Assembly: GCA_021805985.1 (NCBI GenBank)
Contig: JAJZDN010000010.1
Span: 1 to 64,000, forward strand
From: Planctomycetota bacterium
Lineage (GTDB): Bacteria; Planctomycetota; Phycisphaerae; WQYP01
Length of the DNA stretch: 64,000 nucleotides
Direction of reading: 5' to 3'
Numbering within the stretch: the first letter of the stretch is position 1; each line of letters begins with the position of its first letter. The notes below the pieces were generated by a model. The model was not told where the DNA came from. It ran no database searches and saw only the letters and a list, made by a program, of their open reading frames with translations. A program made the translations under genes and the position numbers. Shown here one piece after another: positions 1 to 64,000 of the stretch.

Positions 1-37
1 TTGGAAATTTCATCGTTTCTGTCATACTGTTACCCAT
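1..37 (-). CDS. 5' end of an unidentified gene (partial)
   Basis: An ATG on the minus strand at 37 follows an AGGAG at 47-51 with a 9-nt spacer. Twelve codons (MGNSMTETMKFP) are open to the window edge. The protein is too short to identify. The call rests only on the start codon and ribosome binding site, so it may be spurious. Confidence 0.35.
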   Translation of the reverse strand, partial: MGNSMTETMKFP

Positions 38-240
38 GGTGGCGTACTCCTAAAAAAGAACATTGAAAACACCCTTTAGGTTACGCCGCCTCTTTTCTCC
101 CGTCCACAACTTTTAATAGTAGCCCTTCCATGTTCCAGATTCAGCACTTAGAGTCCCACGTCATATCCTCCATTACCTCCACTGCCTCTGTGGTTAAATA
201 CCGTTACGTTGATTCACAAGAGGAAGCGGAGGCGTTGCTC

Positions 241-272
241 AATGACCAGTGACCAATGACCAGTGAGTAATG
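241..272. repeat. Degenerate heptad (7-bp) tandem repeat
   Basis: Four to five 7-bp units (aatgacc, agtgacc, aatgacc, agtgagt) run directly into the 5' end of the group II intron at 273. The period and base usage match other heptad arrays in this window at 7594 and 8201. Confidence 0.75.
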
Positions 273-959
273 GTGCGCCGTGATAAGGCGTTAGTTTTCA
301 ACGGGGATAAACCCGTCCGGCAAGGTAATCGTTCCAGCCGGTAGCAATCGGGACGGCAACGGAGGTAACAATGTTGTCGAAGCTCTCGATGGAAAGTCCG
401 CATTAGGCGGGCCGCGAGCTGACAGGCCGCAATGTAATGTGAACACCGAGCAAGCCTCGAAAGTGTCAATGCAGGAGCCGACCCCCTCATTATTCGGGGA
501 AGGCCGCCGTCGTCCGGGCACGCTGTCATGCAGCAAGAACGATCCCGCCCGGATGAACCTGCCGGGGTATTGGTGGCAGCATGTCAGCACAGGAAACTAA
601 ACGCAACACGGGAAGCCCCAGCGGTGGGAGCGTGTGACTCTCAACCGGAACATCCGCAAGGAAAGGTTTCGGGCCGAACTGGGGTGGCGGAAAGGCTCGT
701 AGTACCGCTGAAGTTCCGATCAAGTCGGGATGGAGGGTGGGGACTGTTGAACATGACGCGTCTGCACGCAGCCATCCGTGTGCGAAAGCAGAAGGAAGAC
801 CACCGTACTCCGAGAGCCGGATGCGAGAAATTCGCCCGTCCGGTTCGATGAGCGGGAAGTGGAAACGCAGCATGGATGGGACACTGAGGCACCGGCATCC
901 GAAAGGGTCGGCAAACCGCTATGCCCAACCTAAACCACCGCGCCACTTCTCGACTCTAC
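273..959 (+). mobile_element. ORF-less group II intron (ribozyme RNA)
   Basis: The segment starts with the canonical 5' end GTGCG (273). Domain V is at 814-846: a 33-nt hairpin beginning GAGCCGG and ending CCGGTTC, with a GAAA tetraloop and an internal bulge. Domain VI follows: GAAGTGG at 856-862 pairs with CCACTTC at 943-949, and A953 lies 6 nt before the 3' end, as expected for the branch-point adenosine. The intron would end at CTCTAC (959). A loop ATTAG closed by CCGC/GCGG near 398-410 contains CATTA (401-405). This is complementary to the last five exon bases TAATG (268-272), as expected for EBS1-IBS1. No reverse transcriptase/maturase is encoded in its 687 nt, so mobility would need a maturase in trans. 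Boundaries are read by eye, not folded. Confidence 0.85.
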
Positions 960-973
960 AGCAATAACGACGG

Positions 974-1242
974 GATTTACCACCAAGGTACAAAGACACA
1001 AAGGACTATTGAACAATCCACAGATTTTGCAGATTAACCAGATTAAATAATTAAGCCGGCATTAAGGAATTGAATGCTGGGGGGTCTGCCCAACGAAATT
1101 GGAGCGCAGCGCTTAAAACTTCCTAACTCCTAACTCCTGCGTTCTCGCACCAACTCCTCCCCTTCTTCGTGTTCTTCGTGCCGTTGTGGTAAATCAGCCC
1201 CGTCACCGTTAATCTGTGCAAATCCGTAAAATCTGTGGATTC
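974..1242. repeat. Cluster of short-period (9-bp and 7-bp) degenerate repeats
   Basis: The gap between the intron and trpE holds several tandem degenerate arrays. Units of about 9 bp lie at 974-1006, 1018-1047 (ending in AGATT), 1162-1195 (CTTCGTGTT then CTTCGTGCC) and 1206-1242. A heptad array (CTAACTC units, followed by GCGTTCTCG) lies at 1119-1150. No gene is visible here. Confidence 0.6.
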
Positions 1243-1261
1243 GTCGCCCCTCATCTCGTCC

Positions 1262-2809
1262 TCACCCCAGGCCTGCGTCCGCCATCGCCACCGCTTTAAG
1301 CAATGCCGCCGCCTTGTTTAAGGATTCCTGATATTCACTTTCCGGTATTGAGTCAGCCACCAGGCCCGCGCCGGCCTGCACGTAAACGCGGTGCAACGCG
1401 GGATCATGCGCCATGGGTGTAATAACCATGGTGCGCAAGGCAATACATGTGTCCATATTTTTGGCGTAATCAATATACCCTACCGCACCGGCGTAAGGCC
1501 CGCGCCGCGTTGGCTCAAGTTCATCGATAATCTGCATGGCCCGAATTTTCGGGGCGCCACTGACCGTGCCCACTGGCAGCGTATTACGCAGCGCGTCAAA
1601 ACAGGTTTTGCCTTCCGCCAACCGCCCGGTGACATTGGTGGTTATGTGCATCACATGGCTGTAACGCTCCACCGTCATGGCATCGCTGATTTTTACCGAT
1701 CCCGGGATCGATACGCGGCCCACATCATTGCGCCCCAAATCCACCAGCATCACGTGTTCCGCGCGTTCCTTGGGGTCGGCCAGCAGTTCCGCCTCCAGCG
1801 CGGCATCCTGTTCCGGAGTTTTGCCGCGCGGGCGTGTACCCGCCAGTGGGCGGTTGGTAATAACCCCATCCTCCACGCGACACATGATTTCCGGCGATGA
1901 ACCCACCAGAATACAGCTTGGACTGTTTAGGTAAAACATAAAAGGCGACGGATTTATGATGCGTAACGCACGATAAATATCAAACGGATCAGCCTTGGTA
2001 TCCATATTCAGGCATTGCGATAAGACCACCTGAAATATATCACCCGCCTTGATATATTCCTTCGCCGCTTCAACCGCCTTGTGAAATCCGGATGCTGAAA
2101 AGTTGCTCTCATACTGGGGCTTAATATCCGCATTAAGCTTCAACATGCCCAGGTGCATTGCCGCCGGCGAATGCAGAGATTGGACCATCCCGGCAATGCG
2201 CGCAAGGGCACCGTTGTACAAACTTTCCAGGTCGGAATGATCAATGCGGACATTGGCCACCGCCAGAATCGTTTTTTTTACATGGTCGAAAATAATCACG
2301 TCATCATAAAGCCCAAAAATAATGTCCGGCAGGTGCCGCGTGTTCGGCGGAGGGGAAGCCAGTTTTTCCGGCTCCAGATAGCGCACCGTGTCATACCCGG
2401 CATATCCCACCGCACCGCCGGTAAATGCCGGCAGGCCGGGCAAGCGCACCGCTTGGGAACCGCCCAATAGTTTTTCCAATTCAGCCAGCGGATCGGATGA
2501 CTGTGAAACTTTCTTCATTTCACGTGGGGTACCGGGGTGCTGTGAAATGGTGATCTGTTCACCGCGTGCTTCAAACACCGTTGCCGGGGCGGCTCCCAGA
2601 AATGAATACCGCGCCACACGTTCTCCACCCACCACTGACTCGAGAAGAAACGAATACCCGGATGTGCCGCGCAAGCGCTGATACGCCGATACCGGCGTAA
2701 GATAATCCCCGGCCATCGGCACATATACCGGTACAATGGCACCCGGCGTAGAGAGTTTTTTAAAATCATCCAGTGACGGTACGGCAAAATCTCGCGGATC
2801 CAAACTCAA
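1262..2809 (-). CDS. trpE: Anthranilate synthase component I
   Basis: TrpE makes anthranilate from chorismate with glutamine- or ammonia-derived nitrogen, the first committed step of tryptophan synthesis, in the cytoplasm. The 515-residue protein has the N-terminal feedback motif LLES (in SFLLESVVGGERVARYSF) and the chorismate-binding core, including LAGTRPRGKT, SHVMHITTNVTG, GTVSGAPKIRAMQ and GPYAGAVGYI. The start is set at a TTG (2809) because AAGGAG (2816-2821) lies 6 nt upstream. An ATG at 2962 is open in the same frame, but the added N-terminus does not look like TrpE and would overlap the region upstream of the divergent efflux operon. No trpG or other trp gene is in the window, so the glutamine amidotransferase subunit must be elsewhere. 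The function is secure; the start is likely. Confidence 0.93.
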   Translation of the reverse strand: MSLDPRDFAVPSLDDFKKLSTPGAIVPVYVPMAGDYLTPVSAYQRLRGTSGYSFLLESVVGGERVARYSFLGAAPATVFEARGEQITISQHPGTPREMKKVSQSSDPLAELEKLLGGSQAVRLPGLPAFTGGAVGYAGYDTVRYLEPEKLASPPPNTRHLPDIIFGLYDDVIIFDHVKKTILAVANVRIDHSDLESLYNGALARIAGMVQSLHSPAAMHLGMLKLNADIKPQYESNFSASGFHKAVEAAKEYIKAGDIFQVVLSQCLNMDTKADPFDIYRALRIINPSPFMFYLNSPSCILVGSSPEIMCRVEDGVITNRPLAGTRPRGKTPEQDAALEAELLADPKERAEHVMLVDLGRNDVGRVSIPGSVKISDAMTVERYSHVMHITTNVTGRLAEGKTCFDALRNTLPVGTVSGAPKIRAMQIIDELEPTRRGPYAGAVGYIDYAKNMDTCIALRTMVITPMAHDPALHRVYVQAGAGLVADSIPESEYQESLNKAAALLKAVAMADAGLG

Positions 2810-3012
2810 CGTCAACTCCTTGGCACAGCCGGCAAACTCCAAGTATTCTAATGCCACCGCCCAAAGTTTTGAACCCAATGAAAAATCCCGACGAAAAATC
2901 CCAGCGAGAAATCCGTGGGTGAAAATCCCCTGGCAATCTGTACCTTGCAACTTTGCGCACAATCTGCCGTTTTATTATCTGGAAGAACGTCGCCGCACTG
3001 GATATACTGCCC

Positions 3013-3060
3013 GGAGCCTGTCCGAGCAATGGCCGTCGCCGCCTGATGATTACTTGGACC
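3013..3060 (+). repeat. Dispersed GGAGCCTGTCCGA element
   Basis: This copy begins GGAGCCTGTCCGA (3013-3025), followed by a GC-rich stretch and GATTACTTGGA. Related ends occur at 29811 and, reversed, at 37197-37209, with a weaker match near 17096. It lies in the trpE/efflux intergenic region. Confidence 0.45.
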
Positions 3061-3132
3061 GCCGGCTCTCGCGAGCAGGCTGCGCGAAATGGGCGACACC
3101 GCGGCGGCCTACCGTTTTGCCGGAGCATAAAT

Positions 3133-4500
3133 TTGGCTTTCTTAAATTTCCATCCCTCCTGCGGGAATAATAGGCGGACGCTTCTGGCAACCCTGGTCCT
3201 GCTGGCCTCGGCGATGCTGCCCGCATGTTCGAAGCCGCCCGCGCACGTGGTGGCCGCACCGCCGCCGGTGAAAGTTGTTCTCGCCAAGTCGGAAGATGTC
3301 CCCGTTGATTTAACCAATATAGGCATTGTCCAAAGCGTGGCCTCGGTAACGCTGGAAACGCAGGTGGACGGTATTATTAATGCCGTGCTTGTAAAACCTG
3401 GAGCCAAAGTGCGAAAGGGCCAGATACTTTTCACACTGGACAATCGCCCCTTTGTGGCTGCCCTTTTGCAGGCCCAGGCGAATCTGGCCCAGGCGCAGGC
3501 CAACGTCCTTGTTGCCCAGGCCAAACTGGACGGTTATCAGGCGGCTTATGTTGACGCCGCCGCAGACTGGCAACGCGCGCAAAAAATGGGCATCACCAGC
3601 GGTGCGCTGGCGATTACACAGTTCGATGCCTACCATTCCACCTTTGATCAGGCCAAAGCTAATGTGGCCAATGGCAAGGCGTCGCTGGTGGCGGCCCGCA
3701 AAGCCGTAGATTCTGCCAAAGCGAATGTAACCACCGCACAAATCAATCTTGGTTACTGCACGGTTCGCTCTCCGTTGGATGGCAAAGCCGGCAATTTACA
3801 GGCCTTTGTGGGCAGCAATGTAAAAGCCACCACCACCAATCTTCTGGTCATTAACCAGATGCAACCGATTTATGTTTCATTTTCCCTGCCACAAAGTGAT
3901 CTTTATCAAATTCGTAAGGCCCAGCAAACGGATTCCAAGTTGCCCGTTTACGTTCGCGCCCATGGAGATCCCGGGCCTCCGTCGCGGGGTTTTTTGAGCT
4001 TCGTGGACAATGCAATAGATGATTCCACTGGCTCCATTCAACTCATGGGAACATTCGCCAATACCCATGAAGAGCTTTGGCCCGGAGAATTCGTCAATGC
4101 CACATTGCAGGTGGCGGTGCAGAAGCACGCGGTGGTGGTGCCGATTCAAGCTGTGCAAACGGGACAAAATGGTGTGTTTGTTTTTGTCGTTCAGAACCAT
4201 GTTGCCCGGATGCAATCCATCACTGAGAAGTTTTCCTATAACGGTATGGCGGTTATCAGCAAAGGATTGTCCGCCGGTGAAACGGTTGTCACCGATGGTC
4301 AGGAAAATGTTATTTCCGGCCAACGGGTGGAAGTGGTCACTAAGGGGCTTATTGCTCCGGCGGCCTCCGCCTCCCAAGCCAGTGCTGATCAGCCTGATGC
4401 GCACGGCGGTAGCACTAAGCCAGCTACTAAGCCGTCCGCTGGGCCAGCAACTGGGCCAGTTACTAAGCCGTCCGCAAGCACAAGCAAGGGCCGCCCGTGA
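3133..4500 (+). CDS. RND efflux periplasmic adaptor (membrane fusion lipoprotein)
   Basis: This is the adaptor subunit of a tripartite RND efflux pump. It links the inner-membrane permease to an outer-membrane channel. From the TTG start at 3133 (GGAG 7 nt upstream) the protein has 455 residues, with a short hydrophobic signal ending in the lipobox LPAC, so it is probably lipid-anchored. The body has the usual adaptor order: a barrel-sandwich (lipoyl-like) half, an Ala/Gln-rich alpha-hairpin with heptads (QAQANLAQAQANV), the second lipoyl half (YCTVRSPLDGKAGN), then beta-barrel and membrane-proximal domains. The C-terminus is a low-complexity tail rich in Pro, Ala, Thr and Lys. It overlaps the permease by 4 bp (GTGA), indicating translational coupling. 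An upstream ATG at 2953 is in frame, but the segment it adds looks non-coding. It is closest in organisation to MdtA/AcrA-type adaptors; the substrate is unknown. Confidence 0.88.
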   Translation: MAFLNFHPSCGNNRRTLLATLVLLASAMLPACSKPPAHVVAAPPPVKVVLAKSEDVPVDLTNIGIVQSVASVTLETQVDGIINAVLVKPGAKVRKGQILFTLDNRPFVAALLQAQANLAQAQANVLVAQAKLDGYQAAYVDAAADWQRAQKMGITSGALAITQFDAYHSTFDQAKANVANGKASLVAARKAVDSAKANVTTAQINLGYCTVRSPLDGKAGNLQAFVGSNVKATTTNLLVINQMQPIYVSFSLPQSDLYQIRKAQQTDSKLPVYVRAHGDPGPPSRGFLSFVDNAIDDSTGSIQLMGTFANTHEELWPGEFVNATLQVAVQKHAVVVPIQAVQTGQNGVFVFVVQNHVARMQSITEKFSYNGMAVISKGLSAGETVVTDGQENVISGQRVEVVTKGLIAPAASASQASADQPDAHGGSTKPATKPSAGPATGPVTKPSASTSKGRP

Positions 4501-7500
4501 ATCTATCTGAATTTTTCATTCGCCGTCCCGTGGCTACGACGCTCATGACCGTCTCATTGGTTCTGTTTGGAATCATGGCTTATTTGCAGTTGCCCGTCAG
4601 TGATTTGCCCGATGTCCCGCGTCCTACCATTGTGGTTAACGCGGGTTTGCCGGGGGCGAATCCGTATACCATGGCCTCATCCGTGGCGACTCCGCTGGAA
4701 AAGCAATTTACCCAGATTTCCGGTCTGGATTCGATGACCAGCCAAAGCTCGGAAGGGTCAACTTCCATTACGTTGAATTTTGCGCTGCATCGCAACATTA
4801 ACAACTGCGCCCAGGATGTGCAGTCCGCGATTTCGCGGGCGATGGGCCAATTACCCCACAATATGCCTAACCCGCCAACCTATCAGAAAGTGAATCCCGC
4901 CGATCAGCCCGTACTATTTCTGGCATTGGAATCCAAGACGCTGCCCATGTATACCGTTGATGATTACGCGGAAAATCTGCTGGCGGATTCCATCTCTGAA
5001 GTGGATGGCGTTTCAGCGGTGAATGTGTACGGAGCCCAAACCTACGCTGTGCAGATTCAAATCAACCCCAACGCCCTGGCCGCTCGGGGCATCGGCGTCG
5101 ATCAACTTACGCGGACCATTCAAGCCGCCAATGTCGATCAACCCACGGGTATCCTCTGGGGAGCGCATAAATCTTATCAGGTATACTCCAGTGGCCAGTT
5201 GACCAATGCGGCGGCTTATCGCTCGCTGATCATCCAATACAACAAAACAACGGGGGCGGTGGTGCGACTGGATCAGGTTGCCCATGTCATGAACAGTGTG
5301 GTGAATGACAAAATAATGGCCTGGTATTATTCCGACGGAAAATTCAGCCGCGCCATTATCCTGGCTATTCAGAAACAGCCAGGCGCTAATACCATTCAGG
5401 TGGTCAATAACATCGAAAAGCTGCTGCCGAAGTTACAGGCAAGCATTCCGCCTTCCGTAACGCTTACCACCATGTACGATAAATCGCTGGACATCCGTCA
5501 GGGCGTTTTTGACGTTAAATTCACCCTTATCCTGGCCTTGTCGCTGGTGACGCTTGTGATCTTCGGCTTTTTAAGAACTATTCGCGCCACGATCATTCCC
5601 GTTGCCGCCATGCCGCTGGCCATCATCGGCACGTTTGCCGTCATGTATGAAATGCACTTTACGATTGATTATTTTTCGCTTTTGGCGTTGACGCTGGCGG
5701 TGGGTTTTATTGTCGATGATGCCGTTGTCATGCTGGAAAATTCATATCGGCATATTGAAATGGGTAAAACGCCCATGCAGGCCACGCTCGACGCCTCTCG
5801 CGAAATCGGTTTTACCATTATTTCCATGACGGTGTCCCTGGTGGCGGTGTTTATTCCGATCATTTTTCTGGGCGGGCTTATTGGGCGACTGCTTAATGAA
5901 TTCGCCATCACCCTGGCCGCCGCCATATTATTTTCCGGCGCCATTTCCCTGACCCTTACGCCCATGCTTTGCAGCCGGATGTTGAGAGACCAGCGGGGCC
6001 AGCGCCACAATTTTCTATACCGTTTCATGGAACAATTATTTGATACCTTCCACAAAGTGTATCTCTGGATGCTTCGGGGCATGCTCAAGGCCCGTCTGCT
6101 GGTCGTGATACTTTCAGTGGCCACGTTGTATTTGACCATCCATTTACTGATCACAATTCCCGAAGGTTTTATTCCCGCAGGAGATAGCGGACATATTCTC
6201 GTGGCCACGCAGGCTCCAGAAGGAATATCCTTTCATTCACTGGTAAAGCACCAGTTGGCGCTGGGCGAGTTGGCGAAAAATAATGTCAATGTTAATAATT
6301 TCATGTCCTTGGCCGGTGGCGGCCCATTTGGAGCCAGCAATGGGGGCGACATGTTCTTCCACTTAAAGCCCGCCGGTGATCGACCCCTGACGACCGATCA
6401 GGTCATCACCCAACTGCGCCACAAGTTTGCCCGCGTGGTGGGCATCAAGACGTATATGCAGAATATTCCCCCCATTAACGTCAACGGCCAGTTGACCAAA
6501 GCGCAATATCAATTCACACTGCTTTCACCGGATACCACCGCACTTTTCAAATATGCGCCTTTGCTGACCGCCAAACTCCGCAAACTTCCCGGCCTGCAGG
6601 AGGTCAACAATGATCTGCTGATTAGAACACCCGAAGTCAACGTGGTACCGGATGATAATCAAGCGCAAATTCTTGGGGTAAGTCATCAGGCGATTGAAGA
6701 TGCGTTGGGGTTGGCGTACGGCCGGGAACAGATTTCCACCATTTATGATCCCCAGGCGCAATATGAAGTCATCATGGACGCCGAGCCAAAATACCAGCGA
6801 AATCCGCAGGACCTTTCGCTGTTGTACGTTACTTCCAACACCGGGAAATTGGTTCCACTCAATGCGGTAACGCATGTCACCAAAAGTCTTGGCCCGCTGA
6901 TTATCCATCAGACGGGCATCTTGCCGTCGGTGACCATCTCATTTAATGTCGCATCCAATTACTCCTTAAGCAATGCCGTGGATGAAATACAAAAGACCGC
7001 CAAGGCGACACTGCCGCCTCAGATCCTCACCAACTTCCAGGGGGAAGCTCAAATATTTAAGCAGGCGGTGATCAACATGGGGGAGCTGCTGCTGATTGCC
7101 ATCGTGGTCATTTATATTGTACTGGGCATACTGTATGAAAGTTTTATTCACCCCATTACCATCCTGACGGCGCTACCCTTTGCCGGTCTTGGTGCCCTGC
7201 TGACCTTGATGCTGTTTGGAAAAATTTTGGATTTGTATGCGTTTGTGGGGGTTATCATGCTTATTGGCCTGGTAAAGAAAAATGGCATCATGATGGTGGA
7301 TTTTGCCATTGCCCGGCGGGCCGCAGGCGATAGTCCCGTTGACGCGATTTACAACGCCTGCAGCGTGCGTTTTCGCCCCATCATGATGACCACCATGGCG
7401 GCTTTGTTTGGCACGCTGCCCATCGCTATCGGAGTTGGAGCCGACTCCGACACCCGGCGTCCGCTTGGCTTGGCGGTGGTGGGGGGGCTGCTGTTCTCCC

Positions 7501-7598
7501 AATTTCTCACCTTGTTTGTCACCCCGGTATTTTATATCTACCTGGAGCAATTCCAGACCTGGCTTAAGCGCCGCCGGGTTGCAGGGGGGAGGAGTTAG
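4497..7598 (+). CDS. RND multidrug efflux permease (HAE-1 family)
   Basis: This is a proton-driven inner-membrane transporter of 1033 residues, the standard RND length. It begins with the family signature (MNLSEFFIRRPVATTLM) and has two sets of transmembrane segments separated by two large periplasmic loops. Helix 4 carries the proton-relay acidic pair (VGFIVDDAVVMLEN). The second half has GLVKKNGIMMVDFAI, typical of MdtB/MdtC-like members. It pairs with the overlapping adaptor upstream. No outer-membrane factor gene follows, so the channel must be encoded elsewhere. The start is GTG overlapping the adaptor stop. The last codons and the stop TAG run into a heptad repeat array, suggesting the original C-terminus was altered by repeat insertion. 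Confidence 0.95.
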   Translation: MNLSEFFIRRPVATTLMTVSLVLFGIMAYLQLPVSDLPDVPRPTIVVNAGLPGANPYTMASSVATPLEKQFTQISGLDSMTSQSSEGSTSITLNFALHRNINNCAQDVQSAISRAMGQLPHNMPNPPTYQKVNPADQPVLFLALESKTLPMYTVDDYAENLLADSISEVDGVSAVNVYGAQTYAVQIQINPNALAARGIGVDQLTRTIQAANVDQPTGILWGAHKSYQVYSSGQLTNAAAYRSLIIQYNKTTGAVVRLDQVAHVMNSVVNDKIMAWYYSDGKFSRAIILAIQKQPGANTIQVVNNIEKLLPKLQASIPPSVTLTTMYDKSLDIRQGVFDVKFTLILALSLVTLVIFGFLRTIRATIIPVAAMPLAIIGTFAVMYEMHFTIDYFSLLALTLAVGFIVDDAVVMLENSYRHIEMGKTPMQATLDASREIGFTIISMTVSLVAVFIPIIFLGGLIGRLLNEFAITLAAAILFSGAISLTLTPMLCSRMLRDQRGQRHNFLYRFMEQLFDTFHKVYLWMLRGMLKARLLVVILSVATLYLTIHLLITIPEGFIPAGDSGHILVATQAPEGISFHSLVKHQLALGELAKNNVNVNNFMSLAGGGPFGASNGGDMFFHLKPAGDRPLTTDQVITQLRHKFARVVGIKTYMQNIPPINVNGQLTKAQYQFTLLSPDTTALFKYAPLLTAKLRKLPGLQEVNNDLLIRTPEVNVVPDDNQAQILGVSHQAIEDALGLAYGREQISTIYDPQAQYEVIMDAEPKYQRNPQDLSLLYVTSNTGKLVPLNAVTHVTKSLGPLIIHQTGILPSVTISFNVASNYSLSNAVDEIQKTAKATLPPQILTNFQGEAQIFKQAVINMGELLLIAIVVIYIVLGILYESFIHPITILTALPFAGLGALLTLMLFGKILDLYAFVGVIMLIGLVKKNGIMMVDFAIARRAAGDSPVDAIYNACSVRFRPIMMTTMAALFGTLPIAIGVGADSDTRRPLGLAVVGGLLFSQFLTLFVTPVFYIYLEQFQTWLKRRRVAGGRS

Positions 7599-7670
7599 GA
7601 GTTAGAAGTTAGAAGTTAGAAGTGATCCGTGATCCATGATCCGTGGTCCGTGCTCCGTGCTCCGTGCTGT
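7594..7670. repeat. Heptad tandem array, 11 in-phase units
   Basis: Eleven consecutive 7-bp units keep one phase: gttagga, three gttagaa, two gtgatcc, atgatcc, gtggtcc, two gtgctcc, gtgctgt. The sequence drifts from one unit type to another without losing the period. The first unit supplies the TAG stop codon of the RND permease. Confidence 0.85.
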
Positions 7671-7711
7671 CCTCGTCGTGTTAAATTTGTCGATGGAATT
7701 TGGGAGTGGTT

Positions 7712-8161
7712 ATGGAATTAATGGTTTGTGATCGCAACACTATTGAGCGGGGCATCGTGGTGCAGGGTACGTATGTTGTTATTTCCATCCATGACACTAA
7801 TCGGCCGCGGGCCTCGGTCAAACGGCAGGACGGTCTGCGGGATGTATTGTTCCTGGCGTTTAATGATGCAGAACCGAGTGCGGGCGTGGCGTTATCGGGG
7901 GAAGTTCAATCTATGACAGCTGCGCAGGCGGACCAGATTCGGAATTTTGTTCGTAAGCATGAGCATGAGGTGGACCTGATCGTGGTGCATTGCCACAGCG
8001 GCGTATCGCGCAGCCCGGCTGTAGCCGCAGCCATCAGTGATGCCCTGCATCTGGACTCGCGAAAATTCTGGCAGCTCTACACCCCGAACCGGTACGTGTA
8101 CCACACAGTCGCGGACGCGTTTGAACGCGCTGCGGCAAGGGGATCGCACGGTGCGGAGTAG
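7712..8161 (+). CDS. Dual-specificity/tyrosine phosphatase-like protein
   Basis: This is a 149-residue cytoplasmic protein with the cysteine-phosphatase signature VVHCHSGVSRSPAVAAAI, in which Cys94 and Arg100 form the CX5R loop. An upstream acidic segment (FLAFNDAE) may provide the general-acid Asp. It probably removes phosphate from proteins or another phosphoester. The size fits compact bacterial DSP-fold proteins. The start is the ATG at 7712, behind GGGAG; a TTG 12 bp upstream is less likely. The gene stands alone between two repeat-rich segments, so context gives no partner. The substrate is unknown. Confidence 0.75.
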   Translation: MELMVCDRNTIERGIVVQGTYVVISIHDTNRPRASVKRQDGLRDVLFLAFNDAEPSAGVALSGEVQSMTAAQADQIRNFVRKHEHEVDLIVVHCHSGVSRSPAVAAAISDALHLDSRKFWQLYTPNRYVYHTVADAFERAAARGSHGAE

Positions 8162-8200
8162 AGAACAGCAGAGACTAGCAGAGACCAGAAACTTATCAGG

Positions 8201-8425
8201 GATCACGGATCAAGGATCAATGAGCACGGAGCAATGGTCGCTGATCACTTCTAACTTCTGCGTTCTCGTTATCCCCTGTCACCTCGAACAGCATCCCGCA
8301 TTTAGCATTTAGCAGCGCCAGCGCCTCCAAAGCATTCTAACTTCTAACTCCTAACTCCTGCGTTCTCGCTATCCCGTGTCACCTCGAACCGCATCCCGCA
8401 TCCCGCATTTAGCATCTTGCATGTT
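8201..8425. repeat. Cluster of heptad arrays with a 45-bp direct repeat
   Basis: There are four heptad arrays: 8201-8270 (GATCACG, GATCAAG, GATCAAT and related, 10 units), 8291-8318 (GCATCCC/GCATTTA), 8335-8369 (TTCTAAC/TCCTAAC) and 8391-8425 (GCATCCC/GCATTTA/GCATCTT/GCATGTT). A non-heptad block of about 45 bp starting TGCGTTCTCG and containing GTCACCTCGAAC is repeated at about 8258-8303 and 8357-8400. No gene is visible. Confidence 0.8.
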
Positions 8426-8523
8426 GCGGAACCGCCGGTGTATCTATTTTGCCCGGCAGGTAACCCCGCAGGTTGCTGAATGTACTGCCAATACTGCATT
8501 TTCTGCAATTACTGAAAGCTGCT

Positions 8524-8901
8524 CTACCGCGCCGCCAAGCCGAGAAAACAATAGATATAACACGCCAAATCGCCAATGGTTTTTCGGTCTTCACCCAAAG
8601 TTTCTCGCCAAGTTGCATCCTCACCGGCTTTCGCCATGTTGCGCGCCAGGATATTGCACGCGTCGATAAACACATTATGCGCCCGCGTGCGGTCGGCATC
8701 AATTTGCGGATCAGTCGCTGCCGCCGGCTGTTGCGTCCGCACGCGTATTTCGCCATAACGAACCGCTGCCATTATCAGATCGTTTTTCAGATCGTGCAGC
8801 TTGGATCGGTTAATCTGCTCATAGATTTCTGCCGCAACTGCATATTCCAGTATTGCCATGCCCAAAGCGTAACTCCGGGTGGTATTGTCGGCAACTGCCA
8901 T
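8524..8901 (-). CDS. Conserved-looking hypothetical protein
   Basis: This is a 125-residue predicted cytoplasmic, helical protein I cannot assign. It starts MAVADNTTRSYALGMA and ends with an ordered-looking block, WRETLGEDRKTIGDLACYIY. The frame is open upstream to a GTG at 8988. That extra N-terminus, however, is encoded by a repeat (8931-8977) also found as non-coding leader upstream of two other genes here, so I place the start at the internal ATG (8901). No good ribosome binding site precedes either start. It is the last member of a run of minus-strand accessory genes. If the longer start is real, the repeat would be coding here and leader elsewhere. Confidence 0.6.
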   Translation of the reverse strand: MAVADNTTRSYALGMAILEYAVAAEIYEQINRSKLHDLKNDLIMAAVRYGEIRVRTQQPAAATDPQIDADRTRAHNVFIDACNILARNMAKAGEDATWRETLGEDRKTIGDLACYIYCFLGLAAR

Positions 8902-8930
8902 AGCGATGGCCCAGCCGTGACGAGTGGCGT

Positions 8931-8977
8931 ACCGGGGAAAAACGCGGGCTGCAAAATTTGGAATGGCTGAAAGCGGA
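8931..8977 (-). repeat. Shared accessory-gene leader repeat, copy 1 (short)
   Basis: About 47 bp match copies at 9970-10048 and 11860-11937 at roughly 80% by eye, read on the minus strand just upstream of the hypothetical gene at 8524-8901. Confidence 0.6.
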
Positions 8978-8988
8978 TCGTAATTCAC

Positions 8989-9233
8989 CGGCTGCGCGGG
9001 TACGAAAAACTCCTTCCCCGCAACTGTTTTGATCCAATCTTCCGCAGGCGGCCATCATTGTCCGGGAAAGCCGGTATGTGCAATGTAACTCCTAACATCT
9101 CTATCCCCGTCCCCACATCGATTTTAAGCCTCGATTACCGCGATCCCACGCCGAAGGCATCGTTTCGCACAAAGGCGGCTTCGCCGTGGGTGCCAGCGCA
9201 AATGCCCAACGTAATCGCGGTGGAAATATTCAT
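8989..9233 (-). pseudogene. Possible degraded coding fragment
   Basis: One minus-strand frame reads protein-like from an ATG at 9233 for 32 codons (ending NDAFGVGSR), meets a TAA, then stays open to a TGA near 8989. The second half includes an ATG with GGGGATAGAG upstream. The plus strand of the same stretch is also open, so this may be chance. I do not recognise the protein. Confidence 0.25.
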
Positions 9234-9251
9234 GCCGCCACGATAACCGCC

Positions 9252-9276
9252 GCCGCGGACAGTTGTTGTCCGTGCA
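9252..9276. repeat. REP-like hairpin CGCGGACA/TGTCCGYG, copy 1
   Basis: An 8-bp stem CGCGGACA (9254-9261) pairs with TGTCCGTG (9267-9274) around a GTTGT loop. The same hairpin recurs at 13208-13232 and, with a different loop, at 15769-15789. It has no T-tract, so it is not an obvious intrinsic terminator. Confidence 0.6.
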
Positions 9277-9413
9277 TTAGGAATCCGCGGCCGGGGCGTT
9301 GAGGAACGCGGGGCCGGTCGCTCAGGGTAACGCCGGATCGGAGGCTCCCGTTTTACTTGCGTCGAACTGGGCGGCTGTCCTTCGGCACCACGCCTTCCGG
9401 CAGACGCAGGGCA

Positions 9414-9938
9414 CTATTGGCTGCACCGGTTGCCTATTCCGTTGATAAGTTTGATCTTATTTCGTAGCTCCGAAATCAAATATTCCTCTAATGCCGATGC
9501 CATGAAGGGAAGGCCACAAGCGTCCAGGTCAACGGACGCCATATAATCAAGAATATACCTCCCCTTGTTGTTTCCACCCATGGTAAAATGGGATTCGCGG
9601 CGGCAACGATTCAATCGCCACCACAATCTTTTGCCGATCGAAGATCCGAAAGACGCTTTTCCGATGTAGATCCCGTTTTTCTCCGGCGTGGTCTCATCAT
9701 GTCCGAATATAAAATACACCCCCCGTTTTTCACTTGTTGGAAAAGGAAAGGCGTCCCAGTTGCCGTGGATGACCTCCACCCAACGCTTCTCTTGGATCAT
9801 GGTGTCAAATTTAAGTACGGGGACTGCGTATGGTGCAGACAGAAATTTATTAAATGATGTAATGCTGGAGTTGATGATCTCGATCGCCGGTTTGTAAGCG
9901 TCGAGTTTGTCGAGTGCATATTGTTGGCCATTTTCCAT
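9414..9938 (-). CDS. GIY-YIG-like nuclease domain protein
   Basis: This is a 174-residue protein. Its central part has the spaced pair GVYFIFGHDE ... GIYIGKASFGSSIGKRL, resembling the GIY-YIG nuclease core with the following conserved Arg. A plausible catalytic Glu lies near the C-terminus in SALEEYLISEL. An N-terminal helical segment of about 60 residues precedes it. The start is the ATG at 9938 with GGAG 7 nt upstream. A longer frame to 10121 would translate the repeated leader (9970-10048) and is rejected. The gene lies just downstream of a PD-(D/E)XK nuclease on the same strand. It may belong to a restriction/defence or mobile-element repertoire, but no methyltransferase is seen. The family call is by motif only. 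Confidence 0.6.
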   Translation of the reverse strand: MENGQQYALDKLDAYKPAIEIINSSITSFNKFLSAPYAVPVLKFDTMIQEKRWVEVIHGNWDAFPFPTSEKRGVYFIFGHDETTPEKNGIYIGKASFGSSIGKRLWWRLNRCRRESHFTMGGNNKGRYILDYMASVDLDACGLPFMASALEEYLISELRNKIKLINGIGNRCSQ

Positions 9939-9969
9939 ATCGTTTCTCCACGGCCCGGAAAATACAACG

Positions 9970-10048
9970 TGGCCAAACCCACGCCGGGGAAAAGCGCGGG
10001 CTGCCAAACTTTTGAATAACTGAACGCGGAGTTTGCTTCGCCGCCGCA
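9970..10048 (-). repeat. Shared accessory-gene leader repeat, copy 2
   Basis: About 79 bp are roughly 85% identical by eye to 11860-11937. On the minus strand the copy ends about 30 bp before the GIY-YIG-like gene's start. A potential stem CCGCGC/GGCGTGG lies in it. Confidence 0.7.
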
Positions 10049-10117
10049 CAAAGGATTTTTCTCCGTCCAATTCCTTTGCGGAACGCCCGCGCCCAAACTG
10101 CCAGTCGTAGTTCGGCC

Positions 10118-11458
10118 TCATGGATCGAAGCTCGGATGGACCTGCCCCTCCGCATTGTTACTTTGCGGACCGGGTGCGATCTGAAGATCACCCGGTGCGG
10201 GGCTGTCGCAACTTTCTTCCCGCGAGGCCGCCGCTGGGGGGAAAGCGGCGCAGACCTTTTCCGCGACTTTGATCAGCTTTATGAGTTTTTCCTCGACGAG
10301 CTTAACGAACTCGCCCGACCGAACACCCTCCCAGGCTTCCGCTTGCCAGCGTCCATAGGGATGCTCCCAGTATGCGAATGCCGGCCAAGTGTCCGTCCGG
10401 TAAGCGAATCCGGGCCGACCATCCATAGACACCGGTGGGGCAAGGCCAAATTCCTTTTGAAACTCCTGCACGACTAGATTTCTGTCAACGGGGCGGTCTT
10501 CCTTGTGGTCGATTTTGGCAAGTCCGTACGCAAAATCCCTGAAACCTGGCTCGTCGAACCCAAATCCGATTCTAAGATTGCGATCTGTAAGGTCCGGCGT
10601 CTTGAACCAAAAATAGCAACTACTGTTTCCATCTTTACTTGTCTCGCTTAGCTCCCACTCAAGTTCCGATCTATATTTTTCCCCTAATTTTTCGATATTT
10701 TCCCTGGCTCCCGACATCAGTTTACTGTATACCGGCCCTGGCCCGGATTGGAGGGTGAAGAATGCCGCCAGATTGTTTTTGCTGCCCGTGATTTCCTCTA
10801 CCAGATCTTCATGCATACTATTACTCCTTTGGCCAGTCAACTCTTCGATTAGTACGACGTATTGCACTATGGTTTCGCGCACCACGGGGAGCCCGACGGC
10901 CGCCTGGTGGCAATCCCTGAGCCAGTCAAGGATGTCCGTTTTGTAAGATATACATTTCAGCGATGCTATTATGGCGGCCGGGACACCGTCTGGCGCACGG
11001 CCGTAGAGGGTCAAGTAGAACAACTCTGCCCTTGGAAAAGCTTGCCGGTAACGCACAAGCTGGTTCAGTCCGTCGGGTGCGTAAATTTTATTCTCAATGA
11101 TGATCGTTGAGTAATTTCGATCCCTTAACAAAATATCGATGCGCCCGCCAAAATCTCCGATTACTGGACCAATTCGGTATTCCGGTTCTACCCTCGCCGA
11201 ATTGGAATCGAAGCCGCGAATGTCGAACCGGGTGAGGAAAAGGCGCAGGAACATCGCACCCTGTCCATGTTGTCCTTTTGGATCCAGCAATTCGCTCAGA
11301 ATTGGCGAATGCGTTTTCACCTCATGATGGCGGATGCGCAGTATCTTGAAAATATTAAAATCACAGCCCGTCGCCTTCGCAACGGCCTCGACGCCAGCAC
11401 GGTGCACTGCGGCGAATTGCAGTAAGCTCCGGCAGTGCTCCAAGTCGGTTGCCGACAT
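10118..11458 (-). CDS. PD-(D/E)XK nuclease superfamily protein (PDDEXK_4-like)
   Basis: This is a 446-residue predicted nuclease. The N-terminal part has the arrangement typical of the PDDEXK_4 (PF14281) group: an acidic/His helix, HSPILSELLDPKGQHGQG, then FLRLFL. The catalytic core follows: GGRIDILL (Asp108) and, after one strand, IIIENKI (Glu122, Lys124), then a helix with QLVRYRQAF. The C-terminal half is unassigned. The start ATG has GGAG 7 nt upstream. Such proteins are often found in defence islands or near mobile elements. The neighbours (GIY-YIG-like, DnaJ-type zinc finger, exonuclease) fit an accessory cluster, but no modification enzyme is present. The target is unknown. Confidence 0.8.
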   Translation of the reverse strand: MSATDLEHCRSLLQFAAVHRAGVEAVAKATGCDFNIFKILRIRHHEVKTHSPILSELLDPKGQHGQGAMFLRLFLTRFDIRGFDSNSARVEPEYRIGPVIGDFGGRIDILLRDRNYSTIIIENKIYAPDGLNQLVRYRQAFPRAELFYLTLYGRAPDGVPAAIIASLKCISYKTDILDWLRDCHQAAVGLPVVRETIVQYVVLIEELTGQRSNSMHEDLVEEITGSKNNLAAFFTLQSGPGPVYSKLMSGARENIEKLGEKYRSELEWELSETSKDGNSSCYFWFKTPDLTDRNLRIGFGFDEPGFRDFAYGLAKIDHKEDRPVDRNLVVQEFQKEFGLAPPVSMDGRPGFAYRTDTWPAFAYWEHPYGRWQAEAWEGVRSGEFVKLVEEKLIKLIKVAEKVCAAFPPAAASREESCDSPAPGDLQIAPGPQSNNAEGQVHPSFDP

Positions 11459-11477
11459 TCTTATGCTCCATTCCAGC

Positions 11478-11618
11478 TTACGCCGCCGCGCCCCCGCGCC
11501 ACGCGTGCGCCAGTATTGCTTCCGCCCGCGCAGTTACAGCCTCGCCCAGGGGTAAGGCTAACCGGCTGGGCAACTGTAACTGGCTAGCCGCGGTCTGGTC
11601 TCCACCTGTGTCTCGCAC
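11478..11618 (-). CDS. Possible 46-aa ORF of unknown function
   Basis: This short minus-strand frame starts with GTG at 11618, and its C-terminus is Ala/Arg-rich (EAVTARAEAILAHAW). It lies 20 bp upstream of the PD-(D/E)XK gene. There is no clear ribosome binding site and no recognised family. It may be a remnant or chance. Confidence 0.22.
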   Translation of the reverse strand: MRDTGGDQTAASQLQLPSRLALPLGEAVTARAEAILAHAWRGGAAA

Positions 11619-11679
11619 TTGGCGCCAACGTACCCGACCGGGCCGGCGTCACCCAATCGCCGCTAACGATAAAAAGCGA

Positions 11680-11829
11680 CTATACGTGGCCGGTTCCGAA
11701 GCATTTCATGCACACTGTCTTCCTTTCGCCACGACAACCCGGGCAGGGCTTGCCAAACTTGCTCCCGCTCCCATTGCACACTGGGCACCTTGCCATCTTT
11801 GTACCTTGGCACTTGTCACAAATTCTCAA
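11680..11829 (-). CDS. Small DnaJ-type zinc-finger protein
   Basis: This 49-residue protein consists almost entirely of four CxxC knuckles: CDKCQGTK, CPVCNGSG, CPGCRGER and CMKCFGTG. These resemble the CXXCXGXG repeats of the DnaJ/Hsp40 cysteine-rich domain, which bind two Zn ions. The start is TTG at 11829 with AAAAGGAG ending 6 nt upstream; the stop is TAG at 11680. No J domain or substrate-binding domain is attached, so it would be a stand-alone zinc-binding module. A repeated leader (11860-11937) lies immediately upstream. It is short enough to escape length-filtered gene finders. Its partner is unknown, perhaps a chaperone-like or nucleic-acid-binding role. Confidence 0.7.
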   Translation of the reverse strand: MRICDKCQGTKMARCPVCNGSGSKFGKPCPGCRGERKTVCMKCFGTGHV

Positions 11830-11859
11830 AGTCTTCTCCTTTTCCCGGCAAAACTTCCA

Positions 11860-11937
11860 TGGCCAAAGCCACGCCGCAAAAAGCGTGGGTTGCCAAAATT
11901 TTGAATCACTGAACGCGGAGTTTACTTCGACGCCGCA
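11860..11937 (-). repeat. Shared accessory-gene leader repeat, copy 3
   Basis: This matches 9970-10048 almost end to end. It contains CCACGC ... GCGTGG, able to form a hairpin, and lies directly upstream of the DnaJ-type zinc-finger gene on the minus strand. Confidence 0.7.
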
Positions 11938-12206
11938 GAAGGGTCAAGGAATTCTTTCCCGCCCTGCTCATTTCTTTTAAGCAACATCCCTCTTCGACGC
12001 TCCTGCCGCGATCCCGCTGCCGCGGGTTTAATTCCCACCATCTCGGTCAGCGCTCCGGGCTGGCGTGTTTTCCAAGTATCGCGGCCGGCGGCCGGCCATC
12101 AACGAACGCAGCAAAGCTCGAACAGTGCCGCCGGCATGACGGCAACATTTTTGGAGGTTTCTTTAGATTCAAAGCTTGCCCCGCAGCCGATTCCCGCGGC
12201 GACGAT

Positions 12207-12464
12207 CTAATCCTTATCCGGGGCTTCATGCTCGTAAAATTCTTCGTCGGTCTCATCCGGGTGGATCGAGTGGCTGGAATCTTCGTGCTCCATTTCCCAA
12301 AACTCGGAAAACCATTCGCAGTCGTCGGACTCAAGTATGGCGATCAATTCTTCTCGCGGCATTGCGTCAAGCTCGGCGTCGCTGCGGTCAGGTTCAACCA
12401 CTTCGACATAGCCCCGCAGGGCTTGGGTTTCAAGGCTGCGTAATATTCGACGATAGTTCTTCAT
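12207..12464 (-). CDS. Small acidic hypothetical protein
   Basis: This 85-residue protein starts MKNYRRILRS with a basic N-terminus and continues with a strongly acidic body (ESDDCEWFSEFWEMEHEDS, then many Asp/Glu to the end). The start is the ATG at 12464 behind GGCAGGGTG; a longer frame to 12560 adds an implausible Cys-rich N-terminus. No family is recognised. Small acidic proteins near nucleases can be inhibitors or DNA mimics, but here that is speculation. It sits about 100 bp downstream of the exonuclease gene on the same strand. Confidence 0.6.
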   Translation of the reverse strand: MKNYRRILRSLETQALRGYVEVVEPDRSDAELDAMPREELIAILESDDCEWFSEFWEMEHEDSSHSIHPDETDEEFYEHEAPDKD

Positions 12465-12569
12465 GTGCACCCTGCCTGAATTTTGATAAAAAGAGCACCC
12501 GTTGCATTTCCCGATTATACCCGAATCCGGTGCGCGTTCGCGCCCGCCACAGTTCACCATGCTGGGGGT

Positions 12570-13151
12570 TTACGTGCCGCCGCGGACAGCCACTGGCTGC
12601 ACGCGGAGCATCTCCGCCAACGCTCGCGGCCCGGCAACATTTTTCTCCTGCATCATCGCCAATAAAATCCGGCCTGCTGCTTCGGCATCTTCTCCGGCGT
12701 GGTGATGCTGGAACTGGTGGCCAATATGCGCGGCTACGGCGGCAAGGTCGTAGTTTGCCAGCAGCGGCTTGGGCCACACGGCGCGGGCCAGCGCGAGCGT
12801 GCACAAGGAGTCGAAGGGCGGGATTTCCAGGCTGAAATGCTTTGCCGTGGCGCAGAGCTTTCGCATATCAAATGAGGCATGATGGGCGACGACGATATCC
12901 GCGGCGGCTACGCGGGCGAATATCTCTGCGGCGATCTCCGGAAATTCCGGGGCGTTGCGCACGTCCAGGTGGGTTAGGCCGTGGCAATTGGCTGTCCAAT
13001 CTTCACGGAACCAACCGAAGCCTTTCGGTGGTCGAACCAACCAATACTTCAATTCGGCCAGCCTGCCATCCTCAAACACGGCGAGGCCCGTAGCGCAAAT
13101 GCTTTCGTCGAAGGTGTTGGCGGTTTCAAAATCAATGGCGACAAATTTCAT
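12570..13151 (-). CDS. DEDDh 3'-5' exonuclease (DnaQ/epsilon-like)
   Basis: This 193-residue stand-alone exonuclease domain shows the DEDDh residues in order: FVAIDFETAN (Asp7, Glu9), then VVAHHASFDMRKL (Asp), then HHAGEDAEAAGRIL (His and Asp). It would remove nucleotides from DNA or RNA 3' ends with two metal ions. The length matches small epsilon-like proteins with no polymerase or BRCT partner. The start ATG at 13151 has GGAGG 5 nt upstream. The C-terminal residues are encoded in a GC-rich stretch containing CCGCCGCGGACAG, also seen in the REP-like hairpins, so the tail may have been altered by repeat insertion. Confidence 0.85.
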   Translation of the reverse strand: MKFVAIDFETANTFDESICATGLAVFEDGRLAELKYWLVRPPKGFGWFREDWTANCHGLTHLDVRNAPEFPEIAAEIFARVAAADIVVAHHASFDMRKLCATAKHFSLEIPPFDSLCTLALARAVWPKPLLANYDLAAVAAHIGHQFQHHHAGEDAEAAGRILLAMMQEKNVAGPRALAEMLRVQPVAVRGGT

Positions 13152-13207
13152 GCGACCTCCATTTGGCATAAAGAATAGTCACGACTCCATATTTCATGCT
13201 ACCCGCA

Positions 13208-13232
13208 GCCGCGGACAGTTGTTGTCCGCGCG
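13208..13232. repeat. REP-like hairpin CGCGGACA/TGTCCGCG, copy 2
   Basis: A perfect 8-bp stem (13210-13217 with 13223-13230) and GTTGT loop, as at 9252-9276. Confidence 0.65.
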
Positions 13233-13282
13233 AAAAGCACCTCCAAAATTCTGTCGGTGCCGGGCCGCCTGCGTTACAGAAC

Positions 13283-13317
13283 CTTCTAACTTCTAAATTC
13301 CAACTCCTAACTTCTCC
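13283..13317. repeat. Heptad tandem array
   Basis: Five units: CTTCTAA twice, ATTCCAA, CTCCTAA, CTTCTCC. It lies directly downstream of the AAA+ gene's stop. Confidence 0.75.
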
Positions 13318-13329
13318 GGGACCGCTGCT

Positions 13330-15660
13330 TCACTCGCGGCCAAAGCCGAAGTTTCTTGCGCGGCCTTGGCGCTTCGCTTCGGTTTCCTGTTCAAGCGCGG
13401 AAAGTAGTTCGGCGTGCGTTACGTCATTACTATCACTGGAACTAAGGTAATATATCGCTTGGCGGACCGTGGCAAAATCGCCGGGGGTTAGATCGGCGAT
13501 GCTGGTCAGGCGGCGATTGATGGGTTCGGTTATTGGCTCCGGGCATAGCTCGGATAATACTCTTTGGTAAAACGTCAGTTTGCCGGCGGCGTCCAGATAA
13601 TCAAATTGCAGCTTGAAGGTGAATCGGCGAATTGTGGCGGCATCCAGCGTCTCCATTAAGTTGGTGGCGCACACCAGAACGCCTCCGAAGTTTTCCATGG
13701 CGTGGAGCAATTCATTGACTTGCGTAATTTCCCAACTGCGGTGTGCCAACTGTCGGCTGTGAAACAGGCCGTCGGCTTCGTCGATAAATAAAATCGCCCG
13801 GTCTGCGGCGGCAGTGCGAAAGGCTTCGCGGATATTCTGTTCTGTGCCGCCGACATAGCGGCTAAGCAAATCGCCGGCCATGCAGGTTCGCACCGGACAA
13901 TCCACTTCGCGGCCGAGGAACTTTACGAATTGGGTTTTACCGGTACCAGATGGCCCGAAAAGTAACGCCGACAGGCGGGGAATGTCCTGGCCGGTTGTAT
14001 CTGTGGTAAAACCAGCCAACTCCTGATTGCGGCGAAATTTACGGATGGCCGCAAGAAAGCTTTGGGGTGAGACTGGGCCGCGCACATTCAGCCCGGCCAG
14101 CGCGTAGCCGCCCGTCGCCTTTGCTGCGGCAGCAGTCAAGTCGATGCCCAGAAGTTGGCAGTGCGGTGTTAGCAGCCGCTCAAGCGTATCGGCGGGCAGC
14201 GGCGCGGACCCGGTGCCACGCAGGCGGGCGTAGTTTCGCAGGGCCAAATCCACGCCGCCGGCGCTGACCAGAAATTGCCGCGCCAGCTGCTCCACCATGG
14301 CATCATCAATTATTTTCTCAAGGTGATACTGGCTTAGCAGATTTTTCCATACTTGGCAGCGTTGCTGGTGGGATAGCGGCTTAAACTCAATGGAATAATC
14401 AAACCGCCGGCGCGCCGATGGCGTGAGCCGTTCCGGCAGGCTGTTGGTGATCCAGATGCACGTGCTTTTCACCTGATCCAGAACGGTGTTAAGGGTATCT
14501 TTTTTTCCGCCACCAGGTTCTGAATACTCTCCCAGCAGGTCCCCTACACTCCCCGCTGATCCGGCCAGCATTTCATCGGCTTCGTCAATGAGAATGATAC
14601 TGCGGTCCCGATTCACCTGCCGATCGCAAACTTGCAGCGCTGCGAAGCGCGAGCCGCCGATTTCGCCATCGTAATCTTCCGGGACACGGATGCGGTAAAG
14701 GTCCATGCCCAGCTCGGCCGCCAGGGAAACAGCAAACGACGTTTTCCCGCCGCCGGGCACACCATAAAATAATAGGTTCAAACCCCGTTCCGGGTCGCGG
14801 CGGCGTATCAGTTCTTTGAGCATTTCTCCGTGCCCCTGCGTGAGCTTGCCGTACATCGCCCAGGGCAAGGCTGGATCGGCGTGACGGACGAAATATTTGG
14901 AGGCCAGCGGTTCTTCGGATAGGCCGGTGAGAAATGGCTCTAATTCCGAATTGAATTCCAAGTCATGCTCCAGACAGCCGAGGGTGCGCAGGCGACTGTT
15001 CTTCAACAGAAATTTTCCGCCCACCGCCAGCGGCGCTCCCAGCGCCATGCACATCAGGCGTACCCGTTCAATACGACTGCCACCGCCCTGCGGTCCGCTA
15101 AAGTCCATCCAGTTCCAGATGTCGGCATGGCGAATGTAGGCAATCAGCAGGAGGTCGGCTTCATGTTCTGTGAGGCAGAAAAATTGAACCATTTCTCCGA
15201 ATCGCCGGCACAGCACATCTTGGCCAGAGTCTGCTGCGGCTTGCTGGGCCAACCGCGGCAACTGTTTCTCCAGTGCGGCCAGCAGCGGAGGTTTCAGTGT
15301 CGCCTGGGCGATTGGGTCGTTCCAAAACTCCATCAGAAGATTTCCCGGCGCACTGTGGCCCGCTTCCAGATGGCTTCTGGTGCGTTCTCCCAAGGCATCC
15401 AGCGGGCATGAGGCCAGGGCCAGATCAATAGTTTCACGGCGGCCCAGCACGTAGATAATAAAGTTAAAAAAGTTGCAGTCCTGAATCTTACTTTTTTCCC
15501 GCCGAAGAAAATTAAGGACAAATTTGAGCGTCTGGGCGCACAGGAACGGATTGTCGCACAAGCGGGTGCGTTCCGCAGTCGGCTCTGGCAGCGTTTCGGT
15601 TGGCTCGCCCGCAGGCAGGGGGGCATCTAAATTCCTTAAAGTGGGCGGGCTAATCATCAC
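13330..15660 (-). CDS. Tandem AAA+ ATPase
   Basis: This is a 776-residue protein with two AAA+ modules. The first has Walker A GVPGGGKTS near residue 300 and Walker B ILIDEADEML. The second has Walker A GPSGTGKTQ near residue 568 and Walker B LFIDEADGLF, with sensor-1-like N residues (WITNSLPE; CATNLME). About 270 residues of helical sequence precede the first module. The double-ring layout resembles CDC48-type remodelling ATPases, but the N-terminal domain is not one I recognise. The start is GTG at 15660 (AAGGAG 5 nt upstream) or the next codon ATG. It stands alone as a transcription unit. The function is unknown; remodelling of proteins or complexes is the likely role. Confidence 0.85.
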   Translation of the reverse strand: MMISPPTLRNLDAPLPAGEPTETLPEPTAERTRLCDNPFLCAQTLKFVLNFLRREKSKIQDCNFFNFIIYVLGRRETIDLALASCPLDALGERTRSHLEAGHSAPGNLLMEFWNDPIAQATLKPPLLAALEKQLPRLAQQAAADSGQDVLCRRFGEMVQFFCLTEHEADLLLIAYIRHADIWNWMDFSGPQGGGSRIERVRLMCMALGAPLAVGGKFLLKNSRLRTLGCLEHDLEFNSELEPFLTGLSEEPLASKYFVRHADPALPWAMYGKLTQGHGEMLKELIRRRDPERGLNLLFYGVPGGGKTSFAVSLAAELGMDLYRIRVPEDYDGEIGGSRFAALQVCDRQVNRDRSIILIDEADEMLAGSAGSVGDLLGEYSEPGGGKKDTLNTVLDQVKSTCIWITNSLPERLTPSARRRFDYSIEFKPLSHQQRCQVWKNLLSQYHLEKIIDDAMVEQLARQFLVSAGGVDLALRNYARLRGTGSAPLPADTLERLLTPHCQLLGIDLTAAAAKATGGYALAGLNVRGPVSPQSFLAAIRKFRRNQELAGFTTDTTGQDIPRLSALLFGPSGTGKTQFVKFLGREVDCPVRTCMAGDLLSRYVGGTEQNIREAFRTAAADRAILFIDEADGLFHSRQLAHRSWEITQVNELLHAMENFGGVLVCATNLMETLDAATIRRFTFKLQFDYLDAAGKLTFYQRVLSELCPEPITEPINRRLTSIADLTPGDFATVRQAIYYLSSSDSNDVTHAELLSALEQETEAKRQGRARNFGFGRE

Positions 15661-15768
15661 GAAATCTCCTTAATAATCAGCGTTCGATTCCTCACGATTG
15701 TCCCTTTCTTCAAAAAAGCTCCGTTCGGCACACCCGAACGTTCAACGGGGATATAGTTATCAGGCGAT

Positions 15769-15789
15769 GCGGACAGATGCTGTCCGTGC
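15769..15789. repeat. REP-like hairpin, variant copy 3
   Basis: GCGGACA pairs with TGTCCGTGC around a GATGC loop. It has the same arms as the copies at 9252 and 13208. Confidence 0.5.
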
Positions 15790-15852
15790 GAACGGAAAAA
15801 TATTCTGATTTGCAAAAAATAAGGACGGCGGAGGACGCGGGCGGGGGGTGTA

Positions 15853-15880
15853 GGTTACGGGTTCCAGGTTACGGGTTACA
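15853..15880. repeat. Heptad tandem array
   Basis: Four units: GGTTACG, GGTTCCA, GGTTACG, GGTTACA. The array ends 4 bp before the stop of the polyprenyl synthase gene. Confidence 0.75.
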
Positions 15881-15883
15881 ATT

Positions 15884-16873
15884 TTATGATTCGCGGGCGG
15901 TGACGAACCGGGCCATGTCGATGAGAATTTGTCGGAATTCTGATTCCGGCAGTTCGCTGATGGCTGCAATAGCCTGATCCACGAGTTGCTGGGCACGGTT
16001 ACGGGCATAACGTATGGAGGGACTGGGGATCAGTAGTTGTCGGGCGTTATCAATGCGATCTGAGGCGTCCGATTCCAGCAGGCTGATCAGCAGTTGCTGA
16101 TGGGTGGGGGCGGCGGTGGCAAGAAAATGAATCATCGGCAAAGTTAATTTGCCTTTTTCAATATCGCTGCCCAAGGTTTTCCCCACGGTTTTCTGGTGGC
16201 CCGCAATATCCAAAATATCATCGATAATTTGAAACGCCATGCCGACATCCCGGCCGTAGTTGCCCAAGGCCTCCACCGTCGCGGCATCGGCATGGGATGC
16301 CCAGGCTCCCAGTCGGCATGAAGTTTCAATCAGGCTGGCGGTTTTGCGGTAGATAATGTCAAAGTAAGTTTGTTCGCTTAACTCCCAGTTGCCCCGATTA
16401 AAATTCTGCGTAAGTTCACCTTCGCAGACAATATTGGTGGTGCGGCCAATGGCGCGTGAGGCAATCTGGCTTTCCAGGGAACTGCAAAGATGATAGGCGT
16501 GACTGATTAACAAATCACCCAGCAGCACCGCCGCTTCATTGCCGTGCAAGTGATTAATGGTAGCTCCGCGCCGGCGGATTTCCGCGTTGTCCAATACGTC
16601 ATCATGCACCAGCGTGGCAACATGAACCATTTCCACCACGGTGGCGATGGTGATATGTGCTTGACCCAGCGGCTTATCATCGTTGCGTGCTGCCAAGCCG
16701 GAAAGAAAGACCAGGACGGGGCGTAACATTTTGCCGCGAAATCGCTCCACATGATTCGCCAACTTCTGCACATGATCCAGATCACTGGTCAATTCAAGCG
16801 CAAATAGATCATTGACTTGCGCCAGGTAAGGCTCAAGTACCTGTAATGTGATCGGCCCAGCCAGAGTGACCAT
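15884..16873 (-). CDS. ispB: Trans-polyprenyl diphosphate synthase
   Basis: This 329-residue cytoplasmic enzyme elongates allylic diphosphates with isopentenyl diphosphate to give the side chain of a respiratory quinone or a related long prenyl chain. The first Asp-rich motif is LVHDDVLDNAEIRR and the second is GMAFQIIDDILD; between them are GDLLISHAY and the Lys/Thr motif of the family (YFDIIYRKTASLIETSC). Chain length cannot be read reliably from the sequence. The start is the ATG at 16873 with GGAG 8 nt upstream, rather than the in-frame ATG at 16915. No quinone genes flank it. Confidence 0.9.
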   Translation of the reverse strand: MVTLAGPITLQVLEPYLAQVNDLFALELTSDLDHVQKLANHVERFRGKMLRPVLVFLSGLAARNDDKPLGQAHITIATVVEMVHVATLVHDDVLDNAEIRRRGATINHLHGNEAAVLLGDLLISHAYHLCSSLESQIASRAIGRTTNIVCEGELTQNFNRGNWELSEQTYFDIIYRKTASLIETSCRLGAWASHADAATVEALGNYGRDVGMAFQIIDDILDIAGHQKTVGKTLGSDIEKGKLTLPMIHFLATAAPTHQQLLISLLESDASDRIDNARQLLIPSPSIRYARNRAQQLVDQAIAAISELPESEFRQILIDMARFVTARES

Positions 16874-16915
16874 AAAAAGCTCTCCACGAACGGGGGCCGA
16901 AAAATCAATACACAA

Positions 16916-17293
16916 TCCAATCCCACGGCCAAGGATCCGTTCAATTCTTATTGAAACTATAGAAAGATTTGACAGGAAAGTCTAGTGACGCGAAATAGGG
17001 CCAAACTGCGTTTGCTCGGGTGGTATATTAACACTGCCGGAGAAAAGCTCAACGGTCGCTTCTGAGGTCGCTGTCTGAGGTCGCTTTTCGGGACTTAGAC
17101 AGGCTCCTAAGGCAACTGAGCCATTGAATCTAAAGGATCGCGCTGCAACGTGGCTCGCGTTTTGTTCATGGATCATTGAGTGATTGCATCTAGCTCCGGC
17201 CGTTTCCAAAGGTAATTATTTGCTTTGCAGTCGATAAAGAGCTAGCATTGTGGACAAGTATTCTAAGCCAAAAAACCCAAGGAGATCCAGTCT
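16916..17293. other. Intergenic region with a 12-13-bp tandem repeat
   Basis: This 378-bp region is without a convincing gene. At about 17053-17090 it carries three degenerate GGTCGCTT-type units (12-13 bp). Next to them at 17096-17107 is a reversed GGAGCCTGTCTAAG, a relative of the GGAGCCTGTCCGA element at 3013. Open frames here have poor composition. Confidence 0.5.
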
Positions 17294-18067
17294 ATGAAAC
17301 TGTTATGCCTTACCATTTTGGCGCTGGCGGTGAATCTGGCGGCGGGATCTGCCCGTTCGGCACCGGTGGCAGTAGGGGATTCGGTTCATCTTAACTGGCG
17401 CACCACTACCGGCATGGCCGTTGTCAATCGGGAGTTGCGGGGGCATTTGCTGGTGGTTGATTTTTGGGCGTCCTGGTGTCATCCCTGTATGCAGGAAGCC
17501 CCCAATGTGGCTAAAGCATTTCGGAGGTTTTCCTCTCAGGGCGTTGGTTTTCTGGGGGTGTCCTTAGATGAAGATCTTCCGACCATGCAGCAGACCGCCC
17601 AAAAGATCGGGTATGCGTGGCCAGAAATTTGCAGTGGCCTGGCTTGGAGTGATCCTATCGTCCGGAAATGGGGTATAAATGGAATTCCCGCTACTTTTAT
17701 CATCGGTCCGACCGGCAAAGTGCTTTGGAAAGGTTATCCCATTGATCTGGCGGCGGCATTGAAGGACCAACTCAAACTTCATCCCACGCAAGCGATCCTG
17801 GCGAAAAAGGCCGCAGCGCTTCTTGCATCGGCGACGGCGGCGGTCTTGGCGGATCATAATCCGATTCGCGCCTGTCGGGACATCAACAAAATATCTCCCG
17901 CAATTCAGCGTGATTCAACGCTGCGGACCGCGGTAAAAAAACTGCTTTTCGCAGTGCGACGCAGCGGTCCCAAACCCGTCCAGCAACTGCGTAAGAACAC
18001 AGCGGCAATGAATAGACTCTCAGCAATAATTGGCCGTGGAAACGTGATGATATTTCTGGGGCTGTAG
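17294..18067 (+). CDS. Secreted thioredoxin-like protein (TlpA/ResA type)
   Basis: This is a 257-residue exported protein with an N-terminal signal peptide (MKLLCLTILALAVNLAAG, cleavage after about residue 26). A thioredoxin fold follows, with the active site VVDFWASWCHPCMQEAP (CHPC) and the cis-Pro region in GINGIPATFIIGPTG. It would reduce or exchange disulfides of periplasmic proteins such as cytochromes c. About 90 C-terminal residues beyond the fold are helical and unassigned. AAGGAG lies 9 nt before the ATG. It is monocistronic, and no cytochrome-maturation genes are nearby. Confidence 0.88.
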   Translation: MKLLCLTILALAVNLAAGSARSAPVAVGDSVHLNWRTTTGMAVVNRELRGHLLVVDFWASWCHPCMQEAPNVAKAFRRFSSQGVGFLGVSLDEDLPTMQQTAQKIGYAWPEICSGLAWSDPIVRKWGINGIPATFIIGPTGKVLWKGYPIDLAAALKDQLKLHPTQAILAKKAAALLASATAAVLADHNPIRACRDINKISPAIQRDSTLRTAVKKLLFAVRRSGPKPVQQLRKNTAAMNRLSAIIGRGNVMIFLGL

Positions 18068-18357
18068 GAAGGCAGCCTCGGTTGGGGACCTCATTCTGCT
18101 ATCCGCAACTGAATAGGCCATCATGGCAACGATCGCGATACGCCCGCTCGGTTTTTCCCTGCATTCTATTTAGGCAAGTCTTATTAATTAACTATCAAAA
18201 TAGGCACTCTTGCATGTTCGCTGCATGATGATTAATCTTTTTGTCTTGATTGTGATTATATTTTAGTCACAGCGGTGTAAAATTTTGCACAATAGTGGCG
18301 TGTGCTTGTAAATTGCGCAGATGGTCTTGGCGGATTGCTGCGGCGGAGGAATGAAAT

Positions 18358-19770
18358 ATGGGTGTTGGCATAGTGATCCCACGGGGTAAACGGTTTGGTA
18401 ATTTGCGGCACATCTTGCCGTTGGGCGCGGCAGCGTTGGCGGGTATGGTGTTGGTTCACCCCTGTGCGGCGGCGACGCCGCAGAGTGTGATCGTGCCGAA
18501 GCCGGTTTTAGATACCGGCAGCACGGCGTGGATGATGGTGTCCGCGGCACTGGTCATGTTTATGATACCAGGGCTGGCGTTGTTTTATGCCGGAATGGTG
18601 CGAAAGAAAAATGTGCTCGCCACGATGATGCACTCCTATACCGCTTTGGCGGTGGTGTGTCTGCAATGGATTGTCGTGGGTTACATGCTGGCATTTGGAA
18701 AAGATCAGCATGGGCTGATCGGTTGGGAACCACGGGACATATTGCTTATTGGCATGAACCCGCAGCATCTGGTGTTGCAGGGCGGCAGTTATATTCCGGA
18801 AACGGTATTCTGCATGTTCCAGGCGATGTTTGCCATGATTACTCCGGCCGTTATCGCCGGGTCGCTGGCGGAGCGGATGAAATTCAGATCATTTGTTTTG
18901 TTTATTTTGCTCTGGAGCACACTGGTTTATGATCCGTTAGCACATTTTGTGTGGGGCGGGGGCTGGCTGGATAATATGCACGTCGCGGATTTTGCCGGCG
19001 GTACAGTCGTAGAAATTGCATCGGGAGTTTCAGGACTGGTCATGGCACTTTTTCTGGGCCGGCGTCTGGGATATCCATCGCAGGTTTTGCAGCCCAGTTC
19101 GTTAGCGCTTACGCTCACCGGCGCGGGGATACTCTGGTTCGGGTGGTATGGCTTTAATGCCGGCTCGGCGGGTGCCGCAAACACGGTAGCGGGAGCCGCG
19201 TTTCTTAATACGACCATCGCGGCGGCCGCAGCGGGCGTGGCATGGAATTTTGTGGAATGGGTGCATCATCGTCGCCCATCCACGCTGGGCCTGGCATCGG
19301 GTATCGTAGCCGGACTTGTGGCCATTACGCCGGCGTGTGGCTTTGTAGCGCTCTGGTCGGCCCCAATCATCGGTGTGGTGGCGGGCGTGGCGTGTTATCT
19401 GGCGGTGCAATTCAAGAGTGTCATGGGCTATGACGATTCTCTTGATGCGTTCGGCGTGCATGGCGTTGGCGGATTTCTGGGTATGTTGCTAACGGGCGTA
19501 TTTGCGGTGGCGGCCGTTAATGGGGTGCGGGGCCTGGTAGCCGGTGATGGTCATCAATTGATGATCCAGTTGACAGCAGCCGTTGCGGCGGTGGCGTATG
19601 TGGCTATTGGGACAGCCGTCGTGGGCTTTATTGTGGAAAAAACATTCGGACTGCGAGTATCGGAAATTGTGGAAACAGAAGGCCTGGATCAGGGCATTCA
19701 TGGAGAAAGCGGTTGGGATATTGGGGCCATGCCGGAAATGGCGATCATGGCTCCGTCGGACGCGGCCTAA
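18358..19770 (+). CDS. amt: Ammonium transporter
   Basis: This is a 470-residue inner-membrane ammonia channel with about 11 transmembrane helices after a hydrophobic leader that may be a signal peptide (LPLGAAALAGMVLVHPCAAA). The twin-histidine pore residues are present in YDPLAHFVWGGGW and in DAFGVHGVGGFLG. The early signature STAWMMVSAALVMFMIPGL is typical of Amt proteins. A GGAGGAA sequence precedes the ATG. A P-II gene follows 70 bp downstream, the classic amtB-glnK arrangement in which P-II binds the channel under nitrogen sufficiency. Expression is probably nitrogen-controlled, though I see no clear NtrC or sigma-54 site in the 290-bp upstream gap. Confidence 0.96.
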   Translation: MGVGIVIPRGKRFGNLRHILPLGAAALAGMVLVHPCAAATPQSVIVPKPVLDTGSTAWMMVSAALVMFMIPGLALFYAGMVRKKNVLATMMHSYTALAVVCLQWIVVGYMLAFGKDQHGLIGWEPRDILLIGMNPQHLVLQGGSYIPETVFCMFQAMFAMITPAVIAGSLAERMKFRSFVLFILLWSTLVYDPLAHFVWGGGWLDNMHVADFAGGTVVEIASGVSGLVMALFLGRRLGYPSQVLQPSSLALTLTGAGILWFGWYGFNAGSAGAANTVAGAAFLNTTIAAAAAGVAWNFVEWVHHRRPSTLGLASGIVAGLVAITPACGFVALWSAPIIGVVAGVACYLAVQFKSVMGYDDSLDAFGVHGVGGFLGMLLTGVFAVAAVNGVRGLVAGDGHQLMIQLTAAVAAVAYVAIGTAVVGFIVEKTFGLRVSEIVETEGLDQGIHGESGWDIGAMPEMAIMAPSDAA

Positions 19771-19840
19771 AACAGCGCTGGTTGCCGCGAAAGAAAATTG
19801 GAATATGTGTTTCGCGTATTTCTTTTTCAGGAGTTGAAAA

Positions 19841-20194
19841 ATGAAGTTAATTATCGCCATTATTCAGCCCTTTAGGTTAGAGGCAGTCAAGCAGGCTCTG
19901 ACGAATGTAGAAGTATTCCGTTTAACCGTTAGCGACGTGCAGGGGTATGGCCGCCAGAAGGGGCATACGGAATATTTTCGCGGGCAGGCGATGCAGGTGA
20001 ATTTAATTCGCAAGGTGCGACTGGAAATCGCGGTCAATGAGGCGTTTGTGCAGCCGACGATTAATGCGATCGTGAAAGCCGCCCGCAGCGGCCCGGGCGG
20101 GACGGGGCAGGTTGGCGATGGGAAAATATTCGTCATGCCATTAGATAATGTTGTGCGTGTCAGCGACGGCACCGTGGGCAGCGACGCGATATAA
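19841..20194 (+). CDS. glnK: Nitrogen regulatory P-II protein
   Basis: This 117-residue signalling protein binds ATP/ADP and 2-oxoglutarate and would control the Amt channel encoded upstream. It has the P-II core: an N-terminal strand KLIIAIIQPF, GYGRQKGHTEYFRG at the T-loop base, and VGDGKIFVMPL. The usual uridylylation residue Tyr51 is absent. Counting from Met1, position 51 is Met in the T-loop (RGQAMQVNLIRK), so control by GlnD-type uridylylation at that site is unlikely. A few extra residues (SGPGGTGQ) precede the GDGKIF motif. AGGAG lies 7 nt before the ATG. Confidence 0.95.
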   Translation: MKLIIAIIQPFRLEAVKQALTNVEVFRLTVSDVQGYGRQKGHTEYFRGQAMQVNLIRKVRLEIAVNEAFVQPTINAIVKAARSGPGGTGQVGDGKIFVMPLDNVVRVSDGTVGSDAI

Positions 20195-20358
20195 ACCAAC
20201 GCCGGGGTGGGACCTACTCCGATGCCCTCGCTTGGGGATTGGCCAATTGGATCAGTTCCACGCCACTAATCGCGAAGTGCCGGCGGCCCTGCGGCTTGCT
20301 TAACCCGCGCAAGCCGTCAGCTTTTCCGCCACCTTGGGGTGACCCAAACATTCGATCC

Positions 20359-21432
20359 TCAGGGAAGTCCGAAGGTATGCACGTCTGGCGTCCCTCCGGC
20401 CTTAATGATCTTCTCCCATGCCACGAGCCGCAGGCGTCCCATGACCCAGAATTTTCCCACAGCCTGAAAAAACCGCAGCACCGGCATTCGCTGTCGTTTG
20501 GCCAGCAGCTCTTTGGCCAGCGTGAGGTCCGGCCCGAACGAATCTAACTGCGGGGACCCCGGTGTCTGCCCGGCCAGCAGCAATTGCTGGTCAGCACGTT
20601 TAATATTGCCACGCTCAATCGCCAACTGGCCAAGAATGCTGTGGGATGTAAATATGGCGTTCCCGTAATTCCAATCGCTTCGGAACTTGGCGGCGGCCCG
20701 CAGCAATTGATGTGCGTATGCGGCGGCGTCCTTAGCTTTGCCGGCGGCCAGTGCGGCATCACCCAACGATCCAAGGAGGTAGAATCGGCTTCGGCCTGAC
20801 TGCGTCAATGCCAAAGCCTCCTTGAAATATTTCAGAGCCTGGGCGGCCGCCGCCTTAACATTTCCACCTCGGGGCACCGCAAACTCGAGGTGGTAAAGCT
20901 GGCCGAGACGGTCGGGCCAGTGTGGATTGCGCGGATCCAGTGATGCGCAGATCTTGAGGCACCGGGCTGCCGCGCGGGCATGCTCAGGCGTGTAAAATGC
21001 CGCGGCATTGGCCAAGATCCGCACATTTTTCGGGTGCGCGGTGATCGCCTTTTGCCAGAGGCTCTTCGCCTGAGCGTAACCCGCAGGATTCACAAGTGCG
21101 TCGGGTTTGGCAAATAGGGTACCTGCGACCGCAGCCTGCGGCCGGTGGGTGATGATCCATGTTATCTGCTTGTCATCGCCTGCCCGTGCCTCGGATGAGA
21201 CCGGGGCTTTTATGGAATTATAGCCCAGCAGCTCGGTCCGAATGCTAAGGTTATCAGGGTGCGCCTTGAGCTGCTGTTCGAGCTTGTCGGCCTGTGCGGT
21301 AGTCAGCCGGGTTCCAGTGAGCGCCAGCATCATTGCGGCGTTCTGCCCGTCCGTGCGAGCCTGTGCTGGTACAGCGCAAACGGCGCATCCCAGGGCAATG
21401 GACGCCGTGACTGTGAGCCTTTTGTATGCCAT
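20359..21432 (-). CDS. Exported TPR-like repeat protein
   Basis: This 357-residue protein has a signal peptide (MAYKRLTVTASIALGCAVCAVPAQA). Helical repeats resemble tetratricopeptide units: QAKSLWQKAITAHPKNVRILANAAAF, AARCLKICASLDPRNPHWPDRL and ALKYFKEALALTQSGRS. It probably mediates periplasmic protein interactions; no enzymatic motif is seen. It is convergent with the amt-glnK operon and has no obvious partner. Confidence 0.75.
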   Translation of the reverse strand: MAYKRLTVTASIALGCAVCAVPAQARTDGQNAAMMLALTGTRLTTAQADKLEQQLKAHPDNLSIRTELLGYNSIKAPVSSEARAGDDKQITWIITHRPQAAVAGTLFAKPDALVNPAGYAQAKSLWQKAITAHPKNVRILANAAAFYTPEHARAAARCLKICASLDPRNPHWPDRLGQLYHLEFAVPRGGNVKAAAAQALKYFKEALALTQSGRSRFYLLGSLGDAALAAGKAKDAAAYAHQLLRAAAKFRSDWNYGNAIFTSHSILGQLAIERGNIKRADQQLLLAGQTPGSPQLDSFGPDLTLAKELLAKRQRMPVLRFFQAVGKFWVMGRLRLVAWEKIIKAGGTPDVHTFGLP

Positions 21433-21688
21433 TGGGCTGCCTCCTCTTAGCGGGATTTTTCTTTATTCACTTATTATCAAAGCGCCCTTATAGCACACAA
21501 AAATTCAAAAGCCAACACCATACCAAATGTTGAATGTCGGCCAATATTTTGATGGCTACACGTAAGAGTGGAAAATTGTACAGCTTGTTTTCAATAAATC
21601 GGATACGTCAAAAGGCGATTGAAATATCCTTTGCAACGCGCAACAACCCGATCGTCCATACTTCCAGCCCGGTGCGTGAACGCTTACA
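21433..21688. other. AT-richer intergenic region
   Basis: This 256-bp region lies upstream of the TPR-like gene and downstream of the DUF971 gene. It presumably holds the promoter of the former. Small frames on the plus strand show no family resemblance. Confidence 0.4.
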
Positions 21689-22012
21689 TTATTGGATTTT
21701 GCTTAACGATCTTAAATATGTATACGAGTAAATCCCCGTGCTGTGCTGGTCGGACCAGATCATGCGCAGGGCATAGTTACCTACGAGTTCAGCGCCACGG
21801 GCGGTAATTGGGCCATCATAGGTGGTGCGCACGACCGGCAGCAAGGTACGGCCTAACAGGTCGCGCTCTCCCTGGCAACCGGCGCAGGGGCACATCCGGC
21901 GCAGAAATCGCAATTCAAAGTGCGACTTGGCACCGTCTGACCATTCAATATCAAGCGATTCAGATTTTTTCAGCGCAATTCGCACGGGTTCAACTGGCGA
22001 AGGATTTTCCAT
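21689..22012 (-). CDS. DUF971 / GBBH-like N-terminal domain protein
   Basis: This 107-residue protein has the DUF971 pattern: LKKSESLDIEWSDGAKSHFE, then LRRMCPCAGCQGE (a CPCAxC cysteine cluster), and the closing NYALRMIWSDQHSTGIYSY. The family occurs alone or fused to hydroxylases and Fe-S proteins and is linked with Fe-S cluster or metal handling. The exact role is unknown. It lies 20 bp downstream of hisA on the same strand, so it is probably co-transcribed. Confidence 0.88.
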   Translation of the reverse strand: MENPSPVEPVRIALKKSESLDIEWSDGAKSHFELRFLRRMCPCAGCQGERDLLGRTLLPVVRTTYDGPITARGAELVGNYALRMIWSDQHSTGIYSYTYLRSLSKIQ

Positions 22013-22032
22013 GAAATGTCTTCTCCGGCGAA

Positions 22033-22770
22033 TCAGGCGGCCAATTCATCGACGGCCTGGGCAACCTCCAAGGTGCGTTCGTAAATCGCTTTACCTACGA
22101 TAATGCCTTCAATGGGAAGATGTTTCAAGGCGCGAATATCGTTCAGGCTGCCCACGCCGCCGCTATGAATGACGGGTATGGTTCCGGTGTGCTCTACCAG
22201 TGCTTCCGTCGCGGCGATATTGGGGCCCACCAACGTCCCGTCCCGGGCGATGTCGGTGTAAATAATCGCCGCCAATGGCCATTGCGCGACGTTGCGAACC
22301 ACTTCCAAGGCCGTTGGATTTTCTGTGCCACTGATGGTCCAGCCATGCGTACCCACGCGGCCATCACGGGCGTCAAGTCCCAATACCAGGCGATTGCGAA
22401 AGCGTGTGTCATGCACCATGGCGCGGAACCAATCTCCATCGGAAATCGCACGCGTGCCCAGGATCAGGCGTTTGGCTCCAATGGCCAGGAGATATTCAAT
22501 AACCTCCTCTGTGCGTATGCCGCCGCCCACCTCCACCCACAGGCCGGTTTCACGGATCAGGCGTTCAATAATTTCCAGATTTACCAGCCGACCATCGCGG
22601 GCACCGTCAAGGTCCACCACGTGCAGCCAGCGGCAACCGGCATCTTTGAAGCGGCGTGCAATGTCCAGGGGGTCAACATCATACGTTGTCTGCTGGTTGT
22701 AATCACCGCGAAACAGCCGCACGACGCGTCCCCCGCGTAAATCAATGGCCGGTATTAATTCAATGCTCAT
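22033..22770 (-). CDS. hisA: ProFAR isomerase (histidine biosynthesis)
   Basis: HisA converts the ProFAR intermediate to PRFAR in histidine synthesis. The 245-residue single TIM barrel has the catalytic Asp pair in IPAIDLRGGRVVRL and TDIARDGTLVGPN, and the phosphate-binding loop VIHSGGVGSLNDI. It lies downstream of hisH and upstream of the DUF971 gene on the same strand. hisF is not adjacent and is not in the window. Confidence 0.96.
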   Translation of the reverse strand: MSIELIPAIDLRGGRVVRLFRGDYNQQTTYDVDPLDIARRFKDAGCRWLHVVDLDGARDGRLVNLEIIERLIRETGLWVEVGGGIRTEEVIEYLLAIGAKRLILGTRAISDGDWFRAMVHDTRFRNRLVLGLDARDGRVGTHGWTISGTENPTALEVVRNVAQWPLAAIIYTDIARDGTLVGPNIAATEALVEHTGTIPVIHSGGVGSLNDIRALKHLPIEGIIVGKAIYERTLEVAQAVDELAA

Positions 22771-22889
22771 GAAGTTTTAATTCCTGAAGTTATCTGTTGC
22801 TGATTCCAATCCTTCGGAATCATACGGGATCATCATAAAAGATAATCCATGAATTCGCGAAGTTTTTGCCGGGCCGGCTTTGTCCGGCT

Positions 22890-23504
22890 TTATAAAGCCG
22901 CGAAGTTTTTCAAAATCACGCGGCCCGCGGTCTGGCTTTTTTCCGGGTGAAACTGCACCGCCATGACATTATCTTTACATATTGCCGCGGTGAATTCTCC
23001 GCCGTAGTCAGAAGTTGCCGCGATCTGGCGGGCATCTTTCGGGCGGACAAAATAGGAATGAACGAAATAATAATGCGTTCCGGGGGCAACATCCTTGAAA
23101 AGAGAACACTGTTCCCGCGGCTGCACACTGTTCCAGCCCATGTGGGGAACCTTCAAATTCGCGGGGGGATGGTCTACGGTAAATCGGATGCAATCTCCCG
23201 GCAGAATTCCCAAGCCGACATGTTCGCCGTCCTCATACCCTTTTTCCATCAGCAGTTGCATTCCCAGGCATATACCCAGCATGGGGCGTTGCGTGTTAAT
23301 GAAATCTTTTATGGCGTCAGCCTGCCCCGAGGATTCCAACAGGGCAATGGCGTCAGCAAAGGCTCCTACGCCGGGCAAAATGAGTTTGTCCGCCCGGCGA
23401 ATATCTGCCGCGGATTGAATAATTTTTGCCTCTACACCCAGAAGTTCAAAGGCCTTCTGGACGCTGCGCAAATTGCCCATGGAGTAATCAACAATAGCAA
23501 GCAT
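22890..23504 (-). CDS. hisH: Imidazole glycerol phosphate synthase, glutaminase subunit
   Basis: HisH supplies ammonia from glutamine to HisF for imidazole ring closure. The 204-residue class I amidotransferase has its nucleophile Cys in GICLGMQLLMEKGY and the His/Glu pair in AVQFHPEKSQTAG. The start ATG at 23504 gives the family's usual MLAIVDYSMGNLRSV; a frame to 23561 adds an unlikely leader. hisA follows 119 bp downstream. Confidence 0.95.
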   Translation of the reverse strand: MLAIVDYSMGNLRSVQKAFELLGVEAKIIQSAADIRRADKLILPGVGAFADAIALLESSGQADAIKDFINTQRPMLGICLGMQLLMEKGYEDGEHVGLGILPGDCIRFTVDHPPANLKVPHMGWNSVQPREQCSLFKDVAPGTHYYFVHSYFVRPKDARQIAATSDYGGEFTAAICKDNVMAVQFHPEKSQTAGRVILKNFAAL

Positions 23505-23654
23505 GAATATATCCCACACTGCGTAGGGGGGGCTAACAAATAAAAGGCCTGCGCGGGGCATGTTGACCCGCTAAGCAAGCCCATGGAATAAGACGCCGCT
23601 GCCGTGAATATCGTTGCCGGCTCGATGGCCCCGCGCCGTCGGCGCGGTAATCGC

Positions 23655-24389
23655 TTACCGCAATACCACAATTTCAACCCGGCGATCTTTAGCGAGGTCT
23701 TTGCGTGAGATCATCCGATGGTCGCCAAAACTTACCGCCGTCATGTAATGGCGGGAGATTCCGTGGTGCGCCAGGAAATTCTCAACCGAGCGTGCCCGGG
23801 CCAGACCCAATGCGTAGTTGTTGTGGTAAGGATGATGAATCGGGCGGTTGTCGGTATAGCCTTCAATGCGAATGCGGCGTCCGGAATAACGGGTCCGCAG
23901 TTGGTGCACCACCCGTAACAGGGCATGTTCCGCACGGAATTGCAGTCGTGCGCTGCCGGAGGCAAATAACACATCGCTGGAAAGCACAAAGCGCCGAAGT
24001 TCGGTTCTGGAGCGCCCGGCGCGATGCCGGACGATCCGGTGGCGGGGGGCATAAGCGTGGCGATGACCAGCGGGGGCATTGCCAAAATTGGGCAACATGC
24101 TGTTTTGCGTGGTCGTCGTGCCGGTGGCAGGGGCCGGCGGTTGCTGCGCCGCTGCGTTTTGTTGTGCCGCAGCTGCGGCAATCTGCTGTTGCTGCTGCAA
24201 TTGCTGACGTGACGCCGCCAAGTTAGCCTTGGCGTCCGCGAGCTGTTGCGCCAGTTGCTGATTCTGCTTAATTAACTGGGCGTTCTGCGTGTGCAGGGGT
24301 TGATCGGTGCATCCACCAAGTCCCAAGCCCAGCATCATTACTACCCCGGCGGCAAGTATCCCGCGTGTAACATTCATTTTCGGCATCAT
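23655..24389 (-). CDS. OmpA-family peptidoglycan-associated lipoprotein
   Basis: This 244-residue lipoprotein has a signal peptide ending in the lipobox LGGC. A coiled-coil, Gln/Ala-rich stretch follows (about residues 40-80), then a low-complexity linker. The C-terminal OmpA-like domain shows VLFASGSARLQFRAEHAL, the RIEGYTDNRPIHH motif and the NYALGLARARSVENFL helix that binds diaminopimelate. It probably tethers the outer membrane to peptidoglycan. TTAGGA lies just before the ATG pair. Confidence 0.88.
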   Translation of the reverse strand: MMPKMNVTRGILAAGVVMMLGLGLGGCTDQPLHTQNAQLIKQNQQLAQQLADAKANLAASRQQLQQQQQIAAAAAQQNAAAQQPPAPATGTTTTQNSMLPNFGNAPAGHRHAYAPRHRIVRHRAGRSRTELRRFVLSSDVLFASGSARLQFRAEHALLRVVHQLRTRYSGRRIRIEGYTDNRPIHHPYHNNYALGLARARSVENFLAHHGISRHYMTAVSFGDHRMISRKDLAKDRRVEIVVLR

Positions 24390-24488
24390 AATTCCTAATC
24401 TCCTGTGTAATTGTCCGCTCTGGTGCTAAACGCCCAATGAAGCATGACAGAATATGTAATTGTACTTTAACCCTGTCTATAGGCAAGT

Positions 24489-24514
24489 GATTCAGATTCG
24501 CGATTCAGATTCGC
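24489..24514. repeat. 13-bp perfect tandem duplication
   Basis: Two copies of GATTCAGATTCGC lie in the divergent spacer between the OmpA lipoprotein and the QueD-like gene. Confidence 0.7.
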
Positions 24515-24557
24515 GGCCAGTAACGCGTAGGGCGTTTTCACGCTACAATTCCATGAG

Positions 24558-25364
24558 ATGACTAAAAAGCCCGACATCCTGCTAACCCGCGAAGTACGCC
24601 TCGCCGCAACCGCGTTGGAAAGTGCACCGGGCGAGGCCAACAATTTCGCGGCCAACCCGCCGCCCACAGGCGTCATGCCGGTGGTGACGTTAGCTGTGCA
24701 GGTTGCCGGGCAAGTCAATGCCGATACCGGGATGCTGGTAAATATCAAACATATTGACCAGATTGTTCGGCAGGTTGCCGCTCCGGCAATGGCGGATATG
24801 CTTCGGGAGGATATTTATTCGATCGGACCAGGATTACTGCTGATAGAATTGTTTCAACGCTGCGGCGCAGCGCTGGAGCCTTACGCGATAACCGACCTGA
24901 CGCTCAATGTCAGCCCGTGGATGTATTTTCAAGCCCATGGCGGAGAACTACCTATGATACGAATGGCTCAGAAATTTGAATTTTCCGCGGCCCACCGGCT
25001 CCATAATCCGGATTTTTCTGCCCAGAAAAATCTGGAACTATTTGGTAAATGCAACAATCCCAACGGTCATGGCCATAATTATGAATTGGAAGTGATGATC
25101 GCCGGGCAACCGGACCCGCACTCCGGGCAGATTATGCCGCTGGGAAGTTTTCAGCGGCTGATCAATGAGCACGTTATTGACGTATTGGATCATAAGCACC
25201 TGAATATGGACTGCCCGGAATTCTCTAATTTAAATCCAACGGTTGAAAATATCGCCCGTGTGATTTTTTCTAAATTGCAGGGTGTCTTTCCGACGGGGGT
25301 AAAGCTCATCGCGATTAAAGTTTGGGAAACTCCTAAAACCTGCTGCGAAGTTCGGGCGGGATGA
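24558..25364 (+). CDS. Two-domain 6-pyruvoyl-tetrahydropterin synthase / QueD-like protein
   Basis: This 268-residue protein is a tandem fusion of two PTPS folds. The C-terminal domain (about 136-268) is intact: KFEFSAAHRLHNP (zinc ligand His146), CNNPNGHGHNYELEV (catalytic Cys165, His171 and His173) and VENIARVIF with a terminal Glu-containing strand. The N-terminal domain (about 5-130) keeps the fold pattern (TREVRLAATALESA, GMLVNIKHIDQIV) but lacks the zinc histidines, reading TGVMPVVTL at the equivalent position. The likely reaction is 6-carboxytetrahydropterin formation for queuosine or another deazapurine; a pterin role is also possible. FolE2, which can supply the precursor, is encoded 30 kb away at 54976. 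Confidence 0.85.
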   Translation: MTKKPDILLTREVRLAATALESAPGEANNFAANPPPTGVMPVVTLAVQVAGQVNADTGMLVNIKHIDQIVRQVAAPAMADMLREDIYSIGPGLLLIELFQRCGAALEPYAITDLTLNVSPWMYFQAHGGELPMIRMAQKFEFSAAHRLHNPDFSAQKNLELFGKCNNPNGHGHNYELEVMIAGQPDPHSGQIMPLGSFQRLINEHVIDVLDHKHLNMDCPEFSNLNPTVENIARVIFSKLQGVFPTGVKLIAIKVWETPKTCCEVRAG

Positions 25365-25742
25365 TGGCCGGTTGCTCAGGCCAGGGCCTTTTCGTGAATC
25401 TGATACCGGCGCCCGTCGCGCTTGGTGAAGCGCGTGCCGGGCCGAGGTATAAACTTTTTCCATGACCACATTCCGCATCTAACCACGACGCTTCCGCGTC
25501 GGGCTACGGGTTGTTTTTCTGGACGCGTGGCCTGGTAGCGAGAGGCGTTCGGGTAGCTCAATGCGGCAGCGTTGAGTTGTACGTGGAACGTGATGTGATG
25601 ACACAATGCCTTTCGGCCCGTCATGATCGGCACAGCAATCGCCGCGTTGGATTGTGGATATTTTTTGGAACTGCGTTTCGCATCAAACCCTGATGCCGCT
25701 GCGCCAGGCTGCGGTGCGTTTGCCCGGCGCGGACCGATGAAA
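25365..25742. other. Intergenic region without a convincing gene
   Basis: This is 378 bp between the convergent QueD-like and secreted-protein genes. A minus-strand frame (25376-25816) is open but is Arg/Pro-rich, lacks a ribosome binding site and overlaps the next gene, so I treat it as chance. Confidence 0.45.
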
Positions 25743-26609
25743 TTACCGGCGGTGGGCGATCGGGGGGGCGTCGGGCAGCGGGATATTATTGAGCGTGAAG
25801 GGAATGCGGTACTCATGCCAGCCGGTAAGTACCGTCATCTTTAACTGTGCAGTTGGTTTAAGGGCGCTGGTCAGCGGAATCATGAGCTTATCGACGCCTT
25901 TGGGAAGCTGCGCGATAATGTAGCCGCCACTGATAATTTTATGGTTCTGCGTAACCGAAATGGATTGAAAGACGCCGGCGGGTGCCATGATTTCCAAGAT
26001 CATAAAGCGTGAATGGCGCGATTTTATTATTGGCATAATCCTCATGCGGACATGGGCGGCCTGCAAAGCAGCATTGGAAATATGCTTCTGCACCAAAGTG
26101 GCTGGGTTGTTCAAAGTAATGGTTCGAAAAGTTCCTCCCGCCGCCACATCAAACGAACCAATAAGCTCTCTTATCGTGGCCGCTTTCGGGGACGGCGCGG
26201 CAAACCGCAAAATGACAGGAAATCCAACGGCTCCGGCCTGCTGCATGCTCTGATATAAGTGTCCCTGCACTTGAATAATCTGCCGAAAACGCGGTGCGAT
26301 GGGCATAAGTGTATGGCCGGTATTAAGCACTTCCGTGATAATTCTTACATGATGATAAAAATCAGGGTGCCGCAGCAGTTTACTATTGATATTCAGGCAA
26401 ACGGTTAACCCGAGATGCCTGGCGATGCTGCGGGCGTAGGGTGGTTTGTCAGCGGCAAAAATCAAAGCGCGTGATTCGGTTACGTAAGCGACGTTGGTTT
26501 GTACGGTAGGCCGAGGCGTTGCGCTTTGTGCGGGGAGGTTTGATGCGAGGCTCAAGAACAATAAAAATGTCAATAATGAAATCACATATAAAATTGCAGA
26601 TGTTTTCAT
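25743..26609 (-). CDS. Secreted protein of unknown function
   Basis: This 288-residue protein has a clear signal peptide (MKTSAILYVISLLTFLLFLSLASNLPAQS). The mature part is predicted beta-rich, with repeated hydrophobic strands and no enzyme motif I recognise. The ATG at 26609 follows GGAGG. It is divergent from the lectin-GH92 gene, with only 154 bp between start codons, so the two may share regulation. Confidence 0.7.
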   Translation of the reverse strand: MKTSAILYVISLLTFLLFLSLASNLPAQSATPRPTVQTNVAYVTESRALIFAADKPPYARSIARHLGLTVCLNINSKLLRHPDFYHHVRIITEVLNTGHTLMPIAPRFRQIIQVQGHLYQSMQQAGAVGFPVILRFAAPSPKAATIRELIGSFDVAAGGTFRTITLNNPATLVQKHISNAALQAAHVRMRIMPIIKSRHSRFMILEIMAPAGVFQSISVTQNHKIISGGYIIAQLPKGVDKLMIPLTSALKPTAQLKMTVLTGWHEYRIPFTLNNIPLPDAPPIAHRR

Positions 26610-26763
26610 GTGTGTAGACCTCCGTGCGAAACGCATGGCAACACTATACCATGGCGGCATCGCGGGCTGCATCGGACGTTCCATCTTTAAAACATTCAAG
26701 CTTTGCACAGTTTACTATTTTATCCCGGCGCTGTACGCTATGCCAACTTATCAGGAGAAACAG

Positions 26764-29700
26764 ATGTTAGTAAGAATTAGGTATATCGTTCGCACTATTG
26801 TGACGGCGATGGCAGCGGCCTCTCTCTCGGTGACTGCCTACGGGGCGTCAAGGAGCCATGACGGCCCTTTAACCGATTTCGCCTCATTTGCTGCAATAAA
26901 TTACAGTGGGCACCGATTTGCCGACAATAGAACGACTCCGCTGCTGACGCTTACCGATGGCCGACAGATGGAGGCGGCGGGCGGATTTGCGCTGCGCCGG
27001 CAAAATATCGCCGCGTTCCGGGCGGCGTTTACCTATCAGGGAAGCAAGCTTAATAGTGGCGGTGGCGATGGCGTGGCGCTGGTATTTCAAAATGACCCCC
27101 GCGGTGTAAAGGCCCTGGGTGCTAATGGCAATGGCTTGGGGTATACCGGCATGGCGCGCAGCGCCGCGTTTGAAATTAATTTATACAACGGTGTCGGGCA
27201 GAGTCAGGCCGCCAGCGAAGGCTTGGCGCAGGGCATTACCTCCGGAGCACTTCCGCCTGGCGATCATCAGGGGATTAATATCCGCGCTGCGGGCGCTACG
27301 GGAAGATATGACAGCACCGGGCCGGTGAATCTTCGGTCGGGCCATCCCATCCGCATCAAACTGGCCTACAACGGATTAACCTTAACGGCCGTGCTAAAAG
27401 ATGAAATTACCGGCCAGAGGTTCCTCTGGAGCAGGCAAATCGATATTCCATTGGCGGTTGATGGAGACCGGGCCTATGTTGGCTTTACCGGTGCCAGCGG
27501 AGATGCCACAGCGGTGCAAACGGTCAGTGATTTTTCCTTTCACTCCGCCAAGCCAGCAGCTTTCGCGGCGGTATCGCCGGTGGATTTGGTCAATCCATTT
27601 ATCGGCACGGGTGCCGGCCCGGGCGGCAGCATTAATTTGTTCCCCGGCCCTTCCATGCCCTTTGGTATGGTGCAATTAAGCCCGGATACGGAATCATCGG
27701 GCTTTGGCTACCACTACTACCAGCGCCACATTCAGGGCTTCAGCATGACGCATATGAGTGGCCCGGGCTGTAATAATGAAGGGGATGTATTTTTCACCGC
27801 CACCACCGGCGCGGTGCATACGCAGGTGAAGAACTTCCAATCAACCTATTCCCATGCCAGAGAGTCTGCCAAGCCCGGCTATTATCGGGTTCAACTGTTG
27901 CGTTGGGGTGTGAATGCCCAGCTCTCTGCCACCAATCGTTGCGGTATTGCCAAATTTACCTTCCCTGCGGGTAAGCAGGCCAATATTCTCATTCCCATCA
28001 GCCACACGCTCAATTACACCGTGGCTTCCCAGGTACATGTTGTCAACAACCGTGAAATTACCGGTTATGTCGTGGATCACTGCTTTTGTGGCAACAGTCA
28101 GAGCTACAAAGTCCATTTTGTCATGCAATTCAGCAAACCCTTTGTCGTAAGCGGTACCTGGAGCGGGGAAAAGGGCGTGGGTAAACTGCATGTGGATTCG
28201 CGCAATGTGCATCAGTCCAGACACAACCAGTGGGTAGGTGGGTATGCCAGTTGGCCGGCATTATCCAAAGCACAAAGCATTACCGTGCGCGTGGGTATTT
28301 CTTATGTGAATCTGGCCGGGGCGGAAAACAATCTGCAGCAGGAAGTTGCGGGCAAAAGCTTTGAGAGTATTCGTGGTGCCGCTGCAAGGACTTGGAGCCA
28401 TGATCTTAATGTAGTCCATATTTCCGGTGGTTTGCCTTCGCAGCGGGAAGTATTTTATACGGCTTTGTATCACAGCATGTTAATGCCCAGCATTTTCAGT
28501 GATGCCAATGGCCGGTATTTGGGATTTGACGGCAGAATTCACCATGTGGCCGCCGGACATCGTATTTATTGCAATTATTCCGGGTGGGACATTTACCGCA
28601 GCGAAATGCCGTTGCTGGCGATCATCGCCCCCAAACGCATGGAAGATATGTGCCAGTCCATTGTGTTGATGTATCAGCAAGGAGGCTGGATTGACCGCTG
28701 GCCACAGATCAATCATTACACCAATGTCATGTGCGGCAGTCCGTTGACGACGGTGATGTGCATGGCCTATCTGGACGGCCTGCATGATTTTAATATCAAC
28801 GCCGCTTGGCAAGGCATGGTCAAAGACGCCACGGAAGCTCCGCCCGCGGGCCGACCCTATCAGGGTGAAAGCAACATTAACTGGATCAACAAGCTGCATT
28901 TTGATCCGGATAACCATGAAGGGTATGGATCGGTATCGCAGATTCAGGAAGATTGCGTCGCGTACAGCTCGCTTTACTATCTGGCGAAAGCAATGGGTAA
29001 AACCCGTGATGCCGCGATGTTCCATCAGCGGGCTTTGTATTTCCGCAATGTTTTTGACCACAAGGATCATGACTTTCGCCCACGGCTATCCAATGGCCAG
29101 TGGCGTAAGCCGTTCAAGCTCACTCAGTCGCATGGATTTGTTGAAGGGACCGCCTGGCATTATCAATGGTTAGCGCCATGCGATATGGCGTGGGTGGTTC
29201 ATGCAGTGGGAACAGCGCGGTTTAACCGCCGCCTGGAACATTTTTTCAGCTATAAGACCCCCGGCTGGATGGCCCAGTACTACAATCCCTACAATGAAAC
29301 CGACCTGGAAGCTCCGTTTGAATTCAACTTCTCGGGTAAACCATGGCGTACGCAGTACGTGGTTCGCCGGGTGATCAGGCAGAATTACACGCTGTCCTCC
29401 AATGGCGTGCCCGGCAACGATGATTGCGGTGAAATGTCATCCTGGGCGGTGATGAGCATGATGGGGCTGTATTCTGTGGATCCCGCCAGCGGAGCCTATG
29501 AACTTTGCAGCCCCGCATTTCCCAAAATCAGCATTCACCTGCACGCACCCTACAGCGGCGGACGCTTTGTTATTACTACCACCGCCAAACCTGCGTTCAC
29601 GCCTTATATTCAAAGCGTAAAGCTTAACGGTGTCGCGCATAGGCCGAACTGGATCAACATCAAAGCCTTGACCGCCGGCGGAAGATTGACCTACACCCTT

Positions 29701-29775
29701 GGTAAAACCCCCAACCGAAGCTGGGGTGCCAAACCAAGCGACGCTCCGCCATCGTTAGGTAAAGGGTCGCAATAA
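26764..29775 (+). CDS. Secreted L-type-lectin-like / GH92 alpha-mannosidase
   Basis: This is a 1003-residue exported enzyme. After a signal peptide comes a beta-sandwich of about 230 residues (roughly 30-260) resembling bacterial L-type lectins: GGGDGVALVFQNDP, AAFEINLYNG and RAYVGFTGASGDA. From about residue 273 it is a GH92 exo-alpha-mannosidase: VDLVNPFIGTG, FPGPSMPFGMVQLSPDT, GFSMTHMSGPGC and the signature GNDDCGEMSSWAVMSMMGLY near the C-terminus. GH92 enzymes trim alpha-mannosides in a Ca-dependent inverting reaction. AGGAG lies 6 nt before the ATG at 26764. It is followed by another exported repeat protein and a GH51 enzyme, suggesting a glycan-use region. Confidence 0.93.
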   Translation: MLVRIRYIVRTIVTAMAAASLSVTAYGASRSHDGPLTDFASFAAINYSGHRFADNRTTPLLTLTDGRQMEAAGGFALRRQNIAAFRAAFTYQGSKLNSGGGDGVALVFQNDPRGVKALGANGNGLGYTGMARSAAFEINLYNGVGQSQAASEGLAQGITSGALPPGDHQGINIRAAGATGRYDSTGPVNLRSGHPIRIKLAYNGLTLTAVLKDEITGQRFLWSRQIDIPLAVDGDRAYVGFTGASGDATAVQTVSDFSFHSAKPAAFAAVSPVDLVNPFIGTGAGPGGSINLFPGPSMPFGMVQLSPDTESSGFGYHYYQRHIQGFSMTHMSGPGCNNEGDVFFTATTGAVHTQVKNFQSTYSHARESAKPGYYRVQLLRWGVNAQLSATNRCGIAKFTFPAGKQANILIPISHTLNYTVASQVHVVNNREITGYVVDHCFCGNSQSYKVHFVMQFSKPFVVSGTWSGEKGVGKLHVDSRNVHQSRHNQWVGGYASWPALSKAQSITVRVGISYVNLAGAENNLQQEVAGKSFESIRGAAARTWSHDLNVVHISGGLPSQREVFYTALYHSMLMPSIFSDANGRYLGFDGRIHHVAAGHRIYCNYSGWDIYRSEMPLLAIIAPKRMEDMCQSIVLMYQQGGWIDRWPQINHYTNVMCGSPLTTVMCMAYLDGLHDFNINAAWQGMVKDATEAPPAGRPYQGESNINWINKLHFDPDNHEGYGSVSQIQEDCVAYSSLYYLAKAMGKTRDAAMFHQRALYFRNVFDHKDHDFRPRLSNGQWRKPFKLTQSHGFVEGTAWHYQWLAPCDMAWVVHAVGTARFNRRLEHFFSYKTPGWMAQYYNPYNETDLEAPFEFNFSGKPWRTQYVVRRVIRQNYTLSSNGVPGNDDCGEMSSWAVMSMMGLYSVDPASGAYELCSPAFPKISIHLHAPYSGGRFVITTTAKPAFTPYIQSVKLNGVAHRPNWINIKALTAGGRLTYTLGKTPNRSWGAKPSDAPPSLGKGSQ

Positions 29776-29810
29776 TATCCGCGCCGGCAACGGATTCCTG
29801 GTGACGGCTA

Positions 29811-29860
29811 GGAGCCTGTCCGATGTTCAGCGGGCTGCGACGGCGTGATTTTTGGTCGGT
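29811..29860 (+). repeat. Dispersed GGAGCCTGTCCGA element, copy
   Basis: It begins GGAGCCTGTCCGA, followed by a segment (GCGGGCTGCGACGGCG) similar to the reversed copy at 37165-37209. Confidence 0.45.
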
Positions 29861-30003
29861 TGGGGCGCATCGCGTCATAGCACCACATGGGTGCCTCTTG
29901 GCGAACAGAGCGCTTAGATATTATCATGTCAATCGTGGTAACATGAAGAGGTGGCGTCTGGGGCAATTCTTAGCCACGGTTGCCCTCGCTGAGGGTCGTT
30001 GTA

Positions 30004-33000
30004 ATGGATGTGAAGCGAAACGCCGTTATCATCGTCGGAATCTTCTGCACCCTGCCTGGGTTTATACTGCGCGCCGCGGTAATGAAGGCGGCCGCGTCTG
30101 GGACTAATGGAACCTCTGCACCCACCGCACCTCATGCCGATAGGCTGATATTCCCAAAAGGCCAAGCCGAGGTTTCCATACCGTTCACTATCGCCGATGG
30201 CGTTCCCGTGACCTCTTCGGTGCGCATCAACGGTAAGTTTTTGGGCCGATTTATCATAGATACCGGTGCGCAGGAGACCTTCATCAGTCGCGCCGTGGCC
30301 AATCACTGCCGCCTTCCGGCAGCGTTGCAGCTGCATCTCACCTGCAAACATTGCCGCGTTGATATTCGCCGAGTAAAGCAGTTGCAGATTGGGTCAATCC
30401 GGGTTCTTGATGATGCAATTAATACCGAGGATATTGGAAGCGTGACAGATAAGGTGACAAAGAGTGTCATTGGTAGCGTTGGGGGGGATATTTTAGGCAG
30501 AATTCCCTTTAGCATAAACTATCGGGATTCCAAGGTGATTTTCTATAATCCGAAATCGTTTCGTGCGCCGCAAGCGGCAACGGAGTATCCCATTAAGATT
30601 GCTTTCGGCTCCCCAAAAACAAAGGATGGTATCCTCGCCTCACGATTATTTGTCGGTATGGGCGTTCCTACGGTGACTGGAACGCTCCGCGGTAAGCCCG
30701 TCCAGGAGTGCCTTGACACGGGGAGCACCTTAAGGGTAACGCTTATGCCAGCGGTTATCCGAAAAAAACCAGAGATCGTCAACCGGCAACGCTTCGTTAT
30801 GGGAGTGCGAGACGTCCTGTTGCAGGGACAGTTGTTCGGCGCAAGGCATGTGAGCGTGATCATATTGGGAAGTAAAATTAATAACCCTCGCCATATTTAC
30901 GCACTCGTCGGGAAGCCTTGGCAACTGGAAAGGGAGCGTTTTTCCGATCCGGACATAATTGTTGGTGGCAGATTTCTGCGAAGCTACCGGCTGACCTTTG
31001 ATTACCCCGCAGGAAAAATGTGGGTGCAATGGAACCCTCCCCGCTCTTTCAAATGGCAACTTACCCGCGGCCTAAACCCGAATCGCGCGGATATAATGGG
31101 TGCAACGCCGCTCATGCATGCGGCATTCCATAATGATTTAGCCGGCGTACAGGCGCTACTTCGTGCCGGGGCCAATCCATTGGCCAAGGACAAGTCCGGT
31201 GTTACCGTACTTGATTATGCGGCGATGGGCGGCAACAGCATGATCATAAAATCCTTGCTGGCTGGACCGGCAAAAGCTGACATTAATTACAGCGGAGCGG
31301 GCTGGACGCCGCTTGCATTCGCCGTAGTCCATAAAGGCGATGAAGCGGCATGGCGCGCGCTGGTACAAGCAGGCGCGGCGGTTAATCCAAGTCCGAGTCC
31401 GGCCTACACGCCATTAGGATCTGCGGTACTAGATGACAATATTACAGGGGTTCGATGGCTGATCCGACACGGTGCCAATGTTAATGGTACGGATCGTGAC
31501 CACCATACGCCGCTAATGATGGCGGCTTGGACCGGCAATTTCAGAGCGTTCGCGCTACTCCGGGCCCACGGGGCAAGCCTTTTTATAAAGGGCCACCACG
31601 GCAATAATCTTTTGTCCGCCGCCGCAGCGGGAGGACAGGTTGCAATGATCAAATTCCTGCTGTCAAAGGCGGGCGGCAGCTTTGCTGTCAATAGCATCAA
31701 TGCATTTGGAGAAACACCGCTTATCGAGGCGGCGGGCTCCGGCGAATTGAAGGCCGCACGCCTCCTTTTGAGATCGGGGGCGAATGTCAACCTCATCGCA
31801 ACGGGAAAGAACAGCAAAGCAGCGCTTTCCTATGCGGTGCAACACGAGCAACCCAAGATGCTCGAACTTCTGATCCGCCATGGCGCAGAGGTTAACGGCG
31901 GCGGCCTGCTTGGCCCAACGCCATTATTAGCAGCCGCAGTTGCGGGAAACACCGGAGACATCCGGGTCCTGCTCAAAGCCGGTGCGGACGTCAACGCCCG
32001 CGACCGGCAGGGGGATTGTGCTCTCATGGGCGCGGCGGGGACGGGCTGCGCAGAACCGGTGGCGATACTCCTGGCGCACGGTGCGGATGTCAATGTCTCG
32101 GATAACGCTGGCCGCACGCCGCTGATGGCTGCGGTGGCGGAAAATGGGCCGGAGGCGGTACACGCATTAATTAAGGCGGGAGCCAATGTGACCGCAAAGG
32201 CCGCTGGCAAACAATTAATTAGTGCGATCGATATCGCTGCAGAGAAGGACAAGCGAACCTTGATTAGCGAGCTTATCCGGCACGGTGCGAACGTTAATGC
32301 GACCGATGCACTCGGGCGCACGCCTCTGCTTTTCGCGGTCGCCAATGGACATCCTCGCGCCGTGTCGGCGCTTATCAGATCCGGTGCCGATGTCAATGCC
32401 CGAATTGCGGCATCGAACAACATGGACGTGCTCGAATTCGCTGCACAATATGATGACACCCCGCGCATTGTGCATATTGTGCATAGGCTGATCCGGCACG
32501 GAGCCAAGGTTAACTACTCCGACCGCCTCGGGCACACAGCCCTCATGATCGCCGTCGTACATGGAAATTTATTGGCGGCGACTGAGCTTATTCAAGCCGG
32601 GGCGAACATTCACGTAAGATCACAGAACTCCCGCCTTGGCGTTGTAGGCCTCGCCGTGGCCCACAACCACCCTAAAATGATCCCGTCGCTTGTAAGCCAC
32701 GGGGCCAAGGCGGATCAGCGCTGCGCACTAAACCGCACACCCCTGATGATCGCGGCATCCAAGGGCTTTCTTGCTTGCGTTCATGCCCTGGTGAGAGCTG
32801 GGGCGAATGTGAATTCACAGGATGATAATGGCTACACGCCGCTTGAGGCTGCCGCGGGCGATGGCCACGCCAAAACCGCCGCATTTTTGATCCACGCGGG
32901 GGCCAAGGTGAATCTGGCTGATCACTTCGGCATGACGCCACTGGATTATGCCTGTTTGGCAAAGCACCCCTCCGCGATGGTGAGACTACTGCTGAAGGCG

Positions 33001-33144
33001 GGAGCAGATCCGGAATTGAAAGATAAAAAAGGCCGCAACGCCCTATACTACGCCGGCAAAAGTGGTGGCGGAAAATCGATGGCGCTCGTTGGCGCTGCGC
33101 TTGGGAGAAAGATATCCGAGGTGCGGCCTGTAAAGATAAAATAA
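30004..33144 (+). CDS. Exported aspartyl-protease-like protein with about 20 ankyrin repeats
   Basis: This is a 1046-residue protein. A hydrophobic N-terminus (VIIVGIFCTLPGFILRAAV) is a signal peptide or anchor. Two retropepsin-like halves follow, each with an Asp-Thr-Gly: FIIDTGAQETFIS (Asp86) and ECLDTGSTLRVT (Asp238). Each half ends in a strand-turn pattern (GGDILGRIPFSINY; VGGRFLRSYRLTFDY). From about residue 357 to the end there are roughly 20 ankyrin repeats with TPLMxAA cores and GANVN loops. Aspartyl proteases with two DTG sites normally act as a bilobal pair, so the enzyme could be self-sufficient. The ATG at 30004 follows GAGGG. The substrate is unknown; the ankyrin array probably selects a protein target outside the cytoplasm. 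Confidence 0.88.
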   Translation: MDVKRNAVIIVGIFCTLPGFILRAAVMKAAASGTNGTSAPTAPHADRLIFPKGQAEVSIPFTIADGVPVTSSVRINGKFLGRFIIDTGAQETFISRAVANHCRLPAALQLHLTCKHCRVDIRRVKQLQIGSIRVLDDAINTEDIGSVTDKVTKSVIGSVGGDILGRIPFSINYRDSKVIFYNPKSFRAPQAATEYPIKIAFGSPKTKDGILASRLFVGMGVPTVTGTLRGKPVQECLDTGSTLRVTLMPAVIRKKPEIVNRQRFVMGVRDVLLQGQLFGARHVSVIILGSKINNPRHIYALVGKPWQLERERFSDPDIIVGGRFLRSYRLTFDYPAGKMWVQWNPPRSFKWQLTRGLNPNRADIMGATPLMHAAFHNDLAGVQALLRAGANPLAKDKSGVTVLDYAAMGGNSMIIKSLLAGPAKADINYSGAGWTPLAFAVVHKGDEAAWRALVQAGAAVNPSPSPAYTPLGSAVLDDNITGVRWLIRHGANVNGTDRDHHTPLMMAAWTGNFRAFALLRAHGASLFIKGHHGNNLLSAAAAGGQVAMIKFLLSKAGGSFAVNSINAFGETPLIEAAGSGELKAARLLLRSGANVNLIATGKNSKAALSYAVQHEQPKMLELLIRHGAEVNGGGLLGPTPLLAAAVAGNTGDIRVLLKAGADVNARDRQGDCALMGAAGTGCAEPVAILLAHGADVNVSDNAGRTPLMAAVAENGPEAVHALIKAGANVTAKAAGKQLISAIDIAAEKDKRTLISELIRHGANVNATDALGRTPLLFAVANGHPRAVSALIRSGADVNARIAASNNMDVLEFAAQYDDTPRIVHIVHRLIRHGAKVNYSDRLGHTALMIAVVHGNLLAATELIQAGANIHVRSQNSRLGVVGLAVAHNHPKMIPSLVSHGAKADQRCALNRTPLMIAASKGFLACVHALVRAGANVNSQDDNGYTPLEAAAGDGHAKTAAFLIHAGAKVNLADHFGMTPLDYACLAKHPSAMVRLLLKAGADPELKDKKGRNALYYAGKSGGGKSMALVGAALGRKISEVRPVKIK

Positions 33145-33297
33145 ACTCTCGGCGCCTCCACCATCCGTGGGGAATGGGGCCCAAATGCTGCCCCAACGCC
33201 TGATTCGCTGCCTTGGCACCGCCGCAATGTTGCCGAGATCGCTAATCGAATTAGCCGTGAATGATTACCGCAATGTTTTGTTTTACCGGAGCTTGGG

Positions 33298-35376
33298 ATG
33301 AAAATTTGTGGATTGTCGCGACATGTGGTTGTTGGTATGGCTTTGCTGACGGGGATGGGGGGAACTGGTGTATGGGCAGCGCAGCGGGCGCAGATAACGG
33401 TTAACGCTGCAGCACCGGGCCGGGCGGAAAATCCCCGCATGTGGGGGTTGTTTATTGAGAACATCTGCCACGATATTGATGGCGGACTTTATGCGCAAAT
33501 GATTCAGAATCCGGATTTTCAAAATGACGTGCCGCCTGCAGATTGCAAAGTGGTGCACGGCGAATGGCGCAGGCGCAAGGGCCACATACAGTGGCCTCCG
33601 CATTTTACACGGGTGAAAAATGGACATGATGTTGCGTGGATCAGCGCGAATGGCCACATTCACATGCCACCTTCGGGGGGGCCGCTGTTAGCGTGGAAAG
33701 CGATAAAATCCGGTGGTTTTCCGGTAACATTAACACTGGCAAAGCAAAAACCGCTTTCCGCGGCCCATCCATTGAGTTTACAAGTGAAGGTAAGCTCGGC
33801 GAGCGAGGGCGTTGCCAATGTGGGTTATTGGGGAATGCCCCTTAAACGGGGTCGCAGTTATGAGCTTACGTTCTATGCCCGCACAACAACGGCACCCGTA
33901 AAGCTGCAGGCTGGACTGGCAAACGCCAGTGGCACAAGACATTTTGCCCACACGGAATTGACCATTCGCGGAGCTGCCTGGAAACGGTATCGCTGCATAC
34001 TGAAGTCTAACGGCTCAACCTATCACGGGGCAATGACTCTGATTTCTGATGGTCCGGCGACTTTTAATGTCAATGAGATTTTGATGTTTCCTGTATCCCC
34101 CAAAACCGGGCGTGTGGAGTTTGTTCGTGCTGATATTGTCAAGCTAATTAAGCGTCTGCACCCCGGCTTCCTGCGTTTTCCGGGGGGCAATTACATTGAG
34201 GGATACTCGCTGGATGACAGCTATAACTGGCGGCAAACCGTGGGGCCGATGATTGATCGGCCCGGACATGTCAATTACTGGGGGTATCGGGATACCGACG
34301 GATTTGGGTTTTTAGGCTGGCTGGATTTGGCACAGCGCATAAATGCCACGCCACTTTACTGTACCAGCGCCGGGTTGTTGCATAGTGCCCCAACGCTGCC
34401 AGGAACGAATCTGCAAGTGTACATACATGAGATGCTTTCCGCCGTCGCGTTTGCTGATAATCCGGTCACGACACGCTGGGGTGCGTTGCGCGCCAAATCG
34501 GGCCATCCGGCGCCGTTTAATCTTAAATATGTCGAAATCGGCAATGAAAATGGCGGACCTTCCTATGATCACAATTACCACATCATGGCACGCGCATTAC
34601 ACCAGGCCTTTCCCAAGACCATTCCAATTGCCAATAACTGGGGTGGAATTCCATCCGGCCGCCTTAGCATGATCGACGACCATTATTACCCCAGTCAACA
34701 ATGGTTTTTGAATCACAGCACTCAATACAATGGGTATTTGCGCTCCGGCCCCAAGGTGTTTGTCGGGGAATACGCTGTCGGGAATACCAGGGCCAAATAC
34801 GGTGACTTCCGATCCACGCTCGCTGAGACGGCGTTTATGATCGGCATGGAACGCAATTGCGACGTGGTGCGATTGGCGTCTTATGGCGTGACGCTGGATA
34901 ACGCGGGTGCAGGCCCCTGCCCGATCAACCTGATTGAATTTAATGATAAAACCGCCTTTGGCCGCAGTTCATATTGGGTGCAATATCTGTTTAATCACAA
35001 CAGGCCCGCAGTAGTGTATCCCACCGACGTGCAGGTCCACGGAATCCTTAAGACGCACCTCCACGGGCCAAAGTTTTTTGCCGACGGGGGAATCAGTGCC
35101 AAGGGAAAATATCTGATTATCAAAGTGGATAATGCATCAGGAAATCCCATGCCGACAACTATCGCTCTCAAGGGGATAATCAAAGCGAGCAGCCGCGGGA
35201 GAGCTATTACTCTCCATGAAAGCAATCCTGGACTAGATAACACATTTGGGCATCCGGCACGGGTCGTGCCGGAAACATCGACGTTCGCGGCTGGCGGGGC
35301 AACGCTGGCCTATACCTTTAAGCCATATTCCGTCACGGTGCTGCGTGTGAAAGTTGCGCGGCCTGCACGGAAATAA
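33298..35376 (+). CDS. Secreted GH51-like alpha-L-arabinofuranosidase
   Basis: This 692-residue exported enzyme has a signal peptide (about residues 1-27) and an early barrel motif (GLFIENICHDIDGGLYAQMI). An inserted carbohydrate-binding-like beta-sandwich (about 130-280) comes next, followed by the catalytic core: FLRFPGGNYIEGY, the acid/base Glu in LKYVEIGNENGG and the nucleophile Glu in VFVGEYAVGN. A C-terminal beta-domain completes it. It would release arabinose from arabinan or arabinoxylan. GGAG lies 7 nt before the ATG. It follows the ankyrin protein on the same strand with a 153-bp gap. Confidence 0.9.
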   Translation: MKICGLSRHVVVGMALLTGMGGTGVWAAQRAQITVNAAAPGRAENPRMWGLFIENICHDIDGGLYAQMIQNPDFQNDVPPADCKVVHGEWRRRKGHIQWPPHFTRVKNGHDVAWISANGHIHMPPSGGPLLAWKAIKSGGFPVTLTLAKQKPLSAAHPLSLQVKVSSASEGVANVGYWGMPLKRGRSYELTFYARTTTAPVKLQAGLANASGTRHFAHTELTIRGAAWKRYRCILKSNGSTYHGAMTLISDGPATFNVNEILMFPVSPKTGRVEFVRADIVKLIKRLHPGFLRFPGGNYIEGYSLDDSYNWRQTVGPMIDRPGHVNYWGYRDTDGFGFLGWLDLAQRINATPLYCTSAGLLHSAPTLPGTNLQVYIHEMLSAVAFADNPVTTRWGALRAKSGHPAPFNLKYVEIGNENGGPSYDHNYHIMARALHQAFPKTIPIANNWGGIPSGRLSMIDDHYYPSQQWFLNHSTQYNGYLRSGPKVFVGEYAVGNTRAKYGDFRSTLAETAFMIGMERNCDVVRLASYGVTLDNAGAGPCPINLIEFNDKTAFGRSSYWVQYLFNHNRPAVVYPTDVQVHGILKTHLHGPKFFADGGISAKGKYLIIKVDNASGNPMPTTIALKGIIKASSRGRAITLHESNPGLDNTFGHPARVVPETSTFAAGGATLAYTFKPYSVTVLRVKVARPARK

Positions 35377-35412
35377 GCGACAGCGGCTTGGCCCAGGAAA
35401 ATAGATACCGCA

Positions 35413-36834
35413 TTACGGTTTTACGCGTCGAGCCGCACCGGTTTTGATGGCGGCTTTCTGCACGGCCGCCGCCACACGCACACTTACATCACGATTAAAG
35501 ACGCTGGGCACAATGTATTCGGTGTTGAGTTCTTTGGGCGAAATGCACGCCGCTATGGCATGGGCCGCGGCGAGTTTCATCTCTTCGTTAATTTCTCTGG
35601 CTCGCACGTTCAACGCGCCGCGAAAAATTCCGGGAAACGCCAAAACGTTGTTGATCTGATTAGGATAATCACTGCGTCCGGTGGCCATGATAAAAGCCTT
35701 CCCACCCGCCTCCTCCGGCATAATTTCCGGTACCGGATTAGCCAATGCGAAAATAAAGGGGTGTTTCGCCATTTTTCTCAACGCCTTGCCGCCCAGCAAC
35801 CCGGGGCCGGAAACGCCAATTAACACATTGGCATTTTTCAGGGCATCTTCGAGGGTGCCACGCACGTTATGCTCATTGGTATGCTGTGACAGCCAGATTT
35901 TATTATCCTTTAATCCGTCGGCACGATCTTTATGAATAATACCCTGCCGGTCGCACACCAAAATATCCGTGGCACCGGCATTCAGCAGTATTTTTGCGAT
36001 GGCGGTGCCAGCCGCGCCGGCACCGGCTATGACAATTTTGAGATCCGATAGTTTCTGGCCGGTAAGCCGTAGCGCGTTGATCAGGGCTGCCAAGACGACC
36101 ACCGCGGTTCCGTGCTGATCGTCATGAAATACTGGAATATCCAGAGTCTCCTTCAATCGATTTTCAATCTCAAAGCAGCGCGGGGCCGAGATGTCTTCCA
36201 GATTAATACCGCCGAAACTCACGGCCGCAGCCGTGACAATGCGTACAATCTCATCGGTATCCTTCGTTTTCAAGCACAGCGGCCAGGCGTCGATATTCGC
36301 AAATTCCTTAAAGAGCATGGCTTTGCCTTCCATCACCGGCATGGCACCTTCAGGCCCGATGTCTCCCAATCCCAGCACCGCGGTGCCATCACTGACCACT
36401 GCCACAGAATTTCCTTTGATGGTCAATTGCCACGCCTTGGCATGATCCTCGGCAATGGCCATGGAAACGCGGGCTACGCCGGGGGTGTAGGCCATGGAAA
36501 GTGTATCGCGCGTGGTAATGGGAACTTTGTTCTGAATGCCGATTTTCCCGCCCAGATGCAGAAGAAATACCCGATCAGATACCTGCACTACCTTAACCTG
36601 TTTGATCTTGCGCACCGCAGCGACAATCTCCTGAATATGCTCCTGGCCGCGTGCACGGACGGTAATATCGCGGGTCATGAGTTTGGAATCGCTGGAAACA
36701 ATATCCACCGCGCCAAGATCAGCCCCAAATTTTCCGATGATCTGAGTAATGCGCGAAAACATGCCAATGCCGTTGGGATAGCTTAGCCGCATAGTAAAGG
36801 TGTAATTTACTGACGGTCCCGATTGAATTGTCAT
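35413..36834 (-). CDS. NAD(P)-malic enzyme with N-terminal ACT domain
   Basis: This 473-residue enzyme decarboxylates malate to pyruvate. Residues about 10-85 form an ACT-type regulatory domain (RLSYPNGIGMFSRITQIIGKFGADL). The malic core follows: SMAYTPGVARVSMAIAED, GLGDIGPEGAMPVMEGKAML, the metal-binding Asp pair in VFHDDQHGTAVVVLAAL, and the dinucleotide motif IAGAGAAGTAIA. There is no phosphotransacetylase tail. The start ATG at 36834 has GGAG upstream with a long spacer. The ACT domain suggests allosteric control by an amino acid. Confidence 0.92.
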   Translation of the reverse strand: MTIQSGPSVNYTFTMRLSYPNGIGMFSRITQIIGKFGADLGAVDIVSSDSKLMTRDITVRARGQEHIQEIVAAVRKIKQVKVVQVSDRVFLLHLGGKIGIQNKVPITTRDTLSMAYTPGVARVSMAIAEDHAKAWQLTIKGNSVAVVSDGTAVLGLGDIGPEGAMPVMEGKAMLFKEFANIDAWPLCLKTKDTDEIVRIVTAAAVSFGGINLEDISAPRCFEIENRLKETLDIPVFHDDQHGTAVVVLAALINALRLTGQKLSDLKIVIAGAGAAGTAIAKILLNAGATDILVCDRQGIIHKDRADGLKDNKIWLSQHTNEHNVRGTLEDALKNANVLIGVSGPGLLGGKALRKMAKHPFIFALANPVPEIMPEEAGGKAFIMATGRSDYPNQINNVLAFPGIFRGALNVRAREINEEMKLAAAHAIAACISPKELNTEYIVPSVFNRDVSVRVAAAVQKAAIKTGAARRVKP

Positions 36835-37267
36835 GGTGTTATGACTCCGTGTCAGATAAAAGCATTCATGTATAAGACTTAATGCGACGCGCACCAAGCC
36901 GCCCATCCAACCCCGCCGGAACGTTTATGTCCAGACCGCCGCCGCTCCCCCGCTGAAAAATGATAGTACTAATGAGCGTCGCGTTACGCAAACGAAGTTT
37001 TGAACGATTACTTGGATGCTCTGCGACGCCGATCTGATTAACCCTGTCAGGAACCCATCCAAGTAATGGCCGGGATTGCGATGGGCCTGATATGTCCCGT
37101 AAGCGCAGCGGAGGATTGAGCCGACTGGGAATAATGAGTCCGCGAGATCCGGCAACAAAGCAGACGGGGCCGTCGTCGTCGCAACCCGGCGATTACTCGG
37201 ACAGACTCCCATGGTTTTCCGGAGAAAAAACCGCCACCGGCCATCACGTCGTACAACATCTTTAGCC
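36835..37267. other. Intergenic region with a reversed GGAGTCTGTCCGA element
   Basis: This is 433 bp without a convincing gene. It contains TCGGACAGACTCC (37197-37209) and two CCAAGTAAT-like sequences in opposite orientation (about 37009-37017 and 37057-37066). These resemble parts of the element near 3013-3060 and suggest a small non-autonomous repeat. Confidence 0.45.
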
Positions 37268-39823
37268 TTACCACGGCGAGTTAATATTTCCCGGTACGTA
37301 GCGGGCCAATACTTCCGTGCTCCAGGGGCGCAGATGCACCGTCAGCGTCTTGCCGATTACTGCGTAACCTGCTTTACGCTTCGTTAAAATCGGCCGCCCT
37401 TTGCCGTCGGCTGTTGGCGGATAATCCAGCCGCATTTGCTGCGGGTTCAAATAATCCAAGAGGTGATGTCCGCGGTCAGATTTAAAAATCGGTAAGCGGA
37501 TGGTGTGCTTTGCAGCACTGCGGTTGATGATGACATAGACATTCTGCTTTCCCAAACTGCGATAGAAAGCAAAAATGTCGCGCCGCGGATAGGCTAATAA
37601 TTGGCCATAAAAACCCAGTTGCAGTGCCTTGAGTTGCCGCCGCATCGCAATGGCCTGCCGATAAAATTCCAATACCCGCTCATGCACGCGCACATGGGGA
37701 GCGTCATAGGGTTCCAAGTCTTTCCAAACCATCGGCAGGCGATCGGCCGGGTCACTGGCTCCCCACATGCCCACTTCGTCGCCGTACCAGATGCACGGGG
37801 CACCGACAAAACTCATTTGAAAGGCCGCGGTTTGCTCCAGGCGGCGGTAGACCGTCGGGGTCGGTTCGCCGGTGTTGTAATGCGGATTGGTTTGCAGCCT
37901 GTCATTGGCACCAAAATCCAGCAGTGGATTCATAATTCGGGACACGAAGCGGTCGGTGTCCTGACTGTCGATAATATTCATCTGATCCAGATCCACTTGA
38001 TAGGGATAATAGTCCAGCAACTGCATCAATCGGTTGCCGAGGCGTTTAGGGCCGATTCCCGGCAGATTTTTTCCGCGTTTGTCGGCAAAATAATTGGTGC
38101 AGATTGTGGCGAAGGGATAATTCATCACCGCGTCAAACTGATTGCCTTTATTAAGCCACGCCTGCGCCGGTGGCCAGACTTCTCCAATAATAACCGCCTT
38201 GGGATTGATCTTTTTGACCAGCTTTCGCCATGCAATCCAATACACATGCGGAACATCGGGGGCGGTATCGAGTCGGATGCCATCCACCCCATTGGCGACA
38301 TTACCATTGGGGGCCAGCCAGCGTTTAGTGGCGGCAAACATATAATTGCGAACCCCTTTGGCTAAGCCATAGCGTTTGCTAAGCGCAAACATGGGCATGG
38401 ATCCATTCACGCCGTCCCAGGCCTTGTACTTCACGGGCGGGCCCCAACTGATAATCTGAAACCAACTGGCGTAGGGCGACTTGCGGCCATATTTCAAGAC
38501 ATTTTGAAATGGCCCGAAATTTTTTCCACAATGACCGAACGGAATATCGATAATGACCTTGAAGCCTTGACTGTGCGCTACTTTTATGAAATGTAAAAAT
38601 ACTTTGTCCGACGCCGACCATTGCCATGTTGCCGGATTTAATGGATTTTCCCCGTGCAATTGTTCAAGAGATCCTTTGACTCCGAATCCGTCATCCACAT
38701 GGATAAAACTGGAAGGATCGTATTTATGAATGCTTGGGGATTCAAACACCGGTGTGAGATATAAGCTATTCACACCCAGGCGGCGCAGATAAGGCAGTTC
38801 GTCCTGAATGCCCTGTATATCACCGCCATAGAAGCGGTTATATACATAACTGTAAAAGTTGCCATGTTCGCCGGCGGGGCGGTACGGCTTGGTCCACGGC
38901 CAGCGCCAGGGAATATGCGGCGACGGGTCATTGGCTTTATTCCCGTTGCGAAAGCGCTCGGGAAATATCTCGTACCAGACGGCCCGCTTCGCCCAGCCGG
39001 GCGTGACAACAGACGATCTCATCGGTGCCGTGTAGGCGTGCTGTTGGGCGGCCTGGGCGGAAGCATATAAGTATCCGTCCGCAACATAACGTATGGCGGT
39101 GCCTTGGGTAAGAGTAAAGTAATAGTGGATCGATGGCGTTGCAACGTTAACAATGGTCCCCCAGATGCAACTGCCCAGATGGTCTGATTCTTTCCGCAGT
39201 GAATAGACTTTCACGGCGGTGTCCGTCTGGAGGACATCCACACCCACTTTAGATAGTGCGCCGGCCTGTGCTGTGAATTCCAGCCGCAGATCATGGCGTG
39301 AAACCACATCCATCTGGTTCATGTTTTCCGGATTAAATGAAAGAGCCGCCGGGCTGATGTTATCCGCTTGCGGCGCGGGCATGATTTGCCAGGGCGATGC
39401 GATGCGCACCTGTGAATTTGCGCCACCCTGTCCATCGCTGATATTGAGCTTTGGATTTGCCGCAGGATCGTTAATCCAATGGTTGCCATTAAGCACAAAC
39501 TTGTAGGCATGCAGTCCCGGAGTCAGTAGCACGCTGGTTGCCCAACGTCCAGCAGCAGTTCGGTGCAGCGGGTTGGCGGTGGGAGACCAGTTGTTAAAGT
39601 CTCCCGCCACATTTACGCGGCGCACGTGCATGCCAGCGGGGGGTTGGTATGTAAAAACATGCCGCAGTTTCGTTGGAATGGCCGCCAGTTTCTCCGGGGA
39701 TGCCGCAGCGTTTATCGCGTGTGCCGGCATAGCGATGGTCACTAGCCCCGCCAGCGCTGTGGCAAGCATGGCTGTGGTTTTACAGGCGGAACAAACAGTG
39801 GAGCAAAGCGTTTGAAAAGTCAT
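37268..39823 (-). CDS. Secreted alpha-amylase/neopullulanase-type GH13 enzyme
   Basis: This 851-residue enzyme has a signal peptide (about residues 1-36). A CBM48/glycogen-binding-type domain follows (VRRVNVAGDFNNWSPTANPLHR ... PGLHAYKFVLNGNHWINDP), then a second beta-domain (about 160-270) as in neopullulanases. The GH13 barrel has GVNSLYLTPVFESPS, the nucleophile in GVDGIRLDTAPDVPH, the acid/base in VIIGEVWPPA, and region IV IIDSQDTDR, where the usual His before the third catalytic Asp is Gln. A C-terminal beta-domain follows. It would hydrolyse starch, pullulan or cyclodextrins in the periplasm or outside. A LacI regulator gene lies just upstream on the same strand. Confidence 0.92.
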   Translation of the reverse strand: MTFQTLCSTVCSACKTTAMLATALAGLVTIAMPAHAINAAASPEKLAAIPTKLRHVFTYQPPAGMHVRRVNVAGDFNNWSPTANPLHRTAAGRWATSVLLTPGLHAYKFVLNGNHWINDPAANPKLNISDGQGGANSQVRIASPWQIMPAPQADNISPAALSFNPENMNQMDVVSRHDLRLEFTAQAGALSKVGVDVLQTDTAVKVYSLRKESDHLGSCIWGTIVNVATPSIHYYFTLTQGTAIRYVADGYLYASAQAAQQHAYTAPMRSSVVTPGWAKRAVWYEIFPERFRNGNKANDPSPHIPWRWPWTKPYRPAGEHGNFYSYVYNRFYGGDIQGIQDELPYLRRLGVNSLYLTPVFESPSIHKYDPSSFIHVDDGFGVKGSLEQLHGENPLNPATWQWSASDKVFLHFIKVAHSQGFKVIIDIPFGHCGKNFGPFQNVLKYGRKSPYASWFQIISWGPPVKYKAWDGVNGSMPMFALSKRYGLAKGVRNYMFAATKRWLAPNGNVANGVDGIRLDTAPDVPHVYWIAWRKLVKKINPKAVIIGEVWPPAQAWLNKGNQFDAVMNYPFATICTNYFADKRGKNLPGIGPKRLGNRLMQLLDYYPYQVDLDQMNIIDSQDTDRFVSRIMNPLLDFGANDRLQTNPHYNTGEPTPTVYRRLEQTAAFQMSFVGAPCIWYGDEVGMWGASDPADRLPMVWKDLEPYDAPHVRVHERVLEFYRQAIAMRRQLKALQLGFYGQLLAYPRRDIFAFYRSLGKQNVYVIINRSAAKHTIRLPIFKSDRGHHLLDYLNPQQMRLDYPPTADGKGRPILTKRKAGYAVIGKTLTVHLRPWSTEVLARYVPGNINSPW

Positions 39824-39897
39824 GAGATAATTCCTGATTAGGCCAAAATAAAAACCTGTAGCGGGGCATCCCGTCAGAGCAGTGAGGCGGAAACGTG

Positions 39898-41034
39898 CTA
39901 TCGTGTACGCACAATGCTGGTAGACTCGCGCAGGACCAGATGCGTAGGCAGCACTTCTGCGACACGATCCACTTTTCCACGAATCCGGCTCACAAGCCGC
40001 TCACAGGCGGCTACGCCCAACTCATACAGCGGCAAATGCACCGTGGTTAAGCTGGGGTTGGCATAGGCCAAATGTTGAATATCATCAAAGCCCACCACGG
40101 AAATATCCTGCGGAACTTTGTGTCCGTGCTCTACAAGATAACGGATCGCTCCCAGCGCCATTTTATCATTACCGCACAACAGGGCGGTGAGGTCTTTATC
40201 GCGATGGGTTAAAAGATCTGCCGCCGCGGCTCCCCCTTCGTCGGTAAAACAGCCATCGGCCATCCATGATTCTTTAACCTCAATGCCGGCGTTGCGCAGT
40301 TCTGTGGTGTAAACCTCCAACACATCGCGTGCCGTGGGGCTTTCAGGGGCGGCGTATATCATGCCGATGTTCCGGTGCCCGAGCTGCAGGAGGCAATTCA
40401 TGGCCTGCTTGGCTCCCATGCGATAATCACAATGGACATAATCCAATACGCCCTCACCAAAGCGATTATCGACCAGAATCATGGGATATTGCCGAAGGTC
40501 AGAAAGGAAGCCATGCTTTTCATTAAATCCCAGGCACAGTACGCCGTCAACAAATCGCCGCTCATACAGTTCTATATGTTTGCCTTCTTTGATGTATTGC
40601 GGTTTGGCTTGTTCAATTAACAGTTTATGGCCCAGTTTGCCGGCCCGGTCGGATATGCCGCTTAAAATTTCGCCAAAATAGGCATCGGCAAAGGCATGAC
40701 GCAGTGGCGGCAGTATCACTGCAAGTACTTGAGTGTAGCGGCTGGAAAGACTTTGCGCCAGACGATTGGGCCGATAGCCCATGCTGTCAATCACCCGCTG
40801 GACGCGCACATGCGTACCCCGGCTTATGCGGGGATTTTGATTAACGACCATGGAAACCGTGGCGATTGAAACCCCGGCCTGTTTGGCAACATCACGAATG
40901 CTGATGCGCTCGGGCGGATTTTCTTCAGCCGGCAGTGAGTTAAAATTTACCTGAATTGGTTCTGCAGCAGCGGTCACGGCGGTTCTTGTAATGTCCGGAG
41001 GTTCCCGCGTTTCGCCTTTTAATTTTGCAGTCAT
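39898..41034 (-). CDS. LacI-family transcriptional regulator
   Basis: This 378-residue DNA-binding protein has an extra N-terminal tail of about 40 residues. A LacI helix-turn-helix with hinge follows (ISIRDVAKQAGVSIATVSMVVNQ ... RVIDSMGYRPNRLAQSL), then a periplasmic-binding-like sensor domain for a sugar ligand (MILVDNRFGEGVLDYVHCDY, TALLCGNDKMALGAIRY, ISVVGFDDIQHLAYANPSLTTV). It lies 75 bp upstream of the GH13 gene in the same direction, so it probably controls that enzyme in response to maltose- or glucan-derived sugars. A promoter and imperfect palindrome precede it. Confidence 0.92.
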   Translation of the reverse strand: MTAKLKGETREPPDITRTAVTAAAEPIQVNFNSLPAEENPPERISIRDVAKQAGVSIATVSMVVNQNPRISRGTHVRVQRVIDSMGYRPNRLAQSLSSRYTQVLAVILPPLRHAFADAYFGEILSGISDRAGKLGHKLLIEQAKPQYIKEGKHIELYERRFVDGVLCLGFNEKHGFLSDLRQYPMILVDNRFGEGVLDYVHCDYRMGAKQAMNCLLQLGHRNIGMIYAAPESPTARDVLEVYTTELRNAGIEVKESWMADGCFTDEGGAAAADLLTHRDKDLTALLCGNDKMALGAIRYLVEHGHKVPQDISVVGFDDIQHLAYANPSLTTVHLPLYELGVAACERLVSRIRGKVDRVAEVLPTHLVLRESTSIVRTR

Positions 41035-41082
41035 ACTAAATCCTTTACCTTCTTACACCCATCCCATTTATTGAACGCCAAG

Positions 41083-41125
41083 GTTAACTGTTTAATCAGT
41101 TTAACAATCCATTGAATCATGTCAA
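41083..41125 (-). promoter_or_regulatory. Promoter and candidate operator of the LacI regulator
   Basis: On the minus strand TTGACA (41125-41120) and an extended -10 (TG then TAAACT, 41103-41098) are 16 bp apart. An imperfect palindrome GTTAAC ... GTTTAAC (41083-41105) overlaps the -10, as expected for autorepression. The operator role is inferred. Confidence 0.5.
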
Positions 41126-41261
41126 GTTTAATAATTCTATTTCGCGAATTTATTCGTGATGGTACAGTAAGGAGCATGTGGCTTTTAGGTGGGTGAATGT
41201 CAAAAAATAAGGCCAAGTGCGGACAGTGGCCAAGAAATATCAATAATTATGGACTTTGTTA

Positions 41262-41290
41262 TTGACACGCTGCATCAATCGAACTATACT
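41262..41290 (+). promoter_or_regulatory. Sigma-70-type promoter of the first PEP-CTERM gene
   Basis: TTGACA (41262-41267) and TATACT (41285-41290) are separated by exactly 17 bp. A near-identical arrangement precedes the second copy. Confidence 0.75.
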
Positions 41291-41296
41291 CTGCCC

Positions 41297-41484
41297 ATCT
41301 GAGGGAGGTTGTTTCTGAATCACCCCCAGTATTTTTTAAGTGTTTCGATGTGTGAAGTTCTCAATGGACGTTGGTCTGGAGAACTTTTTTAAGGCCGGAG
41401 AAGTGAACCGGTTAAATCAAAAGCGTATTTCGGGAGCGGGTGTCTACCGCTCTGTTGGGTTCCTTTTTATAGGGAGACATGGTT
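41297..41484 (+). promoter_or_regulatory. Conserved ~190-nt 5' leader of the first PEP-CTERM gene
   Basis: This leader aligns with 42604-42792 over its length. Shared features are TTTCTGAATCACCC near the start, AAGTTCTC, CGGAGAAGT and a GAGCGG/CCGCTC stem (41434-41452) with a 7-nt loop. It ends in a GGGAG ribosome binding site. In this copy, AAGTTCTC (41355-41362) pairs with GAGAACTT (41379-41386) followed by T's to 41390, resembling an intrinsic terminator. It may be a cis-regulatory RNA; no known riboswitch class is recognised. Confidence 0.55.
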
Positions 41485-42294
41485 ATGGGTAAGCTTCAAA
41501 AAAATCGCGGGAAAAATTTTAAGGTGGTACGGTTGCTGGCGTTGCCTGCACTAGCCACACTGGCGGTTGCCGGTGTCAGCCAAAGTTCGCGAGCTTCGCT
41601 GGTGGCGTCGGATAACGCGGGGAATTCACCGTATACGGTAGGCAGTTCATTTTCCGGACAAAATGGCGGCAGTGGATTCGGGGCTTGGTCTGTGACCAAT
41701 AACTCGGGCGGCAATTTTATCAGCAGTGCGAATTGGAGTAGCATAACGCCGTGGTTTGACATCTACAATACTGGGGGCAACCAGACCACCGCTACACGCG
41801 CGTTGAACAGCGCATTATCAAGCGGAGAAACCCTCTCCTTTAATCTGGTGTTGAACAGTGACCAAACGGGCGGAACAGTCGGCTTTTTTCTGGCCAATTC
41901 CAGCAACACCGGGTTATTTACCTACTACCAACGGGGGCACGTTTCAACAGCAGGCTACGCCGTGGATGCGAACGGTACGACAAGCGGAATTGGCGTTTCC
42001 TACAACTATCAGAGTGTCGATCAGATGGCATTTACCCTGACCAGCGCCACCACCTACGACTTCTCCGTCAATAATGTGTTGGCCCATTCCGGAACTATCT
42101 CTAATTCCAGCGGCGGCATCTCGCAGTTGAATTTTTTTGATAATAACGGCGGTGCTAGCAGCGATGTTCAGTTTACAGACCTGTCGATTGCGTCTGCCGT
42201 TCCGCTGCCAGCTTCATTCGGATTAGTTATGGTCGGGGGCCTTGGCTTGGTTGGAATGGCATTAAGCCGTCGGCGTTCCAGCCTCCGGGATTGA
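41485..42294 (+). CDS. PEP-CTERM-type exported surface protein (copy 1)
   Basis: This is a 269-residue secreted protein with an N-terminal signal sequence (VVRLLALPALATLAVAGVSQSSRAS). A Gly/Ser/Asn-rich beta-strand body follows, with a C-terminal sorting signal: a PLPASF motif, a hydrophobic helix (LVMVGGLGLVGMALS) and the basic tail RRRSS. Such proteins are processed by an exosortase and are associated with exopolysaccharide or biofilm matrix. The exosortase is not in this window. The ATG at 41485 has GGGAG 8 nt upstream; the ATG at 41479 is too close to it. It is paralogous to the next gene, with which it shares promoter, leader and terminator. Confidence 0.85.
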   Translation: MGKLQKNRGKNFKVVRLLALPALATLAVAGVSQSSRASLVASDNAGNSPYTVGSSFSGQNGGSGFGAWSVTNNSGGNFISSANWSSITPWFDIYNTGGNQTTATRALNSALSSGETLSFNLVLNSDQTGGTVGFFLANSSNTGLFTYYQRGHVSTAGYAVDANGTTSGIGVSYNYQSVDQMAFTLTSATTYDFSVNNVLAHSGTISNSSGGISQLNFFDNNGGASSDVQFTDLSIASAVPLPASFGLVMVGGLGLVGMALSRRRSSLRD

Positions 42295-42356
42295 ATGTCA
42301 GATAATATCGCGGCCCTCATATAGTTTTAACGCGGCCACCCCCCAGATATATTACA

Positions 42357-42394
42357 GCGGCGGACGCGAATCAATCGCGTCCGCCGCTTTTTTT
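42357..42394 (+). terminator. Intrinsic terminator of PEP-CTERM copy 1
   Basis: A perfect 13-bp stem GCGGCGGACGCGA/TCGCGTCCGCCGC with loop ATCAA is followed by seven T's. It is identical in stem to the terminator at 43732. Confidence 0.93.
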
Positions 42395-42568
42395 ACAGCT
42401 TCTATTGCCCGCATGCGCGGGCCCACCGCCCGCGCTGACTTCGTGGCCCTGAGGTTGGATGAGGAATGACGCTCTGCCGTATTTACAGTTTAGCTTTGCG
42501 AAATTCATGGGAAATTGCTCAACCGGTCGCGAAGTACCAATAATTCAGGACTTTTCAGGACTTTTTTA

Positions 42569-42597
42569 TTGACGCGCATTGTCGATGGAATTACACT
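42569..42597 (+). promoter_or_regulatory. Sigma-70-type promoter of the second PEP-CTERM gene
   Basis: TTGACG (42569-42574) and TACACT (42592-42597) have 17-bp spacing, matching the first copy. A CAGGACTTTT sequence just upstream is duplicated here but single in copy 1. Confidence 0.7.
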
Positions 42598-42603
42598 TAA
42601 AAC

Positions 42604-42792
42604 ATCTGACAAAGGTTTTTTCTGAATCACCCACAGATCCTTTTGGGTGCTTCGATTTGTAAAGTTCTCAGCAGGCGCTGGTATTGAGGGCGGTTATTTA
42701 GTTCGGAGAAGTAACGCCGTTAGATCGAAACGCGGATTTCGGGAGCGGGTGTTTACCGCTCCGCTCGGTTCCTTTTATTGGGAGACTTGGTT
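42604..42792 (+). promoter_or_regulatory. Conserved 5' leader of the second PEP-CTERM gene
   Basis: This is the homologue of 41297-41484. The CACCC/GGGTG pairing near the start is stronger here, and the GAGCGG/CCGCTC stem (42743-42761) is kept. The terminator-like AAGTTCTC/GAGAACTT hairpin of copy 1 is not formed, because the second arm reads TTGAGGGCGG. Confidence 0.55.
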
Positions 42793-43668
42793 ATGGGGAC
42801 GCTTCAAAAAAATCACCGGAAAAATCTAAGGGTCGTGCGATTGATAGTATTGCCTTCACTAGCCACGCTGGCCATTGCCGATATGAGCCAAAGCTTGCAT
42901 GCGGCGCTGGTGGCGTCGGACAATGCGGGCAATTCTCCATATGTTGCCGGCAGTTCGTTTGACGCACAGAATGGTGGAAGCGGGTTTGGGGCTTGGAATC
43001 TTTACACCAGCGGCGGCACTGCGGGCTTCCTTGTCGGATCGTCTACTCAAAATGACAATGGTAACACGCCGCCGGCTGGCGTCGCTGGCGATATCAACAC
43101 CGGTGGAAAAGCCTGGGGAATGTACGCCGCAGCGCATGCCTACGCGATCGCAACCCGCAGTTTAACGGGAGGTGCTTTGGTAGCGGGCCAAAGCATCTCA
43201 CTAGCGTTCGACAACGGGAGTGTTGCTTATGGCGGGAGTGATGTTTTTCGCTTGCTTGACGGCAGCGATTCATTATTTCAATTTGGATTTACTGGGGGGG
43301 CGCAGAATTACAGCTACATCGACGCGGCCGCCAATGTTGAATCTACGAATGTCCCCTTAACATACTTGGGCCTCAATACTCTGTTTACCTTAACGAGTGC
43401 CACAACCTATTCATTTACCATTACTCCAATTGGTGATGCCCAAATTGCCCCACAAACGATTTCCGGGAAAATCAGCGGCGAGATAACGGGCTTTGACGCC
43501 GGAGATTACGGTGCAGGAAGCGGTTCTGGAAGCAACTTTTATATCAATAGCGTTGCCGTTTCAAATAGCCCTGTGCCGCTGCCCCCCTCCCTGGATTTGG
43601 TTCTGGCCGGTGGTCTTGGGTTAGCGGGGATGGCGTTGAGCCGTCGGCGTTCGAGAATGCAGGCTTGA
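42793..43668 (+). CDS. PEP-CTERM-type exported surface protein (copy 2)
   Basis: This 291-residue paralogue of the preceding gene shares the N-terminus (LQKN then VVRLIVLPSLATLAIADMSQS) and the opening of the mature part (ALVASDNAGNSPY, GSSFxxQNGGSGFGAW). It diverges in the middle. It ends with a PLPPSLDLVLAGG helix and basic RRRS sorting tail. It is likely exported, trimmed by an exosortase and surface-displayed. The start is the ATG at 42793 with GGGAG upstream, equivalent to copy 1. The central divergence suggests different binding or structural roles after duplication. Confidence 0.85.
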   Translation: MGTLQKNHRKNLRVVRLIVLPSLATLAIADMSQSLHAALVASDNAGNSPYVAGSSFDAQNGGSGFGAWNLYTSGGTAGFLVGSSTQNDNGNTPPAGVAGDINTGGKAWGMYAAAHAYAIATRSLTGGALVAGQSISLAFDNGSVAYGGSDVFRLLDGSDSLFQFGFTGGAQNYSYIDAAANVESTNVPLTYLGLNTLFTLTSATTYSFTITPIGDAQIAPQTISGKISGEITGFDAGDYGAGSGSGSNFYINSVAVSNSPVPLPPSLDLVLAGGLGLAGMALSRRRSRMQA

Positions 43669-43731
43669 ACCTTGGATATTATCCCAGTCGCTGTAAAGTT
43701 CTAACGCGGCCACCCCCCCAGATATATTACA

Positions 43732-43769
43732 GCGGCGGACGCGAATCAATCGCGTCCGCCGCTTTTTTT
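43732..43769 (+). terminator. Intrinsic terminator of PEP-CTERM copy 2
   Basis: The same 13-bp GC stem with ATCAA loop and a seven-T tract as at 42357-42394. The preceding GCGGCCACCCCCC and ATATATTACA sequences are also duplicated. Confidence 0.93.
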
Positions 43770-44099
43770 ACAGCGTCCATTGCCCGCATGTGCGATCGCA
43801 AATCGGCCCACAGCCCGCGCTGACTTCGTGGCCGTGTGGTTGGATGAGGAATGTCGTCCGGAAAAAATTACGCATTCTCGCCCGGTGCACCGTACCGATT
43901 GCGACGTGCCCAGGCGTGTCGCGGCATCAAACCACATATCGCCGTCAGCTCAACGCTGGCGCATTGAGTTAATGGCGCGGTGTTGGCGTGCCAGGCAACA
44001 CGTAAAAATGGCCCGCTTCCCAATGCGGAGGTGTCGGGAATTGTCTATAACTTCTTCGGTCGGCATTTGCTTAACGCTTGCCCATGGAACACGCGGTTA
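43770..44099. other. Intergenic region, partly duplicated
   Basis: The first about 80 bp (ATTGCCCGCATG ... GGTTGGATGAGGAATG) repeat sequence at about 42400-42470 and belong to the PEP-CTERM duplication unit. The rest shows no gene. Confidence 0.5.
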
Positions 44100-45665
44100 C
44101 TACTTCGCGGCCGATATTTGATTTTTTAGCACCGGCGAATTGCGAATGTACAGGTGGGTAACATGCGAAAAATGAGCCGCTGTAATCCCCTTGGCCAACT
44201 GAGCTTCAAAATGGTTAACCTGCAAGCCATGGACATCTTTGCAGACCATGGCGGGGCGGTCATCGGTTTTTTTGAAACTGACTTTTATGTTTGACAGCTC
44301 AATGTGCCGCGCATGACGGACAAACACGCCATAAGAAGGCATCACGCCGATATGCGTGGGGCCGGGATAACCCCCGTTAAGTTCCGGCGGATTGCGCCGG
44401 GCCTCTTTCCGTGTGCCGCCGCCGACAAAAATCAGCCGGATGTTATCCAGCCGGATATCCCGCACGTCATGGTGGGGCAGGCCGGTAATTTGAATACCGC
44501 TCATGGATCCAACATTGGTAGCCAGAATGTTGGATATCAGGATGTGCCGCAGGTGGCCCACGGTCACCGGTGGCGGAGCACGATCGCGGTCGCCCAGTGT
44601 CACGTAAATGGGACAATCTTTGACGTTCCGCATGGTAATATTAGATATGTTGATATCCTCCAGTACTGCTCCGTCCACCTCTTCCACTGCCAGGCCCATA
44701 CAATCGCGGAAGGTGCAGTTGGAAATGGTGATATTTTTGAACCCGCCATCGGATTCAGTACCCAGCTTGATCCGGCCGTTTTCTCGTCGGCTCGGGAGCA
44801 TTTTTCCGTTGATCAGCGTTCCTTCCTTGAAGCCTGAAAGTTGGCAATTGGTGATGGTGACGTTTTCTGTAGGCCATAACCTGTGCAGCGCATCGGTGGC
44901 TTTCAGGCACAGGCCGTCATCATGGGGAGAGTTAATCCGGCAATCGGAAACAACGGTATTGCGGCAAGAATCAATATCAACGCCATCGCGGTCGGTATCG
45001 ATGGTGATGTTGTTAAGCGTCAGTAAATTGCAGCCGGTGACAAGAATGCCAAAGTGTCCGCCATGCACGATGGTGATATTACGAATCAGCACATTCGTAC
45101 AAAGTTTTAGCGCAATGGCCTTATCCCCCACGCCCGGCAGTTTGGCCCCGGCAGCCCTATGAGATTTAGCCCAGCCAAACGCATCCGTGGTCAGTCCGCC
45201 GCCGTTGATTTCTCCCATACCGGTGATCGCCACATTTTTCAGATTTTCACCCCAGATCAGGCTGTTATGAAAATAGGTATGGCCGCCATCCTGATAAGCT
45301 CTTCCGGCAAATGGTTCGGCGTGGTCGTAAGCACCCAGTGCTATGGGGGCACCAAGAATTTCCGCGCCCGGCTGCAAATGCAAATTAATATTGCTTTTCA
45401 GATGAATGCTGCCGCATAAATATATGCCAGCGGGTATTTCAACCGTGCCGCCGCCGTGGGCATTGCAGGCCGCGATCGCACGGTTGATAGCCGGGCTGTC
45501 CAGATGTTTCCCATTCCCTGTCGCACCGAAGCGGCGCACGTTGTATCCCTGCGTCACTGCCTGCGCGGAAGCTTTGCCACCGTGCACACCTGCACACGCC
45601 AGAAGCGCGGCGAGAATTGTTGTTAAAAATCGCCCAGATAAGAAAGTGGATATTGAAACGCGCAT
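44100..45665 (-). CDS. Secreted GH28-family pectinolytic enzyme
   Basis: This 521-residue enzyme has a signal peptide (about 1-35). A right-handed parallel beta-helix starts YNVRRFGATGNGKHLDSPAINRAIAAC and IPAGIYLCGSIHLKSN. GH28 catalytic region: DTDRDGVDIDSC and HDDGLCLKATD hold the Asp residues, and RIKLGTESDGG is the RIK motif. The usual GHG is replaced by a GFKEGT segment, as in a recognisable bacterial subgroup. It would cleave polygalacturonan- or rhamnogalacturonan-type substrates. The start ATG at 45665 has GGAG upstream; the longer frame to 45899 lacks a signal peptide at its start. Confidence 0.88.
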   Translation of the reverse strand: MRVSISTFLSGRFLTTILAALLACAGVHGGKASAQAVTQGYNVRRFGATGNGKHLDSPAINRAIAACNAHGGGTVEIPAGIYLCGSIHLKSNINLHLQPGAEILGAPIALGAYDHAEPFAGRAYQDGGHTYFHNSLIWGENLKNVAITGMGEINGGGLTTDAFGWAKSHRAAGAKLPGVGDKAIALKLCTNVLIRNITIVHGGHFGILVTGCNLLTLNNITIDTDRDGVDIDSCRNTVVSDCRINSPHDDGLCLKATDALHRLWPTENVTITNCQLSGFKEGTLINGKMLPSRRENGRIKLGTESDGGFKNITISNCTFRDCMGLAVEEVDGAVLEDINISNITMRNVKDCPIYVTLGDRDRAPPPVTVGHLRHILISNILATNVGSMSGIQITGLPHHDVRDIRLDNIRLIFVGGGTRKEARRNPPELNGGYPGPTHIGVMPSYGVFVRHARHIELSNIKVSFKKTDDRPAMVCKDVHGLQVNHFEAQLAKGITAAHFSHVTHLYIRNSPVLKNQISAAK

Positions 45666-45786
45666 AAAATATTTTCTCCGCAAAAAGTTGTGACTGAGGA
45701 ACTTACCCCAGGAAAGGCATATAGGCAAATACTTTTGGCCTTCGGGGCTTAAAGAAATATCGATATTTGTGCGCACAGTTTGGACT

Positions 45787-46194
45787 TTAAGTTGGGTTTT
45801 CGCCACCGACTTCATCGAGCACATGTTCGGCCACAAAAATAGGTACTTGATTGGCGACGCCCAGGGCAATGGCGTCACTGGGGCGGCTGTCAACTTCAAC
45901 GCTGTGCCCGTCCTGCCGGATAATCAAGCGGGCGAAAAATGTATGATCCTGCAAATCGCTGATGACAATGCGTTCCAGCTTGCCGCCAAGCTGTTCGATG
46001 ACGCTGGAAAGCAACTGATGCGTTTGCGGGCGCGGAAATGCTGTTCCCTTTAACCGGTGGTCAATGGCCAGAGCTTCCGCAGAGCCGATGAGAATCGGCA
46101 AGGTCCGCAGCCCGTCGACTTCCTTGAGAAAAATAAACTGCTGATCGGAAGTTTCGGAAATGATAATACGTTTAAGTTCAACCTGTACGGCCAT
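45787..46194 (-). CDS. Bifunctional nuclease (BFN/DUF151) domain protein
   Basis: This 135-residue protein is made of one BFN domain: VELKRIIISETSDQQFIFLKE, LPILIGSAEALAIDHRLKG, and the C-terminal signature SVEVDSRPSDAIALGVANQVPIFVAEHVL. Family members have been reported with RNase/DNase activity, but in bacteria the role is unsettled. The start is the ATG at 46194 with GGAG 7 nt upstream. It lies about 120 bp upstream of the GH28 gene on the same strand. Confidence 0.92.
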   Translation of the reverse strand: MAVQVELKRIIISETSDQQFIFLKEVDGLRTLPILIGSAEALAIDHRLKGTAFPRPQTHQLLSSVIEQLGGKLERIVISDLQDHTFFARLIIRQDGHSVEVDSRPSDAIALGVANQVPIFVAEHVLDEVGGENPT

Positions 46195-46339
46195 GCGGAA
46201 ACTCCATTCCATGACCCGCCATCGGGCGGTTGCCAGCCAACGCTTAGCATAAGTATACTCTTCTTTGCGTGTTGAAGTTATTTCCGCAATGAGGGGGGGG
46301 GTATGACTTAAGGAAGATCCCACCTAAAAGGAAACATCT

Positions 46340-46885
46340 ATGGCGATATCCGACATTCGGGAGAAAATGGATGAAAACCAAAAGCCGTTTGTTATCGGGG
46401 GCATTGTTATGGTCTGTCTGGCCGTTGGATTGTTAATTTGGGAATTCAAGCCCGTCAGCGCGCCCGCCGGTGCAAGCAGTTATTACTTTTACGATCTGTC
46501 CAATGGCAGTATTACCACAGAGCCGGTTACCGCCATTTCACCGCTAAGGGGTGCCGATGGTCAAGATACGCTGGTACAGGCATTCTTCTTTACCTGCAGC
46601 AGTTGTGGAGATAAGAAAATAGGCTATCTGCTGAAGTATACGCGTCGGGCCAAGGCGGCAAAGGCGCTGCTTATGCACCCGGGCAACGGCGCGATGGCAC
46701 CGCAGCAATCTATGCAATTCAACTCGTCGCTGTCCAGGCACCAGGTTGCGATAGCCATGGGCACGCTGGTGCGTCTGCCGGCCAAAGGTTCGCACTGGTA
46801 CCCCATTGCCAGCCCGACGGGTTCTCAAATAGCCAGCCCGCCGCGCTGTTCCACGACTGCGTTGGCCAAAGCCTGTCGGCCATGA
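46340..46885 (+). CDS. Single-pass membrane protein of unknown function
   Basis: This 181-residue protein has a short cytoplasmic N-terminus and one transmembrane helix (FVIGGIVMVCLAVGLLIWEF). The extracytoplasmic domain contains FFFTCSSCGDKKIGYL, a CxxC pair that could bind zinc or form a disulfide. The last about 30 residues look disordered. AGGA lies before the ATG. No family is recognised; its neighbours are unrelated. Confidence 0.65.
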   Translation: MAISDIREKMDENQKPFVIGGIVMVCLAVGLLIWEFKPVSAPAGASSYYFYDLSNGSITTEPVTAISPLRGADGQDTLVQAFFFTCSSCGDKKIGYLLKYTRRAKAAKALLMHPGNGAMAPQQSMQFNSSLSRHQVAIAMGTLVRLPAKGSHWYPIASPTGSQIASPPRCSTTALAKACRP

Positions 46886-47082
46886 CCGACTGTCGGCCAC
46901 ATGGCAGTGAAAACACGCCTAAGGCGGTGGGGCAGTGCCGGAAAAAGTAGCCGGTATCACGGCAGCTCCACTATTAATAATAATGATTCAAAGGCTTGAC
47001 GCCACTGCGTACATCGCATAAATTTATTTCTACAGCGCAAAATCCATAGGGGGATTTTGTTGCCCAAACGGAGTGTTGTATT

Positions 47083-48297
47083 ATGAGAAAAGCCGCTAAA
47101 ATCAAGCGAACGGGCCGCAAAGCTCGCAGGCGTGTGGCATTATTTCTCGAGGATATGGGACCCTACGGGGAGCACTCCTTGCGGGCCATCGCGCATTTTG
47201 CCAGGAGCCGGGGCACTTGGCGCGTGGACATGGCCAACTTTGGCGAAGTCACCACCGAGGACATTGCTGCCGGAAAAGTTGATGGGGTTATCTTTGGGAA
47301 GTGGGAGGCGTTGCCGGCACTCTTAGAGGCCATTAACCATAGCGGCGTGCCGGCGGTAGATATTTCCGGTGGCGATGACGTCCAATCGCCTCCCGCCCGT
47401 GTGATGCCCGATGACCGTGCCGTTGGTCTGCTGGCGGCCGAACATTTTCTCGCACGCGGTTTTGCGCACTTTGCGTATTACGGCCTGCCCGATGAATTTA
47501 ATCATCGTTGGGAAAAAGCCCGGCGGGATGGTTTCCGCGATTCGCTTGCCAGCCGCGGCTTTTCAACGGATTGTTTTAAGGGTTCCGCCCGCGGCTGGAA
47601 CGAACTGCACGATAGCGTCCATCTGGCGGCGTTGAGCCGCTGGCTCATTAAGCTGCCCAAGCCCTGCGCCGTGCTGGCCTGCATTGATGCCCTTGCCTAT
47701 GAACTTTTGCGATTGTCACGGGAGTCCGGCATTGCGGTTCCCGAAGAAGTCTCGGTGTGTGGTGTGGATAACCGCTTGTGGATTTGCATGCTGGCCAATC
47801 CCACCATTACCAGTATCCCACTTGATGGTGCGCAGGCCGGTGCACGCAGCGCCCAGGTACTTGCCAAACTAATGGCGGGCCGCGCTGTTCCGCAAAAGCC
47901 GATACTTATTGCCCCGCTGCCCATTGAACAGCGCGAATCCACGGATGTATACGCCTATCATGACGCCGACGTGGTGGAAGCTCTGTACTATATTCGGGAT
48001 CATTGCAACCGACCAATCACGGTTGCGGATATAATTGGGACGATGCCTGTTTCCCGGAGGTCGTTGGAAATGCGATTTAAGAGCCTCACGGGCCAAACGC
48101 TGCAGACGGAAATCTGGAGAGCGCATCTGGACCGTGCCAAGGGGCTGCTGTTGGAAACGGATTACTCCATCAATGACGTGGCCGAAAATTCCGGATTCCG
48201 GACAGCTGCAACGTTTAATGTCATGTTCCGCCGGGCCTTTAGTAAGACTCCTACAGAGTTTCGTCGACAGGCTAAATTGCCAAATCGGCAGCCATAA
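47083..48297 (+). CDS. XylR-type regulator (LacI-like sensor fused to AraC HTH)
   Basis: This 404-residue cytoplasmic regulator has a basic N-terminal tail (KRTGRKARRRVALFLED). A periplasmic-binding-like sensor follows (VDGVIFGKWEALPALLEAI, SGVPAVDISGGDD, LACIDALAYELLRLSRE, SVCGVDNRLWICMLANPTITSI), and a C-terminal AraC DNA-binding domain with two helix-turn-helix units (ITVADIIGTMPVSRRSLEMRFKS; INDVAENSGFRTAATFNVMFRRAF). This order matches XylR, which activates pentose genes upon sugar binding. The ligand here is unknown; pentoses from the GH51 or GH28 substrates are possible. It appears monocistronic. Confidence 0.88.
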   Translation: MRKAAKIKRTGRKARRRVALFLEDMGPYGEHSLRAIAHFARSRGTWRVDMANFGEVTTEDIAAGKVDGVIFGKWEALPALLEAINHSGVPAVDISGGDDVQSPPARVMPDDRAVGLLAAEHFLARGFAHFAYYGLPDEFNHRWEKARRDGFRDSLASRGFSTDCFKGSARGWNELHDSVHLAALSRWLIKLPKPCAVLACIDALAYELLRLSRESGIAVPEEVSVCGVDNRLWICMLANPTITSIPLDGAQAGARSAQVLAKLMAGRAVPQKPILIAPLPIEQRESTDVYAYHDADVVEALYYIRDHCNRPITVADIIGTMPVSRRSLEMRFKSLTGQTLQTEIWRAHLDRAKGLLLETDYSINDVAENSGFRTAATFNVMFRRAFSKTPTEFRRQAKLPNRQP

Positions 48298-48431
48298 TTT
48301 CCTGTGCAAGGGCCTCCGTATCAGGTCGCCTTATCAGGAGCGCCAATGCGTTGCAAATCGTATATAATTAGAAAAGAGCCAATTAACTGTCACGGACAGC
48401 GTTGATACGGCTTATTGGAACGGTGCAGATC

Positions 48432-48860
48432 ATGAATAAGCTCACCAAGAAATCGATCGTTGATGTGACCCAGCAGTCGCCCTATGCGCCCGAGGCGTTT
48501 GACTTTGTGCGGGAAGGTCTGGCAGAAACCGTTCAACGCGTCCATCCTGCGGAAAGCGGCGACGAACTGCCGGCAGGGCAACGGCACGTCTCTGGCCAGG
48601 ACTTGGCGAAGGGCCTGCGTGATCTGGCCATCTGCAAGTATGGGATTATGGCTGGCGTGGTATTGGCGCACTGGAATATTCGCACTACCATGGATTTTGG
48701 TAAAATCGTCTTCGCCATGGTCGAAGGCGGTGTCATGCACAAAACACCGGAAGACAGCGTGGAAGACTTTCGGGATGTGTTTGATTTTGATGAGGCCTTC
48801 ACCGCGCCCCAGCGTCCGCTAATAATTGGAACGCCGGGGTTTGATTTGAAATCCGCGTGA
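48432..48860 (+). CDS. Minf_1886 family protein
   Basis: This 142-residue protein has the pattern of the uncharacterised Minf_1886 family, common in planctomycetes and verrucomicrobia: YAPEAFDFVREGLAETV, HVSGQDLAKGLRDLAI, FGKIVFAMVEGGVMHKTPED and DFRDVFDFDEAF. It is probably a small cytoplasmic helical protein; the function is not known. The ATG at 48432 is preferred over 48402 because the family starts near this point. It is followed at 89 bp by a lipoprotein gene and the cell-shape operon. Confidence 0.8.
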   Translation: MNKLTKKSIVDVTQQSPYAPEAFDFVREGLAETVQRVHPAESGDELPAGQRHVSGQDLAKGLRDLAICKYGIMAGVVLAHWNIRTTMDFGKIVFAMVEGGVMHKTPEDSVEDFRDVFDFDEAFTAPQRPLIIGTPGFDLKSA

Positions 48861-48949
48861 ACGTGGCAGTTATCCATGCAATAAAATCAGGCGTCGATGC
48901 GCCTGGAAAATACAGGGATGTCTTTTTTTATTCACAAGGGGAAACAGGC

Positions 48950-49408
48950 GTGGTCGCAAAATTTTCAAAGCGTATGATTTTAGCCAGTGTTGTCGGCCTG
49001 CTGCTGGTTGGCTGCACGTATCAGAAGCCGCCGGTTGATTTGACCGCACCTTCGCATTTCACGCTTAGCGTCATTGATGGCGCGCAGCGTCGGTCCGCCA
49101 TTGATGTGCCGATTCCGGCGTCGTCCAATGTCCTGCCAGATACGCAGGCCCTGATCAATTCTGTCGGCCCGTGGTCCCTGAAGGGCGATGAAACCGGTAC
49201 ACTTAATGAAGTCATCGTCAACGGACCTATGTATGATGTAAACGTGATGTCGGATCGGTTGGTCATTCGCTTCCATCATGATCCCAACCAGGTCGGTGCG
49301 GTAACGGCAGTGATAACCCGGCAGCAATATGATCAAATTCGCAGCGATGCGATGGTGACCGTACAGCCGAGTCAGTGGAAGAAAATCACTTACGGATCCA
49401 ATCCGTAA
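48950..49408 (+). CDS. Small lipoprotein of unknown function
   Basis: This 152-residue protein has a signal peptide and lipobox (MILASVVGLLLVGC), then a beta-rich domain with no recognised family. The start is GTG at 48950 behind GGGGA. An upstream ATG at 48857 would add 31 residues ahead of the signal peptide. It sits 47 bp upstream of mreD on the same strand and may be part of the cell-shape transcript. Confidence 0.72.
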   Translation: MVAKFSKRMILASVVGLLLVGCTYQKPPVDLTAPSHFTLSVIDGAQRRSAIDVPIPASSNVLPDTQALINSVGPWSLKGDETGTLNEVIVNGPMYDVNVMSDRLVIRFHHDPNQVGAVTAVITRQQYDQIRSDAMVTVQPSQWKKITYGSNP

Positions 49409-49455
49409 ATGTCCGTCGCTTCCCTTAAGGCGCGTTTGGCGGCATACTCTCTGTT

Positions 49456-49992
49456 ATGCGGTGGCTGACGTTTTTTCTGTTGCTCTATTTTGCCACGGCC
49501 CTTCAGGCCGCGCACCTTGGGCAATGGAGCGAATTCGGCTATTTCCATATCGAATATATTTTCATGCTGGCCGTGTTCTACGCGTTGTTCGCCGAGAAGG
49601 ATGCCGCGCTGCTGGCGTGCTTCTGGTGCGGGCTGATGTATGACCTTACCGGACAGTCTATTGTTGGATTAGAAGCGATTCTGGTGGGCATGATCGCCTT
49701 GAGCATTATCAGCATCCGCATGCACATTTTCCGCTCCAGTGTGCTGGGGCAGATGGTCATAACGTTTTTAGCGGTGCTGCTGTTCCTGGCCGGGCGCGTG
49801 CTCTTGGGCCATCTGGTCTTGTATTTCGCGGGGCGGCCGGTACCGATTGTCAACGGCCTGGCTTACACCGGCGTTATATTATCCAGTAGTCTGTATACCG
49901 CTGCGGTTGCGCCATGGATTTTCCGCGGTTTATTTTTGCTGGGGGATATGCTCGGCTTCGATATGCAGCATCGCCGGGGCATGGCCCGGTGA
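49456..49992 (+). CDS. mreD: Rod-shape-determining protein MreD-like
   Basis: This 178-residue inner-membrane protein has about five to six helices and the MreD pattern (YIFMLAVFYALFAEKDAALLACFWCGLMYDLTG ... GLEAILVGMIALSIISIRM). It would be part of the elongasome that positions lateral wall synthesis. Sequence identity is not obvious by eye, but placement directly before mrdA and rodA supports the call. mreB and mreC are not in the window. Confidence 0.75.
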   Translation: MRWLTFFLLLYFATALQAAHLGQWSEFGYFHIEYIFMLAVFYALFAEKDAALLACFWCGLMYDLTGQSIVGLEAILVGMIALSIISIRMHIFRSSVLGQMVITFLAVLLFLAGRVLLGHLVLYFAGRPVPIVNGLAYTGVILSSSLYTAAVAPWIFRGLFLLGDMLGFDMQHRRGMAR

Positions 49993-50168
49993 ATCAGGCC
50001 GTCTACTTTCCAGCGTGTGCCCATATTAAATGGCCCGCGGCTGCTCGATGCTATGGGTGGACGGTTGAAGCCTGTGATGCGTTGAAATCATCCGCAGTAT
50101 TACGCTAAGATCAATAGCGCAAACGGTAAGCGGTTATGCGGCGGCGACCATAGAGGTATCCAACCCCG

Positions 50169-52220
50169 ATGTTAAGGCGGCGATTAATCATGCTGGTTGT
50201 TCTGGCAGCCTTGGCGATGGCCGTCATTGGCACACGCTTAGCTGCGCTGGAAATTTTTCAGCACCAGCACTGGCGGGATGAAGCCCGCAGTTTTACCTAT
50301 CGCCACTTCATGATTCCCACCCGGCGGGGTGAAATTATGGATCGTGACGGCCGGCTGCTGGCGGTGGAAACACCCTGTTACAATCTGGCGATTGATTATC
50401 AGGCGATGAACCATGACGCCCTGTGGATCACGGCGGTGGCCATTCGCCATCTCGAACGTTTTAAATTATCCCGGGCGCAAATGCTCGTGCGCCTGTCAGT
50501 GGAAAAGCGCAAAATCAATAGAGAGCTGGACCGCATGCCCGAGTCCATCGCGGATCATTGTGGCGTGCCGTTGGGGCAGGTGCTGCACAGCTTTGACAAC
50601 ATCCGCAGTCGAATGCAGTTACTGAGGGAAGATGTCTGGACCGTGCGGTATTCCCATGTTGTGCATTCGGGAACATCCCCGGACGATCTGGATGAGCAAA
50701 TGGGCCTGGCCAACAATATCGATCTGGCTGAAGCCCATGAGGCCCATACGGTGATTCCCGATATTGGCTTTGCCGCCGCCGCCTATTTTAAAAAGCACGC
50801 TGGCCGCTATCCGGGTCTGGTGGTGCAGGCCGGCACCCACCGGATATATCCTTATAACGATGTCGGAGCGCATCTGATCGGATATATGCGACAAGTCACT
50901 GCACCGGTGGTGGAACAGCATCCGTTTGTGCTTCCCCGTCTGATGGCGGGGAGTCTGCGGGATACGCGTGGGCATTTGAAGGGATATTTGCCCGGCGATA
51001 CCATGGGAGCGACGGGGGTTGAACAGGCGGCTGAAAAATTATTACGCGGTTCGCGCGGGGTGCGCCTGGTGAATCTGGAAGGCCATCAGGTAAAAGCGGA
51101 TTATCGCAAGCCGGTCCCCGGTCAAAATGTCCGTCTGACGCTGGATATTAATTTGCAGCGGGCGCTAAGGGAAAAATTAGAGGACCCCACGACGCATCTG
51201 TTATATTTTAACGGGCAAATGCACAATGCCGCCGTGGTCGTCTTGTCCGTGTCGCACAATCGCGTGCTGCTGATGCTTTCGGAACCGGGTTATAACATTA
51301 ACACCGTTCACAAAAATTATTCGCTGCTGTTAAAAGATCCCACATTGCCCCTGATGGACCGCGCCATGTCCAGCGCGTTTCCTCCCGGAAGCATCGTCAA
51401 ACCGCTGGAATCATCGTTTGCCATGACCTTGGGCGTTATTACCCCTCACACCGTCATCAACTGCGGCCCGGAATTGTTTCCTGATCATCCCAATGTATTT
51501 CGTGATGACTCCTATCCGTACGGTCGCGGCCCCACGGATGTCGTTTCTGGTCTGGAGGAATCCTGCGACGTATTTTTTTATAATGTCGGAATGCGGCTGG
51601 GGCTGGCTCGCCTGGTGGCCGGTTATCGCAGTTACGGCCTGGGTTCACCTACCGGTATTGGGCTGGCGGAAGAGACCGGCGGTTATCTTCCGCCGACGGA
51701 TCACGCCATCAGCAAAATAAAGCGTCTGGATGATGCGATTATGATGGGGATCGGCCAGGGACCGATGGCGGTGACGCCGTTACAGATGGCCAATGGCTAC
51801 ACGGCCATGTTGCGCGGCGGAGTTTGGATGCAGCCGCAACTCATGCAGCAGTTTCACCGACCACCGCCACGGAAGATTAATATCAACACATCTTATCTTA
51901 AATATATATATAAAGGTATGTACCTGGTGGTGCACGGCCCCCTGGGAACCGCGAATATGGACGCTTTTACGCTGCCGGTGGAAGGGAAGACCGGCACGGC
52001 GCAGACCGCCGAACTGATACAAAAAGACGGCAAAACCACCGTGATCAAAGGTGATGACGGCTGGTTTATTGGCTGTGTGCCTGCCGATCATCCCAAGTAT
52101 GTTATCGCAGCCGTGGTGGAAATGGGCGGCTATGGCGGCCAGGTGGCCGGGCCGATCGTTAAACAGTGCATTGAACTGATGCAAAAGCGGGGCTACTTGC
52201 CGGAGGCCGCCAATCCGTGA
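50169..52220 (+). CDS. mrdA: Penicillin-binding protein 2 (elongasome transpeptidase)
   Basis: This 683-residue membrane-anchored class B PBP has an N-terminal helix (LIMLVVLAALAMAVIGTRL). The pedestal domain begins IPTRRGEIMDRDGRLLAVE. The transpeptidase motifs are SxxK in FPPGSIVKPLES, SxD in EESCDVFFYNVG, and KTG in VEGKTGTAQT. It forms peptide crosslinks during side-wall growth with RodA, whose gene overlaps its stop by 4 bp. The ATG at 50169 is preceded by GAGGTATCC. The pedestal segment is long, with an insertion around residues 100-190 compared with short PBP2 proteins. Confidence 0.94.
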   Translation: MLRRRLIMLVVLAALAMAVIGTRLAALEIFQHQHWRDEARSFTYRHFMIPTRRGEIMDRDGRLLAVETPCYNLAIDYQAMNHDALWITAVAIRHLERFKLSRAQMLVRLSVEKRKINRELDRMPESIADHCGVPLGQVLHSFDNIRSRMQLLREDVWTVRYSHVVHSGTSPDDLDEQMGLANNIDLAEAHEAHTVIPDIGFAAAAYFKKHAGRYPGLVVQAGTHRIYPYNDVGAHLIGYMRQVTAPVVEQHPFVLPRLMAGSLRDTRGHLKGYLPGDTMGATGVEQAAEKLLRGSRGVRLVNLEGHQVKADYRKPVPGQNVRLTLDINLQRALREKLEDPTTHLLYFNGQMHNAAVVVLSVSHNRVLLMLSEPGYNINTVHKNYSLLLKDPTLPLMDRAMSSAFPPGSIVKPLESSFAMTLGVITPHTVINCGPELFPDHPNVFRDDSYPYGRGPTDVVSGLEESCDVFFYNVGMRLGLARLVAGYRSYGLGSPTGIGLAEETGGYLPPTDHAISKIKRLDDAIMMGIGQGPMAVTPLQMANGYTAMLRGGVWMQPQLMQQFHRPPPRKININTSYLKYIYKGMYLVVHGPLGTANMDAFTLPVEGKTGTAQTAELIQKDGKTTVIKGDDGWFIGCVPADHPKYVIAAVVEMGGYGGQVAGPIVKQCIELMQKRGYLPEAANP

Positions 52221-53443
52221 CCGACAAGCGTGATGAGTATTCACCTTTGGGCATGTCCCGCTTTGCTGGGGGGAATTTTCGTGCATCCAGCCGCTTCACG
52301 CTGTTGGAAAACATCTGGCATCGGGTGATGCCGGAACTCGTGGCAACGCGCTTGGCGTGGCTGATGCTGCTGGCTGTAGCGCTGCTGTGCACGGCGAGCC
52401 TCATGGCGGTGCGAATATGCGGCCGCGGATTAATGGTCCGGCAGGAAATCCATATTCTCGTAGGCGCGGCGATTTTGCTGCTGCTGTTAACGGTGAATTA
52501 CCGCAAATTGGGAGTTCTGGCTTACGGCTTTTTTATTTTCACGACGCTGCTGCTTATCGCTGTGCGTTTTGCGCGGCCGATTAAGGGCAGCCACCGCTGG
52601 TTTATCATTCCTGGAGGTGTTGACCTTCAGCCCAGTGAACTGGCGAAGATATCTTTTGTCATGTCTGTGGCGTGGTGTCTTCGCATGCATAAAGACATGC
52701 GGCACCTCAACAAGCTGATTCTCCCATTTATCCTCGCCATTATTCCCATGAGTCTGATTCTTATTGAGCCTGATCTTGGCACGGCGTTGCTTTTTCCTGT
52801 GGTGCTCTACGCCATGCTTATTGCGGCGGGCGCAAAATTCCGGCATCTGCTGGCCATTGCGCTGATTGCCATGGCAGTGGCACCGGGTTGCTATCCGCTG
52901 CTTAAGCCCTATCAGAAACAGCGCATTGTCGCCTTGTTTGTGCATGGCAAGCCCACTCATCGCCAGCTCTCCGGAGAACTGTATCAGAAACGCCAGAGTG
53001 AAATTGCTGAAGGCAGCGGCGGCTTGACCGGCCAAGGGCTGGAGGGCACGGTGGAAATTCGCCATGGACTGCTGCCGGAAGCATCCAATGATTTTATCTT
53101 CGCGGTTGTGGGCAGTCAGTGGGGCTTTGCCGGTGCCATTGGCATTGTGATTTTATATCTTATATTTTTTGCGTCCTGCATGGAAACGGCTGGTGAAGCG
53201 GCAGACAGCTTCGGGCGCCTGCTGGTTGTGGGATTATCCTGCATGTTACTCCTCCAGGCGGTTATTAACATCGCGATGACTACCGGGATCATTCCGGTGG
53301 TAGGCATTACATTGCCGTTTATGTCTTACGGCGGCAGCGCCATGCTGGCGGATATGCTGGCCATGTCGCTGATTCTCAATGTCGCCATGCGCGGTGGCCG
53401 CATGATTCCCGGCAGCCGGGAACGTCCCGCCGCCCGCGGATAA
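52217..53443 (+). CDS. rodA: RodA peptidoglycan glycosyltransferase (SEDS family)
   Basis: This 408-residue inner-membrane protein has about 10 helices. SEDS features include RFARPIKGSHRWFIIPGGVDLQPSELAK, LIEPDLGTALLF, the ASNDFIFAVVGSQWGF segment, and GITLPFMSYGGSAM at the end. It polymerises lipid II for elongation with PBP2. Its GTG start overlaps the mrdA stop, so translation is coupled. The first about 45 residues form a hydrophilic N-terminal tail before helix 1. Confidence 0.95.
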   Translation: MTDKRDEYSPLGMSRFAGGNFRASSRFTLLENIWHRVMPELVATRLAWLMLLAVALLCTASLMAVRICGRGLMVRQEIHILVGAAILLLLLTVNYRKLGVLAYGFFIFTTLLLIAVRFARPIKGSHRWFIIPGGVDLQPSELAKISFVMSVAWCLRMHKDMRHLNKLILPFILAIIPMSLILIEPDLGTALLFPVVLYAMLIAAGAKFRHLLAIALIAMAVAPGCYPLLKPYQKQRIVALFVHGKPTHRQLSGELYQKRQSEIAEGSGGLTGQGLEGTVEIRHGLLPEASNDFIFAVVGSQWGFAGAIGIVILYLIFFASCMETAGEAADSFGRLLVVGLSCMLLLQAVINIAMTTGIIPVVGITLPFMSYGGSAMLADMLAMSLILNVAMRGGRMIPGSRERPAARG

Positions 53444-53510
53444 TGCCAGAGGAACCATTTCGACTCGTTTCAACCGCGACACATCCGCCGCCAATCGCTA
53501 TAATCTTTTT

Positions 53511-54320
53511 ATGACGCAGGACATGGACAATCCATCAGATATTAGCGATCAGACTACCGGTGAAAATGCTTCTCCATCGTTGGGTCAGGCATCTGCGCCC
53601 GCCCCCGTTGAGTCGACTTCTAAGGAATCACCGCGCGTGCCTCCGGCGGAACATGATCCCCGTCGTCGCGGATTTTTCGCAAAATGTTTAAGTGATATTC
53701 TGGCCCCGGTGGCCAGTTTAATTGAAAGCCGCATGGAACCGGTCACGGATGTATTTGAAGGGCAATTTTCCCCACCAAGTTATGATGATGATTCTCCCAT
53801 GATGCCCGGCCTGCACCGGTCCATGGAGCCGCAAACAATTTTGCGGCCGCCAGGGGCTAAAGCATCTGCCGAATTTGAATCGATGTGTTCGCGCTGCGGA
53901 GCCTGTGTAGAGGCCTGCCCGGTAAAGTGTATCCAAATTGATGCCTCCGCCTGTGTCGGCGACGGGTATCCGTATATTGCTCCCGCCATTGCACCGTGCG
54001 TGGTCTGTGATGAATTGGCGTGTATGAAAGCCTGCCCGACCGGAGCGTTAACTTTGGTGGATAAGCTGTCCATCCGAATGGGTCTGGCGGAAGTGAAGCA
54101 TGACACCTGTCTGCGCCACCATGGAGAAGATTGCCGGCTGTGCCTTGAGGCCTGTCCTATCGGTGAAAACGCCATTGTTGTCAGCGCTCACTCAGGCCGG
54201 GTTCTGGTAAAACCCGGCGGATGCACCGGATGCGGCATGTGCGAACAGGCCTGTCCCACGCACCCCACGGCCATTACAGTGCAACCGTTAAGACGGATGG
54301 AAGAGCTGCCGGAAGATTAG
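53511..54320 (+). CDS. Polyferredoxin-like 4x[4Fe-4S] protein (NapG/RnfB-type)
   Basis: This 269-residue protein has a charged, Pro-rich N-terminal 120 residues (possibly disordered), then four Cys clusters: CSRCGACVEACPVKC, CVVCDELACMKACP, CLRHHGEDCRLCLEACP and CTGCGMCEQACP. This cluster spacing resembles NapG/MauM-type ferredoxins that pass electrons to periplasmic oxidoreductases. There is no signal peptide or Tat motif, so it would act in the cytoplasm or at the inner face. It follows rodA by 67 bp but is functionally unrelated; no cognate reductase is nearby. Confidence 0.85.
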   Translation: MTQDMDNPSDISDQTTGENASPSLGQASAPAPVESTSKESPRVPPAEHDPRRRGFFAKCLSDILAPVASLIESRMEPVTDVFEGQFSPPSYDDDSPMMPGLHRSMEPQTILRPPGAKASAEFESMCSRCGACVEACPVKCIQIDASACVGDGYPYIAPAIAPCVVCDELACMKACPTGALTLVDKLSIRMGLAEVKHDTCLRHHGEDCRLCLEACPIGENAIVVSAHSGRVLVKPGGCTGCGMCEQACPTHPTAITVQPLRRMEELPED

Positions 54321-54381
54321 ATTCCCCATAGAATAGCGGCGAATTTATCGCCGGGACGAATGTTTTAATTTGGAAGGTTTT

Positions 54382-54804
54382 ATGTCTGATAACAAGGAAC
54401 GGGAACTGGGTACCACATTGGATATCAAATTGGATTCTGCGGGGCTGCTTACAGCGGTGGCGGTAGATGCCGATACCCAAGAGGTTTTAATGGTGGCGTT
54501 TATGAACCAGGCTGCGTTGGAAAAAACCATCGCCACGGGCAAAGCCACATATTGGAGCCGATCGCGGGGAAAATTCTGGGTAAAAGGTGAAGAGAGCGGG
54601 CACATTCAGGAAGTACAGGAACTGCTTGTGGATTGTGATCAGGATGCGGTGGTCATGAAGGTGCGGCAGAAAGGATCAGCCTGCCACAACGGCTTTCGTT
54701 CCTGCTTTTACCGCAAAATTGTGCCCGGGGATGCTGGTGCCTCCAGTAAATTGGAACTTGTGCGCCAGCGACAGGTGGACCCCGCCAGTATCTACAAAAA
54801 GTAG
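54382..54804 (+). CDS. hisI: Phosphoribosyl-AMP cyclohydrolase
   Basis: This 140-residue enzyme opens the adenine ring of PR-AMP in histidine synthesis. The core is TQEVLMVAFMNQAALE, TGKATYWSRSRGKFWVKGE, and the metal-binding LVDCDQDAVVMKV with CHNGFRSCFYR. It has no fused PR-ATP pyrophosphohydrolase (HisE). The start ATG at 54382 has GGAAGG 4 nt upstream. A small GC hairpin (CGGCGA/TCGCCG) lies about 30 bp upstream. It is 31 kb from hisA-hisH, so histidine genes are dispersed. Confidence 0.95.
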   Translation: MSDNKERELGTTLDIKLDSAGLLTAVAVDADTQEVLMVAFMNQAALEKTIATGKATYWSRSRGKFWVKGEESGHIQEVQELLVDCDQDAVVMKVRQKGSACHNGFRSCFYRKIVPGDAGASSKLELVRQRQVDPASIYKK

Positions 54805-54975
54805 CCGCGGGTTTGAGCCGGATTAAGTAAGTTGCTTTCATGGAAAAAGCCGCCTAGCATTGTGGCTCTCGCACAGAGTCTGTTTGGACAAAACGGTGTC
54901 CTTATTCAGACGGGAAAGCTGCCATGCGGTGGAAGCATGGGTGCCGGAGAGGAACCTTGGACACGGGTAGTCGAT

Positions 54976-55782
54976 ATGATGGGAAATCCAACTGAAAAAG
55001 CACCGGCAAAACTTGCCGACGTGCAGTCCGCGCAGGATAAACGCAACATTGCCATTGATAAAGTGGGCGTCAAGGCGGTGCGCTATCCAATTACCTTGCG
55101 CACCCCTGACGGCGGAGAGCAAAACACCGTCGCCATAATCAATTTATATGTGTCGCTGCCCAAGCATAAAAAGGGCACCCACATGAGTCGATTTCTGGAA
55201 ATTCTCAATCGGCATCACCGCAGCATCACGCCCGGGCAAATCATTCCGATTTTGCATGAAATGAAGACCAAGCTACTGGCGGACGATGCCCTCATTGAAA
55301 TGACATTCCCTTACTTCATTGAAAAAGAGGCACCCGTTTCCGGTGCGCGCGGGCTGATGGATTATGTCTGCTCCTTTGAAGGCGTCAGTAATGGATCTGA
55401 TGATTTTATTCTCGGAGTCAAAGCTCCGGCCACCTCCTTGTGCCCCTGCAGTAAGGAAATTTCTGCCTATGGTGCCCATAATCAGCGTTGCGAAATTAGC
55501 GCACGCGTGCGGTTTACCGGTGATCTTTGGATTGAAGACCTCGTGAAGATTATGGAATCCGCCGCCAGCGCACCGGTGTATGCGGTGCTCAAACGCCCGG
55601 ATGAAAAATTTGTCACCGAGCAGGCCTTTGATAATCCAAAATTTGTGGAAGATATTATTCGCGATCTGGCGTTGGCGATGGAAGAAAATCAACAGATTAC
55701 CTGGTACAGCATTCAAAGTGAAAACTTTGAATCCATCCACAACCACAACGCCTTCGCCCAGATCGAACGCGATAAACGATAG
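54976..55782 (+). CDS. folE2: GTP cyclohydrolase FolE2 (type IB)
   Basis: FolE2 converts GTP to dihydroneopterin triphosphate, the first step to folate and to queuosine precursors, and is less zinc-dependent than FolE. The 268 residues include DKVGVKAVRYPITLRT, LPKHKKGTHMSRFLEIL, the catalytic Cys in SLCPCSKEISAYGAHNQR, and a C-terminal HNHNAFAQI. The start is uncertain: ATG pair at 54976/54979, or upstream ATG 54937 and TTG 54832 in frame; I chose the one matching the usual family length. It follows hisI on the same strand. Confidence 0.93.
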   Translation: MMGNPTEKAPAKLADVQSAQDKRNIAIDKVGVKAVRYPITLRTPDGGEQNTVAIINLYVSLPKHKKGTHMSRFLEILNRHHRSITPGQIIPILHEMKTKLLADDALIEMTFPYFIEKEAPVSGARGLMDYVCSFEGVSNGSDDFILGVKAPATSLCPCSKEISAYGAHNQRCEISARVRFTGDLWIEDLVKIMESAASAPVYAVLKRPDEKFVTEQAFDNPKFVEDIIRDLALAMEENQQITWYSIQSENFESIHNHNAFAQIERDKR

Positions 55783-55996
55783 GCCGCCGCCCCACGAGGG
55801 CTCTGAAATATTCCCATCGACGGCCTCAAAATGGCACCGGCAAACGTGGTTTACCCGCATAGCACGGCCCTTTTGTGTGAAGTGCCCTTAATTACGGTCT
55901 CCTCTCAATGTGTCTCCTCTCAATGCTTCCAACTTAACACCGCGGGCGTTAAAATAACATTTTGAACTGATGATTCCACGAATCAGGAGAAACACT

Positions 55997-56731
55997 ATGA
56001 CTGCAAAAGAAAAAAAGCGATTTGCGATGCTTAGCGCGGGACCCGGCGCGGATTTGGATTACATCAGTGACTATTACGGACTTTCCTGGCCGCTGTCCGG
56101 CGCATATGCAGGTGCGTTTGAGTCATTTATGCGCACGGCGCCTAAGGGCCGAAAACCTCAGGGAAAGCTGATTTCAAGAATTGATATTGAGGCATTCATG
56201 GTCCTGAATGATCTGTCCCCCATGAAATGGGCTGCAGCGCGAATGGGGATCTCCGCGGGATCGCTCGGTGAGGTTCTGAAAAAAATACATAACATCGGGA
56301 TGCTCCCGTCCCGCTATGACGTTGGGGATGGATTCATTGCCGATTCAATGCAGGATGACTTGATACGGCATTTGCCGGGGATACGCTTTCGCGTGTTCAA
56401 TGACAACACCGACTTTTGCCGACGACTTCACGCCGAGCTTCAGAAGACGCTTTCAGTAACCGTTGAGCCTTTGATCTGCGCCACCTCAGGTGCCCTTGGA
56501 GAGGCCCCGGTCAGATTCGCCTACGATTTTGATTGCATAACTCTGAAGCCGCTTAGTCTGCATCACGCATTATGGCTAAATTTTCATAAGCCTCTGAACC
56601 TTCCACCGGATCGCTGCTCAAGACAATACTTTGCGAAGAACAAAGGAATGCTCTCGGCGTTTCTGCTTAATCCGGGAGAGGGGTCTGCTGAAACTCTCCA
56701 GGAATATCGCCGGTCCAAAGTGAGTGCATAA
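55997..56731 (+). CDS. Unidentified protein, first gene of a two-gene cassette
   Basis: This is a 244-residue protein I do not recognise. Residues about 65-110 (RIDIEAFMVLNDLSPMKWAAARMGISAGSLGEVLKK) look like a helix-turn-helix or winged-helix segment. The rest is mixed alpha/beta with no catalytic signature. The ATG at 55997 has AGGAG 7 nt upstream. The next gene starts 1 bp after its stop, so the two are probably translated together. Both proteins have exactly 244 residues but are not similar by eye. A regulatory, antitoxin-like or nucleic-acid-binding role is speculative. Confidence 0.65.
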   Translation: MTAKEKKRFAMLSAGPGADLDYISDYYGLSWPLSGAYAGAFESFMRTAPKGRKPQGKLISRIDIEAFMVLNDLSPMKWAAARMGISAGSLGEVLKKIHNIGMLPSRYDVGDGFIADSMQDDLIRHLPGIRFRVFNDNTDFCRRLHAELQKTLSVTVEPLICATSGALGEAPVRFAYDFDCITLKPLSLHHALWLNFHKPLNLPPDRCSRQYFAKNKGMLSAFLLNPGEGSAETLQEYRRSKVSA

Positions 56732-56732
56732 A

Positions 56733-57467
56733 ATGGCGCAGGATCGATCCTTTTCCCAGGGAATGGATACCGTGTTGTACGCGCTGCGACAATGCGGTGC
56801 CTCCAATGTGACCACGTTCCCGACGGGATTACAGGTGGACGACGTCAAGCGGCGCGGTCAGTCGTTGCACCGATGGTTTAAGAAGGTAGTGGATGACCGG
56901 TGCATGGGCGATGCAAGCCGGCTGGCCATGGAGGACACGATTGCCATTTTGGCGATCCTACGCTGGCAAAAGAAACGTATCATCGGTGCCAGCGTAACTA
57001 TTTTGGTCGTGTCTGGTTGCACGCTCGCGGAGTACTACGCCTGCGGCACCGTCTCCGAAGAAATCTACCTTCGCCTTGACCTGAGCTATGACCCACTGGG
57101 CGGAATGTTTTCACATCCGTTAGCACATATTCACATGGGCGACGGGAGCACGCCCCGATTCGCCTTGGAGGGAGGGAACAACGGAAACGTAGTGGTGGAT
57201 TTTTTAGAGTTCATATACCGAAATTTTGCCTACCGCGAATGGCGGGAATGGGCGAGACGTCAATGGATCCGAAAATATCCAGAGAGAGATGGGGAGTTTG
57301 ACCAGGTGATTAAGGATTTCACGGGTTCCAATCTCACGGCGCTGCGTTCAAAGTCGGAAATCCTTTCCAAAATAAAAGGTACATTGCGGGAATCCAAGGA
57401 CCGTTCCTTTGATTTTCGGGCAGCCCCAGCCGACATTGAATTAATCGAATACCCTGCGGCTCGCTGA
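56733..57467 (+). CDS. Unidentified protein, second gene of a two-gene cassette
   Basis: This 244-residue protein has a hydrophobic segment in its first half (IIGASVTILVVSGCTL). Further on is the striking block FSHPLAHIHMGDGSTPRFALEG, then a helical LEFIYRNFAYREWREWARRQW. The HPxxHxHxG pattern with following Arg recalls small uncharacterised families such as DUF2290, but I cannot confirm this. His residues could bind metal or act in catalysis. It is tightly coupled to the upstream gene. Confidence 0.65.
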   Translation: MAQDRSFSQGMDTVLYALRQCGASNVTTFPTGLQVDDVKRRGQSLHRWFKKVVDDRCMGDASRLAMEDTIAILAILRWQKKRIIGASVTILVVSGCTLAEYYACGTVSEEIYLRLDLSYDPLGGMFSHPLAHIHMGDGSTPRFALEGGNNGNVVVDFLEFIYRNFAYREWREWARRQWIRKYPERDGEFDQVIKDFTGSNLTALRSKSEILSKIKGTLRESKDRSFDFRAAPADIELIEYPAAR

Positions 57468-57483
57468 CCTCGCGGGCATCGGC

Positions 57484-57780
57484 TCACAGTTTTTCCTGGA
57501 CGCTTTGGATTTTATCTTCCAGGGTTTGTACCCGGTCCGTGCGTGTCCCTATTTTCAGACTTGTTACGATGCGCGGTGCTCCCATGGCGTGGACCGCTTC
57601 ATGGCACTGCTTAATGGCGGCAAACACCGTGTCCCAGTCTCCCTCAATGTTGGTGCCCCACGCATGCATCTGATGTTTCACGCCGGCTTGCTGCAAAATC
57701 TTCTGACAGGCTGCAACATGGCTTGAAACCGAAACGCCCACACCCATCGGAATTACGCACAAATCTACCATCACATTCAT
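57484..57780 (-). CDS. MTH1187-family thiamine-binding protein
   Basis: This 98-residue ferredoxin-like-fold protein (PF01910) has VMVDLCVIPMGVGVSVSSHVAAC, then VKHQMHAWGTNIEGDWDTVFAAIKQCHEAVHAMG and VTSLKIGTRTD. Members bind thiamine or its pyrimidine and may serve salvage or sensing. The ATG at 57780 follows GAGGG. tsaB lies immediately upstream (27 bp) on the same strand, so they may share a transcript. Confidence 0.9.
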   Translation of the reverse strand: MNVMVDLCVIPMGVGVSVSSHVAACQKILQQAGVKHQMHAWGTNIEGDWDTVFAAIKQCHEAVHAMGAPRIVTSLKIGTRTDRVQTLEDKIQSVQEKL

Positions 57781-57807
57781 TGTTGTTTCCCTCATTTTAT
57801 AGGATAT

Positions 57808-58548
57808 TCACAGGGCGGTTGCCTGATGCTTTTTCTCCCATACTTCCTCCGCTTCCGCCTTACGCAGATAAATTGGCAGCAGTTGGTCCCCCTCGGTAAA
57901 CGTGCCGCTTTGGGCTAAGGCCCATCCTAGTTTATGTACCATCGCCGCCTGCGGCTGCCATAGCGAGCGATCAACTTCCATGGTTTCTCCCTCTGATCCT
58001 GCTATGGCGTCGCGATGGTAATCAATTCCTTCGCCCAGTATATACAGCGGATGCGGAGCTTGAGACAGAAATGCGCAAGGATCCGTCAGCAGCGGCCCCT
58101 GCGTGCGGTGCAACACGCCGAAGTCGGCGTGGCGCTGATAACGCGCCGCGTAAACCTGCCCGCGCTTAGCATCCAACAGAACGGCCAGATGCATAACATG
58201 TGCCGGCGCATTGGCAGCCAGGACGTCAACGGTTGGCACGGAAATTAATTTGCAGCCCAGCGCCTGTTGCAAGGCCCGCGCAATGGTTACTGCAATTCTT
58301 ATTCCCGTAAAAGAACCTGGCCCCACCGAAACGTACACGTGTTGAATATCGCCAGGCTTCCAGCCCTGCTCACGCGTGAGATCCCGTATGGCCGGCATGA
58401 GTTCCACCGCGTGCCGCATGGCCTTGCTGAATTGCCGCTGCCCTAACAGGCGCTGGCCGCACGCTACCGCCACGGAGCCGATCCGGCTGCTGGTTTCAAT
58501 GGCTACAATACGCGGCGCAGATTCGTCACTAATGGTTTGGACTTCCAT
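57808..58548 (-). CDS. tsaB: tRNA threonylcarbamoyladenosine synthesis protein TsaB
   Basis: TsaB is the partner of TsaD in forming t6A on tRNAs that read ANN codons. The 246-residue actin-like protein shows VAIETSSRIGSVAV at the N-terminus and the dimer/TsaD-contact region VYVSVGPGSFTGIRIAVTIARAL, then SVPTVDVLAANAP. The start ATG at 58548 gives a family-like N-terminus; the upstream ATG at 58593 is less likely. tsaD and tsaE are not in the window. Confidence 0.93.
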   Translation of the reverse strand: MEVQTISDESAPRIVAIETSSRIGSVAVACGQRLLGQRQFSKAMRHAVELMPAIRDLTREQGWKPGDIQHVYVSVGPGSFTGIRIAVTIARALQQALGCKLISVPTVDVLAANAPAHVMHLAVLLDAKRGQVYAARYQRHADFGVLHRTQGPLLTDPCAFLSQAPHPLYILGEGIDYHRDAIAGSEGETMEVDRSLWQPQAAMVHKLGWALAQSGTFTEGDQLLPIYLRKAEAEEVWEKKHQATAL

Positions 58549-59321
58549 GGCTGTCAAGATTATCCCACAGGACACAATTAGACAATCCGTCAAGCTCGAC
58601 CGTTAGCCCATCATGCGGCAGGGCGAGGTAGTGTTTGGGAAGGGCCCGCTCTAAAATTCCGGCACGCAGTACGCAATCCAAAACAGGCTGTAAAAAACCG
58701 CGGATTTCGCGGATTACGCGGATAAACCCCGACTTCCATGCTCTGAGGCTTCCACACGCATTATTCACAGCGACGCTTGATAACTGTCATGCGAATCAGA
58801 AGTACTTTTCTCCGCCGCCAATACCACAAAGATACCGCCGCGGTCCCGCGCTATTGGGGCCTGCGAATAGAAATTAGAAAATAGACCGTAGGGGGAGGTG
58901 TTTCGTCGCGGCGACAGCAATCCCTTTGTGCCCTCCGAATTGGCTCTACTGCCCATCTGTTCTAAATTCATCTGCTCTAATTGGGTTGCAGCCCGATTTC
59001 TCCGGTATCCGCGTTATCAGCGCAAGCCGCCGTTCAATCCCTTGTGATCGTACGTAAGATAATTGCCCCGTTCTCTGTCAGGCCAAGAAATTGGGATAAG
59101 CGGTGACATCGTGTGGCGCGGACCAGAAAAGTTCCGATGTGTCCAGTGCCAATATGTCGTGCTTCAGCTATCTGGCTCTTATGTAACTGTATTCTAAACA
59201 AGCAGTTAGGGGAAAAATCCCGCAACTCACGAAGAATTCATCGTCCGATAGGGGATTTTGTCCGTATAAATATTCGGAAGGCCATGCAGACCTTCCGGGA
59301 AAAGCTTTAAGGAGCTGCATC
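58549..59321. other. Long intergenic region with 9-bp repeats
   Basis: This is 773 bp without a convincing gene. At about 58697-58724 three 9-bp units (CGCGGATTT, CGCGGATTA, CGCGGATAA) match the nonamer family near 974-1242. The right end presumably holds the promoter and leader of the sigma factor gene. Small frames show no family resemblance. Confidence 0.5.
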
Positions 59322-60278
59322 ATGCCAACTCAAGTTGCTGCGATAAAACCAGAAATCACCCTCACTCGGCGTCACGAGGCTATTTTAGAAGCCATCGGCG
59401 AATTTGATCGCCAGATGGTTCAAGAGGCGATTGATTCGCCTTTGTATTTCGTGCCTAACCCATTGTTTAAGGAAGCGGACGCTGCGGACCAGTTGTTCGA
59501 AAACGGCTTGGACATCGGGCCGCCTAAGACCGGTTGGTACCATCCGATGGCCGATGATCTAAGCACGCTGTCCGCACCCTCTTCCTCGTTATTGACCACA
59601 GCGCAAGAGCAGCATTTGTTTTTGCGCTACAACTACGCCCGTATGCGCGTGAAAGAGGCGGTGCTGGCCTTTGAGGCAACTCCGGGCCGTAAAATTGCAC
59701 GAGAGATAGCCTTCTGGCAACGCCGCGCCAAAGACACTCGCGAAACCATTGCCGGTGCCAATTTAGCACTGGTTCTGGCCATGGCCAAACGCACGCGGAT
59801 GAATGACGTGGATTTTGGAGATTTAATTTCGGAAGGCAATATGGCTCTATTGCGTGCGGTTGAAAAATTTGACCCCGCCCGGGGATTTAAATTCAGCACG
59901 TATGCCTGCCGGGCGATCCTGAAAGGCTTCAGCCGCAGTGCGGTGAAATCCAATCGGTACCGATCGATGTTTCCGACCGAGTTTGATCCGGCCATGGAGC
60001 GTTCCAATGAAATGGAAGTACGGCGGCAATCAGTCGCCAAGGACGCGGTGGAAGATCTCCAGGAAATCATTGAACGCAACAGTGCCGAGCTAACAGATGT
60101 AGAGCGTCGTGTTATAGAAGCCCGTTTTGCGGTCAACCGGCCGGAAGATACCCAAGCTATGACGCTGGCAGAAGTTGGCGAAGTTATCGGTGTCACGAAA
60201 GAACGCGTGCGGCAAATACAAAACCGTGCCCTGGAGAAACTGCGTTCAACACTGGATGATCGCATTCTCACCCGCTAA
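59322..60278 (+). CDS. Divergent sigma-70 family RNA polymerase sigma factor
   Basis: This 318-residue transcription factor has about 130 unassigned N-terminal residues. Region 2 follows (ANLALVLAMAKRTRMNDVDFGDLISEGNMALLRAVEKFDPARGFKFSTYAC), then region 3/4 with the -35-binding helix-turn-helix (MTLAEVGEVIGVTKERVRQIQNRALEKLR). The region 2.3-2.4 segment reads FSTYACRAILKGFSRSAVK, without the WWIRQAI of housekeeping sigma factors, so promoter choice probably differs. This resembles planctomycete group-2-like sigma factors. GGAG lies 8 nt before the ATG; a strong terminator follows. No anti-sigma gene is adjacent. Confidence 0.9.
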   Translation: MPTQVAAIKPEITLTRRHEAILEAIGEFDRQMVQEAIDSPLYFVPNPLFKEADAADQLFENGLDIGPPKTGWYHPMADDLSTLSAPSSSLLTTAQEQHLFLRYNYARMRVKEAVLAFEATPGRKIAREIAFWQRRAKDTRETIAGANLALVLAMAKRTRMNDVDFGDLISEGNMALLRAVEKFDPARGFKFSTYACRAILKGFSRSAVKSNRYRSMFPTEFDPAMERSNEMEVRRQSVAKDAVEDLQEIIERNSAELTDVERRVIEARFAVNRPEDTQAMTLAEVGEVIGVTKERVRQIQNRALEKLRSTLDDRILTR

Positions 60279-60346
60279 GCGAGCCGGTGCACCAGAAAAA
60301 TCTCATTCCATACGAGTGTTCCGGCCCAGTGGCCGGACCGTTAGTG

Positions 60347-60388
60347 CGGGCCAGGCGCTTTTGGTGCAGCGTCTGGCCCCTTTTTTTA
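60347..60388 (+). terminator. Intrinsic terminator of the sigma factor gene
   Basis: The arms GGGCCAGGCGC and GCGTCTGGCCCC pair around a short T-rich loop and are followed by seven T's (60381-60387). It lies about 70 bp after the stop. Confidence 0.92.
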
Positions 60389-60781
60389 TGTGACGAGCTG
60401 GTGTTGCGAACCCCAATGAGCCATGAGCGCCGAGGATGGGTTTATAGCGGTGGAATGCCCCGTTTGCTGGGTACCGATTCAAGATGGCAGGTTGCACGCC
60501 CTCGAGAGGGAATGCTAAATGCGAGTTTGCCGCCCACCTGCTGATTATCAGCGGCCAATCTAGCCCGTTGCCCCGGCAATTCCACGTTTGCCTTTTCCCC
60601 GCAGTTAGGCTAAATATTGTTTTCATATGGTGTCATACAGAGAAAGTACAACCTCGCGTGGGACCTTCAACACGGCAGATCCGCGGCACCTTCGCTTTCG
60701 TTCCGGATGGCCATTATTTTTGCCCTCGCGCACAGTTCTGCAACCGAGGAATTTCCTTTTTCTAGTTAAAAAGGCGGCTGG
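60389..60781. other. Intergenic region without visible gene
   Basis: This is 393 bp between the sigma factor terminator and the HNH endonuclease gene. It presumably contains the latter's promoter; no convincing frame or repeat is seen. Confidence 0.4.
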
Positions 60782-61702
60782 ATGAGCAATGTATCAGTAG
60801 CCCCAGAATTTACTCGGTGGCTGAATACTCTCAGCGACTTGAATTATGATCCCGCCAGGGGAGTCGCGCCACACAAGCCCTTGCTGTTACTCGTAGTAAT
60901 CGACCTTGCGGAAGAGGGTAAGCTTACTGGGGCGTTACTCCGCCGTGACGGAGATTTGGTTTTTCGTTTCAACTCGTATTGGAGAATCGTCTCTGAGCGT
61001 CGACGTACCAGACCTGATGCGAAACTCCCGTTCTACCACTTGAAAACGGAAGGTGTTTGGGTGCCGCTTGAGAACGACGGTAGATCCGCGCAAGATCGCA
61101 ATCACGCAGTGCTCGCCCAACTGAATACCTCCTTCTGGCTCTGCCTCAATGATCCGGCCTTTCGCATACTCGCCCGTCGAACGCTAATTGCGAAGTACTT
61201 CGAATCAAGTGAACGTGCGGAACTGTATAGCCTCGCCGGGATCGTTGTCCCCTCCGATGATATTGCAGCCGCGGATGCCACGCGATTTCTAGCATCAAAT
61301 GAATCTGAGGCCAAGCGTGATGCAAAATTTTCAGTGCGAGTGCTGCCGGCATATAACTACACCTGTGCCTTGACCCGCTACAGGATGGTATCGGTAGATG
61401 GAACGACAGCGGTGGACGCCGCACACATTCACCAACTGAAGAGAGGCGGCAATAATCACCCGACAAACGGCATTGCACTTAGTAAGACATCTCATTGGCT
61501 GTTTGACCACGGATTCTGGTCGATCACTTCTGATTTTCAGGTCATCGTTGATGAGAGTCGATTTGAGGAAGTCGGTGACGACGCATATCTTTTAAAAAAA
61601 ATGGCAGGGCGGCAGTTGCTCCGCCCCGCGAATGCCCTTTTTCATCCCGATCAATCGAGTTTGGCGTGGCACCGCGGCCATCACGGATTTGCAAGCGATT
61701 AG
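60782..61702 (+). CDS. HNH endonuclease (putative restriction endonuclease, COG3440-like)
   Basis: This is a 306-residue protein. Its N-terminal half (PHKPLLLLVVIDLAEEGKL ... FRFNSYWRIVSE) matches the DNA-recognition-like domain often found before HNH_2 nucleases. The C-terminal HNH core is YNYTCALTRYRMVSVDGTTAVDAAHIHQLKRGGNNHPTNGIAL, with DAAHIH and N, and then HWLFDHGFWSI. Such proteins are thought to be type IV-like or stand-alone restriction enzymes. No methyltransferase is adjacent. It is a solitary gene with a weak ribosome binding site, possibly acquired by transfer. Confidence 0.86.
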   Translation: MSNVSVAPEFTRWLNTLSDLNYDPARGVAPHKPLLLLVVIDLAEEGKLTGALLRRDGDLVFRFNSYWRIVSERRRTRPDAKLPFYHLKTEGVWVPLENDGRSAQDRNHAVLAQLNTSFWLCLNDPAFRILARRTLIAKYFESSERAELYSLAGIVVPSDDIAAADATRFLASNESEAKRDAKFSVRVLPAYNYTCALTRYRMVSVDGTTAVDAAHIHQLKRGGNNHPTNGIALSKTSHWLFDHGFWSITSDFQVIVDESRFEEVGDDAYLLKKMAGRQLLRPANALFHPDQSSLAWHRGHHGFASD

Positions 61703-61962
61703 AATCCCTCCCTCGTTGAGAAGAGCCAGTGGTTAATTACTGCATTTTTAATCTCTGGGGCACGCGATGTAAAAAATAATTTCTCTCCCGGACACGTTGA
61801 TCAACTCTGCGGCCTGGGCACGGGCGTAGTTGCATTGTAGTCCAGGTAAATCATCTCACCATTGTATACCGTCCTTTGCAGGCTGGAAAATCGACGCCCT
61901 TCCACGGTAGGGCGGACGGCGTGTATTTTTTGGTTACGTCGGTGGCCACCGGGGTGGCTGGG
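61703..61962. other. Intergenic region between convergent genes
   Basis: This is 260 bp between the HNH gene and hpnE (convergent). No gene or clear terminator is recognised. Confidence 0.4.
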
Positions 61963-63399
61963 TTACGCTCGTCTTTGTTCCAGCAACCTTGCGGGCCATT
62001 GGGTTGGCAAGTCGGGGACGATAAACGTTTTGCCTTTTTTTCCGGCGACTGGCGTGGGTAGTTTGCAGGTAAGTGCCTCTGCGGCCAGATAGCCGCTGCG
62101 AACTGCGCTTTCCATGGTGGCGGGCCAATTTGTCTTGGTGTAGTCGCCGGCGAGAAATAAATTTTCAATGCCTCCGGCAGGGGGTGCCTGGGCTGGTCGC
62201 CACGCATCAGAGCCGGGCAGGGGGGAAAATGTGGCGCGTTTTTCAATGACTATTTTTTGTCGCAGCAGGCGCGCGGAAGAATTCGGAAATAACTGCTGAA
62301 TCTGCTTTTGAAATAATTCTGCGCACTTCTCCCGCGGTTTGTCCGCCCATTCTCGCGCCGCACTGATTACGCCGTGAAGAATTTTTCCTTCCGCATCTTT
62401 CCGAAACAACCATTGCAACGGCCCCTCAAATAGTGCTGCGTGAGATAACCGCATCACCGGTTTATCAAACCAGAGATGCGCCCCCAATATCGGCACGGAT
62501 TCAAGTTTGTCCAAATGCGCGAACCGCCCATCCGTCGCTCGCAGATGGTCGGGAATCCACCTTTGTACGGCATGGTAATTGGTGGCCAGAATTACAGCAT
62601 CAGCGCTAAGGGTTTCACCCGATTGCAGCATCACACCGGTCGCTTGCTGCCCGACAAACATAATTTCCGAAACCCGGGTGCCCAGACGCACATCCGCGCA
62701 GGGCCGATGGGAATACAACTCCTCCAAGGCACACCCCGGTAGGCCCACCACGTAGCCATGCTGGTTCATCAGCATGACATCTTGGAAAACTTCGATCGCA
62801 TATTTACTGCTGGCACGCCGCGTCTCTTCGTTCAGTGCACTGATTAATACCGGATCATAAAACCGCTGAATCACGCGATCACTCTGGCGGTGCTCCGTTA
62901 ACCATTCGCCAAAGGCTTGCCCCTCAAGCTTCTCCCGGCCGGCCTTTCCCAGTCGCAGCATGGCCAGCATGGCGGTCATGACTTCTTTGCGCTCTGCGAT
63001 TGTCACAGCGCTAAATCCCAGCATGGCCGGCCCCAGATGCAAGGGTGCCGGAAGACCGCAAACGCCCCAAAGATCAAACCGCCGGCCCGCGGCATCCAGA
63101 AAATGCACTCGGCGATAATACTCAATGCGATCGGCAACATTTAAACGTTTATATAAATCCTGCAAATTCGTGCAGCAACCCAGCAGCACATGCTGACAAT
63201 TATCCAGGAGTTGATCACTTTCCGGGTCTTCAAAGGAACTGGCCCGCCCGCCCAGTTCCCGCCGCGATTCTAATAATGTCACACGATACCCGCAGGAATC
63301 TGCCGCCGCCGCTGCGGCAATTCCCGCTAATCCGCCGCCGACAACCAGGACACGCGGTCCCGCGTTCTGACTTCCATCATGAGGATTATTTACCGACAA
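61963..63399 (-). CDS. hpnE: Hydroxysqualene dehydroxylase HpnE (FAD-dependent)
   Basis: HpnE reduces hydroxysqualene to squalene, the last step of the HpnCDE route feeding hopanoid synthesis. The 478-residue flavoprotein opens with the FAD-binding motif RVLVVGGGLAGIAAAAAA, then LLESRRELGGRASSF, and the family features DNCQHVLLGCCTNL and FYDPVLISALNEE. The C-terminal NLFLAGDYTKTNWPATMESAVRSG closes the FAD site. The start is TTG at 63399 with AGGA 7 nt upstream; a frame to 63576 would overlap hpnD and adds no family sequence. hpnD lies 58 bp upstream on the same strand. Confidence 0.93.
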   Translation of the reverse strand: MSVNNPHDGSQNAGPRVLVVGGGLAGIAAAAAADSCGYRVTLLESRRELGGRASSFEDPESDQLLDNCQHVLLGCCTNLQDLYKRLNVADRIEYYRRVHFLDAAGRRFDLWGVCGLPAPLHLGPAMLGFSAVTIAERKEVMTAMLAMLRLGKAGREKLEGQAFGEWLTEHRQSDRVIQRFYDPVLISALNEETRRASSKYAIEVFQDVMLMNQHGYVVGLPGCALEELYSHRPCADVRLGTRVSEIMFVGQQATGVMLQSGETLSADAVILATNYHAVQRWIPDHLRATDGRFAHLDKLESVPILGAHLWFDKPVMRLSHAALFEGPLQWLFRKDAEGKILHGVISAAREWADKPREKCAELFQKQIQQLFPNSSARLLRQKIVIEKRATFSPLPGSDAWRPAQAPPAGGIENLFLAGDYTKTNWPATMESAVRSGYLAAEALTCKLPTPVAGKKGKTFIVPDLPTQWPARLLEQRRA

Positions 63400-63457
63400 A
63401 ATCTCATCCTGTAAGCGTGAGTATAAAAGCAGATTGCCGGCCAGCGGCACAATTCCG

Positions 63458-64000
63458 TTACTGTTTTGCCGCGCTGCGACACCGCAGGGCGATCCAGGTT
63501 TTTGCCACTGCGCCCAACCGCACGCGGCCGCGCAGTACCTGCTGTGGATTCCGTGCAATTTTACGCAAAATACCACGATAAATCGCCGTCATTGCAGTTA
63601 GCGCCGCGACATTTCCCGGCGTAATCCGCTGGTCCAACGGTGCGGATCGGACAAATAACCGCTCGGCAAGCTCAATATGGTGCAGCATCAGGGCCTGAAA
63701 GCCCGCTGTGGCTTTTCCTGCCATCAGATCATCGCCGGTAACGCCGCACCGCAGCATCTGCTCTTGCGAAAAATAAATGCGGCTTCTACCGGCATCTTCT
63801 TTTACGTCCCGCAGAATATTGGTTAATTGAAATGCGATACCGCGATCCACCGCCAGGGCTTGAGTCTCTGCACCGCCGGTGAAACCCCATATATGGATAC
63901 TGGCCACGCCCACCACACCCGCCACACGATAGCAATATTGTTGCAGGTCGGCATCATTTGCGGGCTGATGGAATTGCAAATCCTGTTGTTGGCCGTCGAT
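63458..64000 (-). CDS. hpnD: Presqualene diphosphate synthase HpnD (partial)
   Basis: This is the C-terminal 180 or so residues of a squalene/phytoene synthase-fold enzyme; the N-terminus lies beyond the right edge. It shows the second substrate-binding block YCYRVAGVVGVASIHIWGF and the Asp-rich GIAFQLTNILRDVKEDAGRSRIYF. HpnD joins two farnesyl diphosphates to presqualene diphosphate, which HpnC and HpnE carry on to squalene. HpnC should lie further right if the operon is complete. HpnC is the alternative identity, but adjacency to hpnE favours HpnD. Confidence 0.87.
   Translation of the reverse strand: MDGQQQDLQFHQPANDADLQQYCYRVAGVVGVASIHIWGFTGGAETQALAVDRGIAFQLTNILRDVKEDAGRSRIYFSQEQMLRCGVTGDDLMAGKATAGFQALMLHHIELAERLFVRSAPLDQRITPGNVAALTAMTAIYRGILRKIARNPQQVLRGRVRLGAVAKTWIALRCRSAAKQ

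Follow-up and report, generated by a model that had tools for sequence, protein, structure and literature searches.

The window, by which we mean the whole stretch of 64,000 bases analysed here, carries short tandem arrays of 7-bp units (heptads), a phosphatase-like gene and two matches to a hairpin core described below (Table 1). At each of the nine arrays listed in a sequence-only reading of this DNA, Tandem Repeats Finder (TRF) recovered the period of 7 bp that had been claimed, although the arrays at 13283 and 15852 are weak. For four arrays the span given by TRF is shorter than that in Table 1 (7593–7623, 7622–7666, 8195–8220 and 8337–8359). The array at 7590–7623 overlaps the end of an open reading frame (4497–7598) and provides its stop codon. 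Between 8195 and 8359 there is a G-rich array on the left and a C-rich array on the right, with differing words, and the degenerate core at 8428–8477 adjoins the arrays of the earlier list. The arrays at 240 and 1121 flank pieces of a group II intron (298–959; D1-D4-4 and domain V), which contain no ORF of more than 115 aa. The two weak arrays lie around a gene on the minus strand (13330–15660) for an AAA protein distantly like the anti-phage protein IteA (2e-31, far below the family cut-off).

Table 1 Heptad arrays and associated features in the 64-kb window (CM, covariance model)
Feature	Position	Strand	Context	Basis
7-bp array, unit TGACCAG	240..266	.	just 5' of group II intron	TRF; intron by Rfam
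7-bp array, unit TCCTAAC (= GTTAGGA on - strand)	1121..1138	-	3' of group II intron	TRF
7-bp array, GTTAGGA/GTTAGAA	7590..7623	+		TRF
7-bp array, GTGATCC drifting into GTGCTCC	7622..7668	+		TRF
Phosphatase-like gene	7700-8161			Pfam match below cut-off
7-bp array, GGATCAC/GGATCAA, G-rich on +	8195..8233	+	3' of phosphatase-like gene	TRF
Weak half core, hairpin 1 only	8286..8328	-		CM R1, 10.5 bits, E 0.051
7-bp array, GCATTTA	8298..8314	+		TRF
7-bp array, TTCTAAC/TCCTAAC (= GTTAGRA on - strand)	8335..8359	-		TRF
7-bp array, CCGCATC	8389..8408	+		TRF
Degenerate genus-specific two-hairpin core	8428..8477	+		CM R1, 16.5 bits, E 2.6e-4 (for 10 kb searched, filters off)
Weak 7-bp array, CTTCTAA	13283..13315	-		TRF, 76% matches
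Weak 7-bp array, AGGTTAC	15852..15880	+		TRF, 72% matches

Period, words and gene context of the arrays

Twenty stretches of the genome picked without regard to repeats (328,075 bases including the window) contain 30 segments with a lag of 7, whereas two Markov shuffles contain 1 each, bearing out the predicted excess of 7-bp periodicity. Lags of 5, 6, 8 and 10 gave 2–5 segments, and there are smaller excesses at lags 9 (16 segments), 14 (18) and 21 (10) and at 15 and 18. The 4.68-Mb genome contains 81 copies of the dimer GTTAGAAGTTAGAA and no copy of its backward-read control; GTTAGRA dimers number 338 genome-wide, again with none for the backward-read controls. They are present in all 8 members of the genus, in 8 of the 20 other family members and in 2 of the 33 other class members searched. 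The five main word families, in a sample partly chosen for repeats, are GTTAGRA, CCAGGTT, GTTACAG, GATCCGT and GATGCTA, and the same sample contains 9-bp families, AATACTGAT and CACAGATTN. Arrays of the latter constitute a second period within heptad-bearing spacers (L036, L033 and L068) and also occur in frame within a glycosyltransferase gene on contig C100.

A likeness to the heptad repeats of cyanobacteria had been suggested, and it holds: three consecutive copies of GTTAGRA are common to many Nostocales, which account for 43 of the 80 classed loci (group labels were assigned within this analysis, from record titles). Cyanobacterial loci gave 181 segments at lag 7 and no more than 15 at each of lags 5, 6 and 8–12, and five Nostocales genomes (G061–G065) have 344 to 1319 GTTAGRA dimers each. 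A vocabulary common across phyla can be rejected; the bait word aside, 4 of 85 word classes are common to the cyanobacterial loci and our genome, which is the chance level.

The sequence-only reading also held that the unit drifts within an array without loss of phase. In the genome's own arrays of at least 42 bp (n = 22) the mean identity is 0.90, 0.84, 0.80, 0.77 and 0.74 at lags of 7, 14, 21, 28 and 35, the first value being inflated because the arrays were selected on lag 7. This graded decay agrees with in-phase drift, but the switch from GTTAGAA to GTGATCC at 7622, given as an instance of it, may represent two abutting arrays. In cyanobacterial arrays the decay is nearly missing (0.89 to 0.85). 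Near-identical elements with a hairpin core vary by whole 7-bp units, as in two with identical outer flanks (L070 on C114 and L338 at the end of C5). The drift and these whole-unit differences together back the earlier proposal of a repeat-generating process that tolerates unit change. We also considered whether one arm is copied onto the other by folding back, and rejected it: in 23 cored elements the likeness of left arm to right arm does not exceed that of shuffled pairs (p = 0.94). At the phosphatase locus, the sister species G006 and G007 have kept the gene with different repeats around it and no clean empty site.

The arrays had been described as affecting only intergenic DNA. This is incorrect, since arrays also lie in frame within glycosyltransferase genes. 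Of 29 arrays in the unselected sample, 22 are intergenic, 6 lie within ORFs and 1 on a boundary, as judged with a crude ORF caller. The glycosyltransferase gene at C5:393–1892 contains two in-frame blocks of GTTAGRA arrays, palindromes and inverted arrays, with Pfam glycosyltransferase domains on both sides of the blocks. The same two loops are filled by other words (heptads and 9-mers) in a paralogue on C100 and a relative in G001, a homologue from another genus (G016) has no repeat blocks, and a similar block is found in a second and a third gene. The densest repeats (L031, L032 and L033, on C5, C34 and C87) are those of polysaccharide gene clusters, with glycosyltransferases and a putative polysaccharide exporter, where there is one core per few hundred to few thousand bases.

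Inverted pairs, hairpin cores and polarity

Adjacent GTTAGRA arrays at most 300 bp apart run plus then minus 29 times genome-wide and minus then plus 4 times, and the space between such inverted arrays often holds a two-hairpin core. By covariance model the genome has 96 cores, G007 has 54 and the six other genus members have 6–15 each, whilst matches outside the genus are weak and scattered. Pairing in hairpin 2 is retained through double changes at 3 pairs, and five cored elements fold better than every shuffle (z −3.9 to −9.4). Arms were analysed for the 84 cores of ~31 bits and more (an edge match, L356, was omitted); in almost every case the heptads are plus to the left of the core and minus to the right of it, regardless of word family. 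The exceptions have plus heptads on both sides (two of family A and two of family E) or a plus B array on the right (one). A second hairpin family, CCACCGGATTATCATCCGGTG (L034 and L070, on C133 and C114), shows paired changes in its stem and alternates with GTTAGRA arrays in modules of about 113 bp.

The inverted pairs have a polarity in that the G-rich unit comes first. The ratios of G-rich first to second are 14:3 in our genome, 2:0 in G007, 17:0 in cyanobacteria, 4:0 in Bacteroidota and 6:0 in other groups. Stretches fetched later gave 12:0 in cyanobacteria, 1:0 in a Thermoguttaceae genome and 6:0 in an Armatimonadota genome, plus a single tie, bringing the total outside the genus to 46:0; the Armatimonadota stretches had been selected for the word, a choice that leaves polarity unbiased. 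Contrary to the rule are the genome's own short-loop heptad hairpins (0:4), and heptad-armed repeats in the other groups are not strict (46:8). Ordinary intergenic inverted repeats show little or no bias, with ratios of 13:15, 55:45 and 46:28 (arms of at least 10, loops of at most 60) and a weak bias of 17:6, 34:28 and 33:13 for arms of at least 12 and loops of at most 150, so polarity is not a trait of all hairpins. Single arrays obey a weaker rule, their strand being G-rich when read outward from the nearer gene (divergent gaps 39:22, tandem 116:35 and 75:29). As this applies in convergent gaps too (71:34), the avoidance of Shine–Dalgarno sequences is rejected as the sole cause of the polarity.

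S23p genes enclosed by heptad arms

Many bacteria contain a unit of ~0.42 kb that consists of a G-rich heptad array, a gene of family PF05635 (S23p or 23S-IVP, a four-helix bundle) and the same heptad word inverted. On contig C5 of our genome a PF05635 gene is flanked by heptads, and 9 of 25 S23p genes in the genus are flanked at both ends by heptad arrays no more than 300 bp away, compared with 2 of 232 and 1 of 168 for all called genes. Matched inverted arms were found at 8 of 22 S23p loci of the genus (the fragments L416–L418 being omitted from the 25 matches) against 1 of 133 small genes (p = 4e-7). In 17 distant genomes, chosen for being heptad-rich, they were found at 11 of 30 S23p loci (those among the matches listed that had loci) against 7 of 148 control genes (p = 8e-6) and 0 of 28 HepT genes (p = 3e-4; 28 of 30 HepT loci were used, the fragments L496 and L497 being omitted). 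This last figure, from the same genomes, disposes of the idea that any accessory gene is so flanked. Exact inverted words of at least 12 bp span the gene at 18 of the 30 distant S23p loci, 5 of the 148 controls and none of the 28 HepT loci. The S23p arms are G-first in 17 cases and C-first in none.

On named plasmids, matched inverted arms are present at 12 of 18 S23p loci, Azospirillum lipoferum 4B included (18 of 26 matches were used; H3, H6, H19, H20 and H23–H26 were omitted, some as duplicates or partial). The 6 that fail include L501, with one arm, and L504, with imperfect repeats. S23p genes occur in 16 of the 17 heptad-rich distant genomes and in none of 14 well-known control genomes. 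Of 18 arm words, 14 are found again as dispersed arrays in their own genome, against 21 of 108 in other genomes (one word being the bait). The genome of the window has 6 S23p genes, none of them on the window's contig (C75); 2 have inverted heptad arms and the other 4 have none or an array on one side only. We know of no catalytic motif in S23p. Among solved structures the closest is XCC0516 of Xanthomonas campestris (2gsc, five chains; E = 2e-15), a homopentamer according to the available text of PMC4990558, in which proteins of the S23p/IVP family are given no known function.

The whole unit inserts together with its arms, and one clade keeps its word at unrelated sites. The S23p unit on a plasmid of Trichormus variabilis 0441 (L500) is absent from plasmids of Nostoc linckia NIES-25 and N. 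carneum NIES-2107 (L520 and L521), in which the flanks are 98–99% identical (BLAST) and 428 bp are lacking, heptads included. On the left of the insert the sequence ends AAAGTAAT and on the right it resumes TTGTAAT-TAACAAAT, whilst the empty site is AAAGTAATTAACAAAT. Thus GTAAT has been duplicated around the insert and 428 bp gained; this duplication of 5 bp was seen at a single site; 3 bp would fit at a second, and at the others the flanks have diverged. Plasmid E of Nostoc C052 bears an internally deleted copy of the unit at this site (L522). In Picosynechococcus PCC 7003 a unit lies within cas10-S23p-cmr3, where PCC 7002 has cas10-cmr3 without it, and in Nostoc C052 and ATCC 53789 two different units occupy neighbouring gaps of one operon, each gap being empty in the other strain. 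As the heptads are missing along with the unit in similar plasmids, they come in with the unit rather than serving as its target; insertion of S23p into pre-existing heptads is rejected, the empty sites at three places being heptad-free. L500 matches L499, L502 and the chromosomal L438 over the unit only (663–1078, 660–1078 and 647–1073; 78–84%), and the same unit, arms included, stands at four unrelated sites. Units whose S23p proteins are 79–85% identical have words in common (the TCAGGAG clade; the GGGAAAA/AAAGGGT pair) and distant units do not. We conclude that the S23p unit of ~0.42 kb, with inverted heptads as its boundaries, is an insertion element.

Origin of the arrays and relation to known repeats

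A reading of the heptads as free-standing satellites is not supported; they are inverted, polar arms of units that in many genomes enclose an S23p gene. We think it probable that the heptad arrays derive from small insertion units, as their arms or as what is left of those arms. Those of the window are most likely S23p-less derivatives that grow and drift by 7-bp steps, a descent that is argued from word, polarity and one internally deleted copy (L522) rather than from a trail of intermediates. Such derivatives in the window's genus, often with a hairpin core replacing the S23p gene, would be carried passively, and slippage by 7 nt would lengthen, shorten and alter the arms with their pairing preserved. 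The G-rich arm 5' of S23p (TCAGGAG, AGTAGGG and similar) is a putative ribosome-binding site; such a role would require the second arm to be C-rich in complement and would set the G-first polarity, which the derivatives would inherit. Pentameric S23p may act as a mobility helper alongside a host enzyme, and purifying selection would spare insertions only in intergenic gaps and in surface loops of proteins. The widest form of this proposal, to which we give an even chance, is that S23p defines an overlooked class of mobile unit in at least six phyla. Such a unit would enter gaps between operon genes and duplicate a short target there, would produce or bring along ends that are 7-bp repeats of almost any sequence, and would use its G-rich end as a ribosome-binding site; it would also be the source of the heptad satellites in this genus, in cyanobacteria and in xanthomonads. 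On this view the classical rRNA intervening sequences are those members that became trapped in 23S genes.

A simpler origin would be slipped-strand replication, in which polymerase slippage duplicates any 7-mer with a favoured step of 7 nt, the arrays are neutral debris and S23p units carry some by chance. A favoured step is an idea of Mrazek and co-workers (2007), as cited in the available text of PMC4692102 and PMC4679880. Slippage suits the many unrelated words of one period (275 arrays fall into 56 word classes), the graded drift and the gains and losses of whole units. It leaves unexplained the inverted pairing with strict G-first polarity, missing in ordinary hairpins, as well as the S23p association and the heptad-free empty sites, and it runs contrary to the arrival of arrays as complete arms on moving units, which is partly shown for the S23p units; we consider it unlikely as the whole account.

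Two further explanations are less probable again. The two-hairpin core could be a REP/BIME-like element moved by a RAYT-type Y1 transposase, with the heptads as flanking decoration, and the abundance of cores in the genus and the compensated pairing of hairpin 2 fit such an element. RAYT mobilisation is nevertheless rejected as none of the 7 Y1_Tnp genes has a heptad array or core hairpins within about 1.5 kb, and the core is genus-specific whereas the heptads and their polarity extend to distant phyla, so we hold a REP/BIME-like origin to be improbable. Slightly more improbable still are bidirectional terminators or RNA-processing hairpins selected between genes. Their case is made by the stability of the inverted hairpins of the five folded elements and by arrays near gene 3' ends, which are mostly G-rich on the gene strand, but gaps between convergent genes show no excess (1 of 18 assignable arrays in the unselected sample), the polarity is the same beside 5' ends and in divergent gaps, elements occur in frame within the glycosyltransferase genes, and spacers turn over completely between sister species.

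We know of no accepted origin for heptamer repeats. The insertion units proposed here resemble the 23S rRNA intervening sequences of Coxiella and Leptospira, with the same protein family, a similar size (428 nt in Coxiella) and pairing ends; in the available text of PMC4990558 the Coxiella sequence has 2–3 tandem heptamers, variable between strains, 5' of its S23p ORF, and the idea of a mobile element is cited for it. The intervening sequences differ in that they sit in 23S rRNA helices and are excised by RNase III, whereas the S23p units here sit between protein genes and have inverted heptad arms on both sides, many words and dispersed relatives without S23p. The cyanobacterial STRR, the GGGAATC repeats of Xanthomonas (with convergent pairs in 70 and 75 cases; PMC4692102, available text) and the TAACTGA repeats of Beggiatoaceae share with our arrays the 7-bp period, several or drifting units and a mainly intergenic position. 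The available accounts treat them as simple repeats or as possible quadruplexes or regulatory sites, and link them there neither to S23p nor to insertion. Heptad repeats and rRNA intervening sequences are each already known, and the link between S23p and heptads is the new part; in the available text of the literature searched there is no statement tying S23p genes outside rRNA to heptad-bounded insertion units, and the Coxiella paper notes the heptamers before S23p without generalising (PMC4990558). Joined together they form a single system open to testing, a mobile unit with ends defined by a period and not by a fixed sequence, found also in cyanobacteria and several other bacterial groups. 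The link, if true, would account for the recurrence of period 7, polarity and inverted pairing among unrelated bacteria and for the S23p gene inside rRNA intervening sequences.

The palindromic elements of Rickettsia are repeats inserted in frame within protein genes, like some arrays of this genome (a likeness of general description), and we know of no heptad arms or S23p gene in them. REP/BIME and MITE elements are likewise short, dispersed and palindromic and carry no gene; the present elements differ from them in their variable heptad arms and in that no REP-associated transposase was found nearby. Two other observations concern distant genomes. L504, L507 and L508 are S23p units within CRISPR operons of cyanobacterial plasmids, in the orders cas10-S23p-cmr3 and cas6-S23p-cas4, and a Thermoanaerobaculia MAG contains a nearly perfect inverted repeat (L197:3074–3159) whose arms switch word every 7 bp (GTTAGAA, CGATGAA, TGTTGAA, TCCAGAA).

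Follow-up and report, generated by a model that had tools for sequence, protein, structure and literature searches.

The 64,000-nucleotide stretch of Planctomycetota bacterium DNA analysed here (contig JAJZDN010000010.1, positions 1 to 64,000; hereafter the window) carries a tandem pair of genes that we interpret as a site where a LacI-family regulator controls the expression of an exported, lectin-like surface protein and where recombination exchanges the displayed module of that protein. We give this interpretation a probability of about three in four. It draws on sequence comparisons that show a shared gene order, a leader and signal segment that follow the history of the adjacent LacI gene under purifying selection, an operator-like palindrome kept beside this LacI gene, and a far more diverged body whose genealogy departs from that history after a sharp step just past the signal segment.

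In the proposed mechanism, the LacI-family protein would bind the palindrome in the first leader and repress copy 1 until a sugar is sensed. The inducer would probably be an alpha-glucan product, because the conserved partners of the LacI gene are amylase-type genes. The tandem copies may constitute a substrate for exchange, since recombination between their conserved 5ʹ segments would join leader 1 to another body. Copy 2 has no operator and would not be under LacI control. Neither the neighbouring LacI gene nor the operator nor the connection with an amylase operon figured in an earlier reading of this DNA made from the letters alone (hereafter the sequence-only reading).

Architecture and genomic context of the tandem pair

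Both units consist of a promoter and a leader some 190 nt long, followed by the gene and an intrinsic terminator (Table 1). The sequence-only reading had proposed such a pair with the promoter spacing TTGACR-N17-TAYACT, and both the units and the spacing are present as described; the terminator stem is identical in the two copies, as it had also noted, with a length of 14 bp rather than 13. Segment-wise alignment of the units yields identities of 76% for the leaders, 77% for the first 210 coding bases and 72% for the 3ʹ coding end, with a middle that is near chance, has many gaps and is of unclear similarity, in agreement with the proposal of shared ends and a divergent middle. The corresponding proteins are 47% identical overall, 68% over the first 44 amino acids and 35% in the middle, and both genes begin at conserved ATG codons (41485 and 42793). 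Assembly duplication as the origin of the pair is ruled out by the 24% divergence of the leaders. In a leader tree, leader 2 is placed beside leader 1 with weak support (27%) and on a long branch.

The 54 nt around the terminator are 100% identical between the copies, and a further 77 nt remain nearly so (92%) as the alignment enters a dispersed REP-like repeat. The sequence-only reading had taken the identical terminators as a sign of selection, but recent homogenisation together with the dispersed repeat appears to explain them better. The genome-wide search for more copies of the leader and terminator that it had proposed returned none elsewhere in the genome. The repeat has inverted GCTCAA..TTGAGC arms and about five further copies in the genome, and it is also found in tandem arrays after orthologs, with units of about 170 nt downstream of the G002 ortholog (in the G002 region of L106). 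Pieces of group II introns (Rfam RF02003 and RF00029) lie at the left end of the window (298-437 and 812-959).

Table 1. Features of the expression locus, in window coordinates (., no strand assigned)
Feature	Position	Strand	Basis or remark
Secreted GH13 alpha-amylase-type enzyme, N-terminal CBM48/AMPK1-CBM-like module	37268..39823	-	Pfam Alpha-amylase 133.7 bits; syntenic in relatives, behind LacI
LacI-family transcriptional regulator, divergent from the PEP-CTERM pair	39898..41034	-	Pfam LacI HTH 55.3 bits, Peripla_BP_3 112.8 bits
Copy 1 promoter, sigma-70-type, TTGACA-N17-TATACT	41262..41290	+	11/12 consensus; hexamer positions kept in 5 orthologous leaders
Copy 1 leader	41297..41484	+	90% identical to G006/G003 leaders vs 72% at LacI fourfold sites
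Hairpin then T-run, attenuator-like	41355..41390	+	Consensus fold; four doubly changed pairs in helix
LacI-type operator-like palindrome GTGAACCGGTTAAA	41403..41416	.	Core AACCGGTTAAA invariant in 5 orthologs; perfect TTTAACCGGTTAAA at corresponding sister-genus position
Hairpin GAGCGG-GTGTCTA-CCGCTC, most conserved leader element	41434..41452	+	100% of cells paired, loop nearly invariant, 7 sequences
Small hairpin UUCCU...GGGA, would cover ribosome-binding site	41460..41476	+	100% of cells paired, 7 sequences
Copy 1 gene, PEP-CTERM-like surface protein, 269 aa, body type A	41485..42294	+	Protein alignment; body 74% identical to G004, 36% to G006
Displayed body of copy 1, putative exchangeable module, lectin-like beta-sandwich in model	41617..42198	+	Tree conflict, AU p=2.9e-6; identity step after ~codon 45
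Copy 1 intrinsic terminator, 14-bp stem + T-run	42356..42395	+	
Piece of dispersed REP-like repeat after terminator 1	42395..42471	.	92% identical to 43770-43856
Copy 2 promoter, TTGACG-N17-TACACT	42569..42597	+	9/12 consensus
Copy 2 leader	42604..42792	+	76% identical to leader 1; keeps 42743-42761 hairpin and ribosome-site hairpin
Degenerate operator remnant in leader 2, AGTAACGCCGTTAGATC	42710..42726	.	4 changes in 12 ortholog-invariant positions
Copy 2 gene, PEP-CTERM-like surface protein, 291 aa, body type D	42793..43668	+	Alignment; ConA/lectin-like fold
Copy 2 terminator, identical to terminator 1	43731..43770	+	
Dispersed REP-like repeat between copy 2 and GH28	43795..44010	.	Further copies on C163, C40, C160, C152, C182
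GH28/rhamnogalacturonidase-type enzyme, convergent neighbour	44100..45899	-	NCBIfam NF049898 569.6 bits; syntenic; ORF as listed, true start probably internal

All genomes compared are metagenome assemblies, the closest named relatives being Phycisphaerae/Planctomycetota metagenome genomes, and the orthologs are few (G006, G003, G007, G002 and G004). In the five same-genus genomes that have the locus, the order GH13, LacI, PEP-CTERM gene, GH28, DUF151 is shared within the reach of the contigs, and the LacI proteins at this position are 86-95% identical. The regulator contains both the helix-turn-helix (HTH) and the periplasmic-binding-like domain recognized by Pfam. Among the six same-genus genomes only the present one has two PEP-CTERM copies, the other five being single-copy. 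Two tandem PEP-CTERM genes are found in sister genera, and LacI and GH13 genes recur beside PEP-CTERM genes in other genera of the class.

Conflicting genealogies of body and expression signals

The bodies found at the locus can be sorted into type A (copy 1 and G004, 74% identical), type B (G006 and G003, 76%), type C (G007 and G002, 77%) and type D (copy 2), with protein identities of 30-48% between types. The tree of the leader and N-terminal signal segment has the same topology as the LacI tree. In the body tree, copy 1 instead pairs with G004, and G002 with G007; the body rejects the LacI/leader topology (delta lnL 220, AU p=2.9e-6), and the body tree is in turn rejected by both other partitions (p at most 3.3e-4). 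Just after codon 45 the identity between copy 1 and G006 drops from 84% to 42%, and that between copy 1 and G004 is mostly about 70-79% along the gene.

Synonymous divergence displays the same boundary. For G006 and G003, dS reaches 1.08 in the body, as against 0.13 in LacI, 0.20 in GH28, 0.09 in DUF151 and 0.13 in the signal segment, and fourfold-site identity in well-aligned body codons is 0.70 versus 0.87 in the flanks (p=0.005). A sister-genus pair (L110/L111) gives dS values of 0.11 for LacI, 0.10 for the signal, 1.08 for the body and 0.27 for the tandem second PEP-CTERM gene, with p=8e-10 in the fourfold test of body against flanks. Where measurable, dN/dS of the body is about 0.14-0.18. 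Because selection on the protein should leave synonymous sites unaffected, these values argue for a body that was replaced and not for one that selection pulled apart, and both dN/dS and dS reject positive selection there. Thus, the conflict of genealogies and the synonymous elevation restricted to the body indicate replacement by recombination, and point to a displayed part that is exchanged at a fixed expression site instead of drifting after duplication.

Outside the locus, the best matches to the bodies reach about 48-55% identity, and no close donor was found among them; the pair in the present genome suggests a tandem paralog as donor, or else the body may come from another cell. In metagenome assemblies, segments from a mixture of strains could become joined where the 5ʹ end is conserved, which would itself imply polymorphism of the body.

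An ancient tandem array of paralogs that suffered lineage-specific losses, with gene conversion of leaders and signal peptides, could produce these patterns without any foreign bodies, and we consider this history a real but lesser possibility. The two unlike bodies and homogenised 3ʹ ends of the present pair are what such an array would leave, as are the paired genes of the sister genera, and leader 2 differs from leader 1 about as much as the more distant orthologs do. However, conversion or recombination would have to recur exactly at the 5ʹ segment in every lineage, no remnant of a lost copy was detected in the five single-copy genomes, and in the sister genus the second tandem gene is itself conserved and did not supply the exchanged bodies. 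The picture implied by the sequence-only reading, in which the middles simply diverged after a tandem duplication because diversifying selection made the displayed part evolve fast, seems to us very improbable. In every pair the divergence is greatest in the body, and Haft et al. (2006, PMC1569441) describe PEP-CTERM proteins as being among those that evolve fastest in their genomes, but neither a body topology that contradicts the leader and LacI nor a roughly eightfold synonymous rise in the body only, where synonymous sites are saturated or strongly elevated, fits with that course, and the low dN/dS of the body also speaks against it.

A conserved leader with an operator-like palindrome

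Identity to leader 1 is 90% in G006, 91% in G003, 78% in G007, 73% in G002 and 73% in G004, whereas LacI fourfold sites of these genomes are 72, 72, 61, 52 and 49% identical to those of the present genome. The leader is thus under purifying selection, and its conservation in single-copy orthologs goes beyond what recent duplication can explain, so that the condition named by the sequence-only reading as speaking against its proposal does not arise. The best-conserved blocks are the promoter region, AACCGGTTAAAT, AGCGGGTGTCTACCGCT and TTCCTTTTTATAGGGAG; copy 2 and G004 each depart from the AGCGGGTGTCTACCGCT block at a single position.

Within leader 1 lies a palindrome that we regard as the putative operator of the adjacent LacI protein. 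Matches to it of at least 11 of 14 positions occur in 17 of the 18 LacI-adjacent intergenic regions compared in Phycisphaerae, mostly 74-106 nt before the start. In sister genera, the perfect form TTTAACCGGTTAAA is situated about 84-106 nt before the start codon and inside a TTGACA-N17-TAAACT promoter, and in other genera the palindrome overlaps promoters (the -10 hexamer). In the present genus it resides about 115 nt downstream of the promoter; because this places the site inside the transcribed leader, repression would likely proceed by roadblock. Total counts of the palindrome in a genome-wide scan are no higher than those of the control, and its support therefore comes from position and conservation. 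When RAACCGGTTAAA was used as a regulon marker, leader 1 was the sole match in the genome scan, and the TTTAACCGGTTAAA form has two more sites in the genome (on contigs C101 and C69).

The best operator match in leader 2 reaches just 8 of 14 positions (p=0.99). The sequence-only reading had inferred that selection maintains expression signals and export ends while the displayed part varies, as in a modular surface-protein system. This was right in outline, and purifying selection on the leader and export end agrees with it, but the two copies do not keep the same expression signals, given that copy 2 has lost the operator-like site.

In the sister-genus leaders L109-L112, two promoter-operator units follow one another; the one farther upstream, AGTTTAATCGGTTAAACT, lies about 330 nt before the first PEP-CTERM gene. 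A conserved AT-rich near-palindrome, GTTTAATCAGTTTAAC, overlaps the promoter of the LacI gene itself (window 41035-41125) and is probably an autoregulatory site.

The leader might alternatively be chiefly an RNA element, an attenuator or ribosome-site switch acting instead of or besides a DNA operator. A terminator-like hairpin with a T-run upstream of the gene, a hairpin with an invariant loop and a hairpin at the ribosome site are all suggestive of this, and the consensus fold of seven leaders has 7 doubly changed pairs versus 2.6 in shuffles (3/500), which makes an RNA component possible. As the main function of the leader it is nonetheless doubtful, in that neither leader matches a known riboswitch or other RNA family in Rfam, single leaders fold no better than shuffles (z -1.4 and -0.25), the fold draws on 7 sequences only, and overlap of the palindrome with promoters in other genera fits DNA binding. 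It is also conceivable, but unlikely, that synteny is conserved without any functional link and that the palindrome is a promoter feature or the site of another regulator. LacI-type proteins often share similar operators, and the overlap with the -10 hexamer could reflect a promoter role; yet the palindrome is kept beside the same LacI gene in nearly all regions compared, and at its position far downstream of the promoter in the present genus a promoter role is not evident.

Related loci in the same genome

On contig C101 of the same genome, a perfect palindrome lies upstream of an operon that encodes three further PEP-CTERM proteins, one of them 1000 residues long and related to alpha-amylases. 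In sister genera, an operon of this type directly adjoins the LacI gene of the locus. The simplest reading of these arrangements is that the genes form a surface polysaccharide-recognition set that would be switched on by sugar.

The site on contig C69 (L190, G000:C69, 79453-79466) consists of a perfect operator, a leader and the first codons of a C101-type PEP-CTERM gene. This stub ends at a stop after a few codons and is followed by a two-component-regulator-propeller (sensor-propeller) gene. The presence of a leader with a signal-peptide start implies that 5ʹ units themselves have been copied. With odds that we place slightly below even, the locus may exemplify a repressor-controlled site found throughout Phycisphaerae and devoted to exchanging anchored lectin-like modules, in which a fixed leader, operator and signal would act as acceptor for new sugar-recognition bodies and leader-signal units would be copied, as in the C69 stub.

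Export signals and predicted fold

The N-terminal signal peptide has a basic start, a hydrophobic helix (residues 12-34 in the model) and small residues at its end. The C-terminal tail is composed of PLP, a helix (265-289) and SRRRS, and scores 14.4 and 16.2 bits against Pfam PF07589, below the 20.7 cut-off; a C-terminal match to PEP-CTERM at E of at most 1 was obtained for 12 of 16 homologs. Because the motif is PLP rather than PEP and the score is below the Pfam cut-off, the copies fit a strict definition of PEP-CTERM proteins only in part, although they have the other features tested. The genome contains 41 PEP-CTERM matches, and the exosortase that the sequence-only reading had left to be located is encoded at two loci (187 and 160 bits) on other contigs.

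Tails in the window (42202-42291 and 43577-43665) and in the orthologs carry PLP, PIP or PAP, and sister genera have PEP at the locus. The Glu is missing from same-genus tails although PEP is used elsewhere in the genome (C101). A second exosortase type or altered processing could possibly account for these tails.

Both copies are modelled, with moderate confidence, as a beta-sandwich (pLDDT 75.5 and 70.8) like those of concanavalin-A-like lectins, galectins and GH16, with Foldseek E-values down to about 1e-6 but TM-scores of only about 0.3-0.5. A profile sequence search of the PDB gave no match for the copies, and no catalytic or sugar-binding residues were identified in either. Neurotoxin entries in the fold list were dismissed as a functional clue, as they share just the lectin-type beta-sandwich at about 10% identity. 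We infer that the protein is exported, processed by exosortase and displays a carbohydrate-binding beta-sandwich.

Relation to known systems and significance

Mosaic surface-protein loci, such as streptococcal and neisserial surface genes, have conserved ends and expression signals and a displayed middle that is exchanged by recombination. The present locus resembles them in its fixed ends and exchanged middle, but it differs in belonging to free-living Phycisphaerae, in its PEP-CTERM-type tail and its position beside polysaccharide-degrading genes, and in exchange between species rather than within a strain. Like LacI regulators of the MalR/CcpA/CytR type, the regulator combines an HTH with a periplasmic-binding-protein-like domain and is accompanied by a divergent operon that includes a GH13 enzyme and by a palindromic operator-like site with a central CpG. 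It differs in its putative target, which lies in the leader of an exported PEP-CTERM lectin-like gene, about 115 nt past the promoter. The predicted fold of both copies is shared with solved ConA-like lectin, GH16 and galectin-like structures, to which no sequence similarity was detectable.

Another parallel is the PEP-CTERM/exosortase (EpsH) system. Haft et al. (2006, PMC1569441) reported that its genes mostly stand alone behind long non-coding regions and that proteobacterial members have a sigma-54/PrsR site, and they left regulators beyond that sigma-54 system to be discovered. Shared with it are the signal peptide, a similar C-terminal arrangement of motif, hydrophobic helix and Arg cluster, single-gene units behind long non-coding regions, many members together with exosortases in the genome, and rapid turnover between close species. 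The locus differs by its sigma-70-type promoter and LacI-type palindrome in place of sigma-54/PrsR, by PLP, PIP or PAP instead of PEP in the same-genus orthologs, and by a turnover that takes the form of body replacement within a fixed expression site. It is in keeping with the picture of Haft et al., and adds a candidate regulator and a mode of change. In the open-access literature on PEP-CTERM genes, we found no description of such a LacI/polysaccharide-locus arrangement with module exchange.

PEP-CTERM proteins are numerous and change quickly, and for most of them no function is known. The locus offers a concrete mode by which they may change, a regulator with a candidate operator that can be tested, and, probably, a role in recognizing polysaccharides together with amylases. 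It thereby makes testable both the diversification of exosortase substrates and their control outside proteobacterial sigma-54 systems. If the exchange site does extend across Phycisphaerae, surface glycan recognition would change while control by sugar stays. The uncultured planctomycete studied here and its relatives appear to alter what they display on the outside without altering how that display is controlled.
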